From NCBI RefSeq assembly GCF_001306035.1, contig NZ_LGCM01000065.1, positions 124,001-188,000 of the forward strand: a stretch of DNA of 64,000 nt, read 5' to 3'. Numbering within the stretch: the stretch's first letter is position 1; the number at the start of each line of letters is the position of its first letter. A program made the position numbers and the translations under genes. This document shows, one piece after another, positions 1 through 64,000 of the stretch. A model generated the notes under the pieces. That model did no database searches and was not told where the DNA came from. It worked only from the letters and a program-made list of their open reading frames with translations. This stretch comes from Levilinea saccharolytica. GTDB lineage: Bacteria; Chloroflexota; Anaerolineae; Anaerolineales; Anaerolineaceae.

Positions 1-242
1 TTCAGCCGCACCTGAAGGCCGAGGCTGCCCGCGCCTGGGAGCTTTATCAGGCCGGCACCATTCGCGAGCTGTATTTCCGTCAGGATGCCCACAGCGCGGT
101 GCTGATTCTGGAATGTCGAGATGCTGAGGAGGCCGAGGCAGCCCTGGCGACCCTGCCGCTGGTGAAAGAGGGGCTGATCACCTTTGAAATCATCCCCCTG
201 GCGGCTTACCCGGGGTTTTCCAGGCTGTTTGCCGCAGCCTGA
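1..242 (+). CDS. Muconolactone isomerase/YciI-like small protein, 5' end cut off
   Basis: The frame is open from the window edge to a TGA at 240-242, giving 79 visible codons; the start lies outside. The visible part contains WELYQAGTIRELYF, LPLVKEGLITFEIIPL and a PGFSRLF tail. From memory this resembles small ferredoxin-like dimeric alpha/beta-barrel proteins annotated as muconolactone delta-isomerase family or YciI-related. No catalytic role can be assigned from this fragment. The next gene begins 42 bases downstream behind its own TATAAT, so the two are probably separate transcription units. Confidence 0.6.
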   Translation, partial: QPHLKAEAARAWELYQAGTIRELYFRQDAHSAVLILECRDAEEAEAALATLPLVKEGLITFEIIPLAAYPGFSRLFAAA

Positions 243-246
243 GCGG

Positions 247-252
247 TATAAT
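247..252 (+). promoter_or_regulatory. -10 hexamer TATAAT upstream of the CPBP protease gene
   Basis: A perfect TATAAT lies 33 bases before the ATG at 285, just after the preceding stop codon. No convincing -35 is present at 16-18 bases spacing. The same arrangement recurs at 12252, 36625 and 40347. Confidence 0.35.
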
Positions 253-284
253 TTAATCAATATCCCGAGCGAGGAGTTTTATCC

Positions 285-1091
285 ATGATCGTTTTTCGCC
301 GTAAGCCCATTTTGATTTTTCTGGGGATCACCTTTGGGCTCAGCTTTTTGCTGTATATCCCCATGATCGGCATGGGCCTGGGCACGCAGGGCGGCCTCAC
401 CGCTGTTCTGATGTGGTGCCCCGGCATCGCCGCCATCCTCACCAGCCGCATCTGCTATAAATCCCTGCGCGGCCTGGGCTGGCGCTGGGGACAGACCCGC
501 TGGCAGCTCCTCAGCTACTTTTTGCCCTTTGTTTATGCGGGTGTCGTCTACGGCCTGGTGTGGGCTTTTGGGCTGGGCCAGGTGAACGCGGACACCCTTG
601 CCAGCATGGGCTCGGTGCAGGGGTTGGTGACTCTGCTCCTTCTGGCCACCTTGGGCACGGGCATCACCGCCCTGGGGGAAGAGCTTGGCTGGCGCGGGTT
701 TTTGGTGCCGGAGATGGCCAAGGACCTGGACTGGGTGCGCGTTTCACTCCTCTCCGGACTGATCTGGCTGCTTTGGCATACCCCGCTGATTTTATTCAGC
801 GACTATCGTTCCAGCACGCCGGTGTGGTTTGGGTGGCTGTGCTTTGCCGTGATGGTGTTGGGCATCAGTTTCCCCTTTACCTGGCTGCGCCTGAAAAGCG
901 GCAGCCTGTGGACGGCGGTGCTGCTGCACGGCGGGCACAACTTTATCATTCAGGCCGTGCTGGATCCCCTGACGCTCGACACCGGCAAGACGTTCTACTT
1001 CACCACCGAATTTGGCCTGGGCCTGGCCGCCGCGGGTATCCTGGTGGGGCTGATTTTCTGGAAAATGGGCGCCCCCACCGCGCGCGCCTGA
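285..1091 (+). CDS. CPBP (CAAX protease/bacteriocin-processing) intramembrane metalloprotease
   Basis: A 268-residue polytopic membrane protein with about seven hydrophobic segments. The three CPBP (Abi) motifs are visible: GEELGWRGFL with Glu132, Glu133 and Arg137; LWHTP with His165; and HGGHN with His215 and Asn219. The family consists of glutamate-dependent intramembrane proteases related to eukaryotic Rce1. Bacterial substrates are mostly unknown, and bacteriocin self-immunity or regulated proteolysis are typical guesses. A GAGGAG-type ribosome-binding site precedes the ATG. An ICMT-like methyltransferase gene follows, which is suggestive because Rce1 and ICMT act successively on CAAX proteins in eukaryotes. 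There is no evidence that prenylated CAAX substrates exist here. Confidence 0.85.
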   Translation: MIVFRRKPILIFLGITFGLSFLLYIPMIGMGLGTQGGLTAVLMWCPGIAAILTSRICYKSLRGLGWRWGQTRWQLLSYFLPFVYAGVVYGLVWAFGLGQVNADTLASMGSVQGLVTLLLLATLGTGITALGEELGWRGFLVPEMAKDLDWVRVSLLSGLIWLLWHTPLILFSDYRSSTPVWFGWLCFAVMVLGISFPFTWLRLKSGSLWTAVLLHGGHNFIIQAVLDPLTLDTGKTFYFTTEFGLGLAAAGILVGLIFWKMGAPTARA

Positions 1092-1208
1092 CTGAGTTTT
1101 TAGGGGGGCTCCCCAAGCGAATTTCCAATAAGTCGGCATATTTCAGCCAACTCCTCAGCCAGCCGGTGAATGAAACGATAAACCGCCTTCTGTGTGATTG
1201 GAGAGCCG

Positions 1209-1892
1209 ATGAACACGAAGTTGATTGTGCGGTACGCCGTGCGGGAAACGATGGGGCTGGCCGTCATGGGCGCTGCCCTGTTTGTGTCCGCCGGACGAAT
1301 AGACTGGTGGCCGGGCTGGGCTGCCCTGGCGGTGATAGCTGCCTGGACTGCGGCGACAGCCGTGGTTATTCTGCGCACCAACCCGACTCTCCTGGCCGAG
1401 CGTTTGGGGCCGCGCAAGGGGGCTAAGTCCTGGGATACGGTTCTCCTGAGCTTGGTGGGACTGCTGCAGTTGGCTCGCTACATTTCCGCTGGTCTGGACC
1501 AGCGTTACGGCTGGACGGGCGAATTCCCAACCGCGCTTCAGATCGCTGCTCTGGTGGTGTGCGCTCTGGGATATGCTCTGGTGGTGTGGGCCACGGCTTC
1601 AAACGCGTTTTTTTCGCAGGTTGTGCGCATTCAGGGGGAGCGCGGGCACACGGTGGTCAGCGGCGGCCCGTATCGCTACGTGCGCCACCCAGGCTACCTG
1701 GGGGCGATTATGTACGAACTGACCATCTCCCTCTTGCTGGCTTCCTGGTGGGCTTTCGCGGTCAGCGGCCTGAGCGCCGTACTGCTGATGGTGCGTACCG
1801 TGCTGGAAGACCGCACCCTTTTGGCGGAGCTGCCAGGCTACGCCGACTACGCCCGGCAGGTGCGCTTTCGCCTCTTCCCAGGGGTGTGGTGA
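1209..1892 (+). CDS. Isoprenylcysteine carboxyl methyltransferase (ICMT)-family membrane protein
   Basis: A 227-residue integral membrane protein. The C-terminal half has the family signature GGPYRYVRHPGYLGAI, followed by a DRTLLAELPGYADYARQVR region; in this superfamily these form the S-adenosylmethionine and substrate pocket. Bacterial members are small-molecule or lipid methyltransferases whose substrates are mostly unknown. I chose ATG 1209 rather than an in-frame GTG at 1194 because GGAG at 1200-1203 is well placed for it. The gene stands 117 bases after the CPBP protease gene and 36 bases before the next gene, so a loose operon is possible. A second, more AT-rich homologue occurs at 55809. 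Confidence 0.8.
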   Translation: MNTKLIVRYAVRETMGLAVMGAALFVSAGRIDWWPGWAALAVIAAWTAATAVVILRTNPTLLAERLGPRKGAKSWDTVLLSLVGLLQLARYISAGLDQRYGWTGEFPTALQIAALVVCALGYALVVWATASNAFFSQVVRIQGERGHTVVSGGPYRYVRHPGYLGAIMYELTISLLLASWWAFAVSGLSAVLLMVRTVLEDRTLLAELPGYADYARQVRFRLFPGVW

Positions 1893-1928
1893 GGCTGCCG
1901 GCTCCCGCCAAGGATGGAGGAAAGAATC

Positions 1929-2909
1929 ATGCAGATTCCTGTGGATTGGCTGTTGGAAGGGGAGGACTGGATTGCATACCGCACCCGGCGCGATGTGCTG
2001 AACCAGCCGGAAAGCGACCCCGCGGTGCAGACGGCGCGGGTGGCCATGTTGGCCAGCCCGCTGGTGCAGAAGCTGCTGGCGGAGCTGGCAGGCTGGCCGG
2101 GCACGGTGCTGGCCAGTCACAAAAGCGCCAGCCAACCCTTTCACAAGCTCACTTTTTTGGCGGAACTGGGACTGAGGGCGGCTGACCCCGGCGTGAATGG
2201 GATTGTCGAGCGCATTTTGGAACAGGCTTCCCCCGAAGGCCCCTTCCGGCTGCCCATGAACATCGCCGAACATTACGGCGGAACGGGCCAGGATCAATGG
2301 GGTTGGGCGCTGTGCGATGCGCCGCTGATCGTCTCTGCTCTGCTCCGGCTCGGCTATGAACACGAACCAGCGGTGCAGAAAGCCCTCCAGTATCTGACCG
2401 GACTGGTGCGGGAGAACGGTTGGCCCTGTGTGGTTTCCAAAGAGCTGGGCAGCTTTCGCGGGCCGGGGCGAAAAGCCGACCCCTGCCCCTTCGCGACCCT
2501 GGCCATGCTCAAGGCACTGGCGGCGGCGGAGGACAGCCTGCGCGACGGCCCTGCCGCCCGCACGGGGGCGGAGACCCTGCTCAGCTTGTGGACGCAGAGC
2601 GAGACCCAGCACCCCTATATGTTTTTTATGGGCACCGATTTCCGCAAACTGAAAGTGCCTTTTGTCTGGTATGACCTGATGCATGTGCTGGACGTCCTCT
2701 CGCGCTTCCCGTGGCTGCGCGGCGACCCCCGCCTGCACGATATGCTGGACACCATGAGCGCCAAAGCCGACCCGCAGGGGCGCTTTACCCTGGAGTCTGT
2801 GTGGACGGCCTGGAAGGAGTGGGAGTTCGGTCAGAAGAAAGCGCCTTCCCGCTGGCTCACCCTGGCCGCCTGGAGGATCCGTCAGTGCATGGAAACCGCC
2901 CAGGCCTGA
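1929..2909 (+). CDS. Alpha/alpha-toroid (prenyltransferase/terpene cyclase-fold) protein of unknown function
   Basis: A 326-residue soluble protein. Helical-hairpin features such as DQWGWALCDAPLIVSALL and PCPFATLAMLKALAA resemble the alpha-alpha toroid fold of squalene cyclase and prenyltransferase beta subunits. No DXDD cyclase motif and no zinc-site triad stand out, so enzymatic activity should not be assumed. ATG 1929 was preferred to ATG 1914 because a GGAGG at 1916-1920 sits eight bases upstream of it. The gene is co-directional with the ICMT-like gene and ends before a strong palindromic terminator. Similar stand-alone toroid proteins are usually left as hypothetical. Confidence 0.6.
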   Translation: MQIPVDWLLEGEDWIAYRTRRDVLNQPESDPAVQTARVAMLASPLVQKLLAELAGWPGTVLASHKSASQPFHKLTFLAELGLRAADPGVNGIVERILEQASPEGPFRLPMNIAEHYGGTGQDQWGWALCDAPLIVSALLRLGYEHEPAVQKALQYLTGLVRENGWPCVVSKELGSFRGPGRKADPCPFATLAMLKALAAAEDSLRDGPAARTGAETLLSLWTQSETQHPYMFFMGTDFRKLKVPFVWYDLMHVLDVLSRFPWLRGDPRLHDMLDTMSAKADPQGRFTLESVWTAWKEWEFGQKKAPSRWLTLAAWRIRQCMETAQA

Positions 2910-2934
2910 CGGGCCGCCGCGAGATAGACAAAAA

Positions 2935-2958
2935 ACGAGACGCCGCGCGGCGTCTCGT
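2935..2958. terminator. Bidirectional terminator between the toroid gene and livF
   Basis: A perfect 12-bp inverted repeat (ACGAGACGCCGC with its complement, no extra loop bases) has A-rich sequence on its left and TTTATGTTT on its right. It lies between two convergent genes. Confidence 0.75.
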
Positions 2959-2984
2959 TTATGTTTCGGCAAAGTGGGACTCAA

Positions 2985-3713
2985 TCAGCCGGTGATGCCC
3001 AGGTAGCTTTCCATCACACGCTTATCCTGCAGCAGATCGCTGCCGCGGCCTTCCATGCGGATGGTGCCCGTTTCCAGCACATAGGCGCGGTGGCACATTT
3101 CCAAGGCCAGCGAGGCGTTTTGTTCCACCACCAGAATGGTGAGGCCCAGCTCGCGGTTGAGCTTGACGATGGCGTCGAACATGGCGTCAATGACGATGGG
3201 GGCCAGACCCAGCGAAGGCTCATCCAGCAGCAACAGGCGCGGTTTCGACATCATGGCGCGGGCCACGGCCAGCATCTGCTGTTCCCCACCGGAGAGGGTG
3301 CCGCCGCGCTGGTGCAGGCGCTCCTTCAGGCGCGGGAAGAGCGCGTAGATTTCTTCCAGGGTTTCCTCCTGCTCCTTACGGTCTGAGCGGGTGTAGGCAC
3401 CCAACATCAGGTTTTCGCGCACCGTCAGGGGGGCGAAGATGCGGCGGCCTTCGGGAACCAGGGTGATGCCGTCGCGCACCACGCGCGAGGCGTCCTTCTT
3501 CAGCGGCTGGCCGTTGAACAGCACCGCCCCGGAGGTGAAGGTTTTGACGGCGGCGATGGTGCGCATCAGGGTGGATTTGCCCGCGCCGTTGGCGCCGATG
3601 ACGGCCACAATTTCGCCCGAGTCGACGTGCAGGTTGACGCTGTTCAGGGCGCAAATGCCCCCGTAATGCACCACCAGGTTCTGAACATCCAATAAAGGTG
3701 AGTTAGCGGACAT
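2985..3713 (-). CDS. livF: Branched-chain amino-acid-type ABC importer, ATPase LivF
   Basis: A 242-residue ATPase with Walker A GANGAGKST, signature LSGGEQQ and Walker B LLLLDEPSLGL. EGRRIFAPLTVRENL and the LVVEQNASLAL segment are typical of LivF. It energises uptake through the LivH/LivM permease together with LivG. I chose ATG 3713 (MSANSPLL), which has a GGGGAG eight bases upstream, over a TTG at 3728. The gene overlaps the end of livG by 11 bases, indicating translational coupling. It is the last gene of the operon. The substrate may be a branched-chain amino acid, another amino acid, an amide or urea; sequence alone does not decide. Confidence 0.9.
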   Translation of the reverse strand: MSANSPLLDVQNLVVHYGGICALNSVNLHVDSGEIVAVIGANGAGKSTLMRTIAAVKTFTSGAVLFNGQPLKKDASRVVRDGITLVPEGRRIFAPLTVRENLMLGAYTRSDRKEQEETLEEIYALFPRLKERLHQRGGTLSGGEQQMLAVARAMMSKPRLLLLDEPSLGLAPIVIDAMFDAIVKLNRELGLTILVVEQNASLALEMCHRAYVLETGTIRMEGRGSDLLQDKRVMESYLGITG

Positions 3714-4488
3714 TTCGGCGCTCCCCAAGGTAGGCTTTGATGACGTCGGGGTTGCTTTGAATTTCGGCGGGGCTGCCCACAGCCAGGATGCTGCCCAGGT
3801 TGAGGACGTAAATGCGCGACCCGGCGCAGAGATCCATGACGACGTTCATGTGGTGTTCGATCATGATGATGGCGTAGCCCATTTGGGTGTGGATTTGGCG
3901 GATGAGCTTGATCAGATCGTTGCATTCATCTTCGTTCATGCCCGCCGCGGGTTCATCCAGCAGCAGCAGCGAGGGGTTGGCGGCCATCGCCCGGGCCATT
4001 TCCAGGCGGCGCTGCAGGCCGTAGGGCAAATTGGCGGCTTTTTCGTGCACATAGTCCTTCAGACTGACCATTTCCAGCAGTTCAAAGGCGCGCTGGCGGG
4101 TCTCTTTTTCAATGCGGCTGGCGCGGGGCGTGCGCACGAAGGCTTCCAGGATGGAATAGCGCGGGGCGTTGTGCAGCGCCAGCTCCACATTCTCGTAGAC
4201 GCTCATCTGCGGGAAGAGGCGGATATTTTGGAAGGTGCGGCTGATGCCCATGCGGCAGATGGCGTCGGGCATTTTGTTGCGGATGCTCTTACCCTGGAAG
4301 AGGATGTCGCCGGAGGTGGCCTGGATGGAATTGGTGATGAGGTTAAACACGGTGGTTTTACCCGCGCCGTTGGGTCCAATGAGGCCCACCAGTTCGCCGG
4401 GCTGAATATCCAGCGTCACCTGGTTGACGGCGCGCACGCCGCCGAAGTCTACGGTGAGATCGCGAAGGGAGAGGATGGCCGTGCTCAT
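3703..4488 (-). CDS. livG: Branched-chain amino-acid-type ABC importer, ATPase LivG
   Basis: A 261-residue ATPase with Walker A GPNGAGKTT, the LivG-type signature LPYGLQRRLEMARAM and Walker B LLLLDEPAAGM. ATG 4488 gives the family start MSTAILSLRDL, has an AGGAGG seven bases upstream, and overlaps the livM stop as ATGA. Longer in-frame starts add only a low-complexity extension. It partners LivF on the cytoplasmic face of the LivHM permease. Confidence 0.92.
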   Translation of the reverse strand: MSTAILSLRDLTVDFGGVRAVNQVTLDIQPGELVGLIGPNGAGKTTVFNLITNSIQATSGDILFQGKSIRNKMPDAICRMGISRTFQNIRLFPQMSVYENVELALHNAPRYSILEAFVRTPRASRIEKETRQRAFELLEMVSLKDYVHEKAANLPYGLQRRLEMARAMAANPSLLLLDEPAAGMNEDECNDLIKLIRQIHTQMGYAIIMIEHHMNVVMDLCAGSRIYVLNLGSILAVGSPAEIQSNPDVIKAYLGERRNVR

Positions 4489-5378
4489 GCTGCACCTCCT
4501 TTGGCGGAGGCGTCTTTTTTGGCGGTGAGTTTGCTCCACCACCGGCGGGCAAAAGCGAAGTTCATTTCCACATACCCCAGCAGACCCTGGGGGCGGAAGA
4601 GCATGACCACCACGAAGAGCAAGCCGTAGACCACCAAACGCCATTCAGCAAAGAAGCGCAGCAGTTCGGGCACGGCGATGAGCACGAAGGCGGTGATGAA
4701 GGGGCCGATGAGGGACTGAATGCCGCCAAAGACCACCGCCGCCAGCAGGTCGGAGGAGCGGGTGATGGAGAAGAAGGAGGGCGAGAGGTAGGCCATGTAA
4801 AAGCCCAGCAACCCCCCGGCGACCCCGGCATAAAATGCGCTGATGAACAGGGCAATCAGCTTGGTGCGCAGCAGGTTGACGCCCATCATCTGGGCGGCCA
4901 CTTCATCCTGGCTGACGGCGATGCAGTTTTTGCCGTACTGCGAGGTGACGAACATGTGGGCGAAGTACAGCGCCAACGCCACAGCGATGAGAATGACGGG
5001 CAGGGTGGTGAGGGTGGACATGCCCATATAGCCGAATGCGCCGCCCACCACCTCGTAGGTGTTGTTCAGCACCAGGCGGATAGCTTCTGAAAAGCCCAGG
5101 GTGGCGATGGCGAAGTAGTCCCCGCGCAGACGGCTGCGGAAGGCCGGGTAGCCGATGATGAAGCTGCACAGCCCGGCGAAGGTTCCGCCGATAAGCAGGG
5201 CGATGGCAAAGGGGACGTTGAATTCCATGACCATGATGGCGCACATGTACCCGCCCAGGGCCATGAATCCGGCGTGGCCGATGGAGAACAGGCCGGTGTA
5301 TCCGGTGAGGATGGCTACTCCCAGCGCGGCGATGACGTTGATGCCGCCCAGGATGATGATCGCGTTAATGTATCCCAT
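4485..5378 (-). CDS. livM: Branched-chain amino-acid-type ABC importer, permease LivM
   Basis: A 297-residue permease with about nine or ten hydrophobic helices. The N-terminal LTGYTGLFSIGHAGFMALGGY stretch contains the GxxSxGxxxF(M) pattern characteristic of LivM, and a long cytoplasmic loop includes RGDYFAIATLGF. It forms the translocation pore with LivH. It starts 14 bases after the livH stop and shares four bases with livG. Confidence 0.92.
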   Translation of the reverse strand: MGYINAIIILGGINVIAALGVAILTGYTGLFSIGHAGFMALGGYMCAIMVMEFNVPFAIALLIGGTFAGLCSFIIGYPAFRSRLRGDYFAIATLGFSEAIRLVLNNTYEVVGGAFGYMGMSTLTTLPVILIAVALALYFAHMFVTSQYGKNCIAVSQDEVAAQMMGVNLLRTKLIALFISAFYAGVAGGLLGFYMAYLSPSFFSITRSSDLLAAVVFGGIQSLIGPFITAFVLIAVPELLRFFAEWRLVVYGLLFVVVMLFRPQGLLGYVEMNFAFARRWWSKLTAKKDASAKGGAA

Positions 5379-5392
5379 GGCTGCACCTTTCC

Positions 5393-6268
5393 TTAGAGTT
5401 TTTCATCACCCGATTTGCCCATTAACCCGTTGGGGAAGAAGAGCAGGATGATGACCAGGAATAAGAACGAGAATAAGTCGCGGTAGGTGGAGGAGATGTA
5501 GCCCGCCACCAGGGTTTCCAGCACGCCCAAAATCAGGCTGCCGACCACGGCCCCAGGCAGGCTGCCCAGCCCGCCGACGATGCTGGCGATCATGGCTTTG
5601 ATGGTCACCAGGCCCATGTAGGGGAAGACCGCGTATTTGATGCCGTAAAAAACGCCCGCCACCGAAGACAGCGCGCCGGTGACCGCAAAGATGATGAAGG
5701 CCACGGCGTCGTTGTTGACCCCCATCAGCGAGGCGGTCATGATGTCAATGCTGCTGGCGCGCACCCCCAGGCCGGGTTTGGTGCGGTACAGGAACCACCA
5801 CAGCAGGGCCAGGATGGCGAAGGAGATGGCCCCTGCCAGCAGGTCCATGCGCCCGATGGAGACGTTGCCGATGAAGAAGGGCTTGGCTGCATCCACAGGG
5901 AAGCGCCGGAAGGAGCCCCCGAAGATGAGGTTGAGCAGGTTGACGATCATCAGGTTGGCGCCCATAGCCGAGATCATCATGAACAAGCGCGGGGCTTTGC
6001 GCAGCCGCAGCGGCCGGTAGGCCAGGCGCTCTGACCCCACCGACAGCACAATGGTCAACACAATGGAAATGAGTGCAGCGGCCCAAAACGGCATAAAAAA
6101 GAGCGATATGGCGTAAAAGGCCATAAACGCGCCGAACGCCATGAAGGCGTCGAAGGCCCAGTTGGTGAAGTTGTACACGCTGTACACCAATGCGTAGCCG
6201 ACTGCCAGTAAGGAATACACCGCACCGATTGAGATACCGCTGACGATTTGCTGAAAGAACAATTCCAT
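5393..6268 (-). CDS. livH: Branched-chain amino-acid-type ABC importer, permease LivH
   Basis: A 291-residue permease opening with MELFFQQIVSGISIGAVYSL, the standard LivH N-terminus, and ending with FFPNGLMGKSGDEKL. About eight hydrophobic helices are visible, plus the family loop ALLWWFLYRTKPGLGVRA. AAGGAT precedes the ATG. It pairs with LivM. A strong hairpin in the gap from livK may set the ratio of binding protein to permease transcripts. Confidence 0.92.
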   Translation of the reverse strand: MELFFQQIVSGISIGAVYSLLAVGYALVYSVYNFTNWAFDAFMAFGAFMAFYAISLFFMPFWAAALISIVLTIVLSVGSERLAYRPLRLRKAPRLFMMISAMGANLMIVNLLNLIFGGSFRRFPVDAAKPFFIGNVSIGRMDLLAGAISFAILALLWWFLYRTKPGLGVRASSIDIMTASLMGVNNDAVAFIIFAVTGALSSVAGVFYGIKYAVFPYMGLVTIKAMIASIVGGLGSLPGAVVGSLILGVLETLVAGYISSTYRDLFSFLFLVIILLFFPNGLMGKSGDEKL

Positions 6269-6288
6269 GGGCTTATCCTTTTTTCCAG

Positions 6289-6321
6289 GGGGTGTTCGCG
6301 GTTGTTGGCCGCGAACACCCC
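6289..6321 (-). promoter_or_regulatory. Stable hairpin in the livK-livH intergenic gap
   Basis: A perfect 13-bp stem (GGGGTGTTCGCGG with its complement) around a seven-base loop lies between livK and livH. On the transcribed strand it is followed by A-rich rather than U-rich sequence. It is therefore unlikely to be an intrinsic terminator and may protect the livK 3' end or stall exonucleases, as seen in other binding-protein operons. Confidence 0.6.
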
Positions 6322-6349
6322 GGGCTTCAACGTGGAGTCTGGCTCTGCC

Positions 6350-7534
6350 TTACTGACCTGGGATAAAGGTTTTCACAATTTCCCATTTGCTGTCTTTGAT
6401 GGTCATGATCAGAATGGGCTTATTGTGGGGGTTGTGGGTGTCCGGCTCCATCGTCATTTTGCTGGTGAAGACCTGAACATCCTTCATGTTTTCCAACGCA
6501 TCGCGCACGGCCACCGGGTCGGGACTGCCGACTTTTTGGACGGCCTGATCGAGCGCGTACTTGATGGCGTACATGGCGTCGAGGGTGTAGTAGGTGTAGA
6601 TATTGGCTTTGACGTTGTGCTTCTTTTCAAAAGCAGCGTTGAAGGGGGCGAAGGCCGGGTCGTCGGTGGAGACGCCGTTGGTCAAATACGCGCCTTCCAA
6701 TTCCTTACCCGCCATCGAGAGCAGGTCGTCCACAAACCAGCCGTCCGCGCCCATGACGGTGATGGTCAGACCGAGGGCGTTCATCTGCTGGCCGATCAGG
6801 CCTGCGTCGCGGTAGGTGTAGGCGGGAGCCACCAGCACATCCGCGCCGGAGTCTTTCACTTTGGCCAGCTGCGCGCGGAATTCGGTGTCGCCGGTCTGAT
6901 AGCCTTCTTCGGCCACCACCTCACCGCCCAGTTCCACAAAATGCTCGGCGAAGTAGCGCTGGATGCCGACCGAGTAGGGCGAGGCCACATCCGTGAGGAA
7001 GGCCACTTTGCGTTTGCCGAGTTCGTTATAGGCGTAATCGGCCAGAGCAAAGCCTTGATAGGGATCAATGAAGCACACGCGGAACATGAAGGGATTCAAT
7101 TCGCCCTTTTCGTCCACGGTGACGTTGACGTTGGAGGCGGTGGTGGCGATGATGGGAACCTTGTTGGTGTCGGCGATCTCAGCCATGGGGATGGCCGCGG
7201 CGGACCACGACGGGCCGATGACGGCGGTGACGCGGTCTTGCTCGATCAGCCGTTTGGTGACGGAGACCGCATCGGTGACCTCAGAGCGGGTGTCGTAGGC
7301 CACCAACTGCAATTTATAACCGCCCACGCCGCCCGCCGCATTGACCTCGTCAATGTAATCCTGCAGGGCGGGGACGGTGGCCTGGCCGATATAGGCTTCC
7401 ACGCCAGTTTGTTCGGTTACGTAGCCGATTTTGATGGTTTTCTCCTGCTGGCAGCCGGTGAGCAAAAGACCGGCGGCGAGCACGAGCACCAGGGGGACTC
7501 GTAACCACGAAAAAATTGAGGACGGACGGTTCAT
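6350..7534 (-). CDS. livK: Branched-chain amino-acid-type substrate-binding lipoprotein LivK
   Basis: A 394-residue periplasmic-binding protein type I (Leu/Ile/Val-binding fold). It starts with a lipoprotein signal: a hydrophobic stretch and lipobox LLTGC with Cys28. The mature part begins IKIGYVTEQTGVEAYIGQ and carries typical landmarks such as VIGPSWSAAAIPMAEIADTN. The lipid anchor implies capture of substrate outside the membrane and delivery to LivHM. It is the first gene of the five-gene operon, with its own promoter 210-240 bases upstream. Confidence 0.9.
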   Translation of the reverse strand: MNRPSSIFSWLRVPLVLVLAAGLLLTGCQQEKTIKIGYVTEQTGVEAYIGQATVPALQDYIDEVNAAGGVGGYKLQLVAYDTRSEVTDAVSVTKRLIEQDRVTAVIGPSWSAAAIPMAEIADTNKVPIIATTASNVNVTVDEKGELNPFMFRVCFIDPYQGFALADYAYNELGKRKVAFLTDVASPYSVGIQRYFAEHFVELGGEVVAEEGYQTGDTEFRAQLAKVKDSGADVLVAPAYTYRDAGLIGQQMNALGLTITVMGADGWFVDDLLSMAGKELEGAYLTNGVSTDDPAFAPFNAAFEKKHNVKANIYTYYTLDAMYAIKYALDQAVQKVGSPDPVAVRDALENMKDVQVFTSKMTMEPDTHNPHNKPILIMTIKDSKWEIVKTFIPGQ

Positions 7535-7726
7535 GTGCTTTCTGCTCCTGATGAAATGAAGGGTAGGGGGGAAAGTGAACGACGCCTGAAGGGATCCTCA
7601 GGTACTGCAAATATGGGGCTGTTAAACGGTTGTGCAATGGATGATGGTTTCCGATATGGAACAGATAAACAAAAAACAACTCATCCGGCGGTACAGCCCA
7701 AAAAAAAGCCGGACAGCGTTGTCAAA

Positions 7727-7768
7727 ACACCCCCTATGCAAAATATTCTATGCATTCAGAGGGGGTGT
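7727..7768. promoter_or_regulatory. Dyad overlapping the liv promoter (candidate operator)
   Basis: Nine-base arms (ACACCCCCT and its complement) at 7727-7735 and 7760-7768 enclose a second inverted repeat, ATGCA...TGCAT. The dyad covers the spacer, -10 and presumed start site of the liv promoter, the expected place for a repressor site. It could alternatively act as a terminator for the upstream SDR gene, since TTTT follows the distal arm on the minus strand. Confidence 0.5.
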
Positions 7769-7773
7769 GTCAA
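7745..7773 (-). promoter_or_regulatory. Sigma70-type promoter of the liv operon
   Basis: On the minus strand TTGACA (7773-7768) is separated by exactly 17 bases from TAGAAT (7750-7745). This is a 6/6 and 5/6 match to consensus. It would start transcription near 7738 and leave a leader of about 200 bases before livK. Confidence 0.7.
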
Positions 7774-7806
7774 GTCAGGAAAATCGGCAATGTTGACCGG
7801 AGCGGT

Positions 7807-8628
7807 TCAGGTTTCCTGGCCGTCTTGGGTTTGCAGCATGGCGCGCACTTTTTGCTGGGCACTGCGCCAGCGGCGCCCCACCCACAGGGCCACCCAGGCG
7901 GGCGGCAGCAAACCGCCCAGGGCGGCAAAGATCTGGTTGAGCACCCCAGGCACATACACCGAGCGCCCGCGCAGGGCCAGCTCCACCGCGCGGCGCACCA
8001 CCCGGTCGGTATCCACAGTGGTGACGCGGCCCCAAAAGCCCTGTGCGGCGATTTTGCGGCGCGATTCGGCTGTGGTGGGCAGCCCCGCCGGACACACCGC
8101 CAGCACGTCGGCAAATTCACGGATTTCTTCGTGCAGGGCGCGCGAAAAATCCAGCAGGAAGCGCTTGGCGGCGGCGTAGGTGGCCTTGTAGGGCATGGGG
8201 AAAAAGCCCGCCAGGCTGGAGATGCTGATGAGCAAAAAGCGGCGGTCGGGGTCGCGCAGGCTGAGGATGCCGTGGGTGAGGTCCAGGTTAGCTTCGATGA
8301 TCAGGCGCGAGAGGTACACGATTTGATCGCGGGATTTTTCTAAAAAGGCGCCTTCAAAGTCGCGCCCGGCGATGTGAATCAGGCCGCAAAAGCGCGCGCC
8401 AGCCGCGGCCTGCGCCTGCAGAAAGTCGGCGCGGGCGGCGACGTTGGTGACGTCCAGCGCCGTGAAGCGCGTTTCAACCCCGTAGATACGCTGAATCTCG
8501 GCGGCGAAGGCTTGTTCGTCGGGGCGCTGGTCCACCAGCCAGAGGGAATAGCCGCGGAGGGCCAGTTCGCGGGCCATGCGGGTGCCGATTCCGCCCAACG
8601 CGCCGGTGATCAGGATGTAAGAAGGCAT
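7807..8628 (-). CDS. Short-chain dehydrogenase/reductase (SDR)
   Basis: A 273-residue classical SDR. The cofactor motif TGALGGIG lies at the N-terminus, an acidic VDQ after beta-2 suggests NAD preference, and SISS plus Y-A-A-A-K supply the catalytic Ser, Tyr and Lys. Its substrate is unknown; such enzymes reduce or oxidise lipid, sugar or small ketone substrates. ATG 8628 starts MPSYILITG. A TTG six bases upstream has a better-spaced AGGAG and could be the true start. It is transcribed away from a second SDR gene. Confidence 0.82.
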   Translation of the reverse strand: MPSYILITGALGGIGTRMARELALRGYSLWLVDQRPDEQAFAAEIQRIYGVETRFTALDVTNVAARADFLQAQAAAGARFCGLIHIAGRDFEGAFLEKSRDQIVYLSRLIIEANLDLTHGILSLRDPDRRFLLISISSLAGFFPMPYKATYAAAKRFLLDFSRALHEEIREFADVLAVCPAGLPTTAESRRKIAAQGFWGRVTTVDTDRVVRRAVELALRGRSVYVPGVLNQIFAALGGLLPPAWVALWVGRRWRSAQQKVRAMLQTQDGQET

Positions 8629-8778
8629 AGGCAAGTTCGCTCCTGTGCGAAGGGAGGCTGCGGGGGTCATACCCTTCCAGTATACCGGAAACGCCGCGCG
8701 CGGGTGTCAAAAAAGCGCGCTTCCAGTACAATACACCAGAGGGGATTCACTTTTGAGAGGCAGCAGAAGGGAGCAGCG

Positions 8779-9663
8779 ATGAACAGCGAGCAGCGCCTGG
8801 TGGGAAAAACGGTGGTGGTCAGCGGGGCGACTTCGGGGATTGGCTGGGAGAGCTTATTGGCGCTGGCAGGGCAGGGGGCGGCGGTGATTGGTATAGGGCG
8901 CAGCGCAGAGCGCTGCCAACAGGCCGAGGCGCGCCTGCGGGCGGCCTACCCTCAGGTGCGCGCGGCGTACTGCCTGGCGGATCTGTCTTCGCAGGCCCAG
9001 GTGCGGCGGGCCGCCGCCGAAATTCGCGGCCTGCTGGCGGGTGGGGATTTCCCGCCGCTGGCGGCGCTGGTGAACAACGCCGGCATCTATGCCGAACGGC
9101 GGGTGTGGACCGAGGATGGGGTGGAAAGCACCTTCGCGGTGAACCATCTGGCCGCTTTTCTGCTGACGGCGGAGCTGATGGACGCGCTGCGGGCTGCGCC
9201 GGGCGGCGGGCGGGTGGTGACGGTCAGCTCGGCCTCGCACTACCGCACCTGGATGAACCCCGAACGAGCAGCCCGCCCGCGCCTGTACTTGGGCTTGTGG
9301 GCCTATAAGGTCTCCAAGTTGGCCAATGTGCTCTTCACCTATGAACTGAACCGGCGCTTCCCACCCCAGGAAGTGCGCGCCTTTGCCGTGGACCCAGGGC
9401 TGATCCGCACGGATATCGGCGTCAAAGGCCCGCGGGGGATTTCCTCCTGGGTTTGGGCGCAGCGCGCCAAAAAGGGCCGCCCGCCGCAGGTTCCGGCGCA
9501 GACGGTGGTGTATTTATGCGCACAGGCGGCGCTGCAAACCAGCGCGGATTTCTATTGGCGCGACTTGCAGTCCAAGACCCCCAGCCGCACAGCCCAGCGC
9601 GCCGATCTGGCGGCGGAATTGTGGGCCGTATCGCGTGCCTTATGCGGCATGACGGGGGAATAA
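8779..9663 (+). CDS. SDR, retinol dehydrogenase/WW-oxidoreductase-like
   Basis: A 294-residue SDR with cofactor motif SGATSGIG, the structural NNAG motif, catalytic Ser in VTVSSASHY and the YKVSK pair (Tyr and Lys four apart). GIGRSAERC after beta-2 suggests NADP use. The length and the ASHYRTWMN segment resemble retinol dehydrogenase-like SDRs, which in bacteria act on unknown ketones or alcohols. ATG 8779 follows AAGGGAG at a normal distance. The preceding gap has TACAAT at 8727-8732 with a weak GTGTCA 17 bases upstream. Confidence 0.82.
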   Translation: MNSEQRLVGKTVVVSGATSGIGWESLLALAGQGAAVIGIGRSAERCQQAEARLRAAYPQVRAAYCLADLSSQAQVRRAAAEIRGLLAGGDFPPLAALVNNAGIYAERRVWTEDGVESTFAVNHLAAFLLTAELMDALRAAPGGGRVVTVSSASHYRTWMNPERAARPRLYLGLWAYKVSKLANVLFTYELNRRFPPQEVRAFAVDPGLIRTDIGVKGPRGISSWVWAQRAKKGRPPQVPAQTVVYLCAQAALQTSADFYWRDLQSKTPSRTAQRADLAAELWAVSRALCGMTGE

Positions 9664-9666
9664 AAA

Positions 9667-9704
9667 ACCGGCGAGCCTGGAAGCTGCCTTCCAAACCCGC
9701 CGGT
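9667..9704. terminator. Terminator of pyrH, also between convergent genes
   Basis: Two nested perfect arms (ACCGGCG outside, TGGAAG inside) form a long hairpin. On the minus strand the stem is followed by TTTTTT, a classical intrinsic terminator for pyrH. On the plus strand it ends the SDR gene less strongly. Confidence 0.85.
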
Positions 9705-9725
9705 GGGGTGTTTACATGAACAGCC

Positions 9726-11107
<1,382 letters not shown>

Positions 11108-11157
11108 TCTTTACATCCCTTCTGTTGATAACCGGTGGTTGGTTTCCGTTCCATAAA

Positions 11158-11179
11158 GCAAGGGGCTTGCGCCCCTTGC
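11158..11179 (-). terminator. Hairpin in the rpsB-tsf gap (attenuator-like)
   Basis: A perfect nine-bp stem (GCAAGGGGC with its complement) and four-base loop are followed on the minus strand by TTTATGG. The short U run suggests partial termination, which would lower tsf relative to rpsB transcript. Confidence 0.5.
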
Positions 11180-11208
11180 CAGGTTTCTTGTCCATGGAGC
11201 TGTGCGGA

Positions 11209-12075
11209 TTAGGCCTCGGCCTCGGAGTCGGTTTCGTCCTTGGCGGCCAATTTGGCGATGGTGGATTCACCCAGCAGATCGCCTTCTTCCATTTCCGCAT
11301 CCACAGTCAGCCGCGGGCGGGCGGGGGCGGGGCGGGGAGCGGCGGCAGCGCTTTCGGCGGCCAATTCCTTCTCCATGTCCTCATCCTTACGCATGCCTTT
11401 GCCTTCCAGGACGGCGTCAGCGATTTTGCCGACCACCAGCTTGATGGCGCGGATGGCGTCATCGTTGCAGGGGATCACATAATCCACACCGGAGGGATCG
11501 CAGTTGGTATCCACCATGGCGAGGATCGGGATGTTTTTCAGATTGGCTTCGTGCACTGCGGTGGATTCACGGCCCACATCCACAATGAAGAGCAGGTCGG
11601 GCACATTTTTCATCTTGCGCACACCGCTGAGGCGGGTTTCCAGGCGCTTGATTTCGCGGTCAATGATCAGGCCTTCTTTTTTGGTCAGGCGGGTGATTTC
11701 ACCGGTTTCGTGCATGCGTTCCAGGCGGTCAAGCTCCTGGATGCGTTTGTTGATGGTGCTCCAGTTGGTGAGCATGCCGCCCAGCCACCGTTCGGTGACG
11801 TAGGGCATGCCGCAGCGGATGGCTTCGTCGCGGATGGTCTCTTGAGCCTGGCGCTTGGTGCCGACAAACATGACGGAGCCGCCGTTTTGCACGGTGTCGC
11901 GAACCAGGTTGTAGGCCGCCGTGAGGGCTTTGACGGTTTGCTGCAGGTCAATGATGTGGATGCCGTTGCGCTCGGTGAAGATATAGGGCTTCATCGAGGG
12001 GTTCCACTTGTTGGTGCGGTGACCGAAGTGGACGCCGCTTTCCAACAGGGCTTTCATCGAGATGATGGTAGCCAT
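11209..12075 (-). CDS. rpsB: 30S ribosomal protein S2
   Basis: A 288-residue S2 protein. The core includes [30 protein letters not shown] and [13 protein letters not shown], all standard S2 landmarks. The last ~50 residues form an Ala/Glu/Arg-rich tail beyond the usual S2 end. ATG 12075 gives [12 protein letters not shown]; the nearest AGGAG is about 14 bases upstream, rather far. It is first in rpsB-tsf-pyrH, behind an extended -10 promoter and a leader of about 110 bases that could carry an S2 autoregulatory fold. Confidence 0.96.
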
Positions 12076-12194
12076 AGGGTTTGGGTATTCTCCTTTTGCG
12101 TTATTTTCCTCCGCCGCCCTCACTCCGGCCGCCACCCCCAGGGGGGCACGCAGCGGACGGTCAGGCAGGCGTGTGAGATGGATTAAGCGGGGGG

Positions 12195-12223
12195 ATTATA
12201 CCATAGGCAGGGGGAGTCGTCCA
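12195..12223 (-). promoter_or_regulatory. Promoter of the rpsB operon with extended -10
   Basis: On the minus strand TATAAT (12200-12195) is preceded by TGG, making an extended -10. TGGACG lies 17 bases further upstream as a 4/6 -35. The expected start is near 12188. Confidence 0.6.
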
Positions 12224-12251
12224 GCCGGGTTTTTCGGCGCGCGAGCGGGAG

Positions 12252-12257
12252 TATAAT
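12252..12257 (+). promoter_or_regulatory. -10 hexamer TATAAT upstream of the VIT1-type gene
   Basis: A perfect TATAAT lies 41 bases before the ATG at 12299 and is divergent from the rpsB promoter. No -35 consensus is visible. Confidence 0.4.
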
Positions 12258-12298
12258 GGACGGCGGCTTGAATACCCTGGACAGCAATGAGGTGAACG

Positions 12299-13108
12299 AT
12301 GAGCATTTCGAAACGGCTGGAAGAAGCGCGCAAGGCGTACGCTGCCGGAGACCGCAAAGCGGCGGCCCGCGCGCATGAGGTCAAACGGATTCAACAGGCG
12401 GATGAGCATCACGGCGGGGTGGGGTCGGCCTATTTGGGCAACCTGGTGTACGGCGGCCTGGATGGAATTATCACCACCTTTGCGGTGGTTTCGGGCGTGG
12501 TGGGGGCGGAGCTGAACGCCAGCATTATCTTGATCTTAGGGCTGGCCAATTTGCTGGGGGACGGCTTTTCGATGGCCACCGGTGCGTATCTGTCCTCTAA
12601 GAGCGAGAAGGAATTCTATGAGCGTGAACGCGCCCGCGAGGCCTGGGAGGTGGAAAATTTCCCCGACGGCGAACGCGCTGAGCTTTTGGAGCTGTATCTC
12701 AAGCAGGGCTACCCGCCGGAGGACGCCGCCCAGATGCTGGCGATTAAGACGCGCGATCCGCAGCGCTGGGTGGACGCCATGATGGTGGAAGAGCTGGGCT
12801 TGCTAAAGGAGACGCGCAACCCGCTGTGGGAAGCTTTGACCACCTTTGGGGCCTTTTGCCTGGCAGGGGCCATTCCCTTGCTGGCCTATCTGGCTGATTG
12901 GATCTTTGCTTTGGGCTTGCCGCAGGATACCACCTTCTTCACGGCTTTGGGGCTTTCGGCTCTGGCTTTGTTTGGGCTGGGGGCGGCCAAGGTATTGGTA
13001 ACTGAGCGCAATTTTTGGCGCAGCGGGCTGGAGATGCTGGTGGTGGGCGGGCTGGCGGCGGGCGTGGCCTATGGGGTAGGGTTCTTGCTGAAGGGCCTGG
13101 GGGTGTAA
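12299..13108 (+). CDS. VIT1/CCC1-family iron/manganese transporter
   Basis: A 269-residue membrane protein. The N-terminal part carries the family signature: GNLVYGGLDGIITTFAVVSG, then LANLLGDGFSMATGAYLSSKSE. A hydrophilic charged middle (roughly residues 95-160) corresponds to the cytoplasmic metal-binding domain, and three hydrophobic helices close the protein. VIT1/CCC1 proteins export Fe(II) or Mn(II) from the cytosol; in bacteria they probably relieve metal excess. GAGGTG precedes the start. It is a single-gene unit with its own TATAAT and a strong terminator. Confidence 0.88.
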   Translation: MSISKRLEEARKAYAAGDRKAAARAHEVKRIQQADEHHGGVGSAYLGNLVYGGLDGIITTFAVVSGVVGAELNASIILILGLANLLGDGFSMATGAYLSSKSEKEFYERERAREAWEVENFPDGERAELLELYLKQGYPPEDAAQMLAIKTRDPQRWVDAMMVEELGLLKETRNPLWEALTTFGAFCLAGAIPLLAYLADWIFALGLPQDTTFFTALGLSALALFGLGAAKVLVTERNFWRSGLEMLVVGGLAAGVAYGVGFLLKGLGV

Positions 13109-13137
13109 GGCTGCCTGCCGAAACGGATTGGGAATCA

Positions 13138-13167
13138 ACGAGGGGCGGCCCCAAAACCGCCCCTCGT
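13138..13167. terminator. Bidirectional terminator between convergent genes
   Basis: An 11-bp perfect stem (ACGAGGGGCGG with its complement) around an eight-base loop is followed by GTTTGTG on the plus strand. It separates the VIT1-type gene from the YhfC gene. Confidence 0.75.
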
Positions 13168-13193
13168 GTTTGTGCATGCACTGGGGAAGATAA

Positions 13194-14396
13194 TTACAGG
13201 GGCGCGGCCTGCGTTTCAGACGGCGAGGCTGGCGCGGGCGGCGTCTCGGCGGGGTAGCGCGGCTGCACCCAGCGCACCACCGCCCACCAACCCAGCCCGC
13301 CCCAGATGGCGATAGCGGCTTCTACCATCCACAGCGAGCCAACATCCGTTATCCCCGCCACCTGCACCCAGGCAGCCAGGGCGTCAATGAGGGATTTATA
13401 GATGAAAGCCGCCCACATGCGGCTGGGACGCGATTGGGCCACGCCCAGGAAGAGCATGGTGTTGCAAAAAATGTGAATCCACACCGTGAAGAAGCGTTCC
13501 CACGAGGGCATCAGGCTGTACATCCAGTTGTTGGCCTGGGCCACGGTCTCCAGCGTGGAGAGGGGCAGGATATTCGGCAGGAGCAGGGCTGTGGCCGTGC
13601 CCACCAGCGAATTTGCGCCCAGCAGAAAGGCCTCCAGCGCGCCAAAGCCGATGCCAAAGGCCAAAGCCGCCCGCCAGGGGGCCTTGCCCAGGCGCGTGTA
13701 GCGCAGCACCAGCCAGGTGAGGGCCACTTCGAAAACGCCGGTGAGCAGCCCGACATACAGATAGAAGACGGGAAAGCCCAGCGCCGCGGGCAGGTTTTCT
13801 GTCAGGAATTTGTAGATGGGGGTGTTGAAGGGGATAGCCCAGGCAAACTTGAGCGCCACCGTCACCACCCAGGCCAGCCCGCCGAAGAGGAAGTAGCGGA
13901 AGGGCAGGCGGCGCACCAGGCTGTAGGCCAAAAACGCCAGGGCCACCAGGATCATGCTGATGCCGGGGACGAGGATCACCGGGGTCAGACTGGGCCGCAC
14001 CATTTCTTCAGGCCGCCACACGATGGAATAGGAGGCCTGGGTGTTGGCCTCCCAGGCGTATCCCAACTGGTACTCCCCAGGGGTTTCGGGGCGCAGGGTG
14101 GTGGTATAGGCGAAGGGGCCGGGCACGGCGGGGGCTGCCTGCTCCCACAGGATCTGGCCGCTGGGGTCTCTGAGGACGGCGCGCACCGAGCCGCTGGTGA
14201 CTGACCCGCTGAAATCAATGCCGACAGGGTCGCCCGCGGCGGCCACCGTGACGACAAAAATATCGGATGCGCCGGGTTGGGTTTCGTTGATTGGCCCGTT
14301 GACCCACCCGCCCGGCTGAAAAGGCTCGGCAGCCGGGGCGCAGGCGGCCAAAAACAGCAAACTCAGCAGCGCCAAAATGCGCTTGAGGTTCTTCAT
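13194..14396 (-). CDS. YhfC-family glutamic intramembrane protease fused to a lipoprotein-type N-terminal domain
   Basis: A 400-residue protein in two parts. Residues 1-19 form a lipoprotein signal (LAAC, Cys19). About 110 residues of beta-rich extracytoplasmic sequence follow. From about residue 138 come seven to eight helices of the YhfC type, with GIGFGALEAFLLG (candidate catalytic Glu) and WIHIFCN (candidate catalytic His). YhfC proteins belong to the same clan as CPBP/CAAX proteases. Most known members lack the lipid-anchored ectodomain, so this looks like a fusion that could sense or present a substrate outside the membrane. Confidence 0.65.
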   Translation of the reverse strand: MKNLKRILALLSLLFLAACAPAAEPFQPGGWVNGPINETQPGASDIFVVTVAAAGDPVGIDFSGSVTSGSVRAVLRDPSGQILWEQAAPAVPGPFAYTTTLRPETPGEYQLGYAWEANTQASYSIVWRPEEMVRPSLTPVILVPGISMILVALAFLAYSLVRRLPFRYFLFGGLAWVVTVALKFAWAIPFNTPIYKFLTENLPAALGFPVFYLYVGLLTGVFEVALTWLVLRYTRLGKAPWRAALAFGIGFGALEAFLLGANSLVGTATALLLPNILPLSTLETVAQANNWMYSLMPSWERFFTVWIHIFCNTMLFLGVAQSRPSRMWAAFIYKSLIDALAAWVQVAGITDVGSLWMVEAAIAIWGGLGWWAVVRWVQPRYPAETPPAPASPSETQAAPL

Positions 14397-14452
14397 GGGA
14401 TGGCTCCGTCAAGTTGGATAGTTTGGCTGTACGGAGCTAATTGTACCGCTTT

Positions 14453-17260
14453 TCAGGGATTCAGCGTGCGGGGCGGGGCGATGATCACGCAGTCGTTTTG
14501 GGCTTTGGCCTGGTACACCGCCCGATCCACTGCCTCGAGCAGCTCTTCAATGGTCAGGCCGTGTTCCTGAGAGCAGGCCACGCCGATGGACGCAGAAATG
14601 AAGTGGGTGGGCGCGGATTCGCTTTGGATCGGCAGAGAGCGAATTTGAACGCGCAGGGTTTCGGCCAATTCCACGGCCTGGTTCAGGTCGGTGTGGGGCA
14701 GGACGACGAGAAATTCATCTCCGCCGTAGCGGCAGGGCACATCTTCTGCCCGCACCACCTGGCGCAGACGGCGGCCAAACTGGCGCAGGAACTGGTTGAC
14801 GCGCGGGTGGCCGAACTGGGTGTTGAGGTCTTTAAAATGATCCAGGTCCAGCATGATGATGCTGACCGGGGCGCTGGTGGTGCGGGCCAGATACAGCTCG
14901 CGCTCCAGGCTGCCCTCCATGTAGCTGTAGTTATACAGGCCGGTCAGGTCGTCGTGTACGGCCTGCCGCTGCAATTTTTCCCGCAGGATCAAATTGGAAA
15001 GGGCCAGTCCGATCTGTTCGCTGGCGTGGACGGCTAACTGCTGTTGGGCAGGGGTCAGGCCGGGCTGTTCGGCGGGGGTTTGCAGGTGGAGCAGGCCGAC
15101 AATTTGCCCCTGGGCCAAAATCGGCACGCACAGGTAGCTGGAAGGCAGCGGCATGCCCACATGCTGGCAAACCGGGCCGGTTTCGGGGTCGGTGGAGATG
15201 AAGGAGCGCCCGCGCCGCACAGCCCAGCAGTCGTTACGTTGGAAGGTCTCCCCAATGAGGGCCGGGTGGTTCCAGGTGCGGCGCACGCGCAGTTGAGCGT
15301 GGGTTTCGTCCAGGTCCAGAAAGGCACCAGCCATATCCGGGAACAGGCGCACGCAAAATTGTTCAATGATCCCCAGGGCCTCATCGAAGTCGGTGCTGAT
15401 TTGCAGCAGATTGATCATTTCAGCCATGGCGGCGGTTTCGCGGTTGCGGTTCTCCAGCTCAGTCACGCGCTGCGCCAATTGGGTCTGGGCGTCTTTGAGC
15501 GCAATTTCGGACGCTTTGCGTTCGGTGATATTGCGGATGATGGCGAGAACACGGTGTTCATCAAAGGGGATCACGCGCGATTCAAAGTATTTGGTTTGCC
15601 CTTGAATTTCTAGCGGATATTCCCAGATCTGCATTTGGTTTTTTGCCAGGGTTTTCTTGATCCAGTCCAGGGACTTTGCGGCTTGATCGGGCGGCAAAAC
15701 TTCATCGAGAGATTTGCCGATGACATGTTCAATGGGCACGAATAGATCCTCTGGATTTTGAGCATAAGCTTCCAGAAAAACGCCTTGATTGGAATAAACA
15801 AACATCAAATCGGGGATGGCCTGAAGCAAGGTTTGAATCCGGATCTGGCGCTCCTGGGCAGAGGCTTCGGCCTGTACGCGCTGGGTGATGTCCACCGTGG
15901 AGACGATGACGCGCGAGAGGTCTTTTTCATAGCCGGGCAGGACCACAAAGCGCAAGTCCACATGCATGGTGGCGTGATTGAGGGTGTGGTTGACGACCTC
16001 TTTTTGAAAGTTCATTTGGCCCGAAAGGACGGCTTCCAGTTCTTGGGGCGTGATGAGCTGGTTTTCGACCGGTGCGATGAGCGAAAAACGGGCGATCAAT
16101 TCGCCTTTGGAGCGGGCGCCATACAACTGCAGGGCGGCGCGGTTGGCGTCCACCAGGCGGATGCTGCGGAAGTAGGCCGCTTTGACATCCGGGTGGGTTT
16201 GCAGGTGCTGGTGCAGGTCCTGAACCCCGGCGCGGCGCAGATCCAGAAGGACCTGACGGGCGCGGGAAAAATCTTGTTCGGTGATGGCCAGGGGGGTGAA
16301 TTCAAACAGGTCGTGAAAGCGGCTTTGAATTTCACTCAGCTCGTCCGTCATCTGGCGGTGTTCCAGGGCGGCCCCCAACACATCCGCGGTTTGGCGCAGG
16401 GCTTCCAGCTCGCCGCTGGACCAGGCGCGCGGCTGAGTGCAGTCATCCAGCCCCAGGAAACCCCAGGTGGAGCCGAGGGTGTAGATGGGAAGGAAGGCGG
16501 TGGATTGGGTCTGTTTGCGCGCCAGGAAGGGCTTTTCGCCTTTGGGAAAGTCGTCCAGCGTCCCGGCCACAGGCTTATCGGCGCGCAGCAGCTGTTCCCA
16601 GCGGCGCAGGCCGACTTCGCGGAAGGACCATTGGATGTGGGGGGTGGCGTCGCGTAGGAGGGGCAGCCCCGCCGCCGCCCATTCGGAACGCAGCCGCACC
16701 AGCCATTCATTTTTAACGGCCGGCAGGTTTTCGTAGAGGTACACGCGGCTGACCCCGGCCTGAAGGGCCAGGGTTTCCAGGCTGCGCCGCAGGGCCGATT
16801 CCCAATCGGGCTGGCGCAGGAAGAAGGCAGAAATCAGCGCGGCGGCCTGCAAAATGCGCTCGCGATTGAACACGGCGGTTTGGTCTTGTTTCTCCGCGGT
16901 GATGTCGCGCAGCAGCACCAGTTCAGCCGGAGCCGATTGGTAGGTGATGGTGTGGGTGGTGATTTCGGCGGGGAATTCGGAACCGTCAAAGCGCACCAGG
17001 CGCTCTTCGGTGGGCGGGGTGGGCTTGCCGCGCAGCGCGCGCTGCAGGCGGGTGAGCACAGTGATTTGCTCCTGGGAATGCAGCAGCGCCAGGATGTCTT
17101 TGCCAACCAGGGTTTCCAGTCGGCTGGCGCGGAACATTTGCAGGGCAGCAGGATTGGCAAAAAGGATCTTCCCTTTTTGATGCACCACCATGGCATCGGG
17201 AAGATGATCTAACAATAAACGAAAAAGGTCGGCTGACTCAGCGCTCACTTGAGGGTCCAA
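14453..17260 (-). CDS. Multi-PAS/GAF diguanylate cyclase
   Basis: A 935-residue cytoplasmic sensor. An N-terminal PAS (about 10-130: LLLDHLPDAMVVHQKGKILFA) is followed by a GAF-like domain (~135-310), two further PAS-like units (~320-470 and ~475-600), a GAF (~625-765: YLCVPILAQGQIVGLLHLQ) and a GGDEF domain. The cyclase motif YGGDEF (GGDEF about 846-850) is intact, and an RAED exactly five residues upstream forms a product-inhibition I-site. It should make c-di-GMP under an unknown stimulus. No EAL domain is present. The start is uncertain: TTG 17260 or GTG 17245, neither with a clear ribosome-binding site. Confidence 0.88.
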   Translation of the reverse strand: MDPQVSAESADLFRLLLDHLPDAMVVHQKGKILFANPAALQMFRASRLETLVGKDILALLHSQEQITVLTRLQRALRGKPTPPTEERLVRFDGSEFPAEITTHTITYQSAPAELVLLRDITAEKQDQTAVFNRERILQAAALISAFFLRQPDWESALRRSLETLALQAGVSRVYLYENLPAVKNEWLVRLRSEWAAAGLPLLRDATPHIQWSFREVGLRRWEQLLRADKPVAGTLDDFPKGEKPFLARKQTQSTAFLPIYTLGSTWGFLGLDDCTQPRAWSSGELEALRQTADVLGAALEHRQMTDELSEIQSRFHDLFEFTPLAITEQDFSRARQVLLDLRRAGVQDLHQHLQTHPDVKAAYFRSIRLVDANRAALQLYGARSKGELIARFSLIAPVENQLITPQELEAVLSGQMNFQKEVVNHTLNHATMHVDLRFVVLPGYEKDLSRVIVSTVDITQRVQAEASAQERQIRIQTLLQAIPDLMFVYSNQGVFLEAYAQNPEDLFVPIEHVIGKSLDEVLPPDQAAKSLDWIKKTLAKNQMQIWEYPLEIQGQTKYFESRVIPFDEHRVLAIIRNITERKASEIALKDAQTQLAQRVTELENRNRETAAMAEMINLLQISTDFDEALGIIEQFCVRLFPDMAGAFLDLDETHAQLRVRRTWNHPALIGETFQRNDCWAVRRGRSFISTDPETGPVCQHVGMPLPSSYLCVPILAQGQIVGLLHLQTPAEQPGLTPAQQQLAVHASEQIGLALSNLILREKLQRQAVHDDLTGLYNYSYMEGSLERELYLARTTSAPVSIIMLDLDHFKDLNTQFGHPRVNQFLRQFGRRLRQVVRAEDVPCRYGGDEFLVVLPHTDLNQAVELAETLRVQIRSLPIQSESAPTHFISASIGVACSQEHGLTIEELLEAVDRAVYQAKAQNDCVIIAPPRTLNP

Positions 17261-17360
17261 TGATCATGGATAGGGGTAATACTTTATCATTTTTATAGTA
17301 TAACGAGTAATTCGCATTCCGGAACCCCCCTGCGCTTACAAGTGGTTTTCAGTTTAAAGA

Positions 17361-17389
17361 GGGCCTGCTCAATCTCTTTGAGCAGGCCC
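17361..17389 (-). terminator. Terminator after the aminotransferase operon
   Basis: A perfect 10-bp stem (GGGCCTGCTC with its complement) and nine-base loop are followed on the minus strand by TCTTTAAA. It lies just past the stop of the aminotransferase. Confidence 0.65.
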
Positions 17390-17410
17390 GGCATGGATAG
17401 ATCGGTAGGT

Positions 17411-18571
17411 TTAGAGGCGGTTGACGAATTTCTCGATGCGGCGCAGGGCCTCTTCGATTTTTTCGTAGGCGGTGGCATAGGAGCAGCGGGCAAAGCCCTC
17501 GCCGCCCGCGCCAAAGGACGAGCCGGGCACGATGGCCACATGTTCTTCGTTGAGCAGACGGTTGCAGAAGGTTTCGTCATCCAAACCGGTGACGGAGACC
17601 TTGGGGAAGGCGTAGAAAGCCCCGCGCGGCTCAAAGGTGGGCAGGCCGATGCGGTTGAGGCCGCTGACGATCAATTTGCGGCGGCGGTCGTACTCTTCGC
17701 GCATTTCGATCACGTCTTCATCGCAGTTCTTCAGCGCGTCAATGGCGGCCACCTGGGCGGTGGTGGGGGCGGACATGATGGTGTACTGGTGGATGCGCAC
17801 CAGGCCCTGGATGATGGAAGCCGGGCCGGCTGCGAAGCCGATGCGCCAGCCGGTCATGGCGTAGTCTTTGGAGAAGCCGCCCAAGAGCAGGGTGCGCGGG
17901 CGGGCGCCGGGCAGAGCCGGGAAGCACACATGCGGGATGCCGTACACGAGCTGATCGTAGATTTCATCCGACATGACGATCAGGTCGTGCTCTTCGGCCA
18001 GTTTCAGCAGGGCGGTGAGGGTTTCGCGCGAGGCCACCGCGCCGGTGGGGTTGTTGGGGTAGCCGATGAGGATGGCTTTGGTGCGGGGGGTGATGGCCTT
18101 GCGCACGGCTTCGATGTTCAGGTCGAAGTTGTCTTCCATGCGGCAGGGCACTTCCACGGGGACGCCGCCCGCCAGGGTGGCTTCGGCCTGATAGGAGACA
18201 AAGCACGGGGTGGGGATGATGACCTCATCGCCGGGGTCCAGCAGGGCGGTATTGGCCAGGTACAGGGCTTCGGAGCCGCCGACGGTGATGATGATTTCGG
18301 TGGCGGGGTCAAATTCCACACCGTACAGCTTTTTCAGGTGGGTGGCCAGTTCCTGGCGCAGTTCCAAAATGCCGGCGTTGGAGGTGTAGTGGGTTTGACC
18401 TTTGCGCAAAGAAGCTACGCCCGCTTCGACAATCGTCTTGGGGGTGTCAAAATCGGGTTCGCCAATGCCCAGCGAAATAACGTCTTTCATGGTGGCGGCG
18501 ATGTCGAAGAACTTGCGGATTCCGGAGGGTTTCAGCCCAGCCACGCGGCTGGAAATGTAAGACTCACGCAT
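17411..18571 (-). CDS. Class I/II PLP aminotransferase (aspartate/alanine-type)
   Basis: A 386-residue fold-type I aminotransferase. Visible landmarks are SLGIGEPDFDTP, YPNNPTGAV (substrate carboxylate and PLP contacts), DEIYDQLVY and GGFSKDYAMTGWRIG with the Schiff-base Lys, plus a C-terminal ARCSYA Arg. It transfers amino groups between an amino acid and a 2-oxoacid; Asp or Ala are likely donors but cannot be fixed from sequence. I chose ATG 18571, which has AAGGAG five bases upstream, over ATG 18604. It is last in a three-gene unit behind a nucleotidyltransferase and a DUF6504 gene. Confidence 0.85.
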   Translation of the reverse strand: MRESYISSRVAGLKPSGIRKFFDIAATMKDVISLGIGEPDFDTPKTIVEAGVASLRKGQTHYTSNAGILELRQELATHLKKLYGVEFDPATEIIITVGGSEALYLANTALLDPGDEVIIPTPCFVSYQAEATLAGGVPVEVPCRMEDNFDLNIEAVRKAITPRTKAILIGYPNNPTGAVASRETLTALLKLAEEHDLIVMSDEIYDQLVYGIPHVCFPALPGARPRTLLLGGFSKDYAMTGWRIGFAAGPASIIQGLVRIHQYTIMSAPTTAQVAAIDALKNCDEDVIEMREEYDRRRKLIVSGLNRIGLPTFEPRGAFYAFPKVSVTGLDDETFCNRLLNEEHVAIVPGSSFGAGGEGFARCSYATAYEKIEEALRRIEKFVNRL

Positions 18572-18628
18572 TTTTGCTCCTTGTGCAGTGATTTCCTGGC
18601 TCATAGACTTTGGATTCTCCTTACGAAC

Positions 18629-18859
18629 TTAAAGCGGATGGATTCGCCATTCGTCATACAGTTCGCCGTAGAACAGTTCAAACCGGCGGGGGGCGCTTTC
18701 GCCGGCGGGCGGGGCGGTGCGCACGCGGAAGCATTTGCCGCCGGGGATGCGCCATTGGGCCTCAATTTCTTCAATTTCCAGGCGTTCATCCTGCCAGACC
18801 AGCGCCAGCGGCCGTTCGGCATATTCATACCCGGAGTGACATTCAACCCGTTCGCTCAT
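18629..18859 (-). CDS. DUF6504-like small protein
   Basis: A 76-residue soluble protein. The pattern YAERPLALVWQDERLEI, then WRIPGGKCFRV and a C-terminal FELFYGELYDEWRI resembles DUF6504, a small domain of unknown function found alone or appended to polymerase-type proteins. It begins 17 bases after the nucleotidyltransferase stop and ends 57 bases before the aminotransferase, so it is very likely co-transcribed. No catalytic motif is visible. Confidence 0.65.
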   Translation of the reverse strand: MSERVECHSGYEYAERPLALVWQDERLEIEEIEAQWRIPGGKCFRVRTAPPAGESAPRRFELFYGELYDEWRIHPL

Positions 18860-18876
18860 ACGCCCTGATGTGCCTT

Positions 18877-19884
18877 TTAGCGGGTGGAGGAGTTGTCGCC
18901 CAGGTTCAGGCGGATGGCCTGGCCTTCGAGCTGAACGTTGTGGCCCACCAGCGATTCCTGCAGGATCATTTGCTTGATGTGCGAGCCTTCGCCGATGATG
19001 GAATTGCGCACCACCGAGTCGCTGATGTGGCAGTCGCAGTCCACCGAGGCGTAGGGGCCGATGACCGAGCTTTCGATGGTGGCGCTGGGGTGGATGAAGA
19101 CCGGCGGGATGATGGCCACGCCGGGGCGGGCGGCTTCGGTGAGGGGTGTGTTGTGGCCGTGTTCCATCAGGTAGCGGTTGGTTTCCAGCAGGGCGTCCAC
19201 CGTGCCGGCGTCCAGCCAGGTGTCAATGGCATAGGGACGCAGGCGTGCGCCGCGTTCCAGCAGGATGTTCAGCGCGTCAGTCAGGAAATATTCGTTCTTG
19301 AGGGTGATGCCGCGCTGCATTTGGGCTTCAATGGCGCTGATGAGGGCCTGGCTGTCGCGGAAGTAGTAAAAGCCCACCAACACCAGATTGTTGTGCATGT
19401 CTTTGGGCTTCTCTTCCATGTGGGTGATCCAGCCTTGCTCATTCACCAGGGCCACGCCAAAGCGGCGCGGGTCGGGCACGGGCTTCACCAGGGCCACGCC
19501 GTCGGCGGTTTCGCTGCCCACAAAGCTCAGGTCGGCTTCCACCAGGGTGTCGGAGAAGGCCATGAGCATGGGGCCTTGCAGGTGTTCGCGGGCCAGATAG
19601 ATGGCGTCCGACTGGCCGCGCATTTCGGCCTGCAGGACGTAGTGAACTTTTTTGTCGGGGTGGCGCTCATCCATATAGGCGCGGATTTGGTCCCCTTGCT
19701 GCCCAACGATGAAGATATATTCGACGTTTTGAGGGTCGGGCAGGGTGTTGAACTGTTCCAGAACGTAATCCAGGACGGTCTTACCGGCCAGGGCAATCAG
19801 GGGTTTGGGTTTGTTCCAGGTGTGGGGGCGCATGCGCGTGCCCAGCCCAGCCATCGGGATTGCGATTTTTAAGGTCTGGCTCAT
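18877..19884 (-). CDS. Sugar-phosphate nucleotidyltransferase with left-handed beta-helix tail
   Basis: A 335-residue enzyme. The N-terminal Rossmann-like domain begins KIAIPMAGLGTRMRPHTW and continues NKPKPLI, the GxGTRxxPxT...KPK signature of NTP-sugar pyrophosphorylases. Hexapeptide-repeat sequence (about 255-330: SVIGPYASVDCDCHISDSVV) forms a left-handed beta-helix. It should couple a sugar 1-phosphate to an NTP (dTTP or UTP are most typical) for envelope glycan synthesis. ATG 19884 has AAGGA a few bases upstream; a longer frame to 19941 lacks support. Confidence 0.85.
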   Translation of the reverse strand: MSQTLKIAIPMAGLGTRMRPHTWNKPKPLIALAGKTVLDYVLEQFNTLPDPQNVEYIFIVGQQGDQIRAYMDERHPDKKVHYVLQAEMRGQSDAIYLAREHLQGPMLMAFSDTLVEADLSFVGSETADGVALVKPVPDPRRFGVALVNEQGWITHMEEKPKDMHNNLVLVGFYYFRDSQALISAIEAQMQRGITLKNEYFLTDALNILLERGARLRPYAIDTWLDAGTVDALLETNRYLMEHGHNTPLTEAARPGVAIIPPVFIHPSATIESSVIGPYASVDCDCHISDSVVRNSIIGEGSHIKQMILQESLVGHNVQLEGQAIRLNLGDNSSTR

Positions 19885-20080
19885 GACTTTTCCTTTACCT
19901 GAAAGGGGATGGGTCAAGCACGGATACGCGTATTGTAACATTTTATGCCGGGGGGAATCACCTCACAAACGTCACCCCATGAGCTTCCTTAATTCCCGAT
20001 TTTCTTCCAGCGCGGCGGGGGATGTATAATTTGTTCAGGGTTGTTCGCTTGCTTCGAGAAAGAGGGGCTCTCGAACGGTT

Positions 20081-20375
20081 TGAACCGCGGAGGCGCCAAG
20101 CAGAGCCGGGGAAACGGCCCGTTTTATCGAACGCACCGGAAGGCCAGAGGTTTGTTGATTCGTTTTCTTGGCGTTCTTCGCGCCTTGGCGGTAAAAAACG
20201 TGTTTTTGAACCGCGGAGGCGCCAAGGGCGCAAAACAGAGCCGGGGAAACGGCCCGTTTTATCGAACGCGCCGGAACGACAGGGGCTCTTTGTTTCGCTT
20301 TCTTGGCGTTCTTCGTGCCTTGGCGGTAAAAATGTGTCTATGAACCGCGGAGGCGCCAAGGGCGCAAAACAGAGG
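20081..20375. repeat. Tandem dispersed-repeat array (GAACCGCGGAGGCGCCAAG units)
   Basis: TGAACCGCGGAGGCGCCAAG occurs at 20081, 20207 and 20341, so unit lengths are 126 and 134 bases, with the third copy truncated. Each full unit also holds CAGAGCCGGGGAAACGGCCC and ends with a CCTTGGCGGT arm partly complementary to its beginning. An eight- or nine-base GGGCGCAAAA insert distinguishes units two and three. A diverged copy lies at about 28459-28525. Open frames crossing the array on both strands look fortuitous. The rest of the 610-base gap (19885-20494) shows a TATAAT at 20025 and nothing else I can identify. Confidence 0.8.
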
Positions 20376-20494
20376 GTGCGTTCTCAACGCACCGGTTGTG
20401 TTGGGCCTTTTGGTGCGTTCGCTGAGGCTGAGCGTACCACACCCAGCTGGCGCCGTATGGATAAAACGTGGGTTTTTTGCGAGAGGAGACAGAC

Positions 20495-21889
20495 ATGCGC
20501 ATTCAGCTGACTCAGGCGGTGACTCTGGATGAGAGCGGCCAACGGCTGCGCCCGATCGAAATGCGCATTGTGGATGGGGTCATCGACAGCCTCAGCGAGC
20601 GCCCTCTACCCCGTGAAGAGGGCTGGCAGGTGTACGAACTGGGCGGCGGGCTGGTGCTGCCGGGTCTGGTGGACGCGCACACCCACCTGTACCAAAGCCT
20701 GGGTACCGGGCTGTACGACGGCCTGGGGGTCAACGCCTGGCTGGAGGCTCTCATTCACGGATATACGCTGAGCGAAGATGAAGCGTATGATGCTACGCTG
20801 TTGGGGTGCGTGGAGGCCATCCGCTCCGGAACCACCTGCGTCAGCGAGATGACCGAGCTGGCTTTCGCGGACGCGGCCGCCCAGGCGATTTTGGACAGCG
20901 GCCTGCGCGCCTCGCTGGCGGTGATGGTGGGGGATCAGGCCGAGGGCAATAATCCCCCGGACATGAACACCCATCAGGCTCTGGCGGCCACGCGCAGCTT
21001 CTTTGAGCGCTGGAACGGCGCGGGCTGGGGGCGGCTGAAGGTGCTCATGGGGCCGGTGGGGCTGGCTGCCTGCACGTTGGACCTGGTGCGGGGCATGCGC
21101 GCCCTGGCCGAGGAGCTGCACACCCAAATTGTGACCCACTGCGCCGAGGGTCCCACCGAAACCGAAGCGGTTCGTGCGCGCTACGGGGCCAGTGAGGTGG
21201 AGATGCTGGAGCGCTGCGGCCTGCTGGGGCCGGACTGCGCCCTGGTGCACGCCGTGTGGCTGAGCGAACGGGATCTTCAGATCATCGCCAACCACACCGG
21301 CCGGGTGGTGCACTGCCCTTCGACCAATCTAAAAATCGCAGACGGGATTGCCCCGGCGGCGGCCCTGCTGAAAAAAGGTATCCCCGTGGCCCTGGGCTGC
21401 GATGGGGCCGCCAGCAGCGGAACCTATGATCTATTAAAAGAAGCGCGCCTGGCCTCTCTGCTGGCCAAGGGCAGCGGCATGGATGCAGCCGCCCTGCCCG
21501 CCGAACAGGTGCTGCACATGCTGACCGATTACGGGGCCGAGGCCAGCGGCTGGTCAGGCAAGGTGGGGCGCCTGGCGGTGGGCTACCGCGCCGACCTGAC
21601 CGTGCTGCGCTACCCCCAGGCGCACCTGCTGGGCGAACGCGGCCTGCTCTCGCGCCTGATTCACAATACGGCGGCGGGGGATGTGGCGGCGGTGTTTGTG
21701 GACGGCAGCCCGCTGCTGTGGGATGGGCACATGGTCAGCGTGGACGAAGAAGCCCTGGTGCAGCGCGCGGCGGGGCGCTTGCGGCGGCGCGATTTTGGCC
21801 CAGGGGCGTACCCACAAAAAGGCCAGCCTCCTCAGGCTGCCCCGCAGGAATGGGCCTATTTCTCGCGGCGAACCTCCAAAAACGATTAA
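20495..21889 (+). CDS. Amidohydrolase of the chlorohydrolase/SAH-guanine deaminase group
   Basis: A 464-residue metal-dependent amidohydrolase. After a small beta-domain comes VDAHTHLYQS with His62 and His64 as metal ligands. Further on are THCAEGPTE (His), LVHAVWLSE (His) and GCDGAASSGTYDLLKEARLA (metal-binding Asp). This pattern fits AtzB/TrzN/MtaD/guanine deaminase relatives, which deaminate or dechlorinate N-heterocycles. The exact substrate is not determinable; 5'-methylthioadenosine/SAH or oxidised purines are plausible. ATG 20495 has AGGAGA seven bases upstream. Confidence 0.8.
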   Translation: MRIQLTQAVTLDESGQRLRPIEMRIVDGVIDSLSERPLPREEGWQVYELGGGLVLPGLVDAHTHLYQSLGTGLYDGLGVNAWLEALIHGYTLSEDEAYDATLLGCVEAIRSGTTCVSEMTELAFADAAAQAILDSGLRASLAVMVGDQAEGNNPPDMNTHQALAATRSFFERWNGAGWGRLKVLMGPVGLAACTLDLVRGMRALAEELHTQIVTHCAEGPTETEAVRARYGASEVEMLERCGLLGPDCALVHAVWLSERDLQIIANHTGRVVHCPSTNLKIADGIAPAAALLKKGIPVALGCDGAASSGTYDLLKEARLASLLAKGSGMDAAALPAEQVLHMLTDYGAEASGWSGKVGRLAVGYRADLTVLRYPQAHLLGERGLLSRLIHNTAAGDVAAVFVDGSPLLWDGHMVSVDEEALVQRAAGRLRRRDFGPGAYPQKGQPPQAAPQEWAYFSRRTSKND

Positions 21890-21978
21890 GTCCTTGAATG
21901 GGTGTGGGGGAGGCTTGAGTTTGAAATAAAAATTGATAAAATAGATGTACTTTATTAGATATAGAAACAGGAGAAGCC

Positions 21979-23352
21979 ATGAGCCAGACCTTCCACTGCC
22001 CCAACTGCGGCGCGCCGCTGGATTTGCCGGATAACGCCGGCACCACCGTGCGCTGCGGTTTCTGCACCTCCTCGGTGATCGTTCCGGCGGATCTGCGGCG
22101 TCAGGCGCTGCGCGAGCCGACGATGAGCGCCAACCAGGCCATGACGGATTTGCCAGACCTGGCCGAGGCCATGCGCGAGGCAGTGCGGTTGGTGAAGAAC
22201 GGCCAAAAGGTGGCGGCCGTGAAGCTGCTTCAGGATCGCTTCCACTTCACCTTACAGCAGGCCAGCACCGCGGTGGAGCAGATTGAGCGCGGGCAGGTGG
22301 TGCAGGTGGGGTTCGAAAGCCCGATAGAGATGCCTGTGAAGGTGGACATGAGCGGCCTGGGGCAGGCGGTCAAAACCGCGGCCAAGGTGACCGGCGGAAT
22401 CAGCTGCTTGGTGAGCCTGTTGGTGGTGGGTTTCCTGGTGGTGCTGGGAGGCATTTTGTATTTTTCCTTGAGCGCCGGCAGCTCCAGCACGGCGGGCTTG
22501 CAGCCGCAGGAGCTTTTTGAAACGGCGGCCCCACAGCTCAGCCTGAGCACCCCCACGCCCGCAGGCCCGCAGGCCAGTCTGTCTTTTGGCGAGGAGGGCA
22601 TCGCTCCGGGGCTGCTGGACGACCCGCGCAGTGTGGGCGTGGACGGCGAGGGGAATATTGTGGTGGCCAACTACTCGGACGGGCGCGTGCAGCGCTTTGA
22701 CTCTGACGGCAATTTCTTGAACCTGTGGGATATGGGCGATAAGACCCCCTTGGGGGCGCTGGCGGCGGCCCGCGACGGCGAGGTGTTTGTGGCCTACGGC
22801 AGCGGTATTCACCGCTTTGAAGGCGCCACCGGCAAACCCCTGGGGCTGCTGCCCAACCCCGGCAACCGCTTTTATGACGATGTGCAGGTGACGGCCGACG
22901 GCGGACTGGTGGTGTTGGCCGACAGTGAGACCCTCCTGCGCATGGACCGCGAGGGGCAGGTGCTGTGGACGGTGGAAGACGCGGTCAGCAGCATCAGCGG
23001 GGATTCGGAGCTGGCCGCGGGCCTGGCGGTGGACGGGCTGGGCAACATCTACGTGCTGGGGCGCTTTAACAACGCCGTGTTCAAATTTTCGCCGGAGGGC
23101 AAATTTATCAACCGCTTCGGCGGGGAGGGGGAAGAACCGGGGCAGTTCCGCGCGCCCTACGCCCTGGCTGTGGACGGACAGGGGCAGGTGTACGTGACCG
23201 ACATCAAGGGCATTCAGATTTTTGACGGCAACGGGCGCTATCTGCGCATGCTGGATGTAGAGGGGGTGGCGATGGGCCTCAGCTTCACTCCAGATGGGGC
23301 TCTGGTGGTGGTCACCAATACCCCGCGCGTGCTGCGTTACGACCAGCCCTAG
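21979..23352 (+). CDS. Zinc-ribbon membrane protein with extracytoplasmic NHL beta-propeller
   Basis: A 457-residue protein. Residues 7-29 are a zinc ribbon (CPNC...CGFC). A helical region of roughly 45-110 includes a ribosomal L7/L12-like segment (VAAVKLLQDRFHFTLQQAS). One transmembrane helix lies at about 141-163. From about 205 onward NHL-type repeats appear (DPRSVGVDGEGNIVVANY, APYALAVDGQGQVYVTD), probably one beta-propeller. The cytosolic ribbon/helix and the outside propeller suggest a signalling or scaffold role; no catalytic residues are seen. AGGAGA precedes the ATG, and the upstream region is unusually AT-rich, as expected of a promoter. Confidence 0.75.
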   Translation: MSQTFHCPNCGAPLDLPDNAGTTVRCGFCTSSVIVPADLRRQALREPTMSANQAMTDLPDLAEAMREAVRLVKNGQKVAAVKLLQDRFHFTLQQASTAVEQIERGQVVQVGFESPIEMPVKVDMSGLGQAVKTAAKVTGGISCLVSLLVVGFLVVLGGILYFSLSAGSSSTAGLQPQELFETAAPQLSLSTPTPAGPQASLSFGEEGIAPGLLDDPRSVGVDGEGNIVVANYSDGRVQRFDSDGNFLNLWDMGDKTPLGALAAARDGEVFVAYGSGIHRFEGATGKPLGLLPNPGNRFYDDVQVTADGGLVVLADSETLLRMDREGQVLWTVEDAVSSISGDSELAAGLAVDGLGNIYVLGRFNNAVFKFSPEGKFINRFGGEGEEPGQFRAPYALAVDGQGQVYVTDIKGIQIFDGNGRYLRMLDVEGVAMGLSFTPDGALVVVTNTPRVLRYDQP

Positions 23353-23418
23353 GGAGAAGCAAAGCCGCGGCCATTTTTAAGCGCGCCGCAAACGGACAAT
23401 CTGTATAATCACCTTAAC

Positions 23419-23443
23419 CGCCCCCGACCGGATGCCGGGGGCG
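23419..23443 (+). terminator. Hairpin after the NHL gene
   Basis: A perfect eight-bp stem (CGCCCCCG with its complement) and nine-base loop are followed by TTGAGTTGTTTT. A TATAAT at 23404-23409 sits just upstream, so this could also be a leader hairpin of the next gene. Confidence 0.5.
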
Positions 23444-23495
23444 TTGAGTTGTTTTGAGGCTGTGTTTGGCAAGCGCTGGATCAGGAGAGAATCGA

Positions 23496-24599
23496 ATGCA
23501 AATGGCTGAGGCGCGCGCGCTGTTTCCGGTGACGGAACAGGCGGTCTACTTAAACAATGCGGCTGAATCTCCGCTCAATTTGCGGGTGCGGCAGCGGCTG
23601 GAAGAATATCTGACGACGGCCAGTGCGGCCCCGCAAGACAAACCCTCGCCGCGCTCCGCGGTGCGCAAGGCCCTGGCGGGGCTGTTTGGCGGGGCGCCCA
23701 GGGATTACGCCCTGGTGACCAGCACCGGCGTGGGGGTGGGCACGGCCGCCGCGGGGTACGACTGGCGGCCGGGGGACAACATGGTGGTGCCCGCCGATGA
23801 GCATTGGAACAATACCTTCCCCTGGCTGGCCCTGCGCGAGCGCGGGGTGGATGTGCGTCTGGCGCCGGTGGACGAAGATCAGCGCGTGGACCCGCAAAAG
23901 GTGGCGGCCCTGGTGGACGACCGCACGCGCATTCTGGCGATGGCGGCGGTGCGTTTTAACACCGGTTTCCGTGCTGATTTAAAGCTCTACAGCCAGATGG
24001 CACACGCTCACGGGGCGCTGTTTTTGGTGGACGGCATTCAAGGCGCGGGGGTTTTCCCTATTCGCGTGGAAGAGATGGGTATTGATTTGCTCTGCGCGGC
24101 GGGCTTCAAATGGCTGTTGGGTATGCCGGGCACGGGCTTTTTATACGCCAACGCCCGCGCTCTGGAGCGCATTCGCCCGGTGATCCCCGGTATGTTCGCC
24201 GCTGAGGACGACACCCGCGCGCTGCGCTACTTCCCGGATGCGCGCCGCTATGAGACCGGCACGATTGCCTATTCGCTGTTTCACGCCTGGACGGCCGGGC
24301 TGGAGCTGCTGCAGGCCGTGGGGGTGGAGGCTATTCACGCGCGTGTGCTGGAGTTGACCGACCGCCTGATCGCCGGGCTGCGGGCGCGGCGCATCACCAT
24401 CGCTTCGCCGGTGGAGCGGGTGGAGGAGCGTTCGGCCATCCTTTCTATCACGCTGGGGTCGCAGGAGGCCAACCAGAGTCTCTATGAGCGCCTGCTGGCC
24501 CAGAAGATCCTGGTGGCCATGCGCGACGGGCGCATCCGCGTCAGCCCCAATTTCTTTAATAATGAAACGGACGTGGACCGCTTTTTAGACGCGCTGTAA
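23496..24599 (+). CDS. Class V aminotransferase-fold PLP enzyme
   Basis: A 367-residue fold-type I enzyme. It has a short N-terminus with YLNNAAESPL, the PLP His/Asp region FLVDGIQGAGVFPI and AAGFKWLLGMPGTGFLY, in which the Lys is the Schiff base. The overall pattern resembles cysteine desulfurase-like and isopenicillin N epimerase-like proteins. No active-site Cys loop of SufS/IscS type is obvious, so an epimerase, lyase or aminotransferase role is as likely as desulfuration. ATG 23496 has AGGAGA seven bases upstream. Confidence 0.75.
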   Translation: MQMAEARALFPVTEQAVYLNNAAESPLNLRVRQRLEEYLTTASAAPQDKPSPRSAVRKALAGLFGGAPRDYALVTSTGVGVGTAAAGYDWRPGDNMVVPADEHWNNTFPWLALRERGVDVRLAPVDEDQRVDPQKVAALVDDRTRILAMAAVRFNTGFRADLKLYSQMAHAHGALFLVDGIQGAGVFPIRVEEMGIDLLCAAGFKWLLGMPGTGFLYANARALERIRPVIPGMFAAEDDTRALRYFPDARRYETGTIAYSLFHAWTAGLELLQAVGVEAIHARVLELTDRLIAGLRARRITIASPVERVEERSAILSITLGSQEANQSLYERLLAQKILVAMRDGRIRVSPNFFNNETDVDRFLDAL

Positions 24600-24975
24600 A
24601 CGAGGGCGTTGGTTGGGTTGGGGCACGGCAAGGGGGGGCACGGCAAGGGGGGGCACGGCAAGGGGGGGCACGGCGAGGCCGCTGCGGGCTGTGATTTAGG
24701 TGGAAACCGCCGTGCCCGTACGGGGGCGTTGGCTGGGTTGGGGCACGGCAAGGGGGGCACGGCGAGGCCGCTGCGGGCTGTGATTTGGGTGGAAACCGCC
24801 GTGCCCAATGGGCTGGGGGGGGCACGGCGAGACCGTTGCGGGCTGTGATTTAGGTGGAAACCGCCGTGCCCCTACGGGGGCGTTGGCTGGGGGGCACGGC
24901 GAGGCCGTTGCGGGCTGTGATTTAGGTGGAAACCGCCGTGCCCGTACGGGGGCGTTGGCTGGGTTGGGGCACGTA
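24600..24975. repeat. Four 52-base hairpin repeats plus a 16-base minisatellite
   Basis: Four hairpin units, each exactly 52 bases, lie at 24666-24717, 24755-24806, 24820-24871 and 24892-24943. Each has perfect 10-bp arms (GGGCACGGCG with its complement) and a near-identical interior containing TGATTTAGGTGGAAACC. They are separated by 37, 13 and 20 bases of related GGGGGCGTTGGCTGGG spacer. Before unit one a GGGCACGGCAAGGGGG motif repeats about three times in tandem. The array lies between two convergent genes and reaches into the 3' end of the GNAT gene. REP-like dispersed elements have this look. Confidence 0.85.
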
Positions 24976-25824
24976 TTCGGGGAAATGGGCTTCCATCACG
25001 ATTAAATCAGCAGGTTCGGGCTGAAAGCCGTGACGAAGGAGGGCGGCCTGCACGGCGCTGGCGGAGGCAGGCAGGGTGCAGATCAGGGTCGGCACGCTGC
25101 GTTGGTAGGCTTGCTGCAAGGCAAAGATCAGGCAGCCGTCCAGGTCGCCGCTCAGCAGACCCAAATGCAGAGCCTGTTGGGGCATGAACCGCGCCCCCAG
25201 GATGCAGAAATCCCCGCTGTCGGCGTTTTGGAAGGCCCAACCCTGCTGCACCGCCAGCTCAGCCAGGGCGGACGTGAGGGGGTAGAAGGTGCGGTTCAGC
25301 ACCAAAAACGGCCCCCAGGCGGCGCGTTGGGCCGCCAGGATGGGCGCAACGCTGGCGGGGGTCCCCAGAGGGTGCCAGCCGCTGGCGGCCAGCGCCGGCG
25401 CCTCGGATGGGCAGGGCCGCCGGTAACCGCGCAGGGTTTCGGCCAGGGTAAAGCCGAAACGCTCGGCCAGCCCGCGGCTGGTGTGGTTTTCCACGCCGGT
25501 GTACATGCGCAGGGTGGTGACGCCCTGGGCGCGGGCGGTATCTAAGAAGCGCTGGTAAAAGAGTTTGCCTATCCCCTGGCCCTGACAGGCAGGGATGACG
25601 CGCAGGGTTTCCAGCCAGGCCGAGCCGTCGGGCAGGCGCGTGAACTTGCCGCAGCCCACCAGACGGCCGCTTTCGTCCTCGGCCACGCTCAGCTCGCCGC
25701 CAGGGTCGCGCAGGAACTGCTCAAAGACGTAGGGCAGATAGGTCAGCGAGGGGGTTGAAAGCTTTTCCACTTCCTGGAGGGCGGGCAGATCGTTGGCTTG
25801 GGCAGGGCGCAGGTGAAAAGGCAT
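24922..25824 (-). CDS. GNAT-family N-acetyltransferase, two-lobed, with repeat-derived C-terminus
   Basis: A 300-residue protein. An N-terminal GNAT domain (about 1-135) shows LETLRVIPACQGQGIGKLFY, the acetyl-CoA pyrophosphate loop, followed by GLAERFGFTL. A second, degenerate GNAT-like lobe covers about 165-280. The acceptor is unknown. The last ~18 residues (from about EYVPQPSQRP to the stop) are encoded by the hairpin-repeat array at 24922-24975, so the original stop has apparently been replaced by repeat sequence. GAGG lies eight bases before the ATG. Confidence 0.75.
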   Translation of the reverse strand: MPFHLRPAQANDLPALQEVEKLSTPSLTYLPYVFEQFLRDPGGELSVAEDESGRLVGCGKFTRLPDGSAWLETLRVIPACQGQGIGKLFYQRFLDTARAQGVTTLRMYTGVENHTSRGLAERFGFTLAETLRGYRRPCPSEAPALAASGWHPLGTPASVAPILAAQRAAWGPFLVLNRTFYPLTSALAELAVQQGWAFQNADSGDFCILGARFMPQQALHLGLLSGDLDGCLIFALQQAYQRSVPTLICTLPASASAVQAALLRHGFQPEPADLIVMEAHFPEYVPQPSQRPRTGTAVST

Positions 25825-25901
25825 GGCGGAGGCCTCGTGCAGGGGGATGGATGAGGGAACACCTTCAGTATACCGGAGAGGCGGCGGTTTACGCCAGACC
25901 C

Positions 25902-25930
25902 TTGACAGCGCAAATCCGTGGGTTTATTAT
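25902..25930 (+). promoter_or_regulatory. Consensus promoter of the padR-napH-like operon
   Basis: TTGACA (25902-25907), a 17-base spacer and TATTAT (25925-25930) match consensus 6/6 and 5/6. The start should fall near 25937, inside the palindromes that follow. Confidence 0.75.
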
Positions 25931-25958
25931 ATGCATATGCACGTATATGCAATTGCAT
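25929..25958. promoter_or_regulatory. Palindromic operator, probably for the adjacent PadR
   Basis: Overlapping palindromes ATATGCATAT and GCATAT-N6-ATATGC (25933-25950), then GCAATTGC (25949-25956), cover the expected transcription start. PadR regulators commonly bind AT-rich dyads at their own promoters. Confidence 0.6.
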
Positions 25959-25975
25959 TTATCAAGGAGGCGCGT

Positions 25976-26557
25976 ATGTCTCTGGAATACGCTGTACTGG
26001 GCTTCTTAAATTACCAACCCTTCAGCGGCTACGACCTAAAAAAGATGTTCGACAGCTCCGTGCAGCATTTCTGGGTGGCGGATTTGAGCCAGATTTACCG
26101 CACGCTGGGCAAGCTCTCTGAAAAGGGCTGGGCCAGTGTGGAGGTGGTGGAGCAAAGCGAGCGCCCCGACCGCAAGCTGTACCGCATCACCCCCCAGGGA
26201 CAGGCAGCGCTGCGGGAATGGCTGGCGGGGCCTTTCCCCACGGCGGCGCCGCACAGCGGACCGCTGGTGCAGGTGTTCTTCTCCGGCCAAATGCCCGATG
26301 CGGTGGTGCAGGCCAAGTTTGCGGCGGCGGCAGACCTGTTTCGCGGGATGCTGGAACGTTACCAGCAGGTTCCCCAGCAGGTCCAGCCTTATGTTCATCA
26401 GGTGGATTCACCGCGCGAAACCTATTTTTGGATGAAAACCCTGGAATTGGGTATGTTGACCATGCAGGCGCAGCTCCTGTGGGCGGAACAGGTGCTGCGC
26501 GACCTGGAACAAGGAGCTGTTCCGCCGCTCGACCCCCCTCAGGAAGGTGAAGCATGA
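25976..26557 (+). CDS. PadR-family transcriptional regulator
   Basis: A 193-residue regulator. The N-terminal winged helix (about 1-80: LEYAVLGFLNYQPFSGYDLKKMF, then IYRTLGKLSEKGW and RKLYRITPQG) is typical of PadR, and a helical C-terminal dimerisation domain follows. Family members repress their own operon until a small ligand binds. ATG 25976 is five bases after AAGGAGG. It shares ATGA with the next gene, so the two are translationally coupled, implying that the ferredoxin-like membrane protein is its main target. A paralogue is at 57928. Confidence 0.85.
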   Translation: MSLEYAVLGFLNYQPFSGYDLKKMFDSSVQHFWVADLSQIYRTLGKLSEKGWASVEVVEQSERPDRKLYRITPQGQAALREWLAGPFPTAAPHSGPLVQVFFSGQMPDAVVQAKFAAAADLFRGMLERYQQVPQQVQPYVHQVDSPRETYFWMKTLELGMLTMQAQLLWAEQVLRDLEQGAVPPLDPPQEGEA

Positions 26558-27300
26558 AACGAACCGTTTCCAAACGTCAGGCCGTTCGCCAGGCGCTGCT
26601 GCTGGTGTCTTTGCTGCTGTTCCCCATCACTCTGTATTATTTTTCCCCCGCGCTGATTTTACAGGGCGGTTCCGAGGGGATCGTAACCGGCAGTGCCATT
26701 TCCTTTGCGCTCATGTTCCTGGCTTCGCTGCTGGTGGGCCGCCTGTGGTGCGGCTGGGCCTGCCCTGGGGGGGCGCTGGGCGAGGTGTGCACGGCGGTGA
26801 ACCCGCGGGCGGTGAGGGGCCGCCGCCTGGATTGGATCAAATGGGCCATCTGGCTGCCGTGGATCAGCCTGCTGGCGTTCCTGGTGATCCGCGCGGGCGG
26901 CTACCAGCGCGTGGACCCGCTGTATATGACCGCGGGCGGCGTGTCGGTGGTGGACGCCCAGGGCTACATCGTGTATTACGGCGTGGTGGGCCTGTTCTTT
27001 ATCCTCTCGGTGGCGGTGGGGCGCCGGGCGGGCTGCCACACTTTTTGCTGGATGGCCCCTTTCATGATTTTGGGCCGCAAACTGCGCAATGTCTTCGCCT
27101 GGCCGTCCTTGCGGCTGCAATCTGACCCGCAGCGCTGTTCTGACTGTATGACCTGCACGCAGAACTGCGCCATGAGCCTGGACGTGAACGCTATGGTCAA
27201 GGCAGGGGCGATGGAGCACAGCGAGTGTATTTTGTGCGGCAAATGCGTGGACGGCTGCCCTTCGAAGGCCATCCAATACGTTTTTCGCGCGGGCAAGTGA
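26554..27300 (+). CDS. NapH/NosR-like membrane polyferredoxin
   Basis: A 248-residue protein with about four or five transmembrane helices and a cytoplasmic double [4Fe-4S] module at the C-terminus (CSDCMTCTQNC and CILCGKCVDGC). The membrane part carries the NapH-type CGWACP and CHTFC motifs. NapH, NosR, RdxA and related proteins pass electrons from quinol or low-potential donors to reductases. No nap, nos or other reductase gene is near, so the partner is unknown. The coupled PadR gene suggests ligand-induced expression. Confidence 0.8.
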   Translation: MKRTVSKRQAVRQALLLVSLLLFPITLYYFSPALILQGGSEGIVTGSAISFALMFLASLLVGRLWCGWACPGGALGEVCTAVNPRAVRGRRLDWIKWAIWLPWISLLAFLVIRAGGYQRVDPLYMTAGGVSVVDAQGYIVYYGVVGLFFILSVAVGRRAGCHTFCWMAPFMILGRKLRNVFAWPSLRLQSDPQRCSDCMTCTQNCAMSLDVNAMVKAGAMEHSECILCGKCVDGCPSKAIQYVFRAGK

Positions 27301-27386
27301 AGCTCACCCGGCGCGGCGGGCAAAAAGGGATACAATTAACCTGCGGCTGCCCTGCGCGGCCAATTCCCCCTGCCGGATGGTGAAGG

Positions 27387-28421
27387 ATGACCAAATACAG
27401 CTTCTTTAACGATTACTCAGAAGGCGCCCACCCTGATTTGCTGGCCGTGTTGGCGCGCACCAACCTGGATCAGGAAGACGGCTACGGCAAAGACAGCCTA
27501 TGCCAGCAGGCAGAAGCCCTGATTCGCGAAAAGCTGGGCAGCCCGCAGGCGGCGGTACATTTTGTCTCCGGCGGCACGCAGGCCAACCAGATTGTGTTGG
27601 CGGCCCTGCTGCGCCCGTATGAATCGGTCATCGCCGCGGTGACGGCCCATATCGCCGTGCATGAATCGGGGGCGATTGAGGCCACGGGGCATAAGATCAA
27701 CACCGTGCCTTCGCAGGACGGCAAGCTGCGCCCTGAACAGGTGCAGGCGGTGGTGGACGAGCATACCGATGAGCACATGGTCAAGCCGCGGGTGGTGTTC
27801 ATCTCCAATTCCACCGAGGTGGGCACGATTTACCGCCGCGATGAGCTGCTGGCCCTGGCGCAGGTGTGCCGTGCCAACGGTTTGTATCTGTATCTGGATG
27901 GGGCGCGTTTGGGCTGCGGTCTGATGAGCGCGGAGTCGGATGTGCAGTTTTCCGACCTGTGCACCGCGTTGGATGCATTTTACATCGGCGGCACCAAGAA
28001 CGGGGCGCTGATCGGCGAGGCCATCATCCTACAGAACCCGCAGCTTCAGGCTGGTTTTCGCCATCACCTCAAGCAGCGCGGGGCGCTGCTGGCCAAAGGG
28101 CGGTTGATCGGCAGCCAGTTTCTGGGGTTGTTTGAGCGGGATCTGTACTTTCAGTTGGCACGCAGGGCCAACGCCGCGGCGGGGCGGCTGGCGGCGGGGA
28201 TTAAAGCGGCGGGCTACCCCTTCTTGACCCATTCCACCACCAACCAGATCTTCCCCATCCTGCCGGATGCGCTGATTGAGCGGCTGCAGGCCCTCTACGG
28301 CTTTTACGTGTGGGCCAGGGTGCGGCCTGGCTTTTCGGCTGTGCGTCTGGTGACCTCGTGGGCCACGCCGGATGAAAAGGTGGATGAATTTTTGGAGGAT
28401 TTACGGCGGTTGGGGGCTTAA
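27387..28421 (+). CDS. Threonine aldolase/beta-eliminating lyase-family PLP enzyme
   Basis: A 344-residue fold-type I PLP enzyme. FFNDYSEGAHPDLL at the start, HFVSGGTQANQIVLAALL, LDGARLGCGL (PLP Asp) and IGGTKNGALIGEAI (Schiff-base Lys) match the low-specificity L-threonine aldolase group. It would cleave L-threonine or allo-threonine to glycine and acetaldehyde, although some family members act on other beta-hydroxy amino acids. TACAAT at 27331-27336 is a possible -10. The end of the gene borders a repeat region. Confidence 0.8.
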   Translation: MTKYSFFNDYSEGAHPDLLAVLARTNLDQEDGYGKDSLCQQAEALIREKLGSPQAAVHFVSGGTQANQIVLAALLRPYESVIAAVTAHIAVHESGAIEATGHKINTVPSQDGKLRPEQVQAVVDEHTDEHMVKPRVVFISNSTEVGTIYRRDELLALAQVCRANGLYLYLDGARLGCGLMSAESDVQFSDLCTALDAFYIGGTKNGALIGEAIILQNPQLQAGFRHHLKQRGALLAKGRLIGSQFLGLFERDLYFQLARRANAAAGRLAAGIKAAGYPFLTHSTTNQIFPILPDALIERLQALYGFYVWARVRPGFSAVRLVTSWATPDEKVDEFLEDLRRLGA

Positions 28422-28423
28422 GC

Positions 28424-28654
28424 GATTTCTCCCTCAAGGTAGAGATTGCTTCACCCTCTCTCGAACTATTTGAACCGCGAAGGCGCCAAGGACGCCAAGC
28501 AGGGCTGGGAAGATGCCCCGTATCATCTTGAAGTGCTCTATCGACCACACCCCGTTGGGGCGAGCCTCCGCATGTCATCGCGACCACCGAAAACAGGTGG
28601 CCTGCCCTCGTTCTTGGGGGCTGCGGTGATTTCTCTCTCAAGGTAGAGATTGCT
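28424..28654. repeat. Direct-repeat pair enclosing a diverged copy of the 20-kb array unit
   Basis: A 27-base sequence beginning GATTTCTCYCTCAAGGTAG occurs at 28424-28450 and 28628-28654 with one mismatch; TCTCT/AGAGA within it can pair. Between the copies, at about 28459-28525, lies a diverged version of the element found at 20081 (TGAACCGCGAAGGCGCCAAG at 28471-28490). The stretch 28422-28702 holds no gene I can support. Confidence 0.6.
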
Positions 28655-28702
28655 CGCAATGCATTGGCTGGGGGCTTAGGCACTCCGCTTTTTGAACAAA
28701 TA

Positions 28703-28737
28703 AAGCGCGAGGCGCTCCATACGGGGCGCCTTGCGTT
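28703..28737 (-). terminator. Terminator of the MacAB-like operon
   Basis: An imperfect GC-rich stem (AAGCGCGAGGCGC against GCGCCTTGCGTT) is followed on the minus strand by TTTATTTG, directly after the stop of the HlyD-like gene. Confidence 0.6.
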
Positions 28738-28741
28738 GGTT

Positions 28742-29914
28742 TTATTCCGCGTCCAGCACGACCGAGCCGGTCATGCCCCAGCGCAGGTCGGGGGGCGTCT
28801 CGATAAAGCGCAGGACGACCTTATAGACGGCGTCGCCGCCGGCCTTGGTGGCCCGCGGGGCGATGCGCACCACCTCAGCGGGGAAATCTTCAGCGAAGGC
28901 CTCCAGCCGCACCGAGGCGGTTTGGCCCACCTTCACCCGCGGGATGTCGCGCTCGCTCAGGTCGGTGGTTTCCACCTGCCATGTATCGAGACTGGCCAGG
29001 GTGAGGATGGTCTGGCCGGGGTTCACCGCCTGTCCGGCGGTGGCGTTGACCGAGGCGACCAGCCCGTTGAAGGGGGCCACCAGCACGGCGCGGTCGTAGG
29101 CCGATTGGGCGCTCGCCAGGCGGCTTTGGGCTTCGGCCACAGCGGCGCTCAGGCGGGCGTGTTCCACCGGATCCAGGCCGTTTTCGCTCTTGAGCTGCTC
29201 ATAACGGCTGGTGCTGATCTTGAGGGCGGCCTCTGCCACGGCCAGCTCGGCGTCGGATTCGGCGATTTCCTGGGGGGTGTAATTCAGGCAGTAGAGGTAG
29301 TTGGCCTGGGCGGTGTCAAACTGGTTTTGGGCCGACTGCAGGGCTTCGAGGGCCGAAAGCGAGCCGTCGTTGTCGTCGCGGGCCTTTTCCAGGCGGTCTT
29401 TGGCGTCTTCAAAGCGCTCCGAATACAGGTCAATGGTCTCGTCGTTGCAGCGCCGGAAACCGGAGCGTTTTTGCTTCTTGGCGGCGTCGTCATAGCGCTT
29501 TTGATCCTGCACCATGCGCAGTTGGGCCTCGGCCAGGGTCAGGGGCGCGTTAGCCACCAACTCGTCCAGAGCGTGTTGGGCGCTTTGCAGGCTTTGCTGA
29601 CTGGCTTCCAGCGTGATCTTGAGCTGTTCCAGGTTTTGCTGGCGAGCCAAAAGGTCGCCTTCGCGCACGGTGTCGCCTTCGGCAAAGTAAACGGCGTCCA
29701 CAAAGCCGGCGGCAGCAAAGCCCAGGTCTACGCTTTGGGCGGGGACGATCTCTGCCGTGGCGATGATGCCGTCCCCGCGGGCAGGGGCGGGAGACTCCGG
29801 CGCGCCGGAGGTGGCGTTGACCGCCAGGGTGGGAATGGCGGCGGGGGTGGGGTTGGGGCTGCAGCTGGCCAGCAGTGCAGCCGCGATCAGAAGAAAGGAA
29901 AGTTTGCGCAGCAT
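28742..29914 (-). CDS. HlyD/MacA-like efflux adaptor lipoprotein
   Basis: A 390-residue periplasmic adaptor. A lipoprotein signal ends in LLASC (Cys18). Then come a lipoyl half (VDLGFAAAGFVDAVYFAEGDTVREGDLL), a long coiled coil of about residues 95-265 rich in Gln/Glu/Ala heptads, the second lipoyl half (APFNGLVASVNATAGQAVNPG) and a beta-barrel domain. Such adaptors join ABC exporters to an outer conduit; in a cell without a standard outer membrane they may instead gate substrate at the surface. It is last in an operon with one ATPase and two FtsX permeases. Confidence 0.85.
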   Translation of the reverse strand: MLRKLSFLLIAAALLASCSPNPTPAAIPTLAVNATSGAPESPAPARGDGIIATAEIVPAQSVDLGFAAAGFVDAVYFAEGDTVREGDLLARQQNLEQLKITLEASQQSLQSAQHALDELVANAPLTLAEAQLRMVQDQKRYDDAAKKQKRSGFRRCNDETIDLYSERFEDAKDRLEKARDDNDGSLSALEALQSAQNQFDTAQANYLYCLNYTPQEIAESDAELAVAEAALKISTSRYEQLKSENGLDPVEHARLSAAVAEAQSRLASAQSAYDRAVLVAPFNGLVASVNATAGQAVNPGQTILTLASLDTWQVETTDLSERDIPRVKVGQTASVRLEAFAEDFPAEVVRIAPRATKAGGDAVYKVVLRFIETPPDLRWGMTGSVVLDAE

Positions 29915-29934
29915 GGGAAGTGTCCTATGAAGGC

Positions 29935-30630
29935 TCAAACGGTGGGAATGGCGCTGTGATTGTCGTCAATGCGCCCGTCGCGCAGCTGTACCACGCGCGT
30001 GGCGTAGGATACCACCCGCGGATCGTGGGTGGCAAACAGGAAGGTCACGCCGGTTTCCTGATTCAGGCGGCGCATGATCTCCATGACCTGTTTGCCGTTC
30101 TCAGTGTCCAGGTTGGCGGTGGGCTCATCCGCCAGCACCATCAGGGGGCGCACAGACAGGGCGCGGGCCACGGCCACGCGCTGCTGTTCGCCGCCGGAGA
30201 GCTGATCGGGGCGGTGGTTGGCACGTTCCGAAAGGCCCACTGCGTCCAGCAGCTCCAGCACGCGCGCCTTGCGCGCCGCCGTGCCTTCGCCGTTGAGCAG
30301 CAGGGGCAGTTCCACGTTTTCGTAAGCGGTCAGGCCGGGGATGAGGGCGAAGAACTGAAAGACAAAGCCGATGGTGCCCTTGCGCAGATCAGCGCGCTGG
30401 TCGGCGTTCAGGCGGCTGACATCCTGGCCTTTGATGCGCAGGGCGCCGCTGGTGGGCTGATCCAGGCAGCCGATAATTTGCAGCAGGGTGGTTTTGCCGG
30501 AGCCCGAAGGCCCCACCAGGGCGGTGAATTCGCCTTCGTTAAAGCTGGCGGTCACGCCGCGCAGCGCATGGGTTTCCTGCGTGCCGATTTTATAGGTTTT
30601 GGTGATTTGTTCCACTTCGATTGCAGACAT
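29935..30630 (-). CDS. MacB/LolD-type ABC exporter ATPase
   Basis: A 231-residue ATPase with Walker [11 protein letters not shown]-loop [21 protein letters not shown], signature [15 protein letters not shown] and Walker [12 protein letters not shown], the last typical of the LolD/MacB/FtsE family. It powers mechanotransmission by FtsX-type permeases rather than solute import. The two downstream-partner permeases are encoded immediately upstream on the same strand, and the adaptor gene starts 20 bases after its stop. Confidence 0.9.
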
Positions 30631-30666
30631 ATCGCTCCTCCGCGAGGATGATGATGGATGAGGGAA

Positions 30667-31896
30667 TTATTTGCCGTGCAGGGACTGCACCGGCTGCAGA
30701 CGGGCCGCAAACGAGGCCGGGTACACAGCGACCAACAAGATCATGATCAGCGCCGTCAGGCTCAGCTGCATGGTTTTCAGGGCTGAGAACTGGGTGTAAA
30801 GGACCTTGCCGTAGGTGATCATGTTGGAAGCTTTGACTTCCATGATGTCTTGGCCAAAACTGATGCCGACCTGAGAGTAGTAGTACACAATCAGCCCGCC
30901 GAAGAGCACCCCCAGGGCCACCCCCACCACGGCTAACATTCCGGCTTCCAGCAGGAACATGCCCAGGATCTGACGGCTTTTCATGCCCAGCGCGGACAAA
31001 ATGCCCATCTCGCGGGTGCGCTCGAAGACCGACATGAGCAGGGTGTTGGCGATGACCACCGCCACCATGCCCAACACGATGAAGTACAGCAATTGGATGA
31101 AGGCCGCGCTGGCGTTAACCGAATCCATCAGAATGGAATTGAGCTGCTTCCAGGTGAGCACTTGCAGGCCGGGAGCGGCAAAGGCCGCCGCGTAGCTTTC
31201 GGCCTGGGTGCGGTCGTTCAGCAGAATGCGGATGGCGCTGGCGCGCGTACCGGCAGCGGTGAAGGTTTGGGCCTTCTCCAGCGGCATGTAAATGGTACTG
31301 TCGTCATATTGGGCCACGCCCGTATCGAACAGGCCGCGGATGGTGAAGGCCGCCTGATCCGTTTCGCGGTTGGCGGTGTTGGTGACCAGGGTGATGTTTT
31401 GTCCCACGCTCAGCCCCAGGCTTTTGGCCAGGCTTTCTCCCACCAGCACGCCGCCGCGGTCGTCGGCGGCGAACATTTCGCCGCTGGTGAGGGCCTGGCG
31501 GATGGGGTCGTAGATGGGCGAGCGCGGGTCAATGCCGTTGATCTGCACGCCTACCGATTCGCTGCCCGAGAGCAGCATGCCGCTGGCCCACAGAACCGGC
31601 GTGACGGCTTGCACGCCCTGAATAGCTTCAATTTGCCCGGTCAGATCCTGAGGGTTTTCGATCAGGTCTTTCCAATCCAGGCTGATTTTATCCGCGTCAT
31701 AAGATTGAGCGCGGATTTGCAGGTCGCTGGTCTGCAAGTGGATGCTCATATCCAGCGAACCGGCGAAGACGCCGTCGTAAAAACTGCCGGTGAAGAGCAG
31801 CAGGCTGACGCCGATGACGATGGCCAGCAGGGTCAGCAGCGAGCGGCGGCGGTTGCGGACGAGATCCCGAAAGGCGATTTTCCAAATTTTAAACAT
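30667..31896 (-). CDS. FtsX/MacB-type permease, first paralogue
   Basis: A 409-residue permease with the MacB layout: one N-terminal transmembrane helix (RRRSLLTLLAIVIGVSLLLF), a large extracytoplasmic MacB-PCD domain of about residues 40-255, then three C-terminal helices, with NTLLMSVFERTREMGILSALG before the last two. It probably works as a heterodimer with the neighbouring paralogue, driven by the co-encoded ATPase. The cargo is unknown; macrolides, peptides and lipoproteins are known for the family. Confidence 0.88.
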   Translation of the reverse strand: MFKIWKIAFRDLVRNRRRSLLTLLAIVIGVSLLLFTGSFYDGVFAGSLDMSIHLQTSDLQIRAQSYDADKISLDWKDLIENPQDLTGQIEAIQGVQAVTPVLWASGMLLSGSESVGVQINGIDPRSPIYDPIRQALTSGEMFAADDRGGVLVGESLAKSLGLSVGQNITLVTNTANRETDQAAFTIRGLFDTGVAQYDDSTIYMPLEKAQTFTAAGTRASAIRILLNDRTQAESYAAAFAAPGLQVLTWKQLNSILMDSVNASAAFIQLLYFIVLGMVAVVIANTLLMSVFERTREMGILSALGMKSRQILGMFLLEAGMLAVVGVALGVLFGGLIVYYYSQVGISFGQDIMEVKASNMITYGKVLYTQFSALKTMQLSLTALIMILLVAVYPASFAARLQPVQSLHGK

Positions 31897-31919
31897 AGAT
31901 GGCTCCTTTGGGCCGCAGC

Positions 31920-33149
31920 CTACACGTAATGCAGCGCTTCGGCGGGCTGGCTGTTGGCGGCCTGCCAGGCGGGGTACAGCGACGCCAGGGCGGAGATGAA
32001 AATGACGGTGATGAAGCGCGAGACCAACGGCCCGGCTTCCAACACGGGGTACAGGTACGTGCCCAGCAGCCCCATCATCTCGCTGGCTTCTGCCGCCATG
32101 CTGAGATCGAAGCCGATGGAGCCGGCGATGGTCACCACCACCGCGCCCAGCACGGCTCCCACCACGCCGCCCAGCACGCCGATGAGCGTGCCTTCCATCA
32201 GGAAGAGCAGCAGAATCTGGCGGCGTTTGAGGCCGATGGCCGAGAGCAGGCCGATTTCACGCGTGCGCTCGAAGACAGCCATGAGCATCAGGTTGAGGAT
32301 GCCGATTCCGGCGATACCCAGCACGATGAAGCCAAAAATGCCCATGATCTTATCGCCCAACGCATAGGCGTTGAGCAGGGCCGGGTTCAGGTCTTTCCAG
32401 GAATCCACCTCTACCCCACTCAGACTGCTGCGCAGGGCGCTGACGGTGGGCTCTTCATTGCCGACGCTGTTCAGGGCGACGACAATTTCGGTGACCTGCC
32501 CGGGGAGATCGTAGAGGGATTGGGCCTCGGCCAGGGACATGTACACGTTGCGCTTTTCGGTTTCGGGCGAGCCGATGCGGTAAATGCCGACCACGGTCAT
32601 GGTGCGGGTGCGCATTTGTTCGTGCGGGGCACGCCCCACCAGGCTGATGCGGTCGTTCAGGCCGATGTTCAGGCGTTCGGCCAGGGTGTAGCCGATGAGG
32701 ATCGCATCCTGATCTTCGGCGGTCAGATAGCGTCCCTCGATGATGTGATCGGCGATCAGGCTGAGGGGGGCTTCTTTTTCGGGTTCGATGCCGCTGATGG
32801 CCACGGGCAGCGAGGCATCGCGGCTGGTGGCAAACCCACCCGTTTGGATACGGCTGGAGGCGCCGGTCACTTCGGGGCGGGCCAGAGCGGCTTGCAGTAC
32901 CTGGTCAGGGTTGGGGATGGGCAGCAGCGGGGAGCGGCCGGCTTTTTCACCATATCCCTGGGCGTGCACTTGAATGTTGCCGCCCAGGACCTTGATGAGA
33001 TTGCCGTAAATGGCCACGCGCGACCCGCTCATGACGCCGTCCATGAAGACCAGAAAGAAGAGACCCAGCGAAATGGCTGCCAGGGCGATGACGGTGCGCC
33101 GCCAGTTGCGCCAGACGTTGCGCCAGGTGATTTTGAGAAATTTTGTCAT
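31920..33149 (-). CDS. FtsX/MacB-type permease, second paralogue
   Basis: A 409-residue permease with the same topology: N-terminal NWRRTVIALAAISLGLFFLVF, an extracytoplasmic domain and a C-terminal triplet containing MLMAVFERTREIGLLSAIG. ATG 33149 (MTKFLKITWRNVWRN) is the natural family start; the frame could be read to 33263 but that extension is composition-driven. Having two different permeases suggests a heterodimeric exporter. It is first in its operon behind an unusually long upstream region. Confidence 0.88.
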   Translation of the reverse strand: MTKFLKITWRNVWRNWRRTVIALAAISLGLFFLVFMDGVMSGSRVAIYGNLIKVLGGNIQVHAQGYGEKAGRSPLLPIPNPDQVLQAALARPEVTGASSRIQTGGFATSRDASLPVAISGIEPEKEAPLSLIADHIIEGRYLTAEDQDAILIGYTLAERLNIGLNDRISLVGRAPHEQMRTRTMTVVGIYRIGSPETEKRNVYMSLAEAQSLYDLPGQVTEIVVALNSVGNEEPTVSALRSSLSGVEVDSWKDLNPALLNAYALGDKIMGIFGFIVLGIAGIGILNLMLMAVFERTREIGLLSAIGLKRRQILLLFLMEGTLIGVLGGVVGAVLGAVVVTIAGSIGFDLSMAAEASEMMGLLGTYLYPVLEAGPLVSRFITVIFISALASLYPAWQAANSQPAEALHYV

Positions 33150-33682
33150 GGAAGAACCTCGATCAAAAAACGGATAGATGCGGTAAGCTCGTCTGGGGCT
33201 GCCAGACGGCGCCGGAAGGGTAAGGTCAGGCACGCCGCGGTGGGGGATGGCTCCACACCTCATCTAATTGGGAATCAAAAGGCTTGCCGCGCCATAAAAG
33301 GGCGAGGGCTGGCACAAATTTGGAAGGCGAAGAAAACAGATTCATCGGGTGACCCAGGGTAAGGCATAAAAGCGCACGCAGTGAGCAAAAGGCTGCCTTG
33401 CACCGCGAGCGAGAAAGATCGAGATGGGTTGGTTTAGTTGGGGAGAATGCGTCTCAAACGAAAAGCGCGGACGCCAGGAAGACGAACCAACAAAAAAGGC
33501 CACATCCGAAGGGGCTGCCGCCTCATGCAGGGGATCATGTAGACACCAAACCGTTCATCAAAGCCCAGGCGTTGCGGCGCCCTGGGAGGAGAAACACAAT
33601 GGCATCATTATAGATTAAATGCTGGTTAAAATCCAGGATTTTTCGTCTGAATCGTCCGCGGGAGGGGCGAGGACTTCTGTTG
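33150..33682. other. Long intergenic region upstream of the exporter operon
   Basis: About 530 bases without a supportable gene. On the minus strand TATAAT at 33612-33607 is the best -10 and would give a leader of about 450 bases. A seven-bp hairpin (CGTCTGG with its complement, 33190-33208) lies 40-60 bases before the permease start. Short open frames on the plus strand (33398-33618) have no coding character that I trust. No riboswitch, SRP, RNase P or tmRNA signature was recognised. Confidence 0.4.
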
Positions 33683-33688
33683 TACAAT
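33683..33688 (+). promoter_or_regulatory. -10 hexamer TACAAT positioned for a leaderless kinase mRNA
   Basis: TACAAT ends six bases before the ATG at 33695, exactly where a transcription start would be expected. No ribosome-binding site at normal spacing precedes that ATG. Confidence 0.4.
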
Positions 33689-33694
33689 GAGGAT

Positions 33695-35899
33695 ATGTTG
33701 GCTTCGCAACCGCAAGACACGCAAACCCGCGCCCGGCGCAGTCTGAGGCCGCTGGCGGCCGTCTTTGGGCTGCTCTACGCCGCCTGGCTGCTGTGGGGGC
33801 GGGCTGAGCCCTGGGAACGGGTGTGGATGGGGGGCGTGACCCTGGTGTTTGCCGGGCTGCTCAGCGCCGTGCTGACCACACGCGCCGCTCGCCGGGTGGG
33901 GCCGGGACGGCTGCGGCAGGCCTGGGGGTGGACGTCGGCGGGGCTGTGGGCCTGGGCTTTGGGGGATGCCGTTCGTCTGGCGGCGCAGGCCGCGGCGGCG
34001 GACGCCACACTGCGCCTGAGCGCTCTGGAATATCTGTATATCCCCGGCGCGTTGGCCGTGTGGGTGGGGCTGCTGCGTTTTCCGCGCCAGCCGCGCCCGC
34101 TGCTGGGCCGCCTGGGGCTGCTGTTTGACCTGACCCTGGTGTCCACCGGCGCGGTGACGTTGGCCTGGCTGTGGGCGCTGCAGCCTGTGGTGGATGCGCA
34201 AGCCAGCGCGGGGGCCAGCGCGCTGGTGCTGCTGCCGTTGGGTATGGATCTGCTGACCCTGCTGCTCCTGCTCAGCCTGTTTTTGCTTTCCGATCCGCGC
34301 AGCCTGCCCGCCCCTTTGGGTTGGGTGGGGCTGGGGCTGCTGGCATATTTATTCTCCGACCTGGCCTACACCGCTATGCTGGCTGGGCCGGGTTACCAGA
34401 GCGGCACGCTGTTGGACCTGGGTTGGGTGATCGGCGACGGGCTTTTGGCCTGGGCGGCCTTGCAGGCCCCCGTGGCGCAGATGAACGCCGAGCCGCCCCC
34501 CGCCGGAAGGGTGCGGCGCTGGGTGGTGCGCCTGCAGGCGCTGCTGCCGCTGCTGACGGTGGTGGTGGTGGGCTGGTACAGCCTGGTGGAATGGCAGCTG
34601 TGGGGGCGCTTTAACCCCACCGCCCTGTGGGTGACGCTGATTTTGGGCCTGGGGCTGATCGCCCGCCAGGGAGTTTTGACTGGCGAAGTGGAGATGCAGC
34701 AGTACGCCAACCTGGTCAATTCGGTGGCCGAGCCGACTTTTGTGTGCGATTCCAAAGGAAGATTGCGGCTGGTGAACCCGGCCCTGCTGGAGGCGGCGGG
34801 CTACACCCAGGCCAACGACCTGCTGGGGCGGCCTTTGCAGCAGCTGGTGCATCCGGCGGAGGGCACCTTTGGCTGGATCACCGCGGGGCTGAAGGGCGGC
34901 TGGCGGGGCGAGATCCATTTGCGGCGGCGCGACGGTCAGATGCTGCCCGTTTCTCTGGCGCTGCGCCCCATCTTACCGGCGCGCGGCGGGCGCCTGGCGC
35001 TGGCGGGCACAGCCCACGACCTGAGTCTGCAAAAACGCCAGCAGGCCGCGCTGCAGCAGGCCTATGAGCAGATCGCCGCGGACCGCGCCGAGCTGGAACA
35101 GCTCAACGCCCAGCTGGAGGTGCGCGTGGCTGAGAAAACCGCCGATTTGACCCAGGCTCTGGAGCAGTTGGAGGCGCAGAACCGCGCCTTGCAGCAGTTG
35201 GATGAGCTGAAAACCGAGTTTGTCTCCCTGGTGTCGCATGAGCTGCGCGCCCCGCTGACCAATATCAGCGGGGGGATTGAATTGCTGTTGGGGGGCGGTT
35301 ACCGCCTGCCGGTGCGCGCGCGCGGGAATTTGACCCTGGTGCAGGCTGAAATTCAACGCCTGAGCCGCTTTGTAGAGACCATCCTCGACCTTTCGGCCTT
35401 GGACGCCGGGCGGCTGCCGCTCTATCCGGCACCGCTGCTGCTGGCGGCGGCGCTGGCCCCCCTGCGCCAGCAGTTCATGGCCCATGCCCAGGCCCAGCGG
35501 CTGCGCTGGGACATTCCGGCGGATCTGCCGCCGGTGCTGGCGGATGAGCAGGCTCTGAACAGCGCGCTCTTTCATCTATTAGACAACGCCTTCAAGTACA
35601 CCGCCAGCGGCGAAATCTGGGCACAGGCGCGGGCTGAAGCGCACACCGTGCGCGTGGAGGTGTGCGACCAGGGGCCGGGACTGGACGAAGGGCAGATTCC
35701 GCTGCTGTTCGAACGCTTTTACCGCTCCAACGCGGGCGATTCACAGGCGGTGTACGGGCACGGCTTGGGACTTTACATTGTACGGCGGTTGGTGGAGGCG
35801 ATGGGCGGAGAGGTGGGGGCCGAAAACCGCCCGCAGGGTGGGGCTTGTTTCTGGTTCCGCCTGCCGCGTTTGGAAGAGCGAGGTGAACATGGGCTATAA
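33695..35899 (+). CDS. Membrane PAS sensor histidine kinase
   Basis: A 734-residue kinase. The N-terminal half (about 1-330) holds eight to ten hydrophobic helices. A PAS domain (about 345-450, LVNPALLEAAGYTQANDLLG) and a short coiled coil (about 455-500) follow. HisKA has LVSHELRAPLTNISGG with phospho-acceptor His515. HATPase_c shows LDNAFKYT (N box), DQGPGLDEG and HGLGLYIV (G boxes). It autophosphorylates and signals to the response regulator, whose start overlaps its end by 11 bases. ATG 33695 seems leaderless; TTG 33680 is the alternative. Confidence 0.88.
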   Translation: MLASQPQDTQTRARRSLRPLAAVFGLLYAAWLLWGRAEPWERVWMGGVTLVFAGLLSAVLTTRAARRVGPGRLRQAWGWTSAGLWAWALGDAVRLAAQAAAADATLRLSALEYLYIPGALAVWVGLLRFPRQPRPLLGRLGLLFDLTLVSTGAVTLAWLWALQPVVDAQASAGASALVLLPLGMDLLTLLLLLSLFLLSDPRSLPAPLGWVGLGLLAYLFSDLAYTAMLAGPGYQSGTLLDLGWVIGDGLLAWAALQAPVAQMNAEPPPAGRVRRWVVRLQALLPLLTVVVVGWYSLVEWQLWGRFNPTALWVTLILGLGLIARQGVLTGEVEMQQYANLVNSVAEPTFVCDSKGRLRLVNPALLEAAGYTQANDLLGRPLQQLVHPAEGTFGWITAGLKGGWRGEIHLRRRDGQMLPVSLALRPILPARGGRLALAGTAHDLSLQKRQQAALQQAYEQIAADRAELEQLNAQLEVRVAEKTADLTQALEQLEAQNRALQQLDELKTEFVSLVSHELRAPLTNISGGIELLLGGGYRLPVRARGNLTLVQAEIQRLSRFVETILDLSALDAGRLPLYPAPLLLAAALAPLRQQFMAHAQAQRLRWDIPADLPPVLADEQALNSALFHLLDNAFKYTASGEIWAQARAEAHTVRVEVCDQGPGLDEGQIPLLFERFYRSNAGDSQAVYGHGLGLYIVRRLVEAMGGEVGAENRPQGGACFWFRLPRLEERGEHGL

Positions 35900-36575
35900 G
35901 ATCCTGCTGGTGGATGACGACAGCACCTTGCGCCGCTTTGTGGGCGAATTTTTGCAGAACGAGAATTTCGAGGTACTTTCGGCGGGCAGCGGCCCCGAAG
36001 CCCTGCGCCTGGCCTACCGCGAACACCCCCACTTGGTGGTGCTGGACGTGATGATGCCCGGCATGGACGGTTGGGAAGTGACCGTGCGTCTGCGCGAGAT
36101 GGCGGATGTGCCCATCATCCTGCTGACGGGCAAGACCACCGAGGCGGATAAGCTGCGCGGTTTCCGGCTGGGGGTGGATGATTACATGACCAAGCCGTTT
36201 TCCTTTGCCGAGCTGACCGCGCGCATTCAGGCGGTGTTAAACCGGGCGGCGCGCCGCGCGGGAACGGCCCACCATGTGCTGCCGGTGGGTGAGCTGAGCC
36301 TGGACCTTGACCGGCGCGAGGTGCGGCGCGGGGAGCAGGTCATCGCCCTCACGCCCACCGAATTCCGTCTGCTGGAGGTGCTGGCGCAGACCCCGGGCAG
36401 CGCGGTGTCGGAAGAAAAGCTGTCTGAGGCGGTGTGGGGGGCCAGCCGCAGTGAGGATTCCACCGCCGTGCGCCGCTACATCTGGCTGCTGCGGCAGAAG
36501 ATCGAGGCCGACCCTTCGCAGCCGCGCCACGTCATCACCGTGCGCGGGTTTGGCTACCGCCTGGATACGGATTGA
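35889..36575 (+). CDS. OmpR/PhoB-family response regulator
   Basis: A 228-residue regulator. The receiver domain (1-115) has the acidic pair Asp10/Asp11, phospho-acceptor Asp53 in VLDVMMPGMDG, the LLTG switch Thr and the TKPF Lys. The C-terminal winged helix (about 130-225) shows LTPTEFRLLEVLAQ and VRRYIWLLRQKI...ITVRGFGYRL, typical of OmpR-type DNA binding. It is translationally coupled to the kinase. Targets are unknown. Confidence 0.92.
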   Translation: MGYKILLVDDDSTLRRFVGEFLQNENFEVLSAGSGPEALRLAYREHPHLVVLDVMMPGMDGWEVTVRLREMADVPIILLTGKTTEADKLRGFRLGVDDYMTKPFSFAELTARIQAVLNRAARRAGTAHHVLPVGELSLDLDRREVRRGEQVIALTPTEFRLLEVLAQTPGSAVSEEKLSEAVWGASRSEDSTAVRRYIWLLRQKIEADPSQPRHVITVRGFGYRLDTD

Positions 36576-36624
36576 GGGCGGGGCAAGGGTGTGCACAGGC
36601 TGGAAGCGGCCTTGACCCCTGGGG

Positions 36625-36630
36625 TATAAT
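36625..36630 (+). promoter_or_regulatory. -10 hexamer TATAAT upstream of the GNAT/BioF2 gene
   Basis: A perfect TATAAT lies 36 bases before the ATG at 36667. A TTGACC at 36612 is too close to act as its -35. Confidence 0.4.
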
Positions 36631-36666
36631 GCAGGCCGAATGAAAAATCACCGTGAGGGGTATGCC

Positions 36667-37680
36667 ATGAATTTTGAACTGCACCGCGACTTCCCAGAGA
36701 GCCTGGACGAAGAATGGACGCGTTTGCTGAATCAGGCGGCTGTGCACGTGCCGTTTTTACACCCGGGGTATTTGCGCGGCTGGTGGCAGACCCGCGGCGG
36801 GGGGGAATGGCCGGAGGCGCAGCTGGCATTGGTGACAGCGCGCCGCGAGGGCGAGCTGGTGGGGGTGGCGCCCCTCTTTTGGACGCCCCGCGCCGAAGGC
36901 GGCGCCGCGCTGATGCTTTTGGGCAGCGTGGAGATTTCGGATTATCTGGATGTCATCGCCCGCCCGCAGGATCTGGCGGAGTTCATCCGCGGGCTGCTGG
37001 CGGCTCTGCCGGGTCTGGATCTGCCTGCCTGGTCGGCGCTGGACCTCTACAATTTGCTGGACGATTCGCCCAGCCTGGCGCTTTTGGAAGCCGAGGCGGC
37101 CGCGGCGGGGTACAGCGCGCAGGTGGAACGCTTGCAGCATTCGCCCTTCATCCGTCTGCCGGGGGATTGGGAAACCTATCTGGCGGGGATTGATAAGAAG
37201 CAGCGCCACGAGATCCGCCGTAAAATGCGCCGCCTGGAAGAGTCGGGCGTGCCCTTCCGCTGGTACACGGCTGATGACCCTGACCGTTTAGCGGCCGAGG
37301 TGGATGATTTCATGGCTTTGATGGCTCAGGACGCGGAGAAAGCCGCCTTCTTGACCCCGGCCATGCGCCAGCACCTGCATCACACGGCGCGCTGGGCGCT
37401 GGGGGCGGGCTGTCTGCATCTGTCTTTCCTGGAGATCGAAGGTCACAAGGCGGCCGGGTACTTCAGCTTTGACGATTTAAACCGTCTGTGGGTCTACAAT
37501 TCCGGCATGGATCCGGCCTTTAACGCTTATTCGCCGGGGTGGGTCATGCTGGGGTATTTGCTGCAGTGGGCTAATGAGCAGGGGCGGGACGAGTTTGACT
37601 TCATGCGCGGCGACGAAAGCTATAAGTACAAATTTGGGGCGGTGGACCGCTTTGTGATGCGCGTGCGCCTGGAATGCTGA
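36667..37680 (+). CDS. GNAT-superfamily (BioF2/CelD/FemAB-like) acyltransferase
   Basis: A 337-residue protein with the double-GNAT layout of the Acetyltransf_6 group. Residues ~170-185 (GIDKKQRHEIRRKMRRL) match the KxRxxxRRKxRRLE signature of this group, and the C-terminal lobe contains GYFSFDDLNRLWVYNSGMDPAF. Members transfer amino acids or acyl groups in envelope or exopolysaccharide synthesis, or are uncharacterised. I chose ATG 36667 with GAGGGG upstream over ATG 36640. Confidence 0.75.
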   Translation: MNFELHRDFPESLDEEWTRLLNQAAVHVPFLHPGYLRGWWQTRGGGEWPEAQLALVTARREGELVGVAPLFWTPRAEGGAALMLLGSVEISDYLDVIARPQDLAEFIRGLLAALPGLDLPAWSALDLYNLLDDSPSLALLEAEAAAAGYSAQVERLQHSPFIRLPGDWETYLAGIDKKQRHEIRRKMRRLEESGVPFRWYTADDPDRLAAEVDDFMALMAQDAEKAAFLTPAMRQHLHHTARWALGAGCLHLSFLEIEGHKAAGYFSFDDLNRLWVYNSGMDPAFNAYSPGWVMLGYLLQWANEQGRDEFDFMRGDESYKYKFGAVDRFVMRVRLEC

Positions 37681-37724
37681 GCGCACGGCAGCCTATCATT
37701 TTTGAGAAAACCCCCAGGCCCCCC

Positions 37725-37753
37725 TTGACAGTCGTAAGGGGGGCTTGTATACT
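37725..37753 (+). promoter_or_regulatory. Consensus promoter of the cadC-cadA operon
   Basis: TTGACA (37725-37730), a 17-base spacer and TATACT (37748-37753) match consensus 6/6 and 5/6. The operator dyad begins eight bases downstream. Confidence 0.78.
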
Positions 37754-37760
37754 GGGCAAC

Positions 37761-37780
37761 ATATGAATAACTGCTCATAT
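37761..37780. promoter_or_regulatory. ArsR/SmtB-type operator
   Basis: ATATGA-N8-TCATAT forms an inverted repeat covering the expected transcription start and resembles the AT-rich imperfect 12-2-12 dyads of CadC/SmtB operators. Repressor bound here would block the promoter until metal is present. Confidence 0.65.
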
Positions 37781-37796
37781 ATTCAAGGATGACCGC

Positions 37797-38186
37797 ATGA
37801 AACCCACCATAGCCCGTTGTGAAGAAAACGTGATCCATGAAGAAGAGGTGCAGGCCGCCCAGGCGACCCTGATTTCCGGCCTGGAGGCCACCTACCTTTC
37901 GGCGGTGTTCCAGGCCTTGTCGGACCCCACCCGGCTGCGGCTGATTTCAGCCCTGAGCGGCGGGGAATTGTGCGTGTGCGATCTGGCGGCGGTGTTGGGC
38001 ATGACTCAAAGCGCCGTTTCGCACCAACTGCGCCTGCTGCGCAATTTACAGGTGGTGCGCCACCGCAAAGCCGGGCGAATTGTGTATTACGCCCTGGAAG
38101 ATGAGCATGTGCGCCTGCTGTTCCAGATGGGCCTGGAGCATATCCGCCATCCCAAAGGGGATGAAGCGGCAGGGGGTGCGGCATGA
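37797..38186 (+). CDS. ArsR/SmtB-family metal-sensing repressor, CadC-type
   Basis: A 129-residue winged-helix repressor. It has an extended N-terminus with Cys8 and an alpha-3 ELCVCDLA motif with Cys59 and Cys61, the thiolate Cd/Pb site of CadC. Asp102, His104 and His115 near the C-terminus match an alpha-5 zinc site. SALSDPTRLRL-type and VSHQLRLLRN recognition-helix sequence are clear. Metal binding should release it from its operator and induce the ATPase gene, with which it shares ATGA. Confidence 0.88.
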   Translation: MKPTIARCEENVIHEEEVQAAQATLISGLEATYLSAVFQALSDPTRLRLISALSGGELCVCDLAAVLGMTQSAVSHQLRLLRNLQVVRHRKAGRIVYYALEDEHVRLLFQMGLEHIRHPKGDEAAGGAA

Positions 38187-40351
38187 GCAAACAGACTTTT
38201 CAGATCACCGGCTTGCACTGCGCCGACTGCGTGACGACGGTGGAAAATGGGGTGCGGCAGGTGCCGGGGGTGCAGGCGGTGCAGCTCAACTTTGCCGACC
38301 AGACTCTGAGCGTGGAAGGCGACGCCGAGGCGCAGGCCGTGGCGGCGCGGGTGACGGCTTTGGGCTACGGTGTGCAGACCACGCCAGCCCCCGCGGCAGC
38401 GGGGCGCATGGGGTTGGCGGCTTTTTTGCTTTCCAGCCGCGTCACGCGCCTGGCGCTGGTGGGCGGGGGGCTGCTGCTGGCGGGTTGGCTGCTGGGTTTG
38501 GCTGGCGCGCCGCGCGCCCTGACGGTGGTTTTGCAGATCGCCGCGCTGGGCCTGGCGGGTTGGCCGGTGGCGCGCAGCGGCGTGGTCAATCTGGTGGTCA
38601 ACCGCGATTTTAACATCAACCTGCTGACCACCCTGGCGGCGCTGGGGGCGGTGTGGATTGGCGAATTGGGCGAGGCCGCTACGCTGATTTTCCTGTTTGC
38701 CATCTCGGAGGCCCTGGAGGAATACAACGCCGACCGCGCCCGCCGCGTGTTGGGCGAGCTGAGTCAGTTGGCCCCGGATACGGCCCTGCGCCTGCGCGGC
38801 ACGGAGACCGAAAAAGTGCCTGCGGCGGCCCTGCAGCCGGGGGATCGGGTGTTGGTGCAGCCGGGCGAGCGCATCCCCGCGGATGGGGTGGTGGCGCTGG
38901 GCGAAAGCGAAGTCAACCAGGCGCCCATCACCGGCGAGAGCCGCCTGGTGGAAAAAGGGGTGGGCGATGAGGTGTTCGCCGGTACGCTCAACGGCAGCGG
39001 CGCGCTGCATGTGCAGGTCAGCCGCACGGCGGGCGAATCGACCCTCAGCCGCATCGTCAAGACGGTCAGCGAGGCCCAGGCCCTGCGCGCGCCCAGCCAG
39101 CGCATGGTGGACCGCTTCGCGCGCGTGTACACCCCGGCGGTGACGGTTTTAGCGCTGCTGGTGGCGGCGCTGCCGCCTTTGCTGTGGGGCGCGCCTTTCT
39201 TTGATCTGGCAGACGGCACGCGCGGCTGGCTGTACCGCGCCCTGACCCTGCTGGTCATTTCCTGCCCGTGCGCGTTGGTGATCAGCACGCCGGTGACGGT
39301 GCTTTCGGCGCTCAGCGCGGCGGCGCGGCGCGGGGTGCTGGTGAAGGGCGGGGCCTTCCTGGAAGCCCTGGCGCGGGTGCGCCTGTTCGCCTTTGACAAG
39401 ACCGGCACGCTGACCTACGGGCGGCCGCAGGTGACGCAGGCGCGGGCCGTGGACTGCGAAGGATCGGCGGACTGCGCGCGCTGCGGCGAGGTGCTGGCTT
39501 TGGCCTGCGCCTTGGAACGATCCAGCGCGCACCCGCTGGCCCAGGCGGTGGTGGCGGCGGCTGAAACGCGCGGCCTGGCGCAGGCCTACGCCGCGGCTGA
39601 GGGGGTCACGGCGATGGCGGGGCTGGGGCTGCGCGGGCAGGTGAACGGCGCCACGGCCGTCATCGGCAGCCACCGCCTGTTCGATGCGCACTATCCGCAC
39701 CCGCCCGCGCTGTGCGATTGGGTCCTTTCGGCCGAGGCCGCCGGAGAAACCGCCATGCTGGTCAGCGACGGGCAGGCAGTGCGCGGGGTGATCACCGCCA
39801 GCGATCAGATCCGCCCGGAGGCGGCCGGTGTGGCGGCGGCCCTGCATGCCCTGGGGCTGCACACGGCGGTATTGACCGGCGACAACCCCGCGGCGGCCCA
39901 GCGCAGCGCTGCGGCGGCGGGGATTGAGACCGTGCGGGCCGGGCTGCTGCCGGAGGAGAAGCTGGGGGCGCTGCGCGAACTGCAGGCGGCCTTTGGCCCG
40001 GCGGCCATGGTGGGGGACGGCATCAACGACACCCCGGCGCTGGCGGCGGCCAGTGTGGGCGTGGCCATGGGCGGGGCGGGCAGCGCCCAGGCCCTGGAAA
40101 CGGCGGATATCGTGCTGATGGCCGATTCGCTGGAGCAGCTGCCCTTTGTCACCCGCCTGGCGCATTTTACCCTGCGCCTCATCCGTCAGAACATCGCTTT
40201 TTCCCTGCTGACCAAGCTGGGCCTGATGGGCGTGGCTTTGCTGGGGTGGGCGCCCATGTGGCTGGCGGTGGTGGGCGATATGGGCATTTCGCTGGCAGTG
40301 ACCGCCAACGGCATGCGCGCGGTGCGCTTTGAGAGCCAAAAGTCTGTATAA
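38183..40351 (+). CDS. P1B-type Cd/Zn/Pb-exporting ATPase
   Basis: A 722-residue heavy-metal pump. An N-terminal HMA domain has GLHCADC (residues 10-16). The transport motif SCPCALV holds the Cys-Pro-Cys at 361-363, Asp405 in DKTGTLT is phosphorylated, SSAHPLA is the nucleotide-binding His-Pro motif, and GDGINDTPAL closes the P domain. The CPC motif with this family context and the CadC partner point to Cd2+, Zn2+ or Pb2+ export rather than Cu+. It is expressed from the cadC promoter. Confidence 0.92.
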   Translation: MSKQTFQITGLHCADCVTTVENGVRQVPGVQAVQLNFADQTLSVEGDAEAQAVAARVTALGYGVQTTPAPAAAGRMGLAAFLLSSRVTRLALVGGGLLLAGWLLGLAGAPRALTVVLQIAALGLAGWPVARSGVVNLVVNRDFNINLLTTLAALGAVWIGELGEAATLIFLFAISEALEEYNADRARRVLGELSQLAPDTALRLRGTETEKVPAAALQPGDRVLVQPGERIPADGVVALGESEVNQAPITGESRLVEKGVGDEVFAGTLNGSGALHVQVSRTAGESTLSRIVKTVSEAQALRAPSQRMVDRFARVYTPAVTVLALLVAALPPLLWGAPFFDLADGTRGWLYRALTLLVISCPCALVISTPVTVLSALSAAARRGVLVKGGAFLEALARVRLFAFDKTGTLTYGRPQVTQARAVDCEGSADCARCGEVLALACALERSSAHPLAQAVVAAAETRGLAQAYAAAEGVTAMAGLGLRGQVNGATAVIGSHRLFDAHYPHPPALCDWVLSAEAAGETAMLVSDGQAVRGVITASDQIRPEAAGVAAALHALGLHTAVLTGDNPAAAQRSAAAAGIETVRAGLLPEEKLGALRELQAAFGPAAMVGDGINDTPALAAASVGVAMGGAGSAQALETADIVLMADSLEQLPFVTRLAHFTLRLIRQNIAFSLLTKLGLMGVALLGWAPMWLAVVGDMGISLAVTANGMRAVRFESQKSV

Positions 40352-40352
40352 T
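40347..40352 (+). promoter_or_regulatory. -10 hexamer TATAAT overlapping the end of the ATPase gene
   Basis: TATAAT lies 30 bases before the ATG at 40383 and overlaps the ATPase stop. It may give the hydrolase gene constitutive expression separate from the metal operon. Confidence 0.35.
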
Positions 40353-40382
40353 GAGGGTAGATTGCAATCGGAGGGTAAAGCC

Positions 40383-41072
40383 ATGCAAGATGTGTTAACC
40401 TGGTACGGACATGCGGCCTGGGGGCTGAAAACCAGCGGCTACACCGTTCTGGTGGACCCCTTTTTCAGCGGCAACCCGGCGGCCACGCTGCAAGCCTCAC
40501 AAGCTCAGGCGGATTTTATCCTGGTGACTCACGGCCACGGCGACCATGTGGGCGACAGCGTGCAGATCGCCGAACGCACCGGAGCGCTGGTGATCAGCAA
40601 CGCCGAAATTGCCGGGTGGATGCGCAAGCAAGGGGTGGAGAACACCCACGCGCAGCACCTGGGCGGGGGCTATCACCATCCCTTTGGCTATCTCAAGCTG
40701 ACTTTTGCCCTGCACGGCTCGGCCCTGCCCGACGGCAGCAACGGCGGCAACCCGGCCGGGCTGCTCATTACCACCCTGGGCGGGAAGAAGATCTATCTGG
40801 CGGGCGATACGGGCTTGTTTGGGGATATGGCTCTGATCGGCGAAGAAGGCCTGGATGCGGCCGTGCTGCCCATCGGCGACAATTTCACCATGGGGCCGGA
40901 GGACGCCCTGCGCGCTGTGCGGCTGCTGCGGCCCAAGGTGGTCATCCCCATGCACTACAGCACCTGGGGGGTGATTCAGCAGGACGCGGCCGCCTGGGTG
41001 GAGCGCGTGAACCGCGAGACCAGCGTGCACGCGCTGCTGCTTCAGCCGGGGGAGAGCTATACCCTGTCCTAA
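40383..41072 (+). CDS. UlaG/UPF0173-like metallo-beta-lactamase-fold hydrolase
   Basis: A 229-residue metal-dependent hydrolase. It opens with LTWYGHAAWGLKTSGYTVLVDPF and carries THGHGDHVGDSV (the HxHxDH metal motif), DTGLFGDM and the late MHYSTWGV His. This is the UPF0173 layout, close to L-ascorbate-6-phosphate lactonase UlaG, but the substrate is unknown. GGAGGG lies eight bases before ATG 40383. A strong terminator follows. Confidence 0.85.
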   Translation: MQDVLTWYGHAAWGLKTSGYTVLVDPFFSGNPAATLQASQAQADFILVTHGHGDHVGDSVQIAERTGALVISNAEIAGWMRKQGVENTHAQHLGGGYHHPFGYLKLTFALHGSALPDGSNGGNPAGLLITTLGGKKIYLAGDTGLFGDMALIGEEGLDAAVLPIGDNFTMGPEDALRAVRLLRPKVVIPMHYSTWGVIQQDAAAWVERVNRETSVHALLLQPGESYTLS

Positions 41073-41096
41073 AAGACGCATTTCCATGCATAAACC

Positions 41097-41116
41097 AGCG
41101 GGCCGCGAGGCCCGCT
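41097..41116 (+). terminator. Terminator after the UPF0173-like gene
   Basis: A perfect eight-bp stem (AGCGGGCC with its complement) and GCGA tetraloop are followed by TTTTGTTTG. Confidence 0.85.
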
Positions 41117-41137
41117 TTTGTTTGGGACGGCACAGAA

Positions 41138-41184
41138 TGTACAAGCTTTCCACAAATATTGTACAAGGTGGCTGAGTCTGATAG
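41138..41184 (+). promoter_or_regulatory. Tandem TGTACAAG sites and a GTCTGATAG motif upstream of the mevalonate cluster
   Basis: TGTACAAG occurs at 41138-41145 and 41160-41167, exactly 22 bases (two helical turns) apart, and its core TGTACA is palindromic. GTCTGATAG at 41176-41184 recurs at 44870-44878 in the gap before the DUF35 gene. The arrangement suits a cooperative regulator of the four-gene cluster; none is encoded nearby. Confidence 0.4.
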
Positions 41185-41243
41185 TTTTTGCCAGTGAAAC
41201 GTGATAAGATTTTTGATAGATCCTGCGGGAGGAGTGTGGACGG

Positions 41244-42539
41244 ATGACGGGCGCGAGCAAAAAATTCTATCAGATGAGCGTGGAAGAACGGCTGGCCTGG
41301 CTGAGCCAGCAGACCGGCCTGAGCGCTGAGGTTTTGGCGCCGCTGGCCGAAGGGGGCGGGCTGCACAGCGACCAGGCGGATCACATGATTGAAAATGTGG
41401 TCGGCCTGCACAGCCTGCCGCTGGGCATCGCCCAGAATTTCATCGTCAATGGGCGCGAGGTGCTGGTGCCCATGACCCTGGAAGAGCCTTCGGTGGTGGC
41501 GGGGGCCTCCTTCATGGCCAAGTTGGCGCGCTCTTCCGGCGGTTTTTTTGCCTCCTCCTCCGACCCGCTGATGATTGGCCAGATGCAGATTCTGGATCTG
41601 GCGGATGCGCCCAGCGCGCGGCTGCGGCTTTTGGAGGCGCGCGAGCAGCTTTTGGCCGAGGCGGCCCAGGTGGACCCCCTGCTGGCGCAGTTGGGCGGCG
41701 GCCCGCGCGAGATCGAAGTGCGCATTCTGGAGGGGCCGGGGCTGGGAACCTTTTTGGTGCTGCATTTGATCTACGATGTGCGCGACGCGATGGGGGCCAA
41801 CGCGGTCAACACCGCTATGGAGCGGCTGTCGCCGATGGTGGAGAAGCTGACCGGCGGGCGCGTGCTGCTGCGCATTCTTTCCAATCTGGCCGACCGGCGT
41901 CTGGCGCGGGCGCGCATGACCGTGCGCCTGGAGGAGCTGGCTTTTGAAAATTACGCCGCCGAAGAGGTGCGCGACGGCATCATCGCCGCCTGGGCTTTTG
42001 CGGCGGCGGACCCTTACCGCGCGGCCACCCACAACAAGGGCATCATGAACGGCGTGGACGCGGTGGTGATTGCCACCGGCAACGATTGGCGCGCGGTGGA
42101 GGCCGGGGCGCATGCCTACGCGGCCCGCAGCGGGCGCTACACCAGCCTGAGCACCTGGGGACAGGACGCGGCAGGGAATCTGGTGGGCACGCTGGAAATG
42201 CCTATGGCGGTGGGCACGGTGGGCGGGGCCACGCGGGTGCATCCCACGGCGGGGGCGGCCCTGAAGCTGATGGGCGTGCGCAGTGCGCGCGAGCTGGCCG
42301 AGATCATCGTCTCGGTGGGGCTGGCGCAGAACCTGGCGGCCTTGCGGGCGCTGGCCACCGAAGGCATTCAGCGCGGGCACATGTCGCTGCATGCGCGTCA
42401 GGTGGCGATTGCCGCCGGGGCGGTGGGGGCGCAGATTGAAACCGTGGCCGGGCGGCTGGTGGCGGAAAAAGTGGTGCGGATTGACCGCGCGATGGATATC
42501 TTAAAAGAACTCAATGCGAGTGAGACCGGCCGAGCCTAA
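41244..42539 (+). CDS. Hydroxymethylglutaryl-CoA reductase, class II type
   Basis: A 431-residue HMG-CoA reductase. N-terminal [17 protein letters not shown] and [10 protein letters not shown] (catalytic Glu81), then HNKGIMNG (Lys265), GNDWRA (Asp281) and [12 protein letters not shown] (His383) give the complete catalytic set of class II enzymes. Class II enzymes were first known as degradative NADH-dependent enzymes, but many bacteria use them for mevalonate synthesis. The HMG-CoA synthase-type gene next door argues for the biosynthetic direction here. GGGAGGAG precedes the ATG. Confidence 0.93.
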
Positions 42540-42577
42540 GCGCCGACCGGACACAGGCATCTACAAGGAGCGAAGTG

Positions 42578-43657
42578 ATGAGTGAGACCCAACCTCAAAA
42601 AGACCTGCTGTTGAAGACCAACCGATCGGTTGGGATCGTTGGGTACGGGGCGTATGTGCCGCAGTACCGCCTGCCGGCCGCCGAGGTGGCGCGGGTGTGG
42701 GCGGGGGGTGAAGAGGGGCTGCCAATTAAGGAAAAGGCTGTGCCCGGGATGGATGAGGATGTGATCACCATGTCTATCGAGGCCTCGCGCAACGCCCTGA
42801 AGCGGGCGGGAATTTCGCCGGAAGAGCTGCGCGCGGTGTGGATTGGCTCGGAATCGCACCCTTACGCGGTGAAACCCAGCGGCACGGTGGTGGCCGAGGC
42901 CATCGGTGCGTCGCCCTCCATTCAATCCGGCGACTGGGAATTTGCCTGTAAGGCCGGCACCGAGGCCATGGTGGCCGCCATGGGCCTGGTGGGGTCGGGC
43001 ATGGCGCGCTACGCCCTGGCGGTGGGCATGGACACGGCCCAGGGACGCCCCGGCGACGCGCTGGAATACACGGCGGGGGCGGGCGGCGCGGCCTACATCC
43101 TGGGCCCGGGCGAAGAATCCCTGGCGGTGATTGAGGCCTCCTATTCCTTCGTCAGCGACACCCCCGACTTTTGGCGGCGGGCGGAAGCCAAGTACCCCGA
43201 ACACGGGCAGCGCTTCACCGGCGAGCCGGCGTATTTTCACCACATTTCCTCGGCGGGCAAGGCCCTGATGCAGATGATGGGCACCAGCGCGGGCGATTAC
43301 CAATACGCGGTTTTCCACCAGCCCAACACCAAATTCCCGCAGCGTGTGGCGGGCATGCTGGGCTTTTCGGCGGAACAGATCAAGCCGGGGCTGCTGGTGC
43401 CGGTGATCGGCAACACCTACGCGGGCGCGGCCATGATCGGGCTGACAGCCACGCTGGATGTGGCCCAGCCGGGGGACCGCATTTTGATGGTGTCTTTTGG
43501 CTCTGGGGCTGGCTCGGATGCGTTTTCCATCCTTGTGACGGATGCGCTGCTGGAGCGGCGGGAGAAGGCCCTGCGCACGGCCGATTATATCGCCCGGCGC
43601 ACGGAAATTGATTATGCCACCTATGTACGCCTGCGCGGCAAGCTGGCGATGAAGTAA
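42578..43657 (+). CDS. Hydroxymethylglutaryl-CoA synthase, archaeal type
   Basis: A 359-residue thiolase-fold synthase that condenses acetoacetyl-CoA with acetyl-CoA. Glu92 lies in [11 protein letters not shown], the nucleophile Cys124 in [10 protein letters not shown], and the catalytic His in [12 protein letters not shown]. This short form is the type that in methanogens assembles with a thiolase and a DUF35 protein so that acetoacetyl-CoA is handed over directly. ATG 42578 was preferred to GTG 42575 because AGGAG is seven bases upstream. It starts 38 bases after the reductase gene. Confidence 0.92.
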
Positions 43658-43686
43658 ACCAGACGGGGCAGGTTTTGGGAGGAGCT

Positions 43687-44847
43687 ATGACGGATATCAT
43701 CATTGCAGGCATTGGGCAAATTCCCGTGGGCGAGCATTGGGAGCTTTCGCTGCGCAGCCAGGCGGCCAAGGCCATGCTGGCGGCGGTGCGCGACGCGGGC
43801 GGCATTCGTCCGCAGGCGCTGTATATCGGCAACTTTTTGGCCTCGGTGGTGTCGCACCAGTCGAACCTGGGCGCGCTCTTGGCCGAGAACGCCGGCATGA
43901 CCGGCATTGAGGCCTACACGGTGGAAGCCGCGGGGGCTTCGGGGGCGGGGGCCTTCCGCACGGGGTATCTGGCGGTGGCTTCCGGCTTTGTGGATGCGGC
44001 CCTGGTGGTGGGGGTGGAGAAGTACACCGACATGGTGGGGGCGGGCCTGGAAAGCGCCGCAGCCCAGGCCATGGATTATGACTACGAGGGCGTGCAGGGC
44101 CTTTCGGCGGTGGGGCAGGCGGGGCTGTTGATGCAGCGCTACCTGCACGAGTACCAGCCGCCGCGCTCAGCCTTTGCGGCTTTCCCGCTGCTGGCGCATG
44201 CCAACGCGGTGAACAACCCCAACGCCATGTTCCGCAAGGCGATTAAGCCGGAGACCTACGAGAAGGCCGGCATGGTGAGCGCACCGTTGAATTTATTCGA
44301 CGTGGCCCCCCTGGCGGATGGGGCGGCGGCGGTGCTGCTGACGCGCGCCAGTTTGCTGCCCAAGGATTTCCCCCATCCGCTGGTGCGGGTGAGCGGCTCC
44401 AGCGTGGTGGTGGACACCCTGGCCCTGCACGACCGCAGCGATCCGCTGGCTTTTGAGGCGGCGCGCATTTCGGTGGAGCAGGCCTGCAGCCAGGCGGGCA
44501 TTTTGCCCAAGGATGTGAATTTCTTTGAGCTGTGCGACAGCACCTCCATTTACGCGGCCCTCAGCCTGGAGGCGGCGGGCTTTGCGCCGCGCGGCGAAGG
44601 CTGGCGGCTGGCGGCGGAAGGTGCGCTGAACCTGGGCGGCAAACTGCCGGCGCTGACCCTTGGCGGGCTGAAGGCGCGCGGCAACCCCCTGGGCGCCACG
44701 GGCGTGTATCAGATTGTGGAAGCGGTGATGCAGCTGCGCGGGCAAGCCGGGGCCAACCAGGTGGCAGGAGCCCAGCGCGGCCTGGTGCAGTCTTTGGGCG
44801 GCCCGGCTTCCACGGCCGTCACCCATGTGCTGGAGCGTTTGGGATAG
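43687..44847 (+). CDS. Archaeal/SCP2-type thiolase-like protein lacking canonical catalytic residues
   Basis: A 386-residue thiolase-fold protein in the place where archaeal operons encode acetoacetyl-CoA thiolase. The nucleophile motif, normally VEAACASG, reads VEAAGASG with Gly83. The His of the family EVHD motif is replaced in ELCDSTS (Cys283). The His of GGLKAKGHPVGATG is replaced in GGLKARGNPLGATG (Asn333). The fold landmarks are otherwise well kept, so it is under selection. It may be a non-catalytic partner in the DUF35 complex, or a different C-C bond enzyme such as the Ltp2-type aldolases. Family residues are quoted from memory. Confidence 0.85.
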   Translation: MTDIIIAGIGQIPVGEHWELSLRSQAAKAMLAAVRDAGGIRPQALYIGNFLASVVSHQSNLGALLAENAGMTGIEAYTVEAAGASGAGAFRTGYLAVASGFVDAALVVGVEKYTDMVGAGLESAAAQAMDYDYEGVQGLSAVGQAGLLMQRYLHEYQPPRSAFAAFPLLAHANAVNNPNAMFRKAIKPETYEKAGMVSAPLNLFDVAPLADGAAAVLLTRASLLPKDFPHPLVRVSGSSVVVDTLALHDRSDPLAFEAARISVEQACSQAGILPKDVNFFELCDSTSIYAALSLEAAGFAPRGEGWRLAAEGALNLGGKLPALTLGGLKARGNPLGATGVYQIVEAVMQLRGQAGANQVAGAQRGLVQSLGGPASTAVTHVLERLG

Positions 44848-44938
44848 CTTTTGACAGATCCGTGCGCGGGTCTGATAGGAATTGATAGTATCTTACCGAT
44901 ACACTACGGGTTGTAACGCAAAGAAAAGGAGACAGATC

Positions 44939-45340
44939 ATGGAGATTCCTCGCCATTGGAGAATTAAGAAACAACGCTACGCGCTGGTGGGCGAAGTGTG
45001 CCCGCATTGTGACGCGAAAATCTTCCCGCCGCGGGATGTGTGCCCGGAGTGCGGCGGCGAAGCCAAGACCCCCTTTGCCTTCACGGGGCGGGGTGAGATT
45101 TATTCGTACACGGTGATGAACGACGCCCCGGCGGGGTATCAGGAATCCACGCCCTACACGGTGGCGCTGGTGAAGTTGCAAGAGGGGCCGATGGTGACGG
45201 CGCAGCTGACCGACCTGGGCAGCCAGCCGGTGGAAATTGGCATGCCGGTGGAAATGGTCACGCGGCGCATCCGCTCGGATGGGGATGAGCGCGGTATGTT
45301 GGTGTACGGGTATAAGTTCCGGCCGGTAATGCAGGCATAG
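44939..45340 (+). CDS. DUF35 zinc-ribbon OB-fold protein, acyl-CoA scaffold
   Basis: A 133-residue protein. A rubredoxin-like zinc ribbon (CPHC...CPEC, about residues 21-37) precedes an OB-fold (about 45-128: GRGEIYSYTVMNDAP and a VEMVTRRIRSDGD strand). In methanogens its homologue binds the shared CoA between thiolase and HMG-CoA synthase. The neighbouring genes fit the same complex here. ATG 44939 has AAGGAG seven bases upstream. The 91-base gap before it holds a TTGACA at 44851 and a shared GTCTGATAG, so it may have extra control. Confidence 0.9.
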   Translation: MEIPRHWRIKKQRYALVGEVCPHCDAKIFPPRDVCPECGGEAKTPFAFTGRGEIYSYTVMNDAPAGYQESTPYTVALVKLQEGPMVTAQLTDLGSQPVEIGMPVEMVTRRIRSDGDERGMLVYGYKFRPVMQA

Positions 45341-45423
45341 GAAATGCTGGTGTATCCCCACAGGGGGGACGGTGTGGGTGAAGCCCTCGCAGAGGGTAAG
45401 TTCCGGCCGGTGATGCAGGCATA
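45312..45423. repeat. Duplicated 3' end of the DUF35 gene
   Basis: The last 27 bases of the gene (45312-45338, beginning TAAGTTCCGGCCGGT) recur at 45397-45423 with one mismatch. The sequence ahead of the second copy (ATGCTGGTGTA) also resembles the gene, interrupted by about 40 unrelated bases. It looks like a local tandem duplication that later received an insertion. Confidence 0.65.
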
Positions 45424-45441
45424 AGCAGATATTGAGGTTTC

Positions 45442-45469
45442 AACCGCCTTCCAGAGATGGAGGGCGGTT
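45442..45469 (+). terminator. Terminator of the mevalonate cluster; DUF559-cassette hairpin family
   Basis: AACCGCCTTCC and GGAGGGCGGTT pair around AGAGAT and are followed by TTTT. The same stem and loop sequence recurs at six other sites between 46 and 64 kb. Confidence 0.8.
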
Positions 45470-45481
45470 TTTTGTATTCCA

Positions 45482-45580
45482 CCCTCCCCTAATTTCTGCG
45501 AAATTTGGGGAGGGAATGCTTGAGAGCGCTGCTGCGGATGACCTCACCCGGCGATTCCCCAATTATTGCAATACTTGGGG
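45482..45580. repeat. Two short palindromes, each followed by AGGGAATGCT
   Basis: At 45482-45514 CCCTCCCC plus AATTTC pair with their complements around a three-base loop. At 45557-45580 CCCCAA pairs with TTGGGG. Both are followed by AGGGAATGCT. They resemble the larger palindrome in front of the DUF559 gene and may be earlier insertions of the same kind of element. TATACT at 45592-45597 follows. Confidence 0.6.
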
Positions 45581-45631
45581 AGGGAATGCTGTATACTAAG
45601 AGTAAGAATCTCTAGTGCAACACAATGATCT

Positions 45632-45663
45632 CTCCCCCATTTTAGGTTTTCAAAATGGGGGAG
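45632..45663. repeat. 5' palindrome of the DUF559 cassette
   Basis: A perfect 12-bp inverted repeat (CTCCCCCATTTT with its complement) around an eight-base loop lies 14 bases before the DUF559 start. A partly decayed copy occurs at 50108-50136. Confidence 0.75.
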
Positions 45664-45677
45664 GCAGGAAGGGGCCA

Positions 45678-46037
45678 ATGGCGCATCGGCGCACGCGCAT
45701 CTCAACCTTCCAATACGCCGCCCAGCTCCGCCATCACCTGACGGAGGCAGAGGCCCGATTGTGGCAGGTGCTGCGCGCCCACCGCCTGAACGATGTTCAT
45801 TTTCGCCGCCAGCACGCCATCGGGCCGTATATTGTGGATTTCTGCGCCCCGCGCCAGAAATTAATCATCGAGGTGGACGGCAGCCAGCACCTGTTCCAAC
45901 AAGCGTATGACGCTGAGCGCACGGCTTATCTGGAGGCGAAAGGCTACCGGGTGCTGCGCTTTTGGAATCATGAGGTGATGGAGAATTTGGAAGGTGTGCT
46001 GTTGAGGATTATGGAGATGGGGAGTTCAGGGAGGTAA
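45678..46037 (+). CDS. DUF559 (Vsr-like) endonuclease-domain protein
   Basis: A 119-residue protein. The N-terminal RTRISTFQYAAQLRHHLTEAEARLWQVLR helix region, then FRRQHAIGPYIVDF, RQKLIIEVDGSQH and a C-terminal RFWNHEVMENLEGVL are the standard DUF559 landmarks. The Asp of VDF and the Glu-x-Asp of IEVDG form a PD-(D/E)xK-like site related to very-short-patch-repair endonucleases. The biological role is unsettled; such genes are often multicopy and mobile-looking. ATG 45678 follows a GGAAGG. It is enclosed by a 5' palindrome and a 3' terminator hairpin, both repeated elsewhere in this window. Confidence 0.85.
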   Translation: MAHRRTRISTFQYAAQLRHHLTEAEARLWQVLRAHRLNDVHFRRQHAIGPYIVDFCAPRQKLIIEVDGSQHLFQQAYDAERTAYLEAKGYRVLRFWNHEVMENLEGVLLRIMEMGSSGR

Positions 46038-46043
46038 CGAGAA

Positions 46044-46068
46044 CGCCCCTCCAGAGATGGAGGGCGGT
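46044..46068 (+). terminator. Terminator of the DUF559 gene
   Basis: The conserved CTCC-AGAGAT-GGAG stem-loop with flanking GC pairs is followed by TTTTTG, seven bases after the stop codon. It is the same hairpin family as at 45442. Confidence 0.75.
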
Positions 46069-46241
46069 TTTTGTGTGTAGATTGCAGTATTTTGTATAAT
46101 TGCAGTGGTGGGGCGTGATGTTCGTTACCAGAGATTACTAAATTCTGCGCATTGTCCACGCCCCAGCGTAAGTAACGCCAGCTGTTAGCACGCCCCTTGC
46201 AAAACAAACATATTTTCACACTATGTATAAAGAAGGCTAGG

Positions 46242-46565
46242 ATGATGAAAAAGAAAATCGCTGTTGGCTTATTACTTGGGGTGGTTGCTGGCGTACTTGA
46301 TGTAATTCCCATGTTACTTCAAGGCTTAACTTGGGACGCAAATTTATCGGCGTTTTTTCTGTGGGTTGTGTCAGGCTTTATGTTATCCACATCTAATTTG
46401 ACAGCACATCCAATCCTCAAAGGCATAATTATTCCATTTCTTTGTTTACTCCCAAGCACTTTTATAATTGGTTGGAATAATCCTTTTTCTTTGCTTCCAA
46501 TAGCCGTTATGACGCTAATTTTAGGAGCGTTGTTGGGATATACCTACAACAAATTTGCAAGATAG
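46242..46565 (+). CDS. Small AT-rich four-helix membrane protein, unknown
   Basis: A 107-residue protein with four predicted hydrophobic helices: LLLGVVAGVLDVIPMLLQGL, LSAFFLWVVSGFMLS, ILKGIIIPFLCLLPSTFII and LLPIAVMTLILGALLGYTY. I do not recognise a family. Two adjacent ATG codons (46242, 46245) could start it. Codon use is AT-rich, unlike the flanking genes, which suggests recent acquisition. It ends 12 bases before the selenoprotein candidate and is probably co-transcribed with it. Confidence 0.6.
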   Translation: MMKKKIAVGLLLGVVAGVLDVIPMLLQGLTWDANLSAFFLWVVSGFMLSTSNLTAHPILKGIIIPFLCLLPSTFIIGWNNPFSLLPIAVMTLILGALLGYTYNKFAR

Positions 46566-46577
46566 GATCAGATAAAG

Positions 46578-46823
46578 ATGATTCCCATTGAAAAAATGAA
46601 AGATAGTGCAAGCATAGATTTTGAAGCAGTTATTACCTGCCCAAAGTGCCAATTCGCTAAACACGAGCAAATGCCGCCCGACACTTGAGCTATTATCTAT
46701 AAATGCTCCCGTTGCGGGGCTATACTTCGACCCAAAGCAGGTGATTGCTGTGTTTTTTGTTCGTATTCAGATAAACATTGCCCATCGAAACAACGAGAAA
46801 TACTTGGCGATGTTGAGGGTTGA
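46578..46823 (+). CDS. GDCCVxC-domain protein with in-frame UGA: probable selenoprotein
   Basis: An 81-residue frame runs from ATG 46578 to TGA 46821-46823 if the TGA at 46686-46688 is read as residue 37. It has CPKC (21-24), then QMPPDT-U-AIIYKCSRCG and the signature KAGDCCVFCSYSD, then CPSKQ. In the family as I remember it, the motif is MPTDAC or MPTDxU followed by a Y-x-C, so the UGA falls exactly at the Cys/Sec position and the reading frame is maintained on both sides. The family is annotated as (seleno)protein, with a redox or metal role suspected. A nonsense-mutated Cys copy is the alternative. Confidence 0.7.
46707..46719 (+). promoter_or_regulatory. Candidate bacterial SECIS hairpin
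   Basis: TCCCG-TTG-CGGGG can fold 18 bases after the UGA, with four canonical pairs and one G-U pair and a G in the loop, possibly with a bulged base extending the stem. Bacterial SECIS elements lie directly downstream of UGA inside the coding region, as here. The fold also coincides with codons for the CSRCG zinc knuckle. Confidence 0.4.
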
Positions 46824-47228
46824 TAAAAGCAAGTGAGTCTTAAGGTCAAAAGCGTGCCAACAAAGTGCGCACTGGACACGGGCGAGCGCTGCCTGCACTT
46901 TCAGGGCTGCGACTCCAACCCCGCCAGTAACGCGGGGCAGGCGAGCGGATTCGGCATCTGGTGGTTTTGTCCGCAAAATCCCGCGCCCGCCGGTAACGCC
47001 TGCCGTAAAATCAATACTCTCACCTCTCCCCCGCAGACCGAGCCGCGTGTAGGGGTACCTTTTTCAGGGCGCCCACAGCAGCCTGATCCATCCTTTTTTC
47101 TCACCCACAATTTTGGAAAATGTGATAAATTAGATAAAGATGGTGTATAAATAACTGGATCATGATCCGTGCTGATCTGCAGGCGGATCCTGTGGACGGC
47201 CAGCGAAGGTACCGGATCGGAGATACGG
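46824..47228. other. Intergenic region, no gene recognised
   Basis: The left part is GC-rich with two short AGTAACGC/GGTAACGCC motifs (around 46927 and 46992). The right part (47110-47155) is AT-rich with a TATAAAT at about 47146 that could serve as -10 for the kinase-like gene. No coding frame is convincing. Confidence 0.4.
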
Positions 47229-47768
47229 ATGCAGCCCATATATTTATTGGTTGGCCCTCCCGCGGTGGGCAAGAGCACCACGAGCCGAGCATTGGCCTCG
47301 AAATTCAGCAGAAGCATCCACATCCCTGTCGACGACATCCGCGATATGGTTGTGTCTGGCCTGGTTCTGCCGAGCTTGGATTGGAGCCGTGAACTGGTTC
47401 AGCAAGTCGGCCTGGCTCGGGAGAGTGTGATTCATATGGCTTTCCAGTATCAGAAGGCCGGTTTTGCTGTGGTGATGGACGATTTCTTCGACCCGCATCA
47501 ATTGAGCGAGTATCGGGCATTTGCCGACCAGCCCGGGATCCATAAGGTGCTGCTGCTGCCGGAGCAGGAAACCGCCCATGCGCGCAATTTGAAGCGCAGC
47601 GGGGATGATCCGGCGCGTGAGTACATTGATATCGGCATCCGTTCGGTGTACGCACAGCTCAATGCTTCGATGGAGTCTCTGCGTGCAGCCGGCTGGATCC
47701 TGATCGACACAACCCACCTGAGTATTGAGGAGACAGTCAGAGAAATCCTCAGCCGCAGCTCAGCCTGA
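47229..47768 (+). CDS. P-loop kinase-like protein (zeta-toxin/AAA_33-like)
   Basis: A 179-residue P-loop NTPase. Walker A is GPPAVGKST near the N-terminus. IPVDDIRDMVV supplies the acidic residues of a kinase-type DxD, and VVMDDFFD is a Walker B-like strand; an Arg-rich lid (HARNLKRSGDD) follows. This is the layout of small kinases such as chloramphenicol phosphotransferase, zeta toxin or shikimate-like kinases. No antitoxin gene precedes it, so a zeta-toxin role is not supported. ATG 47229 follows GGAG. Confidence 0.7.
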   Translation: MQPIYLLVGPPAVGKSTTSRALASKFSRSIHIPVDDIRDMVVSGLVLPSLDWSRELVQQVGLARESVIHMAFQYQKAGFAVVMDDFFDPHQLSEYRAFADQPGIHKVLLLPEQETAHARNLKRSGDDPAREYIDIGIRSVYAQLNASMESLRAAGWILIDTTHLSIEETVREILSRSSA

Positions 47769-48121
47769 CACCGCGGCGGCATACCCCCCATCGCTGCAAA
47801 CTCGATTGGCTGCCTTACGGGCAGAATGAAGAAGAACTAAGATTTGGAAAAGAGGGTCATTGACATGTGGATGGGTTGCCAATGGTATCTTATGGGTGAA
47901 TATGCAAAAATTAAACCCTCCCAGTGCTATGAAACGCCCTAACTCAAGGTGGTAGGCTGCGGGGTGCGGAGCGCGGCGGGGGTTTCCTGTGACACTGAAG
48001 GGGTCGAGAAAGCGGCAGCGAACCATTGACAGGTTTTGCCCGAAGGTATGGATGTTGATCACCCATTTGGGGCCAGGTGCGAACCTGAAGCATCGATGAT
48101 GATCGTTGAGGAATGATCGTG
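47769..48121. other. Intergenic region with isolated TTGACA hexamers
   Basis: About 350 bases without a gene. TTGACA occurs at 47860 and 48026, neither with a good -10 at 16-18 bases. No stable terminator was seen after the kinase-like gene. Confidence 0.35.
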
Positions 48122-50062
48122 ATGAATCAATACCTACTCAAACAAAAAACCGTACTCTTCAGCTTGCTTTTGGTGCTGCTCATCAGCCTGGTATGGCCTT
48201 CTCCTGCTCTGGCCCAGGCAACCCCGATTCCGCCAAACATTACACTGAGCGGCAGCTGCGACGGTGCCGGAAATTCTATCTTCACCATCACCAACACGGG
48301 CGGGGCAATGACGGTCAATTACACCTGGGAGCTGTATCAGAACGGTGTTTTCCTGACTTCGGGCCCATTTACTCTGACCGCCGCCGGAAACACAGGCAGC
48401 TCGCTCCAGTTAACGATTAATGGGCTGTACGGTCAGTTGACGGTTGTGATCCGCGACAACAACGGCGTGCAGGTGACCAGCGGCGCGGCCACTTGTGCCA
48501 CGCCCACCCCCACAGTCACCCGCACCCCCACCGCAACCCCGATTCCGCCAAGCATTACACTGAGCGGCAGCTGCGACGGTGCCGGAAATTCTGTCTTCAC
48601 CATCACCAACACGGGCGGGGCAATGACGGTCAATTACACCTGGGAGCTGTATCAGAACAGCGTTTTCCTGACTTCGGGCCCGTTCACTCTGACCGCCGCC
48701 GGAAACACAGGCAGCTCGCTCCAGTTAACGATTAGCGGGCTGTACGGCCAGCTAACGGTTGTGATCCGCGACAACAACGGCGTGCAGGTGGCCAGCGGCG
48801 CGGCCGATTGTGCCACGCCCACCCCCACAGTCACCCGCACCGGTACATCCACGCACACCGCCACCGTCACCTGGACCCCCACGAATACCGAAACTTTCAC
48901 GATGACCCCATCCCCAACGGTGACAGACACAGCGACTCCGACCCCTACGAATACAGAAACTTTTACCCCGGCTCCATCCCTGACGCCGACCAACACAGCT
49001 ACAGATACGCTGACCCCTACGAATACAGCCACGTTTACCGTGACTCCATCCCCGACGGCAACCAGCACAGTCACGGCGACCCCCATCCCCCCCACCATCA
49101 CAAACACGCTGCCCCCGGCGCCGCTGGTTATGGATACGGTTCCGAAGGATGGCGCAGCGCTGAGCAAAGGCCCAACCCAGTTGAAGGTCACTTTTGACAA
49201 AGATGTGATTCATGACGGCTCGGTCAATGCCGCGGATAACCCCATTAACTATCTCCTGGTGGAACAGGGGCTCAATCAAACCCTTGAAACGCTCACCTGC
49301 TCTGGCGGGCGGCAAGGCGACGACAAACAAAAGAACATCGCCAGCGCGGTGTACAGCAGCAATTCCGGCGCCGGCCCATTTCAGGCCGTGCTCAATCTGT
49401 CAGCGCCGCTGCCGGTTGGCGTCTACCGGCTGTTGGTCTGCGGAAGCACCTCCATTCAGGATTCGTATGGGAATAAGATCAACGGCGGCCTGGATACCGT
49501 GGCGAATTTCCGCGTGACGGCAGCGAAGGACGACCCCGAAAAGCTGCCTGATACAGGCTTCATGCCTGGGATTATGGCGGAACTTCCACGTCAGCCCAAA
49601 GAAAAGGCCTACGCCGCGACGGAATTGACCCTGCAAATCCCTAAACTGGGGTTGAAAATGCCCATCCTGGGCGTGCCTTTTGTCAGCAGCGAATGGGATG
49701 TATCCTGGTTGGGGAACAATGCCGGTTGGCTGGAGAACTCCTCCTTCCCCACCTGGTCTGGCAACTCGGTGCTGACCGGGCACGTGTGGAATGCGGATAA
49801 TACCCCGGGGATGTTTGCACACCTGAACAAGCTGCGCTACGGCGACAAAATTGAGGTGCGGATGGCAGAACAGCGCTATACCTATGAAGTGACAGAGAAT
49901 CTGCGCATCCAGCCTGACCAGATTGACCTGGCATTTGAGTCAAAATCGTCCAGCTGGCTCACACTGCTGACCTGTGAGGGTTTCGATGAAGAGACAGCCA
50001 CCTACGGCGCGCGCCGTATGGTGCGCGCTGTGCTGGTCAACATCACGATCCATTCGCCGTAG
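48122..50062 (+). CDS. Secreted protein with duplicated domains, Thr/Pro stalk, LPDTG motif and C-terminal sortase domain
   Basis: A 646-residue protein. A signal peptide (cleavage after SPALA) leads into two nearly identical 105-residue beta-rich domains and a Thr/Pro-rich stalk of about residues 235-330. A Big_5-like domain (about 335-465, [20 protein letters not shown]) follows, then LPDTG at 475-479. The C-terminus is a class E/F-like sortase domain with His554 (TGHVW), Cys618 (LLTCEG) and an Arg among 631-635. Sortases cleave sorting signals and transfer proteins to amines; here the enzyme is itself displayed on a long stalk. No hydrophobic tail follows LPDTG, so it is not a standard sorting signal. 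Confidence 0.85.
48218..48847 (+). repeat. Two near-identical 315-base repeats inside the sortase-domain gene
   Basis: Unit one is 48218-48532 and unit two 48533-48847, each 105 codons, beginning GCAACCCCGATTCCGCCAA. They differ at only a few positions, so the duplication is recent or homogenised. It doubles a beta-sandwich-like domain of about 85 residues and part of the TPT linker. Confidence 0.85.
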
Positions 50063-50104
50063 GGCGGTGAGATGGGGATAGCCCCAAAGGGTGTGCTTTA
50101 ATAT

Positions 50105-50290
50105 TCTCTCCCCCATTTTGGGTTTTCAAAATGGGCAGGCAGGAGGGGCCAATGGCTCATCGGCGCCCACAGGCTCGACACCGGGATTAAGAACCGCCTA
50201 CCAGAGATGGAGGGCAGTTTTTTTATGGTGGGACGTATCATTGACTCTGTTGAAGTGGTGGGTTCAAAATCGAACCCACCCTACCGGCTA
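50105..50290 (+). repeat. Internally deleted copy of the DUF559 cassette
   Basis: 50105-50170 matches the cassette 5' end (palindrome, ribosome-binding region and the first codons MAHRR, ATG at 50151). 50192-50219 matches the terminator hairpin. The gene body is missing and the frame closes at a TAA after 12 codons. The next ~65 bases (GGGACGTATCATTGACTC, then the GTGGGTT/AACCCAC hairpin) are shared with the copy at 55.6 kb. Confidence 0.75.
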
Positions 50291-50370
50291 GATCATCGTC
50301 ATCTCGATTTCCTCAGCTTTGCTGGCATTTTGATGTGGCCAGGATGAAATGTCAAACGACCTTAGCTTTC

Positions 50371-50413
50371 ATCAAAACACAAACTGACGCTGGCTGCCAG
50401 TTTGTGTTTTGAT
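50371..50413. terminator. Bidirectional terminator after the SnoaL-like lipoprotein gene
   Basis: A perfect 16-bp stem (ATCAAAACACAAACTG with its complement) and 11-base loop lies 18 bases past the lipoprotein stop on the minus strand, with A/T runs inside the stem on both strands. Confidence 0.75.
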
Positions 50414-50431
50414 TCTATTTACCACTTGGGT

Positions 50432-51334
50432 TTACTTCACTTCAAGAGGGCCGGCATTTCCAATCGGAATTTCGAGCGGTTTTGCCCAACAGACGAGGTA
50501 GACTGGCCCCTTTTTAACGGTGAAGGTATACGTTGCGTTTGTACCCGGTTCCACTTCTTTGAATAAGAGCATATCTGCCCAAGAAGGCGGCTCCCCGACT
50601 GTGGCAGCCATCAGATCCAAGAGATCCTTGCCCTCATCCAGGTTGAAGAGCGTCAAGGCATAGAGGGGTTTGTTCTGATCCTTGATATTCAGATGGACTT
50701 TGACTTCACCGGCCCGCAGGGTGAGAGGATTATCGGTAGTACAGGTGCCTCCTGCGATGGTGACAGTCATCTCGGATGCGGGCAGATTCGTGGACGGAGC
50801 AGAGGTGGGTTCGGGCGGCATCGCTTCGGCCAGGGCTGTTTTCAAACTTGCCAACGATTCCCTGGTGATGGTGGTCGAATACGCGATAATTTTGCCATCC
50901 TTGATTTCATAGGCGTCATACCAGGAAAGAGGCGCAACACCTAACTGGCGGGTAAAGTCGTGCCAGGTTTTGGTGCTGACAGAAACCACATTCCCATTGA
51001 CACGGGGAAGAGCGACTTCCCATTGGAAATGGTTGTCGACGCTATCCTGCCACAGGGTGCGCAGTTGTTCTTTCCCGGCATAGACCTCCATCCCGGTGGG
51101 AGGCAAGCCGATGATGTAACTCATGACATCCTCGGAAAAGTAGGCCAGCGATCCTTCAATGTCGCCCGCATTCAGGAGTTCCACCATCTCCAGCACCATT
51201 TTTTCCGGCGGATTATCCGCCACCGGAACAGATGTTGGGGGCGGTGGGGGCTGGGTGGCCGGGGTAGCACAGCTCGTCAGCCCCAACCCCAGAATCGAGA
51301 GTAACAACGCGAGATTTTTTAACAGGGTTTTCAT
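50432..51334 (-). CDS. Lipoprotein with SnoaL/NTF2-like and cupredoxin-like domains
   Basis: A 300-residue secreted lipoprotein. The signal ends LTSC (Cys22) and is followed by a Pro/Thr linker. Residues ~43-165 form an NTF2/SnoaL-like cone (MVLEMVELLNAGDIEGSLAYFSEDVMSY). The C-terminal ~100 residues, after a second linker, are beta-rich (LTLRAGEVKVHLNIKDQ and YLVCWAKP) and resemble cupredoxins without a clear copper ligand set. ATG 51334 has AAGGAG eight bases upstream. It diverges from the STAND-WD40 gene. Function unknown. Confidence 0.65.
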   Translation of the reverse strand: MKTLLKNLALLLSILGLGLTSCATPATQPPPPPTSVPVADNPPEKMVLEMVELLNAGDIEGSLAYFSEDVMSYIIGLPPTGMEVYAGKEQLRTLWQDSVDNHFQWEVALPRVNGNVVSVSTKTWHDFTRQLGVAPLSWYDAYEIKDGKIIAYSTTITRESLASLKTALAEAMPPEPTSAPSTNLPASEMTVTIAGGTCTTDNPLTLRAGEVKVHLNIKDQNKPLYALTLFNLDEGKDLLDLMAATVGEPPSWADMLLFKEVEPGTNATYTFTVKKGPVYLVCWAKPLEIPIGNAGPLEVK

Positions 51335-51439
51335 TTGGATCACTCCTTTACCTCAAGTCAATCGAAATTTCAGGTGAGGTCAGACACCCAATTCTTCGCC
51401 AACCTCATGGGTAGCGTAACATCCTGCCGATTGCGAAAC

Positions 51440-51477
51440 TTGACAATATTTGACAAAATTCCCCACTTGCATAGAAA
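51440..51477 (+). promoter_or_regulatory. Probable promoter of the STAND-WD40 gene with tandem TTGACA
   Basis: TTGACA occurs at 51440 and 51450 as part of a 10-base direct repeat. The second is 16 bases from TAGAAA (51472-51477). A TATACT at 51483 is an alternative -10 without a matching -35. The repeat could be a site for the XRE domain of the same gene. Confidence 0.4.
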
Positions 51478-51511
51478 ATCACTATACTGAAAGGTATGGA
51501 AAGGAGTCACC

Positions 51512-54500
51512 ATGCCAGTTTCCAGCGTGAGGGTTGCACTTGACCAATTCACCACCTTTGGTGACCTGCTCAAATACCTGCGCCGCCGCGCCGGTATTAC
51601 CCAGCGCGAACTTTCCATTGCGGTCGGCTACAGCGATACGCAAATTTCCCGCCTCGAACAAAACGAACGCCTGCCCGATCTGGCCACTTTGACGGCTCGT
51701 TTTCTACCCGCCTTACATGCTGATGATCAGCCAGAAGTCGCCGTACGTCTGCTGGAGCTGGCAGCTGCTATGCGCCGAGAAGATGCCCCCGCAACCGGAC
51801 TGGCCCCGTACAAGGGCCTGTATTACTTTGGCGAATCGGATGCTGAATTGTTTTTCGGACGTGAGACCCTGACGGCGGTTCTGCTTGGGAAACTGACCAC
51901 CGGCCTGGAAACCGGGCAGCGTTTCCTGGCAGTGGTTGGCGCTTCGGGCAGCGGGAAATCTTCGGTCGTGCGCGCCGGGCTGATTCCGGCCTTGCGTTGG
52001 CAGACAGCCTCCTCTGGCTGGCCGGTTTACACGTTGACGCCGACCGCCCATCCTTTGGAAGCCCTGGCCGTGTGCCTGAGCGAGGAACTTCGCCGCGGGT
52101 TGTCAGCCAGGAAATTTGTAGATGATTTGGAAGGCAATCCTCAGGGCTTATGCCAGGCTTTGGACCGGATTGCGGAAAGGGCCGCAACCGCCCACACCCT
52201 GTTGGTGGTTGACCAGTTCGAGGAGTTATTTACCCTCTGCCGCAGCGAAACGGAACAGGCTGCATTTGTCGAAAACCTGCTGACAGCAGCAAACTATCCG
52301 GGCGGTAAAGCCATTGTCATCATCGTCCTGCGGGCCGATTTTTATGCCCATTGCGCCCGTTTTGACCCATTGCGCCAGGCGTTAGCTCAGCATCAGGAAT
52401 ATATTGGGCCAATGAGCGCCGACGAGCTGCGCAGTGCCATCGAGGAACCGGCCCGGCGCGGTCACTGGGAGATTGAACCGGGCCTGGTGGAGATTTTGCT
52501 CCACGACCTCGGTGCTGATTCCGGTCATGCGCCCGAACCCGGCGCACTGCCGCTGCTCTCACACGCTCTTCTGGAAACCTGGCAGCGGCGCCGCGGGCGG
52601 ATGTTGACCATGAGCGGGTACAGTGCGGCTGGCGGCGTTCGCAGTGCCATCGCGGAAACCGCCGAAGCCGTCTTTTTTGACCAATTGGAAGCGGAACAAC
52701 GCCCCATTGCTCGTCAGATTTTCCTGCGCCTGACTGAATTGGGCAGCGAGGGCACGACTGCCGATACCCGCCGCCGGGTCAATTTTGCTGAACTTACTCA
52801 AACGCCCGAGCAGTGGGCTGTTGTTCGCGAGGTTTTGAACACGCTGGCTGATGCCCGCCTGATTACCACCGACCAAAACACAGCGGAGGTGGCGCATGAG
52901 GCTCTGATCCGTGAGTGGCCCACCCTGCGCGGCTGGCTGGAGGAGGACCGTGAGGGTTTGCGCTTACACCGCCACCTGACCGAGTCAGCTCTTGAATGGG
53001 AGAACCGACAGCATGACCCGGATGGGCTGTACCGTGGAGCGCGGCTGGCCCAGGCGCTTGAGTGGAGCAGTGCCAATGCTTCCGTTTTGAACATCCAGGA
53101 ACGCGCCTTCCTTGAAGCTTCCCAGACGTTGGCCGAACAAGAATCTCGTGAGCGTGAGGCGCAGCGCAAGCGCGAACTGGAGGCTGCCCAAAAATTGGCC
53201 GAAACAGAAACCCGCCGAGCCGAGGAGCAATCCAACGCAGCACAGCAATTACGCAAGCGGAATGCTTTCCTGGCTCTTGTATCCATCCTTGCAGTCCTGT
53301 TGGCCGTTACCGTCACCTGGTATGGGCAGCGCGCTTCTCAAAACGCAAGACTCGCCAACTCGCGGGAACTGGCTGCCGCAGCCGTTAACAACCTGCAAAT
53401 TGACCCGGAGCGCAGTGTGCAGCTGGCTTTGCACGCCTTGGAGCAAGCCGACACGCTCGAAGCGCGCAACGCGCTTCACCAAGCTCTGCCAGAATTACAT
53501 CTTTTGCGTACGATTCCTTCATCTCATCAAGGCGGTGCGGCGGGTGTGGCTTATAGCCCAGATGGGAGCCATCTGGCCAGCATTGGCGCCTATGGTGATA
53601 TTAAGGTCTATGATGCATCCAACGGAGAGCAGGTTTTTACAGTGTTGAATGCGTCTGGCGGTGTGGGTTATGATATTTCGTACAGCCCGGATGGTAAACT
53701 TTTGGCCGCTGCACTGAACACGAAGCTGCTGGTTCTGGATGCGGCGACAGGCGAGGAATTGTTCTATCTGCCTGGAAATGTAAGCGGCGCGCCGAACAAC
53801 GAGATGGTACACCTCAGTTTTAGCCCAGATAGCCGCCGCCTTGCAGTTGCGCACATGGACGGCAGCCCAAAAATCTGGGATATTGCCACGCGCAAAGAGA
53901 TATTCTCTCTGGTTGGCCACAGCCAACCTTGCGATGGTATTGCCTATAGCCCGGATGGCAAACTGCTGGCAACCAGCGATGATGCTGGGATGGTCAGAAC
54001 CTGGGATTCTGTCACCGGTCAGGAATTGCTCAGTTTGACCCTGAGTGGGAATGTGCATAGCGTTGCCTTCAATCATGACAGCACACAGCTGGCCGCGGCC
54101 AGCGAGGACGGCACACTCAGGGTCTGGGACGTGGTCACCGGTCAGGAAGCCTGGAGTTTGCGTGGGAATTCTGGAATGTACGGCGTGATTTTTTTGCCCG
54201 ACGGAAAACGCCTGGTCACTGCCGGGCAAGATGGTACTGCCCGGGTTTGGGATGCGGTTTCAGGTCAGGAAATGTTTACGCTTGCGGGCAATACCAGCAC
54301 CGTCACCTCCGTTGTCGCCAGCCCGGATGGAACGCATATCGCCACCTCGGGTTATGACGGGACACTCAAGATATGGGACACCGCTCCCGGGCGGGAATTG
54401 CTCACCATTACGGCGCATACTGACATCGTTTGGGACATTGCTTACAGCCCCGATGGAACCCACCTGGCAACTGTTGGCGCCGATGGAATTGCAGTGCTCT

Positions 54501-55351
54501 GGGATGCCGTGACAGGCCAATTTACACGATCACTCTCACCTGGAGATGGGCTGACGAGCCTTGCTTTTAGCCCGGATGGTGGGCAATTGGCGGTGGGAAG
54601 CGCAACCGGAAAGGTGTTCATCCTGGATTCGGAGACGGGCCAATGGGTGATGACCTTGCCGGGTCATACCTATTTGGTATTCGATCTCGCTTTCAGCCCA
54701 GATGGAAGCCAGTTGGTCACTTCCAGTTGGGATGGAACGGCGAAATTGTGGGATTTGGCCTCTGGCCGAGAACTCCTGACTTTTCCCGAACAGTGGTCGG
54801 GCGTGGCCTTTAGTTCGGATGGAAAAAGCATATTTACCGGCGGCATTGACTGGTCGGTCTACCGTTGGGATGCGGCGACGGGTCAGGAATTACAAAAATT
54901 CTCCGCTGGCGGACAGGATGTTTACGGCATTGCCGTCAGCCCAGATGACAATCTTTTGGCAGTCGGCCAGCAGGACGGCACGATTGCCTTATGGGAGATT
55001 CAATCGGGAAAGAAATTGCACACCTTGTCTGGTCATGCCGGGCTGGTGGCGCGTCTTAGCTTTAGTCAGGACGGCTCCCGCCTCGCATCGGCCAGTTTTG
55101 ACCGTCTTGCCAAAGTTTGGGATGTTGCCGCTGGCGTAGAATTATTCAGTCTTTACGGCCATGCCGGGAATGTTTTTGGCGTCTCGTTCAGCCCGGATGG
55201 AAAGCGCCTGGTTACGGCAGGGGCGGACGGGAATGTCAGATGGTTCACAACGCAAACGAATGATCTGGTGGTGCTTGCCAGAGAACGCGTTACCCGAGTA
55301 TTGAACACTGAAGAATGCCAGAAGTTTTTGCATCGTGAAACTTGTCCCTGA
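51512..55351 (+). CDS. XRE-STAND NTPase with transmembrane helix and WD40 propellers
   Basis: A 1279-residue protein. An XRE helix-turn-helix (about 17-70, RRAGITQRELSIAVGYSDTQISRLEQ) is followed by a STAND NTPase (about 98-480) that begins PYKGLYYFGESDAELFFGRE. Walker A GASGSGKSS is at 143-151 and Walker B LLVVDQFEEL includes Asp234. A coiled coil (~530-580), one transmembrane helix (~586-606) and about 14 WD40 repeats from residue ~670 follow. STAND proteins are signal-operated switches; relatives act in regulation, cell death or antiphage defence. The HTH would be cytosolic with the NTPase and the propellers probably outside. AAAGGAG precedes the ATG. Confidence 0.88.
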   Translation: MPVSSVRVALDQFTTFGDLLKYLRRRAGITQRELSIAVGYSDTQISRLEQNERLPDLATLTARFLPALHADDQPEVAVRLLELAAAMRREDAPATGLAPYKGLYYFGESDAELFFGRETLTAVLLGKLTTGLETGQRFLAVVGASGSGKSSVVRAGLIPALRWQTASSGWPVYTLTPTAHPLEALAVCLSEELRRGLSARKFVDDLEGNPQGLCQALDRIAERAATAHTLLVVDQFEELFTLCRSETEQAAFVENLLTAANYPGGKAIVIIVLRADFYAHCARFDPLRQALAQHQEYIGPMSADELRSAIEEPARRGHWEIEPGLVEILLHDLGADSGHAPEPGALPLLSHALLETWQRRRGRMLTMSGYSAAGGVRSAIAETAEAVFFDQLEAEQRPIARQIFLRLTELGSEGTTADTRRRVNFAELTQTPEQWAVVREVLNTLADARLITTDQNTAEVAHEALIREWPTLRGWLEEDREGLRLHRHLTESALEWENRQHDPDGLYRGARLAQALEWSSANASVLNIQERAFLEASQTLAEQESREREAQRKRELEAAQKLAETETRRAEEQSNAAQQLRKRNAFLALVSILAVLLAVTVTWYGQRASQNARLANSRELAAAAVNNLQIDPERSVQLALHALEQADTLEARNALHQALPELHLLRTIPSSHQGGAAGVAYSPDGSHLASIGAYGDIKVYDASNGEQVFTVLNASGGVGYDISYSPDGKLLAAALNTKLLVLDAATGEELFYLPGNVSGAPNNEMVHLSFSPDSRRLAVAHMDGSPKIWDIATRKEIFSLVGHSQPCDGIAYSPDGKLLATSDDAGMVRTWDSVTGQELLSLTLSGNVHSVAFNHDSTQLAAASEDGTLRVWDVVTGQEAWSLRGNSGMYGVIFLPDGKRLVTAGQDGTARVWDAVSGQEMFTLAGNTSTVTSVVASPDGTHIATSGYDGTLKIWDTAPGRELLTITAHTDIVWDIAYSPDGTHLATVGADGIAVLWDAVTGQFTRSLSPGDGLTSLAFSPDGGQLAVGSATGKVFILDSETGQWVMTLPGHTYLVFDLAFSPDGSQLVTSSWDGTAKLWDLASGRELLTFPEQWSGVAFSSDGKSIFTGGIDWSVYRWDAATGQELQKFSAGGQDVYGIAVSPDDNLLAVGQQDGTIALWEIQSGKKLHTLSGHAGLVARLSFSQDGSRLASASFDRLAKVWDVAAGVELFSLYGHAGNVFGVSFSPDGKRLVTAGADGNVRWFTTQTNDLVVLARERVTRVLNTEECQKFLHRETCP

Positions 55352-55452
55352 CACAGCAACTAGCCCGCTCCAAATTCGACTGAACTGATATTGTGAATAC
55401 GGGTAAATCTCCTGTCTTTATAGCTATTATTTTGGCGATATCCAGGAATTTG

Positions 55453-55557
55453 ACGTACGGTTTATCTGGAGGCGAAGGGCTGCCGGGTGCTGCGATTTTG
55501 GAGTCATGAGGGGATGGAGAATTTGGAAGAGGTGCTGCCAAAGATCTTGGAGATGGG
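55453..55557 (+). pseudogene. 5'-truncated DUF559 remnant
   Basis: Translated from 55453 the frame reads RTVYLEAKGCRVLRFW followed by SHEGMENLEEVLPKIL, clearly the C-terminal third of the DUF559 protein at 45678 (RTAYLEAKGYRVLRFW). The N-terminal two thirds, including the active-site region, are absent. The cassette hairpin follows at 55582. Confidence 0.8.
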
Positions 55558-55581
55558 GGTGAGGGTGCAGCTTGGATCGGG

Positions 55582-55609
55582 AACCGCCTTTCAGAGATGG
55601 AGGGCGGTT
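55582..55609 (+). terminator. DUF559-cassette terminator hairpin, third copy
   Basis: AACCGCC and GGGCGGTT pair around a TTTCAGAGATGGA core and are followed by TTTT. About 70 bases downstream (GGGACGTATAATTACC, then a GTGGGTT/AACCCAC hairpin) match the copy at 50.2 kb. Confidence 0.75.
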
Positions 55610-55683
55610 TTTTATGCTGGGACGTATAATTACCATTGTTGAAGTGGTGGGTTTTAAATTCAACCCACCCTACCGGTTAATGG

Positions 55684-55787
55684 ATCTAACTCACCGCGAC
55701 TGATAGGCATTTTCCTGACTTTGGGCTTATACTCATTTTAAAGTGTGCCTCGTTCCGCTCACAGGCGGGTCAGGTTAACCGTTAGGC
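55684..55787 (+). other. Possible attC-like boundary before an AT-rich gene
   Basis: ATCTAAC (55684-55690, fits RYYYAAC) and GTTAGGC (55781-55787, fits GTTRRRY) are 104 bases apart, within the size range of integron attC sites, and GTTAGGC stands 21 bases before an AT-rich gene. Internal L boxes are not convincing and no integrase is in the window. Confidence 0.25.
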
Positions 55788-55808
55788 GCTCGCCGAAAAG
55801 GTCATCCG

Positions 55809-56468
55809 ATGAGTAACCAAAACCGGTTGTTGATCATCGCGATAACATGGGCTGCACTATTTGTGTTGTATAGTGTCAATAGATTTCTATTACGAAGTGC
55901 GTTTCCACATCACTTCTCAAAGACAGTCGTTTCCCGTGTGTCCACCTCATCGAAACCGCCAGGGACAATTCTCTCAAAAATAGGCGTGCTGTTTGTGTTT
56001 GTTGTCAATATCGCGACGGTCATTCTCCTTCTCGCGGACTTGCTCTCATCGTCAACCAATCAATACACAGCGTTTGTAAAAGTCAACTTGCCGCTTTGTG
56101 TGAACGTGGGTGGAAGCATTTTGTTCGTTTTAGACACCATTTTTGGTTTTCTCGCCATGGTTTTTAACCCCAACTATACGCCCTTATACACAACCCCGCC
56201 TCAAGAGTTCGTCTTGGCAACGCAAGGCCCATATCAAATCATTCGCCATCCACGTTATGCAGCTGCAGCTGTTCTAAACCTTGCTTTATTCTTGTTTACT
56301 GGTATTTGGTTGCCGTTGCTCGGTATGATCGGTTGGATTGCAATTTATTTTCAATCACGTGCCGAAGAAAATTACCTGATGACATTGGCAGCAAAAGAGT
56401 ATGGTGAATACCGCAAAAGGACCAGCATGTTTTTTCCTAAGCTGCTAAGGATACATACGGTTAAGTAA
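55809..56468 (+). CDS. ICMT-family methyltransferase-like membrane protein, AT-rich
   Basis: A 219-residue membrane protein with about five helices and the ICMT signature TQGPYQIIRHPRYAA, followed by SRAEENYLMTLAAKEYGEYRKR. It is the same superfamily as the protein at 1209, but diverged and with a much more AT-rich gene, suggesting separate acquisition. It stands alone after an attC-like sequence with no promoter of its own that I can see. Substrate unknown. Confidence 0.75.
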   Translation: MSNQNRLLIIAITWAALFVLYSVNRFLLRSAFPHHFSKTVVSRVSTSSKPPGTILSKIGVLFVFVVNIATVILLLADLLSSSTNQYTAFVKVNLPLCVNVGGSILFVLDTIFGFLAMVFNPNYTPLYTTPPQEFVLATQGPYQIIRHPRYAAAAVLNLALFLFTGIWLPLLGMIGWIAIYFQSRAEENYLMTLAAKEYGEYRKRTSMFFPKLLRIHTVK

Positions 56469-56576
56469 CCCACGTCCGCCCACACGTACCACGCGAGGGT
56501 GATTTGCGAACGAACACCGTTGGGTGATATCATTCAGCCCATTGCGTTCCGAATTAACTTAAGGAATGAGGCAAGC

Positions 56577-57131
56577 ATGCACACCTATATCGTCCTGTTG
56601 CGCGGCATCAATGTTGGCGGTAAGAATATCATCCCCATGGCGGGTTTAAGAACCTGCCTGGAAGCGCACGGGTTTTCCCAGGTTTCGACCTATATCGCCA
56701 GCGGGAACGTGCTCTTACAATCCGACCTGGACGCCGATGATGTCAAAGCCCGGATCGAAGGGGTTTTATCGGAAAACTTTTCGCTGGATAACGGCTTCGT
56801 CAAGGTTTTGGTGCTGACGCCCGCGCAGCTCCAGGCTGTGATTGAGCACAAACCCGAAGGCTTCGGCGAGCAGCCGGAGAAGTATCACAGCGATGTTATC
56901 TTCCTGATGGGGCTGGATGCGGCTCAGGTACTGCCGGCTTTCAACCCGCGCGAGGGGGTGGACCAAGTCTGGGCGGGGGATGGGGTGATCTATTCGCAGC
57001 GCCTCAGCTCTGAACGCACGAAAAGCCGCCTGAACAAGATTATGGAGTCGCCCTGGTATGCATCCATGACCATCCGCAACTGGAACACCACCACCAAGCT
57101 GCTGGAATTGCTGCGGAAAATGGACGCGTAG
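56577..57131 (+). CDS. DUF1697 protein
   Basis: A 184-residue soluble protein. The N-terminus YIVLLRGINVGGKNIIPMAGLR and TYIASGNVLLQSD are diagnostic of DUF1697, a widespread single-domain family of unknown function with a ferredoxin-like fold. SSERTKSRLNKIMES and TIRNWNTTTKLLEL near the C-terminus are also typical. ATG 56577 has GAGG upstream; the frame upstream to 56499 is not family-like. It precedes a GNAT gene. Confidence 0.85.
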   Translation: MHTYIVLLRGINVGGKNIIPMAGLRTCLEAHGFSQVSTYIASGNVLLQSDLDADDVKARIEGVLSENFSLDNGFVKVLVLTPAQLQAVIEHKPEGFGEQPEKYHSDVIFLMGLDAAQVLPAFNPREGVDQVWAGDGVIYSQRLSSERTKSRLNKIMESPWYASMTIRNWNTTTKLLELLRKMDA

Positions 57132-57242
57132 GCTTCGAATCGTGGGGGACTTTCGCCCAGCGATCCTGGCAGAGTCCGCGCCCAGCCGCACGCGCCCCGA
57201 TGGGGTGCTTCGCCAACACCAACCGAGAGGAAACCGAACCCT

Positions 57243-57710
57243 ATGCCGCTGCTGATTCAAGAAGTCCCAGAAACCCATGCCCCCATCGAACTGCTGCTGC
57301 TGGCTGATCCCTCGGAAGAGAAGATTCGCTCCTATCTTCCAGGGTCCAAGTGCTTCACTGCGTCACTGGATGCGGTTGTGGTGGGCGCCTGCGTGGTACA
57401 GCCGTGCGGTGAAGGCGCCCATGAGCTGATGAGCATCGCCGTGCCCCCAGATTATCAGAAGTCTGGATACGGCACAGCGCTGTTGAAATGGGTGATTACG
57501 TATTACCGCAATTCTGGCGCACGGCAGTTGGAGGTGGGCACCGGTACCTTCGGCTACCAGTTGGCTTTCTACCAGCGGCAGGGCTTTCGGGTGACCCGCA
57601 TTGACCATGACTTCTTCGTCAAGAACTACCCTGAGCCGATCTTTGAGGACGGCATTCAGCTCTTTGATATGCTGCGTCTGACGCTGCGGTTTTCGGACAC
57701 TGCTGGCTGA
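57243..57710 (+). CDS. GNAT-family N-acetyltransferase
   Basis: A 155-residue single-domain GNAT. Motif A is HELMSIAVPPDYQKSGYGTALL, with Q-K-S-G-Y-G as the acetyl-CoA loop, and FYQRQGFRVTR is motif B. The acceptor is unknown. GAGGAAA lies about ten bases before the ATG. A DUF559-type terminator hairpin follows the gene. Confidence 0.82.
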   Translation: MPLLIQEVPETHAPIELLLLADPSEEKIRSYLPGSKCFTASLDAVVVGACVVQPCGEGAHELMSIAVPPDYQKSGYGTALLKWVITYYRNSGARQLEVGTGTFGYQLAFYQRQGFRVTRIDHDFFVKNYPEPIFEDGIQLFDMLRLTLRFSDTAG

Positions 57711-57738
57711 CCCTTCATTTAGCTGTTTCGGCGAAGCC

Positions 57739-57770
57739 AAAAGCGTTTTCCAGCGATGGGGGGCGCTTTT
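57739..57770 (+). terminator. Terminator after the GNAT gene, hairpin-family variant
   Basis: AAAAGCG and CGCTTTT pair around a TTTTCCAGCGATGGGGGG core and are followed by TTG. The core differs from the 45-kb hairpins by compensatory changes in the outer pairs. Confidence 0.7.
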
Positions 57771-57848
57771 TTGCTGCCCTAAGGCGGGCGCCCAGCCGCG
57801 GCTGAGTGAATGCGCTGAAATGAGACAACAATTCGCCCGAAATGAGCA

Positions 57849-57877
57849 TTGATTAATGTGTGAACATATGTTATAAA
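57849..57877 (+). promoter_or_regulatory. Promoter of the second padR operon
   Basis: TTGATT (57849-57854), a 17-base spacer and TATAAA (57872-57877) give 4/6 and 5/6 matches. The -10 lies in the centre of the operator palindrome. Confidence 0.55.
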
Positions 57878-57889
57878 TAACATATGTTC
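57862..57889. promoter_or_regulatory. 28-base palindromic PadR operator
   Basis: Perfect 13-base arms (GAACATATGTTAT and its complement) flank two central bases. A further half site, CATATGAAC, follows at 57890. The palindrome contains the -10 of the promoter, so bound PadR would exclude RNA polymerase. Confidence 0.7.
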
Positions 57890-57927
57890 CATATGAACTG
57901 TAAGCCTTCGCGCGAATTGAGGGAAGA

Positions 57928-58524
57928 ATGATCACGATTGAATTTGCCATTTTGGGGCTGCTGAGCATGCGGCCCATGACCGGATACGATATTAAAAAGA
58001 TGATGACAGGCTCCCATGTCCTCTACTGGTCTGGCAACAATAACCAGGTGTATACCTCGCTGGCAAAATTGCACCAGAAGGAATGGGTCACGCAGGAGAT
58101 TGAACTGCCGCCGTCTGGGCCTTCACGCAAGCTGTACCGCATCAGCGCCCTGGGGCTGGAGGAGCTTAAGAAAACCCTGCTCTCGCAGCCGGAGCCGCCG
58201 CAGTTGATCCACCCCTTCTTGGTGCAGCTCGCCTGGGCGGACCAACTGGATGACGACGAGATGGACGCCTTGCTGGCGAAGTATGAAGATGAAATGCGCA
58301 TCCAGGCGGCGATGCTCCAGATGATGGCCCAGCAGAATAACATTGCGCCCTCCGGAAAAATGCGCGACTCCTACATCAACCCAGCGCTGGCGCGCACGCC
58401 GCGGGAGGCCGTTTTATGGAACAAGATCCAGGAAAACTGGATCGCATTCTATCAAAACGAACTGAAGTGGATCCGGGATCTCCGTTCCGCACTCAAGCAT
58501 ACCGAAGAAGGGAAAAAGGAATGA
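57928..58524 (+). CDS. PadR-family transcriptional regulator
   Basis: A 198-residue regulator with the PadR winged helix (IEFAILGLLSMRPMTGYDIKKMM, NNNQVYTSLAKLHQKEW and RKLYRISALG) and a helical C-terminal dimerisation domain (about 95-190). It is preceded by a strong palindrome overlapping its promoter, indicating autorepression. It shares ATGA with the alpha/beta-hydrolase gene, so the hydrolase is its likely regulated partner and the hydrolase substrate or product may be the inducer. Confidence 0.87.
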   Translation: MITIEFAILGLLSMRPMTGYDIKKMMTGSHVLYWSGNNNQVYTSLAKLHQKEWVTQEIELPPSGPSRKLYRISALGLEELKKTLLSQPEPPQLIHPFLVQLAWADQLDDDEMDALLAKYEDEMRIQAAMLQMMAQQNNIAPSGKMRDSYINPALARTPREAVLWNKIQENWIAFYQNELKWIRDLRSALKHTEEGKKE

Positions 58525-59363
58525 ACGCCAAGCCGATCTATAAATCCCCCGCGGGAAAGAAAGAAATCATGGCCCTTTATGACGCGGTTCTGGCGCGTTG
58601 GCCTGTACCGCATGAAGAAATATACATTCCGACGCGGCACGGCGATACGTTTGTGATTTCGAGCGGAGAAAGAACCGCGCCGCCCTTGATTCTATTGCAC
58701 GGCTCCGCCTCGAATGCGGCTTCGTGGGTGGCGGATGTTGCCGCCTACAGCGCGCATTTTCATGTGCTGGCCGTGGACCTTCCGGGCGAGCCGGGGAAGA
58801 GCGCGGAAAACCGCCCCTCCTGGCAAGAGCTGGATTTCGGCGAATGGCTGGAGGATGTTCTGGACGGTCTCAGGATCGAAGCAACTGCGCTGGTAGGAAT
58901 TTCACAGGGCGGGTGGACGGCCTTAAGATTTGCCACCTACCGGCCTGAGCGCGTGAGTAAGCTGGTTGTATTAGCCCCCGCTGGCATTGCCCCCGCGCGT
59001 ACTTCGTTTCTCCTGAAGGCGATTTTCTACAGTCTGTTGGGCAGTAAGGGCGGCGAAAAGATGAATCAGTTGGTGATGGGCAGACAGGAGATGCACCCGG
59101 ACGCCGTGCGGTTTATGAACACCATCATGGCCAATTTTCACGGCCGCCTGGAAAAGGAATATATTTTTACCGATGAGGAACTGAAACGCCTGACCATGCC
59201 GACTCTGCTGATTGGCGGCACCGAAGACGCCCTGATCCCGGTAGAGAAGATCACCCCGCGGATGGAAAAGCTGCTGCCCCACTTCACGGCGGAAATTATC
59301 CCGGGGATGAGCCACGCGCTGGTTAACCTCTCAGAGAAGATTATCCCTTTCTTGAGCGCATAA
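58521..59363 (+). CDS. Alpha/beta-hydrolase
   Basis: A 280-residue hydrolase. LLHGSASNAASW gives the oxyanion-hole HG, VGISQGGWTA the nucleophile Ser, GGTEDALIP the acid Asp and GMSHAL the catalytic His. A helical cap of about 175-225 covers the site. The substrate is unknown; esters, lactones or C-C bonds are possible. ATG 58521 overlaps the PadR stop. The terminator at 59413 ends the unit. Confidence 0.85.
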   Translation: MNAKPIYKSPAGKKEIMALYDAVLARWPVPHEEIYIPTRHGDTFVISSGERTAPPLILLHGSASNAASWVADVAAYSAHFHVLAVDLPGEPGKSAENRPSWQELDFGEWLEDVLDGLRIEATALVGISQGGWTALRFATYRPERVSKLVVLAPAGIAPARTSFLLKAIFYSLLGSKGGEKMNQLVMGRQEMHPDAVRFMNTIMANFHGRLEKEYIFTDEELKRLTMPTLLIGGTEDALIPVEKITPRMEKLLPHFTAEIIPGMSHALVNLSEKIIPFLSA

Positions 59364-59412
59364 GCTCCAGCGGGCTGTCTGGACCCGTTGGTCCGCGCTT
59401 TTCGGGTAACAA

Positions 59413-59443
59413 ACAGCGCCTTTCAAAAAATGGAAGGCGCTGT
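59413..59443. terminator. Terminator between convergent hydrolase and dioxygenase genes
   Basis: ACAGCGCCTTTC and GGAAGGCGCTGT pair around an A-rich loop. It lies between convergent stops and belongs to the same dispersed hairpin family, with AAAAAA replacing AGAGAT in the loop. Confidence 0.65.
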
Positions 59444-59463
59444 ACTTATCTCTTGCCTTTCTT

Positions 59464-60273
59464 TTACCAGAGGAAGCCCACGCTTCTGAGCCCCAGAATA
59501 TAGTCGTCGAAGATCACTTGGCCGGGTTTATTAGCCAGCGCCTGACAGATATGCACCGGCAGCAAATGTTCCTCACGCGGATGACAGTAGCGGGCATTGG
59601 GCGCCTGTTCCCATTCCAACAGGCGCTGCTCGCGCTCGCTTTGTGAAAGCGGGCCGGTGCAGGTTTCGATCAGCCAGTTCTGAAAGGCGTCGTTGGCCGG
59701 GTTTTGCCGGGGGACGCCGTTCCACAAGAATTCCCGCATGTTGTGGAAGGAGAACCCGGAGCCGATCACCAGGATGTTTTCGGGCTGGAGTGCGCGCAGG
59801 GCTCTCCCCAGGGCCAGGTGGGCGCCGGGGTTCAGGCCGCGCAGCAGAGAAAGCTGCAGGCAGGGGATATCCGCCTGCGGGTACATCATCTTCAGCGGGA
59901 TGAAGACCCCGTGGTCAAAACCGCGCTCCGCGTCCACAGCGGATGGAATTTGGCTTTGCGAAAGGAGCTCGGCGATCCGCTGGGCGTCCTGTGGGTTGCC
60001 GGGGGCCGGGTATTGGATTTCATAGGCGGCTTCGGGAAAACCGTAGTAATCGTAGAACATGGGCGGGTTTTTTGCGCCCAGCAGGGTGGCCGCCTTTTCC
60101 TCCCAGTGGGCGCTGATCACCAGGATCAGGTCGGGTTGGGTGAGCTGCTGGGGGAGGCGGGTCATAAAATCTACCATCGCCTGATGCCCGGGGTCCCCCA
60201 AAATGGGCAGCGGCCCGCCGCCGTGCGAAAAATAGACCACCTGCATTTGGCTGCGCGATTCTGTTGGGTTCAT
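59464..60273 (-). CDS. DODA-type extradiol dioxygenase (LigB family)
   Basis: A 269-residue non-heme iron enzyme. SHGGGPLPILG and ISAHWEE supply two His ligands, GFDHGVFIPL and a GSGFSFHNMREF region are family landmarks, and HPREEHLLPVH is the conserved C-terminal motif. Family members (YgiD, DODA) cleave catechol rings such as DOPA. The natural bacterial substrate is usually unknown. ATG 60273 has GAGGTG upstream; a longer frame exists but its extra sequence is antisense to the AbrB gene. Confidence 0.87.
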   Translation of the reverse strand: MNPTESRSQMQVVYFSHGGGPLPILGDPGHQAMVDFMTRLPQQLTQPDLILVISAHWEEKAATLLGAKNPPMFYDYYGFPEAAYEIQYPAPGNPQDAQRIAELLSQSQIPSAVDAERGFDHGVFIPLKMMYPQADIPCLQLSLLRGLNPGAHLALGRALRALQPENILVIGSGFSFHNMREFLWNGVPRQNPANDAFQNWLIETCTGPLSQSEREQRLLEWEQAPNARYCHPREEHLLPVHICQALANKPGQVIFDDYILGLRSVGFLW

Positions 60274-60400
60274 TCGACACCTCGGGGATGGTAAGGGGAT
60301 ACGGTCTGGAATCATTGTACCGCTTTTTGCTCCAGCCGGGCGGGCGGGTGATGGAAAGGGCGGCGGTTCAGACCCGTTGATTCTGCGTTCACGCCTCGGC

Positions 60401-60429
60401 TTGAATGCGCCAGGACGCTGTGCTATACT
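60401..60429 (+). promoter_or_regulatory. Promoter of the AbrB/Doc operon, extended -10
   Basis: TTGAAT (60401-60406), a 17-base spacer and TATACT (60424-60429) preceded by TGC give a 4/6 -35 and an extended -10. Confidence 0.65.
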
Positions 60430-60440
60430 TACAATGTAAG
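60428..60440. promoter_or_regulatory. Palindromic operator of the toxin-antitoxin operon
   Basis: CTTACA-A-TGTAAG is a perfect palindrome overlapping the end of the -10 and the start site. AbrB-type antitoxins typically autorepress through such a site. Confidence 0.6.
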
Positions 60441-60454
60441 CACAGGAGGCTGAT

Positions 60455-60700
60455 ATGCTGCGGCGTTTATTCAAGACCGGAAATAGTGTGGTTCTTTCAC
60501 TTCCAAAGGAAATTTTGGATGAGTTGGGGCTGGCTGAGGGCGAGAACGTCTCTTTAGAATTGGACAGCCAGCAGCGGCAGGTCATTGTGCGCCCGGTCGA
60601 AAAACCGCTGGCAATTACTGGGGTGGATGAAGAATTCGCCCGCCAAATTAATGATTTCATCGAACAGTATCGCCCGGCCTTGGAAGAACTGGCAAAGTGA
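60455..60700 (+). CDS. AbrB/MazE-type antitoxin
   Basis: An 81-residue protein with an N-terminal swapped-hairpin AbrB domain (LFKTGNSVVLSLPKEILDELGL, GENVSLELDSQQRQVIVRPV) and a C-terminal tail that presumably wraps the toxin. It binds DNA at its own promoter and neutralises the Doc-like toxin encoded next. The stop overlaps the toxin GTG start by four bases, so the two are made together. Confidence 0.88.
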   Translation: MLRRLFKTGNSVVLSLPKEILDELGLAEGENVSLELDSQQRQVIVRPVEKPLAITGVDEEFARQINDFIEQYRPALEELAK

Positions 60701-61083
60701 CCCGCTACCTCACCCCGGAGCAGGTGCTTTTTATTCACAGCCGCCTCGTTCAGGAAACGGGGGGCGCTTATGGGATTCGCGACCTTTCCATGCTGCTTTC
60801 AGCGCTGGGGAGGCCGCAGGCGACCTTTGATGGGAATGAACTGTATGGAGATATTTTCTCCAAGGCTGCGGCATTGATGGATTCGCTCATTCGAAATCAC
60901 CCTTTTCTAGACGGAAACAAGCGAGCGGCCGTTACCGCGGCGGCGCTTTTTTTGCGCATGAATGGTTATGTTCTGCTGGTTCCGAATGAAGAGATGGTCC
61001 GCTTTACGCTCGCGTGTGCCCAATCACAGGCTGTTTTGGAAGAAATCACAGCGTGGTTTCAACGGTTTTGCAGCCCATTGTAA
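60697..61083 (+). CDS. doc: Doc-family toxin (Fic fold)
   Basis: A 128-residue death-on-curing protein. LTPEQVLFIHSRLVQETGGAYGIRD is the usual Doc opening, and HPFLDGNKRAAVTAA is the Fic/Doc motif HxFx(D/N)GNK with His, Asp and Lys in place. Doc kinases phosphorylate EF-Tu and block translation. It starts with GTG at 60697, inside the antitoxin end. An AbrB rather than Phd partner is a known pairing in other bacteria. The pair sits in a region rich in toxin-antitoxin genes. Confidence 0.9.
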   Translation: MTRYLTPEQVLFIHSRLVQETGGAYGIRDLSMLLSALGRPQATFDGNELYGDIFSKAAALMDSLIRNHPFLDGNKRAAVTAAALFLRMNGYVLLVPNEEMVRFTLACAQSQAVLEEITAWFQRFCSPL

Positions 61084-61297
61084 AATTTATCCAGTAACAA
61101 TCGTATCATGTGAAGAAGAAATGTCGTTTTCAGGACAGTGAGGATTAATAGGAGGTTGTAATTAATTGAGCAAAGAAGAGGTGTTTTCCGAAATTGATTG
61201 AAACTGCGTCTGAATAAGGCCGACCTGTGCCCGAACCCAAAGGTTGATTGGTGTACGCAAAAAAATCACCCCCTTGTTATGCTGAAAGGATTGTCCC
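61084..61297. other. Gap with a possible truncated gene start
   Basis: AGGAGG at about 61151 is followed by a TTG-initiated frame (SKEEVFSEID) that stops after eleven codons. This could be the remnant of a lost gene. No terminator follows doc. Nothing else is recognisable. Confidence 0.3.
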
Positions 61298-61693
61298 ATG
61301 GTCAAAGAAATTGAAAAATCGATCTTGTACGTTGTTCACAATATGCATTTCACCTCAAATCAGTTGGCAATATTCAATATCCTTTACAATTCTCCAGAAC
61401 CTGGTTTGACGCTACCAGAGATAACATCAAGAATGCCTGAAACAAAACAAGGCACTGTTGTCAGCGGTATTTTGAGTAGCCTGGCACAAAAAGTTGATGA
61501 ATTAGAAAGCCCGGGTGAAAAATTCGGCTTTACGGGATACCTTCTTTTTATAGAACGTTTCAATGGCGACTTGCACAAAATGCGTCCTGAGTTTCGACAT
61601 GTGATTGACCAACATGAAGCATTAAAAAAGGTAATGCAAATCCCGCAAGAACGAATCTATCAAGATTATCGAGATGGCATAGAACTCCGGTAA
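61298..61693 (+). CDS. Hypothetical protein, possible winged-helix
   Basis: A 131-residue AT-rich gene. LTLPEITSRMPETKQGTVVSGILSSLAQKVDEL looks like the recognition part of a winged helix, preceded by a helical SNQLAIFNILYNSP segment. The C-terminal half is mixed and unassigned. I do not recognise a family. AAAGGA lies upstream of the ATG. It ends 26 bases before the convergent AbiEii gene. Confidence 0.45.
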   Translation: MVKEIEKSILYVVHNMHFTSNQLAIFNILYNSPEPGLTLPEITSRMPETKQGTVVSGILSSLAQKVDELESPGEKFGFTGYLLFIERFNGDLHKMRPEFRHVIDQHEALKKVMQIPQERIYQDYRDGIELR

Positions 61694-61719
61694 ATCGCAA
61701 GATGGCACACGCCGCGCGA

Positions 61720-62616
61720 TCATTCCCAGCCAATTTCTGGAGACCAACGGGTTAAAGGTTTCGCTGATAGGTTCACCCACGGATCAAAGAACTTACATAG
61801 CACCTGGATAACGGTGCTGAGTTCCGTCGGTGCATGCTCGATTTGATTCTTTTTTAGGAAGGCGAACCACAAAACCTGTTTTTGTTCCGCAAATTTAGAG
61901 GTTAATGCTGTGGGAAGATCCTTAGGAACATCGGTTCTTCTTTGAGCGAAGGTGTTTATGATCGCTTCGTTTAACGTACGAAAGTCTAATTCCATGGATT
62001 GTGCCAAAAACCAGATATCATAGAAGTCTTTCACGCGGCTGTTAATGATCCCCAGTGTAACCATCGCCTGAAATTTTTCCGCGATAACTGTTTCCGGCGG
62101 GTAAATGCGCAAGCAGGGTTTGCCCATGTTTTTAAAGATAGTTGGAAGTTCGAGTTCATTCGGCGATGGGGTCACAACATCTGCAAAACCTACGTCCAGG
62201 CGCATGTGAATTTTGGTTCTTCCAAGAAAACCGAGAAAGCTGACGCGCACACCCTCATAATCTGCTTCTTCTTTGATGACTTCTGCAACCACACTTTGTG
62301 GATCAAAGATCATACCATCCGCTTCGACAGGCTGCATGCAAACATCCTGAATCATACGAGTCAGATTTTCAACGGAATTATGTGTATATCCGAGGAAGTC
62401 TATATCTCGTGTGGGGCGAGTGAGGGGCGCTTTCCACGCAAGGAAGACCAGAGCGCCTTTCAAAACAAAATATGTGCTGTGCGGAGATTCACTCAACCGG
62501 TAGAGAAAGCGCTCAACCGCATAATACTGAAGCAGTTCCTGAAATGGCCTATGATCCGCCGCCGCTTTATTCAATATTCTCTGATGGATGGATGCGGCCT
62601 GGTTTGCGGGTGTCAT
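61720..62616 (-). CDS. abiEii: AbiEii/AbiGii-type nucleotidyltransferase toxin
   Basis: A 298-residue nucleotidyltransferase-fold toxin. YFVLKGALVFLAWKAPLTRPTRDIDFLGY contains motif I (G-A-L near the GS position) and the catalytic DxD (Asp-Ile-Asp). The IAEKFQAMVTLG and VKDFYDIWFLA segments are typical of the family. AbiEii/MenA toxins modify tRNA or otherwise stop growth and can abort phage infection. It overlaps the antitoxin stop by four bases. Composition is more AT-rich than the core genes. Confidence 0.88.
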   Translation of the reverse strand: MTPANQAASIHQRILNKAAADHRPFQELLQYYAVERFLYRLSESPHSTYFVLKGALVFLAWKAPLTRPTRDIDFLGYTHNSVENLTRMIQDVCMQPVEADGMIFDPQSVVAEVIKEEADYEGVRVSFLGFLGRTKIHMRLDVGFADVVTPSPNELELPTIFKNMGKPCLRIYPPETVIAEKFQAMVTLGIINSRVKDFYDIWFLAQSMELDFRTLNEAIINTFAQRRTDVPKDLPTALTSKFAEQKQVLWFAFLKKNQIEHAPTELSTVIQVLCKFFDPWVNLSAKPLTRWSPEIGWE

Positions 62617-63203
62617 AATAGGGCCTCAAGATAGCGTGACAGCAGACTCTCCACTCGATTGATACGGGCGTATTCCAGCAGTTGGTCCAACTGCCGGTCT
62701 GGCAGTTTCAGGTAATCTTTCAAGGCGTCCAAAGCCACATCGATTCCAATTTTGTTGCGAAACTTAAAACAGTCGGCAATCGTTTTTTCTCTGGAATAGA
62801 TTTTGATGGGCACACCATCCACCTGCTTTTCTGTGATCCCAGCATAATAAGGTTTCTCTGTCAACCAGATAATATCAAGCGGCGGGAACTCGATTCGCGG
62901 TTTCTCCGCCGATTGAGGCAGGGCGATATAAACCTTGTGGGGGATGTGGGTGGTCAGGCCGTAAAAATTGAGAGCGGAGATCAGGCAAATCACCGCTTTT
63001 GGAATTCGCAGGGCGACACGAATCAGGTCGGGATCCCCCGGCAGCTCCTGGTCTGTGAGCTGATAAATACCCCTGCTGATCGGTCGGATCAAGCCTGTGT
63101 CTCGCAGGGCGTACAGCGTGCGCGGAGAAATACCCAAGGCGATGGCTTGACTGGTTTTGAGTGTGCCCTTATATTTCTTAAATATTTCAATTGCACGGTT
63201 CAT
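62613..63203 (-). CDS. abiEi: AbiEi-type antitoxin and repressor
   Basis: A 196-residue antitoxin. The N-terminal winged helix (TLKTSQAIALGISPRTLYALRDTGLI, ISRGIYQL) and C-terminal domain (IYSREKTIADCFKFRNKIG, LPDRQLDQLLEYARI) match the AbiEi_4 group. It should repress its own promoter and counter AbiEii. An inverted repeat lies 12-42 bases upstream of its ATG. Confidence 0.88.
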   Translation of the reverse strand: MNRAIEIFKKYKGTLKTSQAIALGISPRTLYALRDTGLIRPISRGIYQLTDQELPGDPDLIRVALRIPKAVICLISALNFYGLTTHIPHKVYIALPQSAEKPRIEFPPLDIIWLTEKPYYAGITEKQVDGVPIKIYSREKTIADCFKFRNKIGIDVALDALKDYLKLPDRQLDQLLEYARINRVESLLSRYLEALL

Positions 63204-63215
63204 GAGCGTATTGAT

Positions 63216-63252
63216 TTAACTGTGTTTCCTAAAAAGTACAGTTAATATTATA
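63216..63252 (-). promoter_or_regulatory. AbiE promoter -10 and inverted-repeat operator
   Basis: On the minus strand TATAAT (63252-63247) is followed by an inverted repeat, TTAACTGT-N14-ACAGTTAA (63216-63223 and 63238-63245), at the expected start site. AbiEi proteins are known to bind inverted repeats at their promoters. No good -35 is visible. Confidence 0.5.
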
Positions 63253-63306
63253 CAACGACTTGCAAATTCTGGGGCAAAAAACGGCAGAAGGTTAGGGTCA
63301 TCGCAG

Positions 63307-63909
63307 ATGGAAAAACCTCTAGGCGCAATCACCGTAACTCGCAAAAAGGGCGATGAACATTTCAAAGCAAAAGGAATTCGCTTAGAACATACCTTGCTCG
63401 GTTTTTGGCAGTGGGCTTTTTCCGATGTATCCAGCAACGCATCGCGCGGTGTTCTCGCAGAATACATTGTGGCTTCTGCATTAGGCATAGCCGCAAATAC
63501 GAGGCGCGAATGGGATGCTTACGATTTAGAGACCCAAGACGGCATTAAACTGGAGATAAAATCGGCATCCTATCTGCAATCTTGGGCGCAAGCGAAACCT
63601 TCTCAAATCTTGTTTGATATTGCCCCAACCAGAGCCTGGCAAGCCAGCACGAATGAATACAGCGGTGAATGTAAACGGCAAGCGGATGTTTATGTGTTTT
63701 GTTTATTAAACCATCACGAAAAAGCTACGCTGGACCCGTTAGATTTAGATCAATGGGATTTTTACCTTTTATCGACAGCTGTTCTTAATGCTGAAAAGCC
63801 GTGTCAAAGGACAATTGGTCTGGCTGCATTATTAAGGTTAAACCCTGTGAAAGCTTCGTTCGGTGAAATTGGCCCGGCAATCAAGAAGATCCTCGCGGCT
63901 TCGATATGA
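63307..63909 (+). CDS. PD-(D/E)xK restriction-endonuclease-like protein
   Basis: A 200-residue protein. RREWDAYDLETQDGIKLEIKSASYLQSWAQ contains an Asp followed by Glu-Ile-Lys, the PD-(D/E)xK nuclease signature. The N-terminal helix region (ASRGVLAEYIVASALGI) supplies a conserved Glu like that in type II restriction-fold enzymes. No methyltransferase is next to it in the window. Its position beside AbiE and Doc suggests a defence role, which is inference. The ribosome-binding site is weak. Confidence 0.6.
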   Translation: MEKPLGAITVTRKKGDEHFKAKGIRLEHTLLGFWQWAFSDVSSNASRGVLAEYIVASALGIAANTRREWDAYDLETQDGIKLEIKSASYLQSWAQAKPSQILFDIAPTRAWQASTNEYSGECKRQADVYVFCLLNHHEKATLDPLDLDQWDFYLLSTAVLNAEKPCQRTIGLAALLRLNPVKASFGEIGPAIKKILAASI

Positions 63910-63937
63910 AAATGGCGCTGACACAGCGGCCGGCGAG

Positions 63938-63965
63938 AAGCGCCTTTCAGCAATGGAGGGCGCTT
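63938..63965 (+). terminator. Terminator after the nuclease-like gene, hairpin-family copy
   Basis: AAGCGCC and GGCGCTT pair around TTTCAGCAATGGAG, followed by TTGAG. The core differs from the DUF559-cassette hairpin only in loop bases. Downstream GGTGGGGTGCGTAAAATTA resembles the 3' extensions of the other copies and runs off the window. Confidence 0.65.
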
Positions 63966-64000
63966 TTGAGTTGCGCGGAATGGTGGGGTGCGTAAAATTA

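Follow-up and report, generated by a model that had tools for sequence, protein, structure and literature searches.

A probable selenoprotein gene of the GDCCVxC (GOS_B) family in Levilinea saccharolytica and its relatives in Chloroflexota

The closest described relatives of the gene analyzed here are the GOS_B proteins, one of seven new selenoprotein families predicted in 2008, for which the Global Ocean Sampling set gave 11 Sec and 125 Cys sequences and a SECIS element was predicted (PMC2398784). A 2022 review includes GOS_B in its list, where no domain is given (PMC9312934), and the table of a 2026 review equates 'Hypothetical protein GOS_B (GOS metagenome)' with the family model NF041374, with reference to the Global Ocean Sampling study of 2008 (PMC13188914). 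The latter review also names two Sec-containing metal proteins, the putative mercuric transport protein PF02411 and the metal-binding protein NF041115 (PMC13188914). In the passages of these three papers that concern GOS_B, no link with mercury is drawn (PMC13188914, PMC2398784, PMC9312934). Literature searches by motif name gave nothing under GDCCVxC and only papillomavirus papers under GDCCV, and a search for selenoproteome studies with Anaerolineae found nothing. As the family is already catalogued as a selenoprotein family, our study constitutes a good annotation and not a discovery; the metal-gene neighbours and the association of Sec with a His residue are added here.

The window, that is, the whole 64-kb stretch of L. 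saccharolytica DNA that was analyzed, lies on a 313-kb contig of an assembly of 4.23 Mb in 65 contigs (97.65% complete, 4.94% contamination). The features of interest are the following.

46242 to 46565, plus strand: AT-rich ORF ending 12 bases 5' of the GDCCVxC gene, with a DUF1097 match of 16.6 bits, below the cut-off of 24.6
46578 to 46823, plus strand: GDCCVxC (seleno)protein gene, 81 residues with the predicted Sec37, from the frame, the motif and the family model
46686 to 46688, plus strand: in-frame TGA, the predicted Sec37 codon, from the alignment with relatives
46705 to 46720, plus strand: SECIS-like hairpin, stem 46705-46709 with 46716-46720 and a six-base loop with G at its second base, in the register common to relatives

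The frame opens with an ATG at 46578, which has AGGA ten bases 5' of it, and closes with a terminal TGA (46821-46823) directly followed by TAA. When the internal TGA is translated as Sec, the protein shows CPKC, MPPDT-U, YKCSRCG, GDCCVFC and KHCPSKQ, in that order. We found that this protein, with Sec entered as Cys, matches NF041374, 'GDCCVxC domain-containing (seleno)protein', with 89.5 bits against a curated cut-off of 40 (E 1.2e-25), and that the same model recovers the gene on the genome, with the TGA inside, at 85.7 bits; the GDCCVxC motif and the conserved Cys pattern of the family are both present. The initial annotation had described a frame that stays protein-like across the TGA at 46686, with CPKC, MPPDT, YKCSRCG and GDCCVFC around it, and its coordinates and motifs were all confirmed. 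A gene that ordinary callers split is rescued in this way.

The AT-rich module in which the gene had been placed is real at the local scale, with 39.8% GC over 46241-46823 vs 60.1% for the 64-kb window. The ORF at 46242-46565 has no family match at E 1e-5 and was not recognised beside relatives of the GDCCVxC gene. Rfam at gathering scores gave nothing in the window, and ARAGORN found no tRNA in it. The AT-rich pair might be an integron cassette. Just 5' of this pair, near-identical 31-base terminator-like repeats (45442-45472 and 46042-46072) flank an ORF at 45615-46037, which presumably encodes a DUF559 protein. In the DNA of G021, a genome of the same genus, the left flank of the gene is matched at 97% and then the match breaks up; pieces of the stretch 44800-48300 are found up to 34 kb apart on its contig C23 and in a changed order, which denotes a variable region.

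The genome search recovered selA (532.7 bits), selD (356.7 bits), one copy of selB above the cut-off and one tRNA-Sec (selC) above the cut-off (75.7 bits), whose anticodon is TCA (UCA in the RNA) according to ARAGORN. In this sense, the selenocysteine machinery that had been supposed for the host or the donor of the module, and for which a search of these four genes had been proposed, is present in the host. Additionally, the selD gene of the host (L021, contig C10 of G000, 81857-82789, minus strand) has itself one in-frame TGA, in SSCAGUASKL, and from this CAGU site it is likely that selD encodes a second selenoprotein of the host. Genome G021 also contains selA and a tRNA-Sec, and of the 396 class genomes 318 have selA; the machinery is therefore a property of the group, and its presence is not specific. 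Among the 20 genomes with a TGA copy of the GDCCVxC gene, tRNA-Sec scores above 60 bits in 16 (G469 reaches only 47.3 bits), selA is found in 14, and at least one of the two in 17; the three genomes in which neither was found are assemblies of at least 490 contigs with a completeness of 78-85%. As a separator of Sec from Cys carriers selA fails (14/20 vs 11/15 of the genomes with Cys copies only). Since selA is so frequent in the Cys-only genomes, the Sec machinery permits Sec at the column and does not dictate the choice.

The family was matched in 38 of the 396 genomes of the class. Its 40 match rows there have one TGA inside in 20 cases and none in the other 20, four of which are short or weak; a short TGA row of G819 (38 aa) was left out of the rows examined, and G365, whose match ends short of the column, was left out of the Cys carriers. 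The systematic search for Sec copies covered Chloroflexota. For other groups, the best 80 of at least 574 confirmed relatives from the genome-contig scan were taken, with Cys at the column in 78 and TGA in two, L024 and L026 (the latter was removed, being the same stretch as L018). Furthermore, 140 loci were read without demanding either residue, and the motif was present in 138, with Cys in 114 and TGA in 24 (23 distinct); one extra row in this reading matched by chance out of frame, and L019 scores below the threshold and lacks the motif. To enter the hairpin comparison, a row had to carry Cys or TGA at the column and to be free of TAA and TAG upstream; the unrestricted reading dropped both demands. 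L132 (G438) has TGA at the same codon and was missed by the first motif search because it carries GICCVYC instead of GDCCVxC; it stands outside the 22 Sec loci of the hairpin, covariation and tree comparisons. As regards Cys copies, L160 lies outside the 114 loci of the hairpin comparison, and L131 lies inside these and outside the 114 of the unrestricted reading.

In agreement with the proposal that this position is Cys or Sec in the family, all 138 motif loci have Cys or TGA there, so the in-frame UGA of the window aligns with the Cys of homologues as is expected of a bacterial selenoprotein. A Cys-to-stop pseudogene, or a sequencing error, that falls by chance on the Cys/Sec column may be considered for a gene in a variable, AT-rich stretch, the more so as G021 has no family match and is rearranged at the locus. 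However, TGA occupies this codon in another 22 distinct loci, and no other stop was found between the first and the last conserved Cys in the Sec loci. Disruption elsewhere in the homologues had been named beforehand as a sign of a pseudogene; the only other stop in the conserved core of the 138 loci is a TGA in L032, a Bacteroidales copy, at the second Cys of CPxC. This copy (MAG fen_974, gene near 3040-3204) has Cys at the usual Sec column, and its TGA may be either a second Sec site of the family or the mark of a broken copy. Two genomes combine both forms: L155 (G611, contig C21, 23550-23962) consists of tandem GDCCVxC genes, the first with TGA and the second without, the Sec copy being very divergent, and G469 carries a Sec copy (L124, contig C664) and a Cys copy (L134, contig C133).

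Bacterial SECIS elements are hairpins that follow the UGA at a short distance and have a G among the first bases of the loop. The initial annotation had noticed a small hairpin about 18 bases downstream of the TGA and had proposed to fold this region. Its place was right, the stem beginning 17 nt after the TGA, but taken alone the hairpin of the window is weak and within the shuffle range (z of -0.02, 0.25 and -1.29 for 61, 48 and 30 nt), with 598 of 20000 synonymous recodings as stable, which is marginal. The register of best energy for the window sequence is a different one, in which CCCG pairs with CGGG around a UUG loop, with a bulge. Across the relatives, by contrast, a covarying hairpin marks the TGA loci. 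Bases 17-21 after the TGA pair with bases 28-32, all five pairs being formed in 19 of the 22 Sec loci and in none of the 114 Cys loci (mean pairs formed, 4.55 vs 2.40), and folding energy against synonymous recodings has a mean z of -1.95 in Sec and -0.22 in Cys loci; the second loop base is G in 20 of the 22 Sec loci. Both partners vary in two of the pairs (CG, UA and UG in one; GC, AU, CG, GU and UG in the other), a count that is no better than in shuffles (271/500). The covariation score is 0.348 vs 0.159 shuffled, with 0/500 shuffles as high, and it drops to 0.003-0.194 when the partner is slid by 1 to 3 columns; because the rows are related, the shuffle figure is not a probability, and the Cys rows, which code for a similar peptide without the hairpin, are the stronger control. 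RNAalifold finds the same helix unprompted. L130, L137 and L155 break shared pairs, although in L130 and L137 a shifted hairpin forms close to the usual position, and five of the 22 Sec loci (L123, L124, L126, L127 and L136) give a different structure when 42 nt are folded to minimum energy. Stem length in a free register was also tried as a discriminator of Sec and Cys loci and gave no separation; the position-specific comparison alone separates them.

Given the NF041374 match, the selA, selB, selC and selD genes of the host, the Cys-or-TGA column and the hairpin in the Sec loci, we consider with high confidence that 46578-46823 is a selenoprotein gene and not a pseudogene, encoding a small zinc-ribbon-like GDCCVxC (GOS_B) selenoprotein, as had been suspected from the letters of the window. 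An accidental stop, in favor of which the lack of significance of the window hairpin by shuffling might also be cited, is very improbable in view of the covarying hairpin 3' of the TGA and the Sec machinery of the host. For the selenoprotein, SelB together with Sec-tRNA(UCA) would read the UGA at 46686 as selenocysteine, and the hairpin starting 17 nt 3' of it, inside the coding sequence, would direct the insertion. Read-through by itself is silent on which residue goes in, and the UGA might be read as another residue or by ordinary suppression; we give hardly any credit to this, since Cys occupies the column in 114 loci without TGA, the host has SelB and a tRNA-Sec with a UCA anticodon, and the shared hairpin is complete in TGA loci only. 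Insertion of Sec thus remains the preferred reading, and with it Sec in the GDCCVxC family extends across one Chloroflexota branch.

Concerning the history of the gene, a tree of 136 rows and 54 columns, whose bootstrap is unsettled, needs two changes of the Sec label (2-3 in bootstraps) vs 20.8 when shuffled. All 22 Sec rows fall in one group of 28 of this tree (81/84, not a starred fork), which also holds six Cys rows (L122, L131, L134 and L151-L153). The window copy groups with L117, L120 and L121, from another family of the order, and with L024, at 80-84% identity to this set, while the same-family copy L018 is only 62% identical and is not in its tree group. This grouping, the absence of a family match in G021, of the same genus, and the 39.8% GC in a 60.1% window suggest, with modest support, that the window copy may have been acquired, or lost in sisters.

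Directly ahead of the last conserved Cys, 21 of the 22 Sec rows carry His, as against 0 of the 114 Cys rows, and L132, the Sec copy outside the 22, also has it. Three Cys rows that nest among the Sec rows (L122, L131 and L134) have TLC where their Sec kin have mostly HHC; in genome G469, the Cys copy L134 is without the His. Since independent switches between Cys and Sec are few, this possible coupling of Sec and His in the GDCCVxC family is a lead and not a proof.

Neighbour genes of the relatives include several of mercury and heavy-metal handling. Within 300 bases, the 83 neighbours at genome-contig loci include HMA (9), MerT (4), MerR (3) and pyridine-nucleotide oxidoreductases (4), and the 67 scanned in Chloroflexota, a set in which five of the genomes belong to one genus, include MerR (12), HMA (7), E1-E2 ATPase (7), MerB (4) and ArsR (4); these counts are raw, without a matched background, and metal genes make up the minority of the neighbours. 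Together they represent 150 of 173 selected neighbours, the rest having been dropped by eye, mainly as reverse-strand or short ORFs. Curated cut-offs were passed by a MerR beside a Sec copy (L119), a MerP (L061), a MerTP fusion (L098) and a heavy-metal ATPase (L107), and MerB was recognised by Pfam at L159; two MerA-like reductases beside relatives scored below the MerA cut-off. A MerR-like regulator lies just 5' of the Sec copies L118, L119, L123 and L125-L128, individually confirmed by profile for L119 and L128. The annotation of four plasmids gives merR, MerT and GDCCVxC before a Tn3 transposase in one, MerT-GDCCVxC in another, merTP-GDCCVxC in a third and no mer gene in the fourth; plasmid H10 was chosen because its row already named MerT. 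A mer-type context is thus found for a share of the relatives, and in the window no mer or metal gene is adjacent. A MerB search gave no match in the host genome and none in the control genomes either, so its negative result carries no weight.

Over 77 rows, nine columns hold Cys or Sec without exception. The profile matched PDB entry 1qyp, which we take to be a zinc ribbon, with E 5e-4, and gave weak matches to rubredoxins; for the predicted model (mean pLDDT 74.4), PDB gave no match below E 0.66 and no thioredoxin-fold match of note. Zinc would probably be bound by the CPxC...CxxC pair. The Sec, together with the CC..C cluster, would probably bind ions of soft metals, Hg(II) being the likeliest, or carry out thiol/selenol exchange; soft-metal binding or thiol redox is our best functional guess. 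Judged by chemistry and by the genes beside relatives, a soft-metal binding role of the GDCCVxC protein seems to have almost as much for it as against it. For the window copy this role is inferred from kin, because it has no mer neighbour and the ORF upstream is small, AT-rich and below threshold for DUF1097. The protein might instead be a selenoprotein of general thiol or peroxide redox function, the mer neighbours reflecting co-transfer on metal-resistance elements. Sec sites of other families are mostly redox sites, and many relatives, like the window copy, have no recognised metal gene adjacent. On the other hand, MerT or merTP lies directly 5' of GDCCVxC in different phyla, a MerR-like regulator precedes several Sec copies, and the protein of the window shows no CxxU or UxxC motif and no thioredoxin-fold match of note, so that we see the general redox function as a real possibility, if a somewhat doubtful one. 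Returning to soft metals, and with rather more doubt than confidence, it may be proposed that GDCCVxC/GOS_B proteins serve mer-type operons as dedicated handlers of soft metals (Hg), and that in one Chloroflexota branch the key thiol became a selenol with a His beside the last Cys, both being lost on return to Cys. If true, a natural Sec/His mercury or selenol site would exist in a protein as small as about 70-80 residues.

Compared with known systems, the GDCCVxC protein has the CPxC...CxxCG arrangement in common with zinc-ribbon and rubredoxin knuckles (1qyp, rubredoxins and, weakly, LysW), and it differs from them in five further Cys/Sec columns, GDCCVxC included, and in the lack of a confident structural match. 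PF02411, NF041115 and MerT_CopZ_Se (NF045683) likewise place Sec in proteins that handle mercury or heavy metals, but they are other families, none of which matched the window protein at E up to 1. With GOS_B/NF041374 it shares the family model, the motif and the Sec or Cys at one column, and for a GOS_B sequence a SECIS element was drawn in 2008 (PMC2398784), the identity of GOS_B with NF041374 being taken from the table of the 2026 review (PMC13188914) and not from a comparison of GOS_B sequences. In contrast to GOS_B, the window copy and its closest kin are found in Chloroflexota genomes, and the 'hypothetical protein' selenoprotein family of 2008 gains two testable ideas, a role in the handling of mercury or heavy metals and a coupling of Sec with His.
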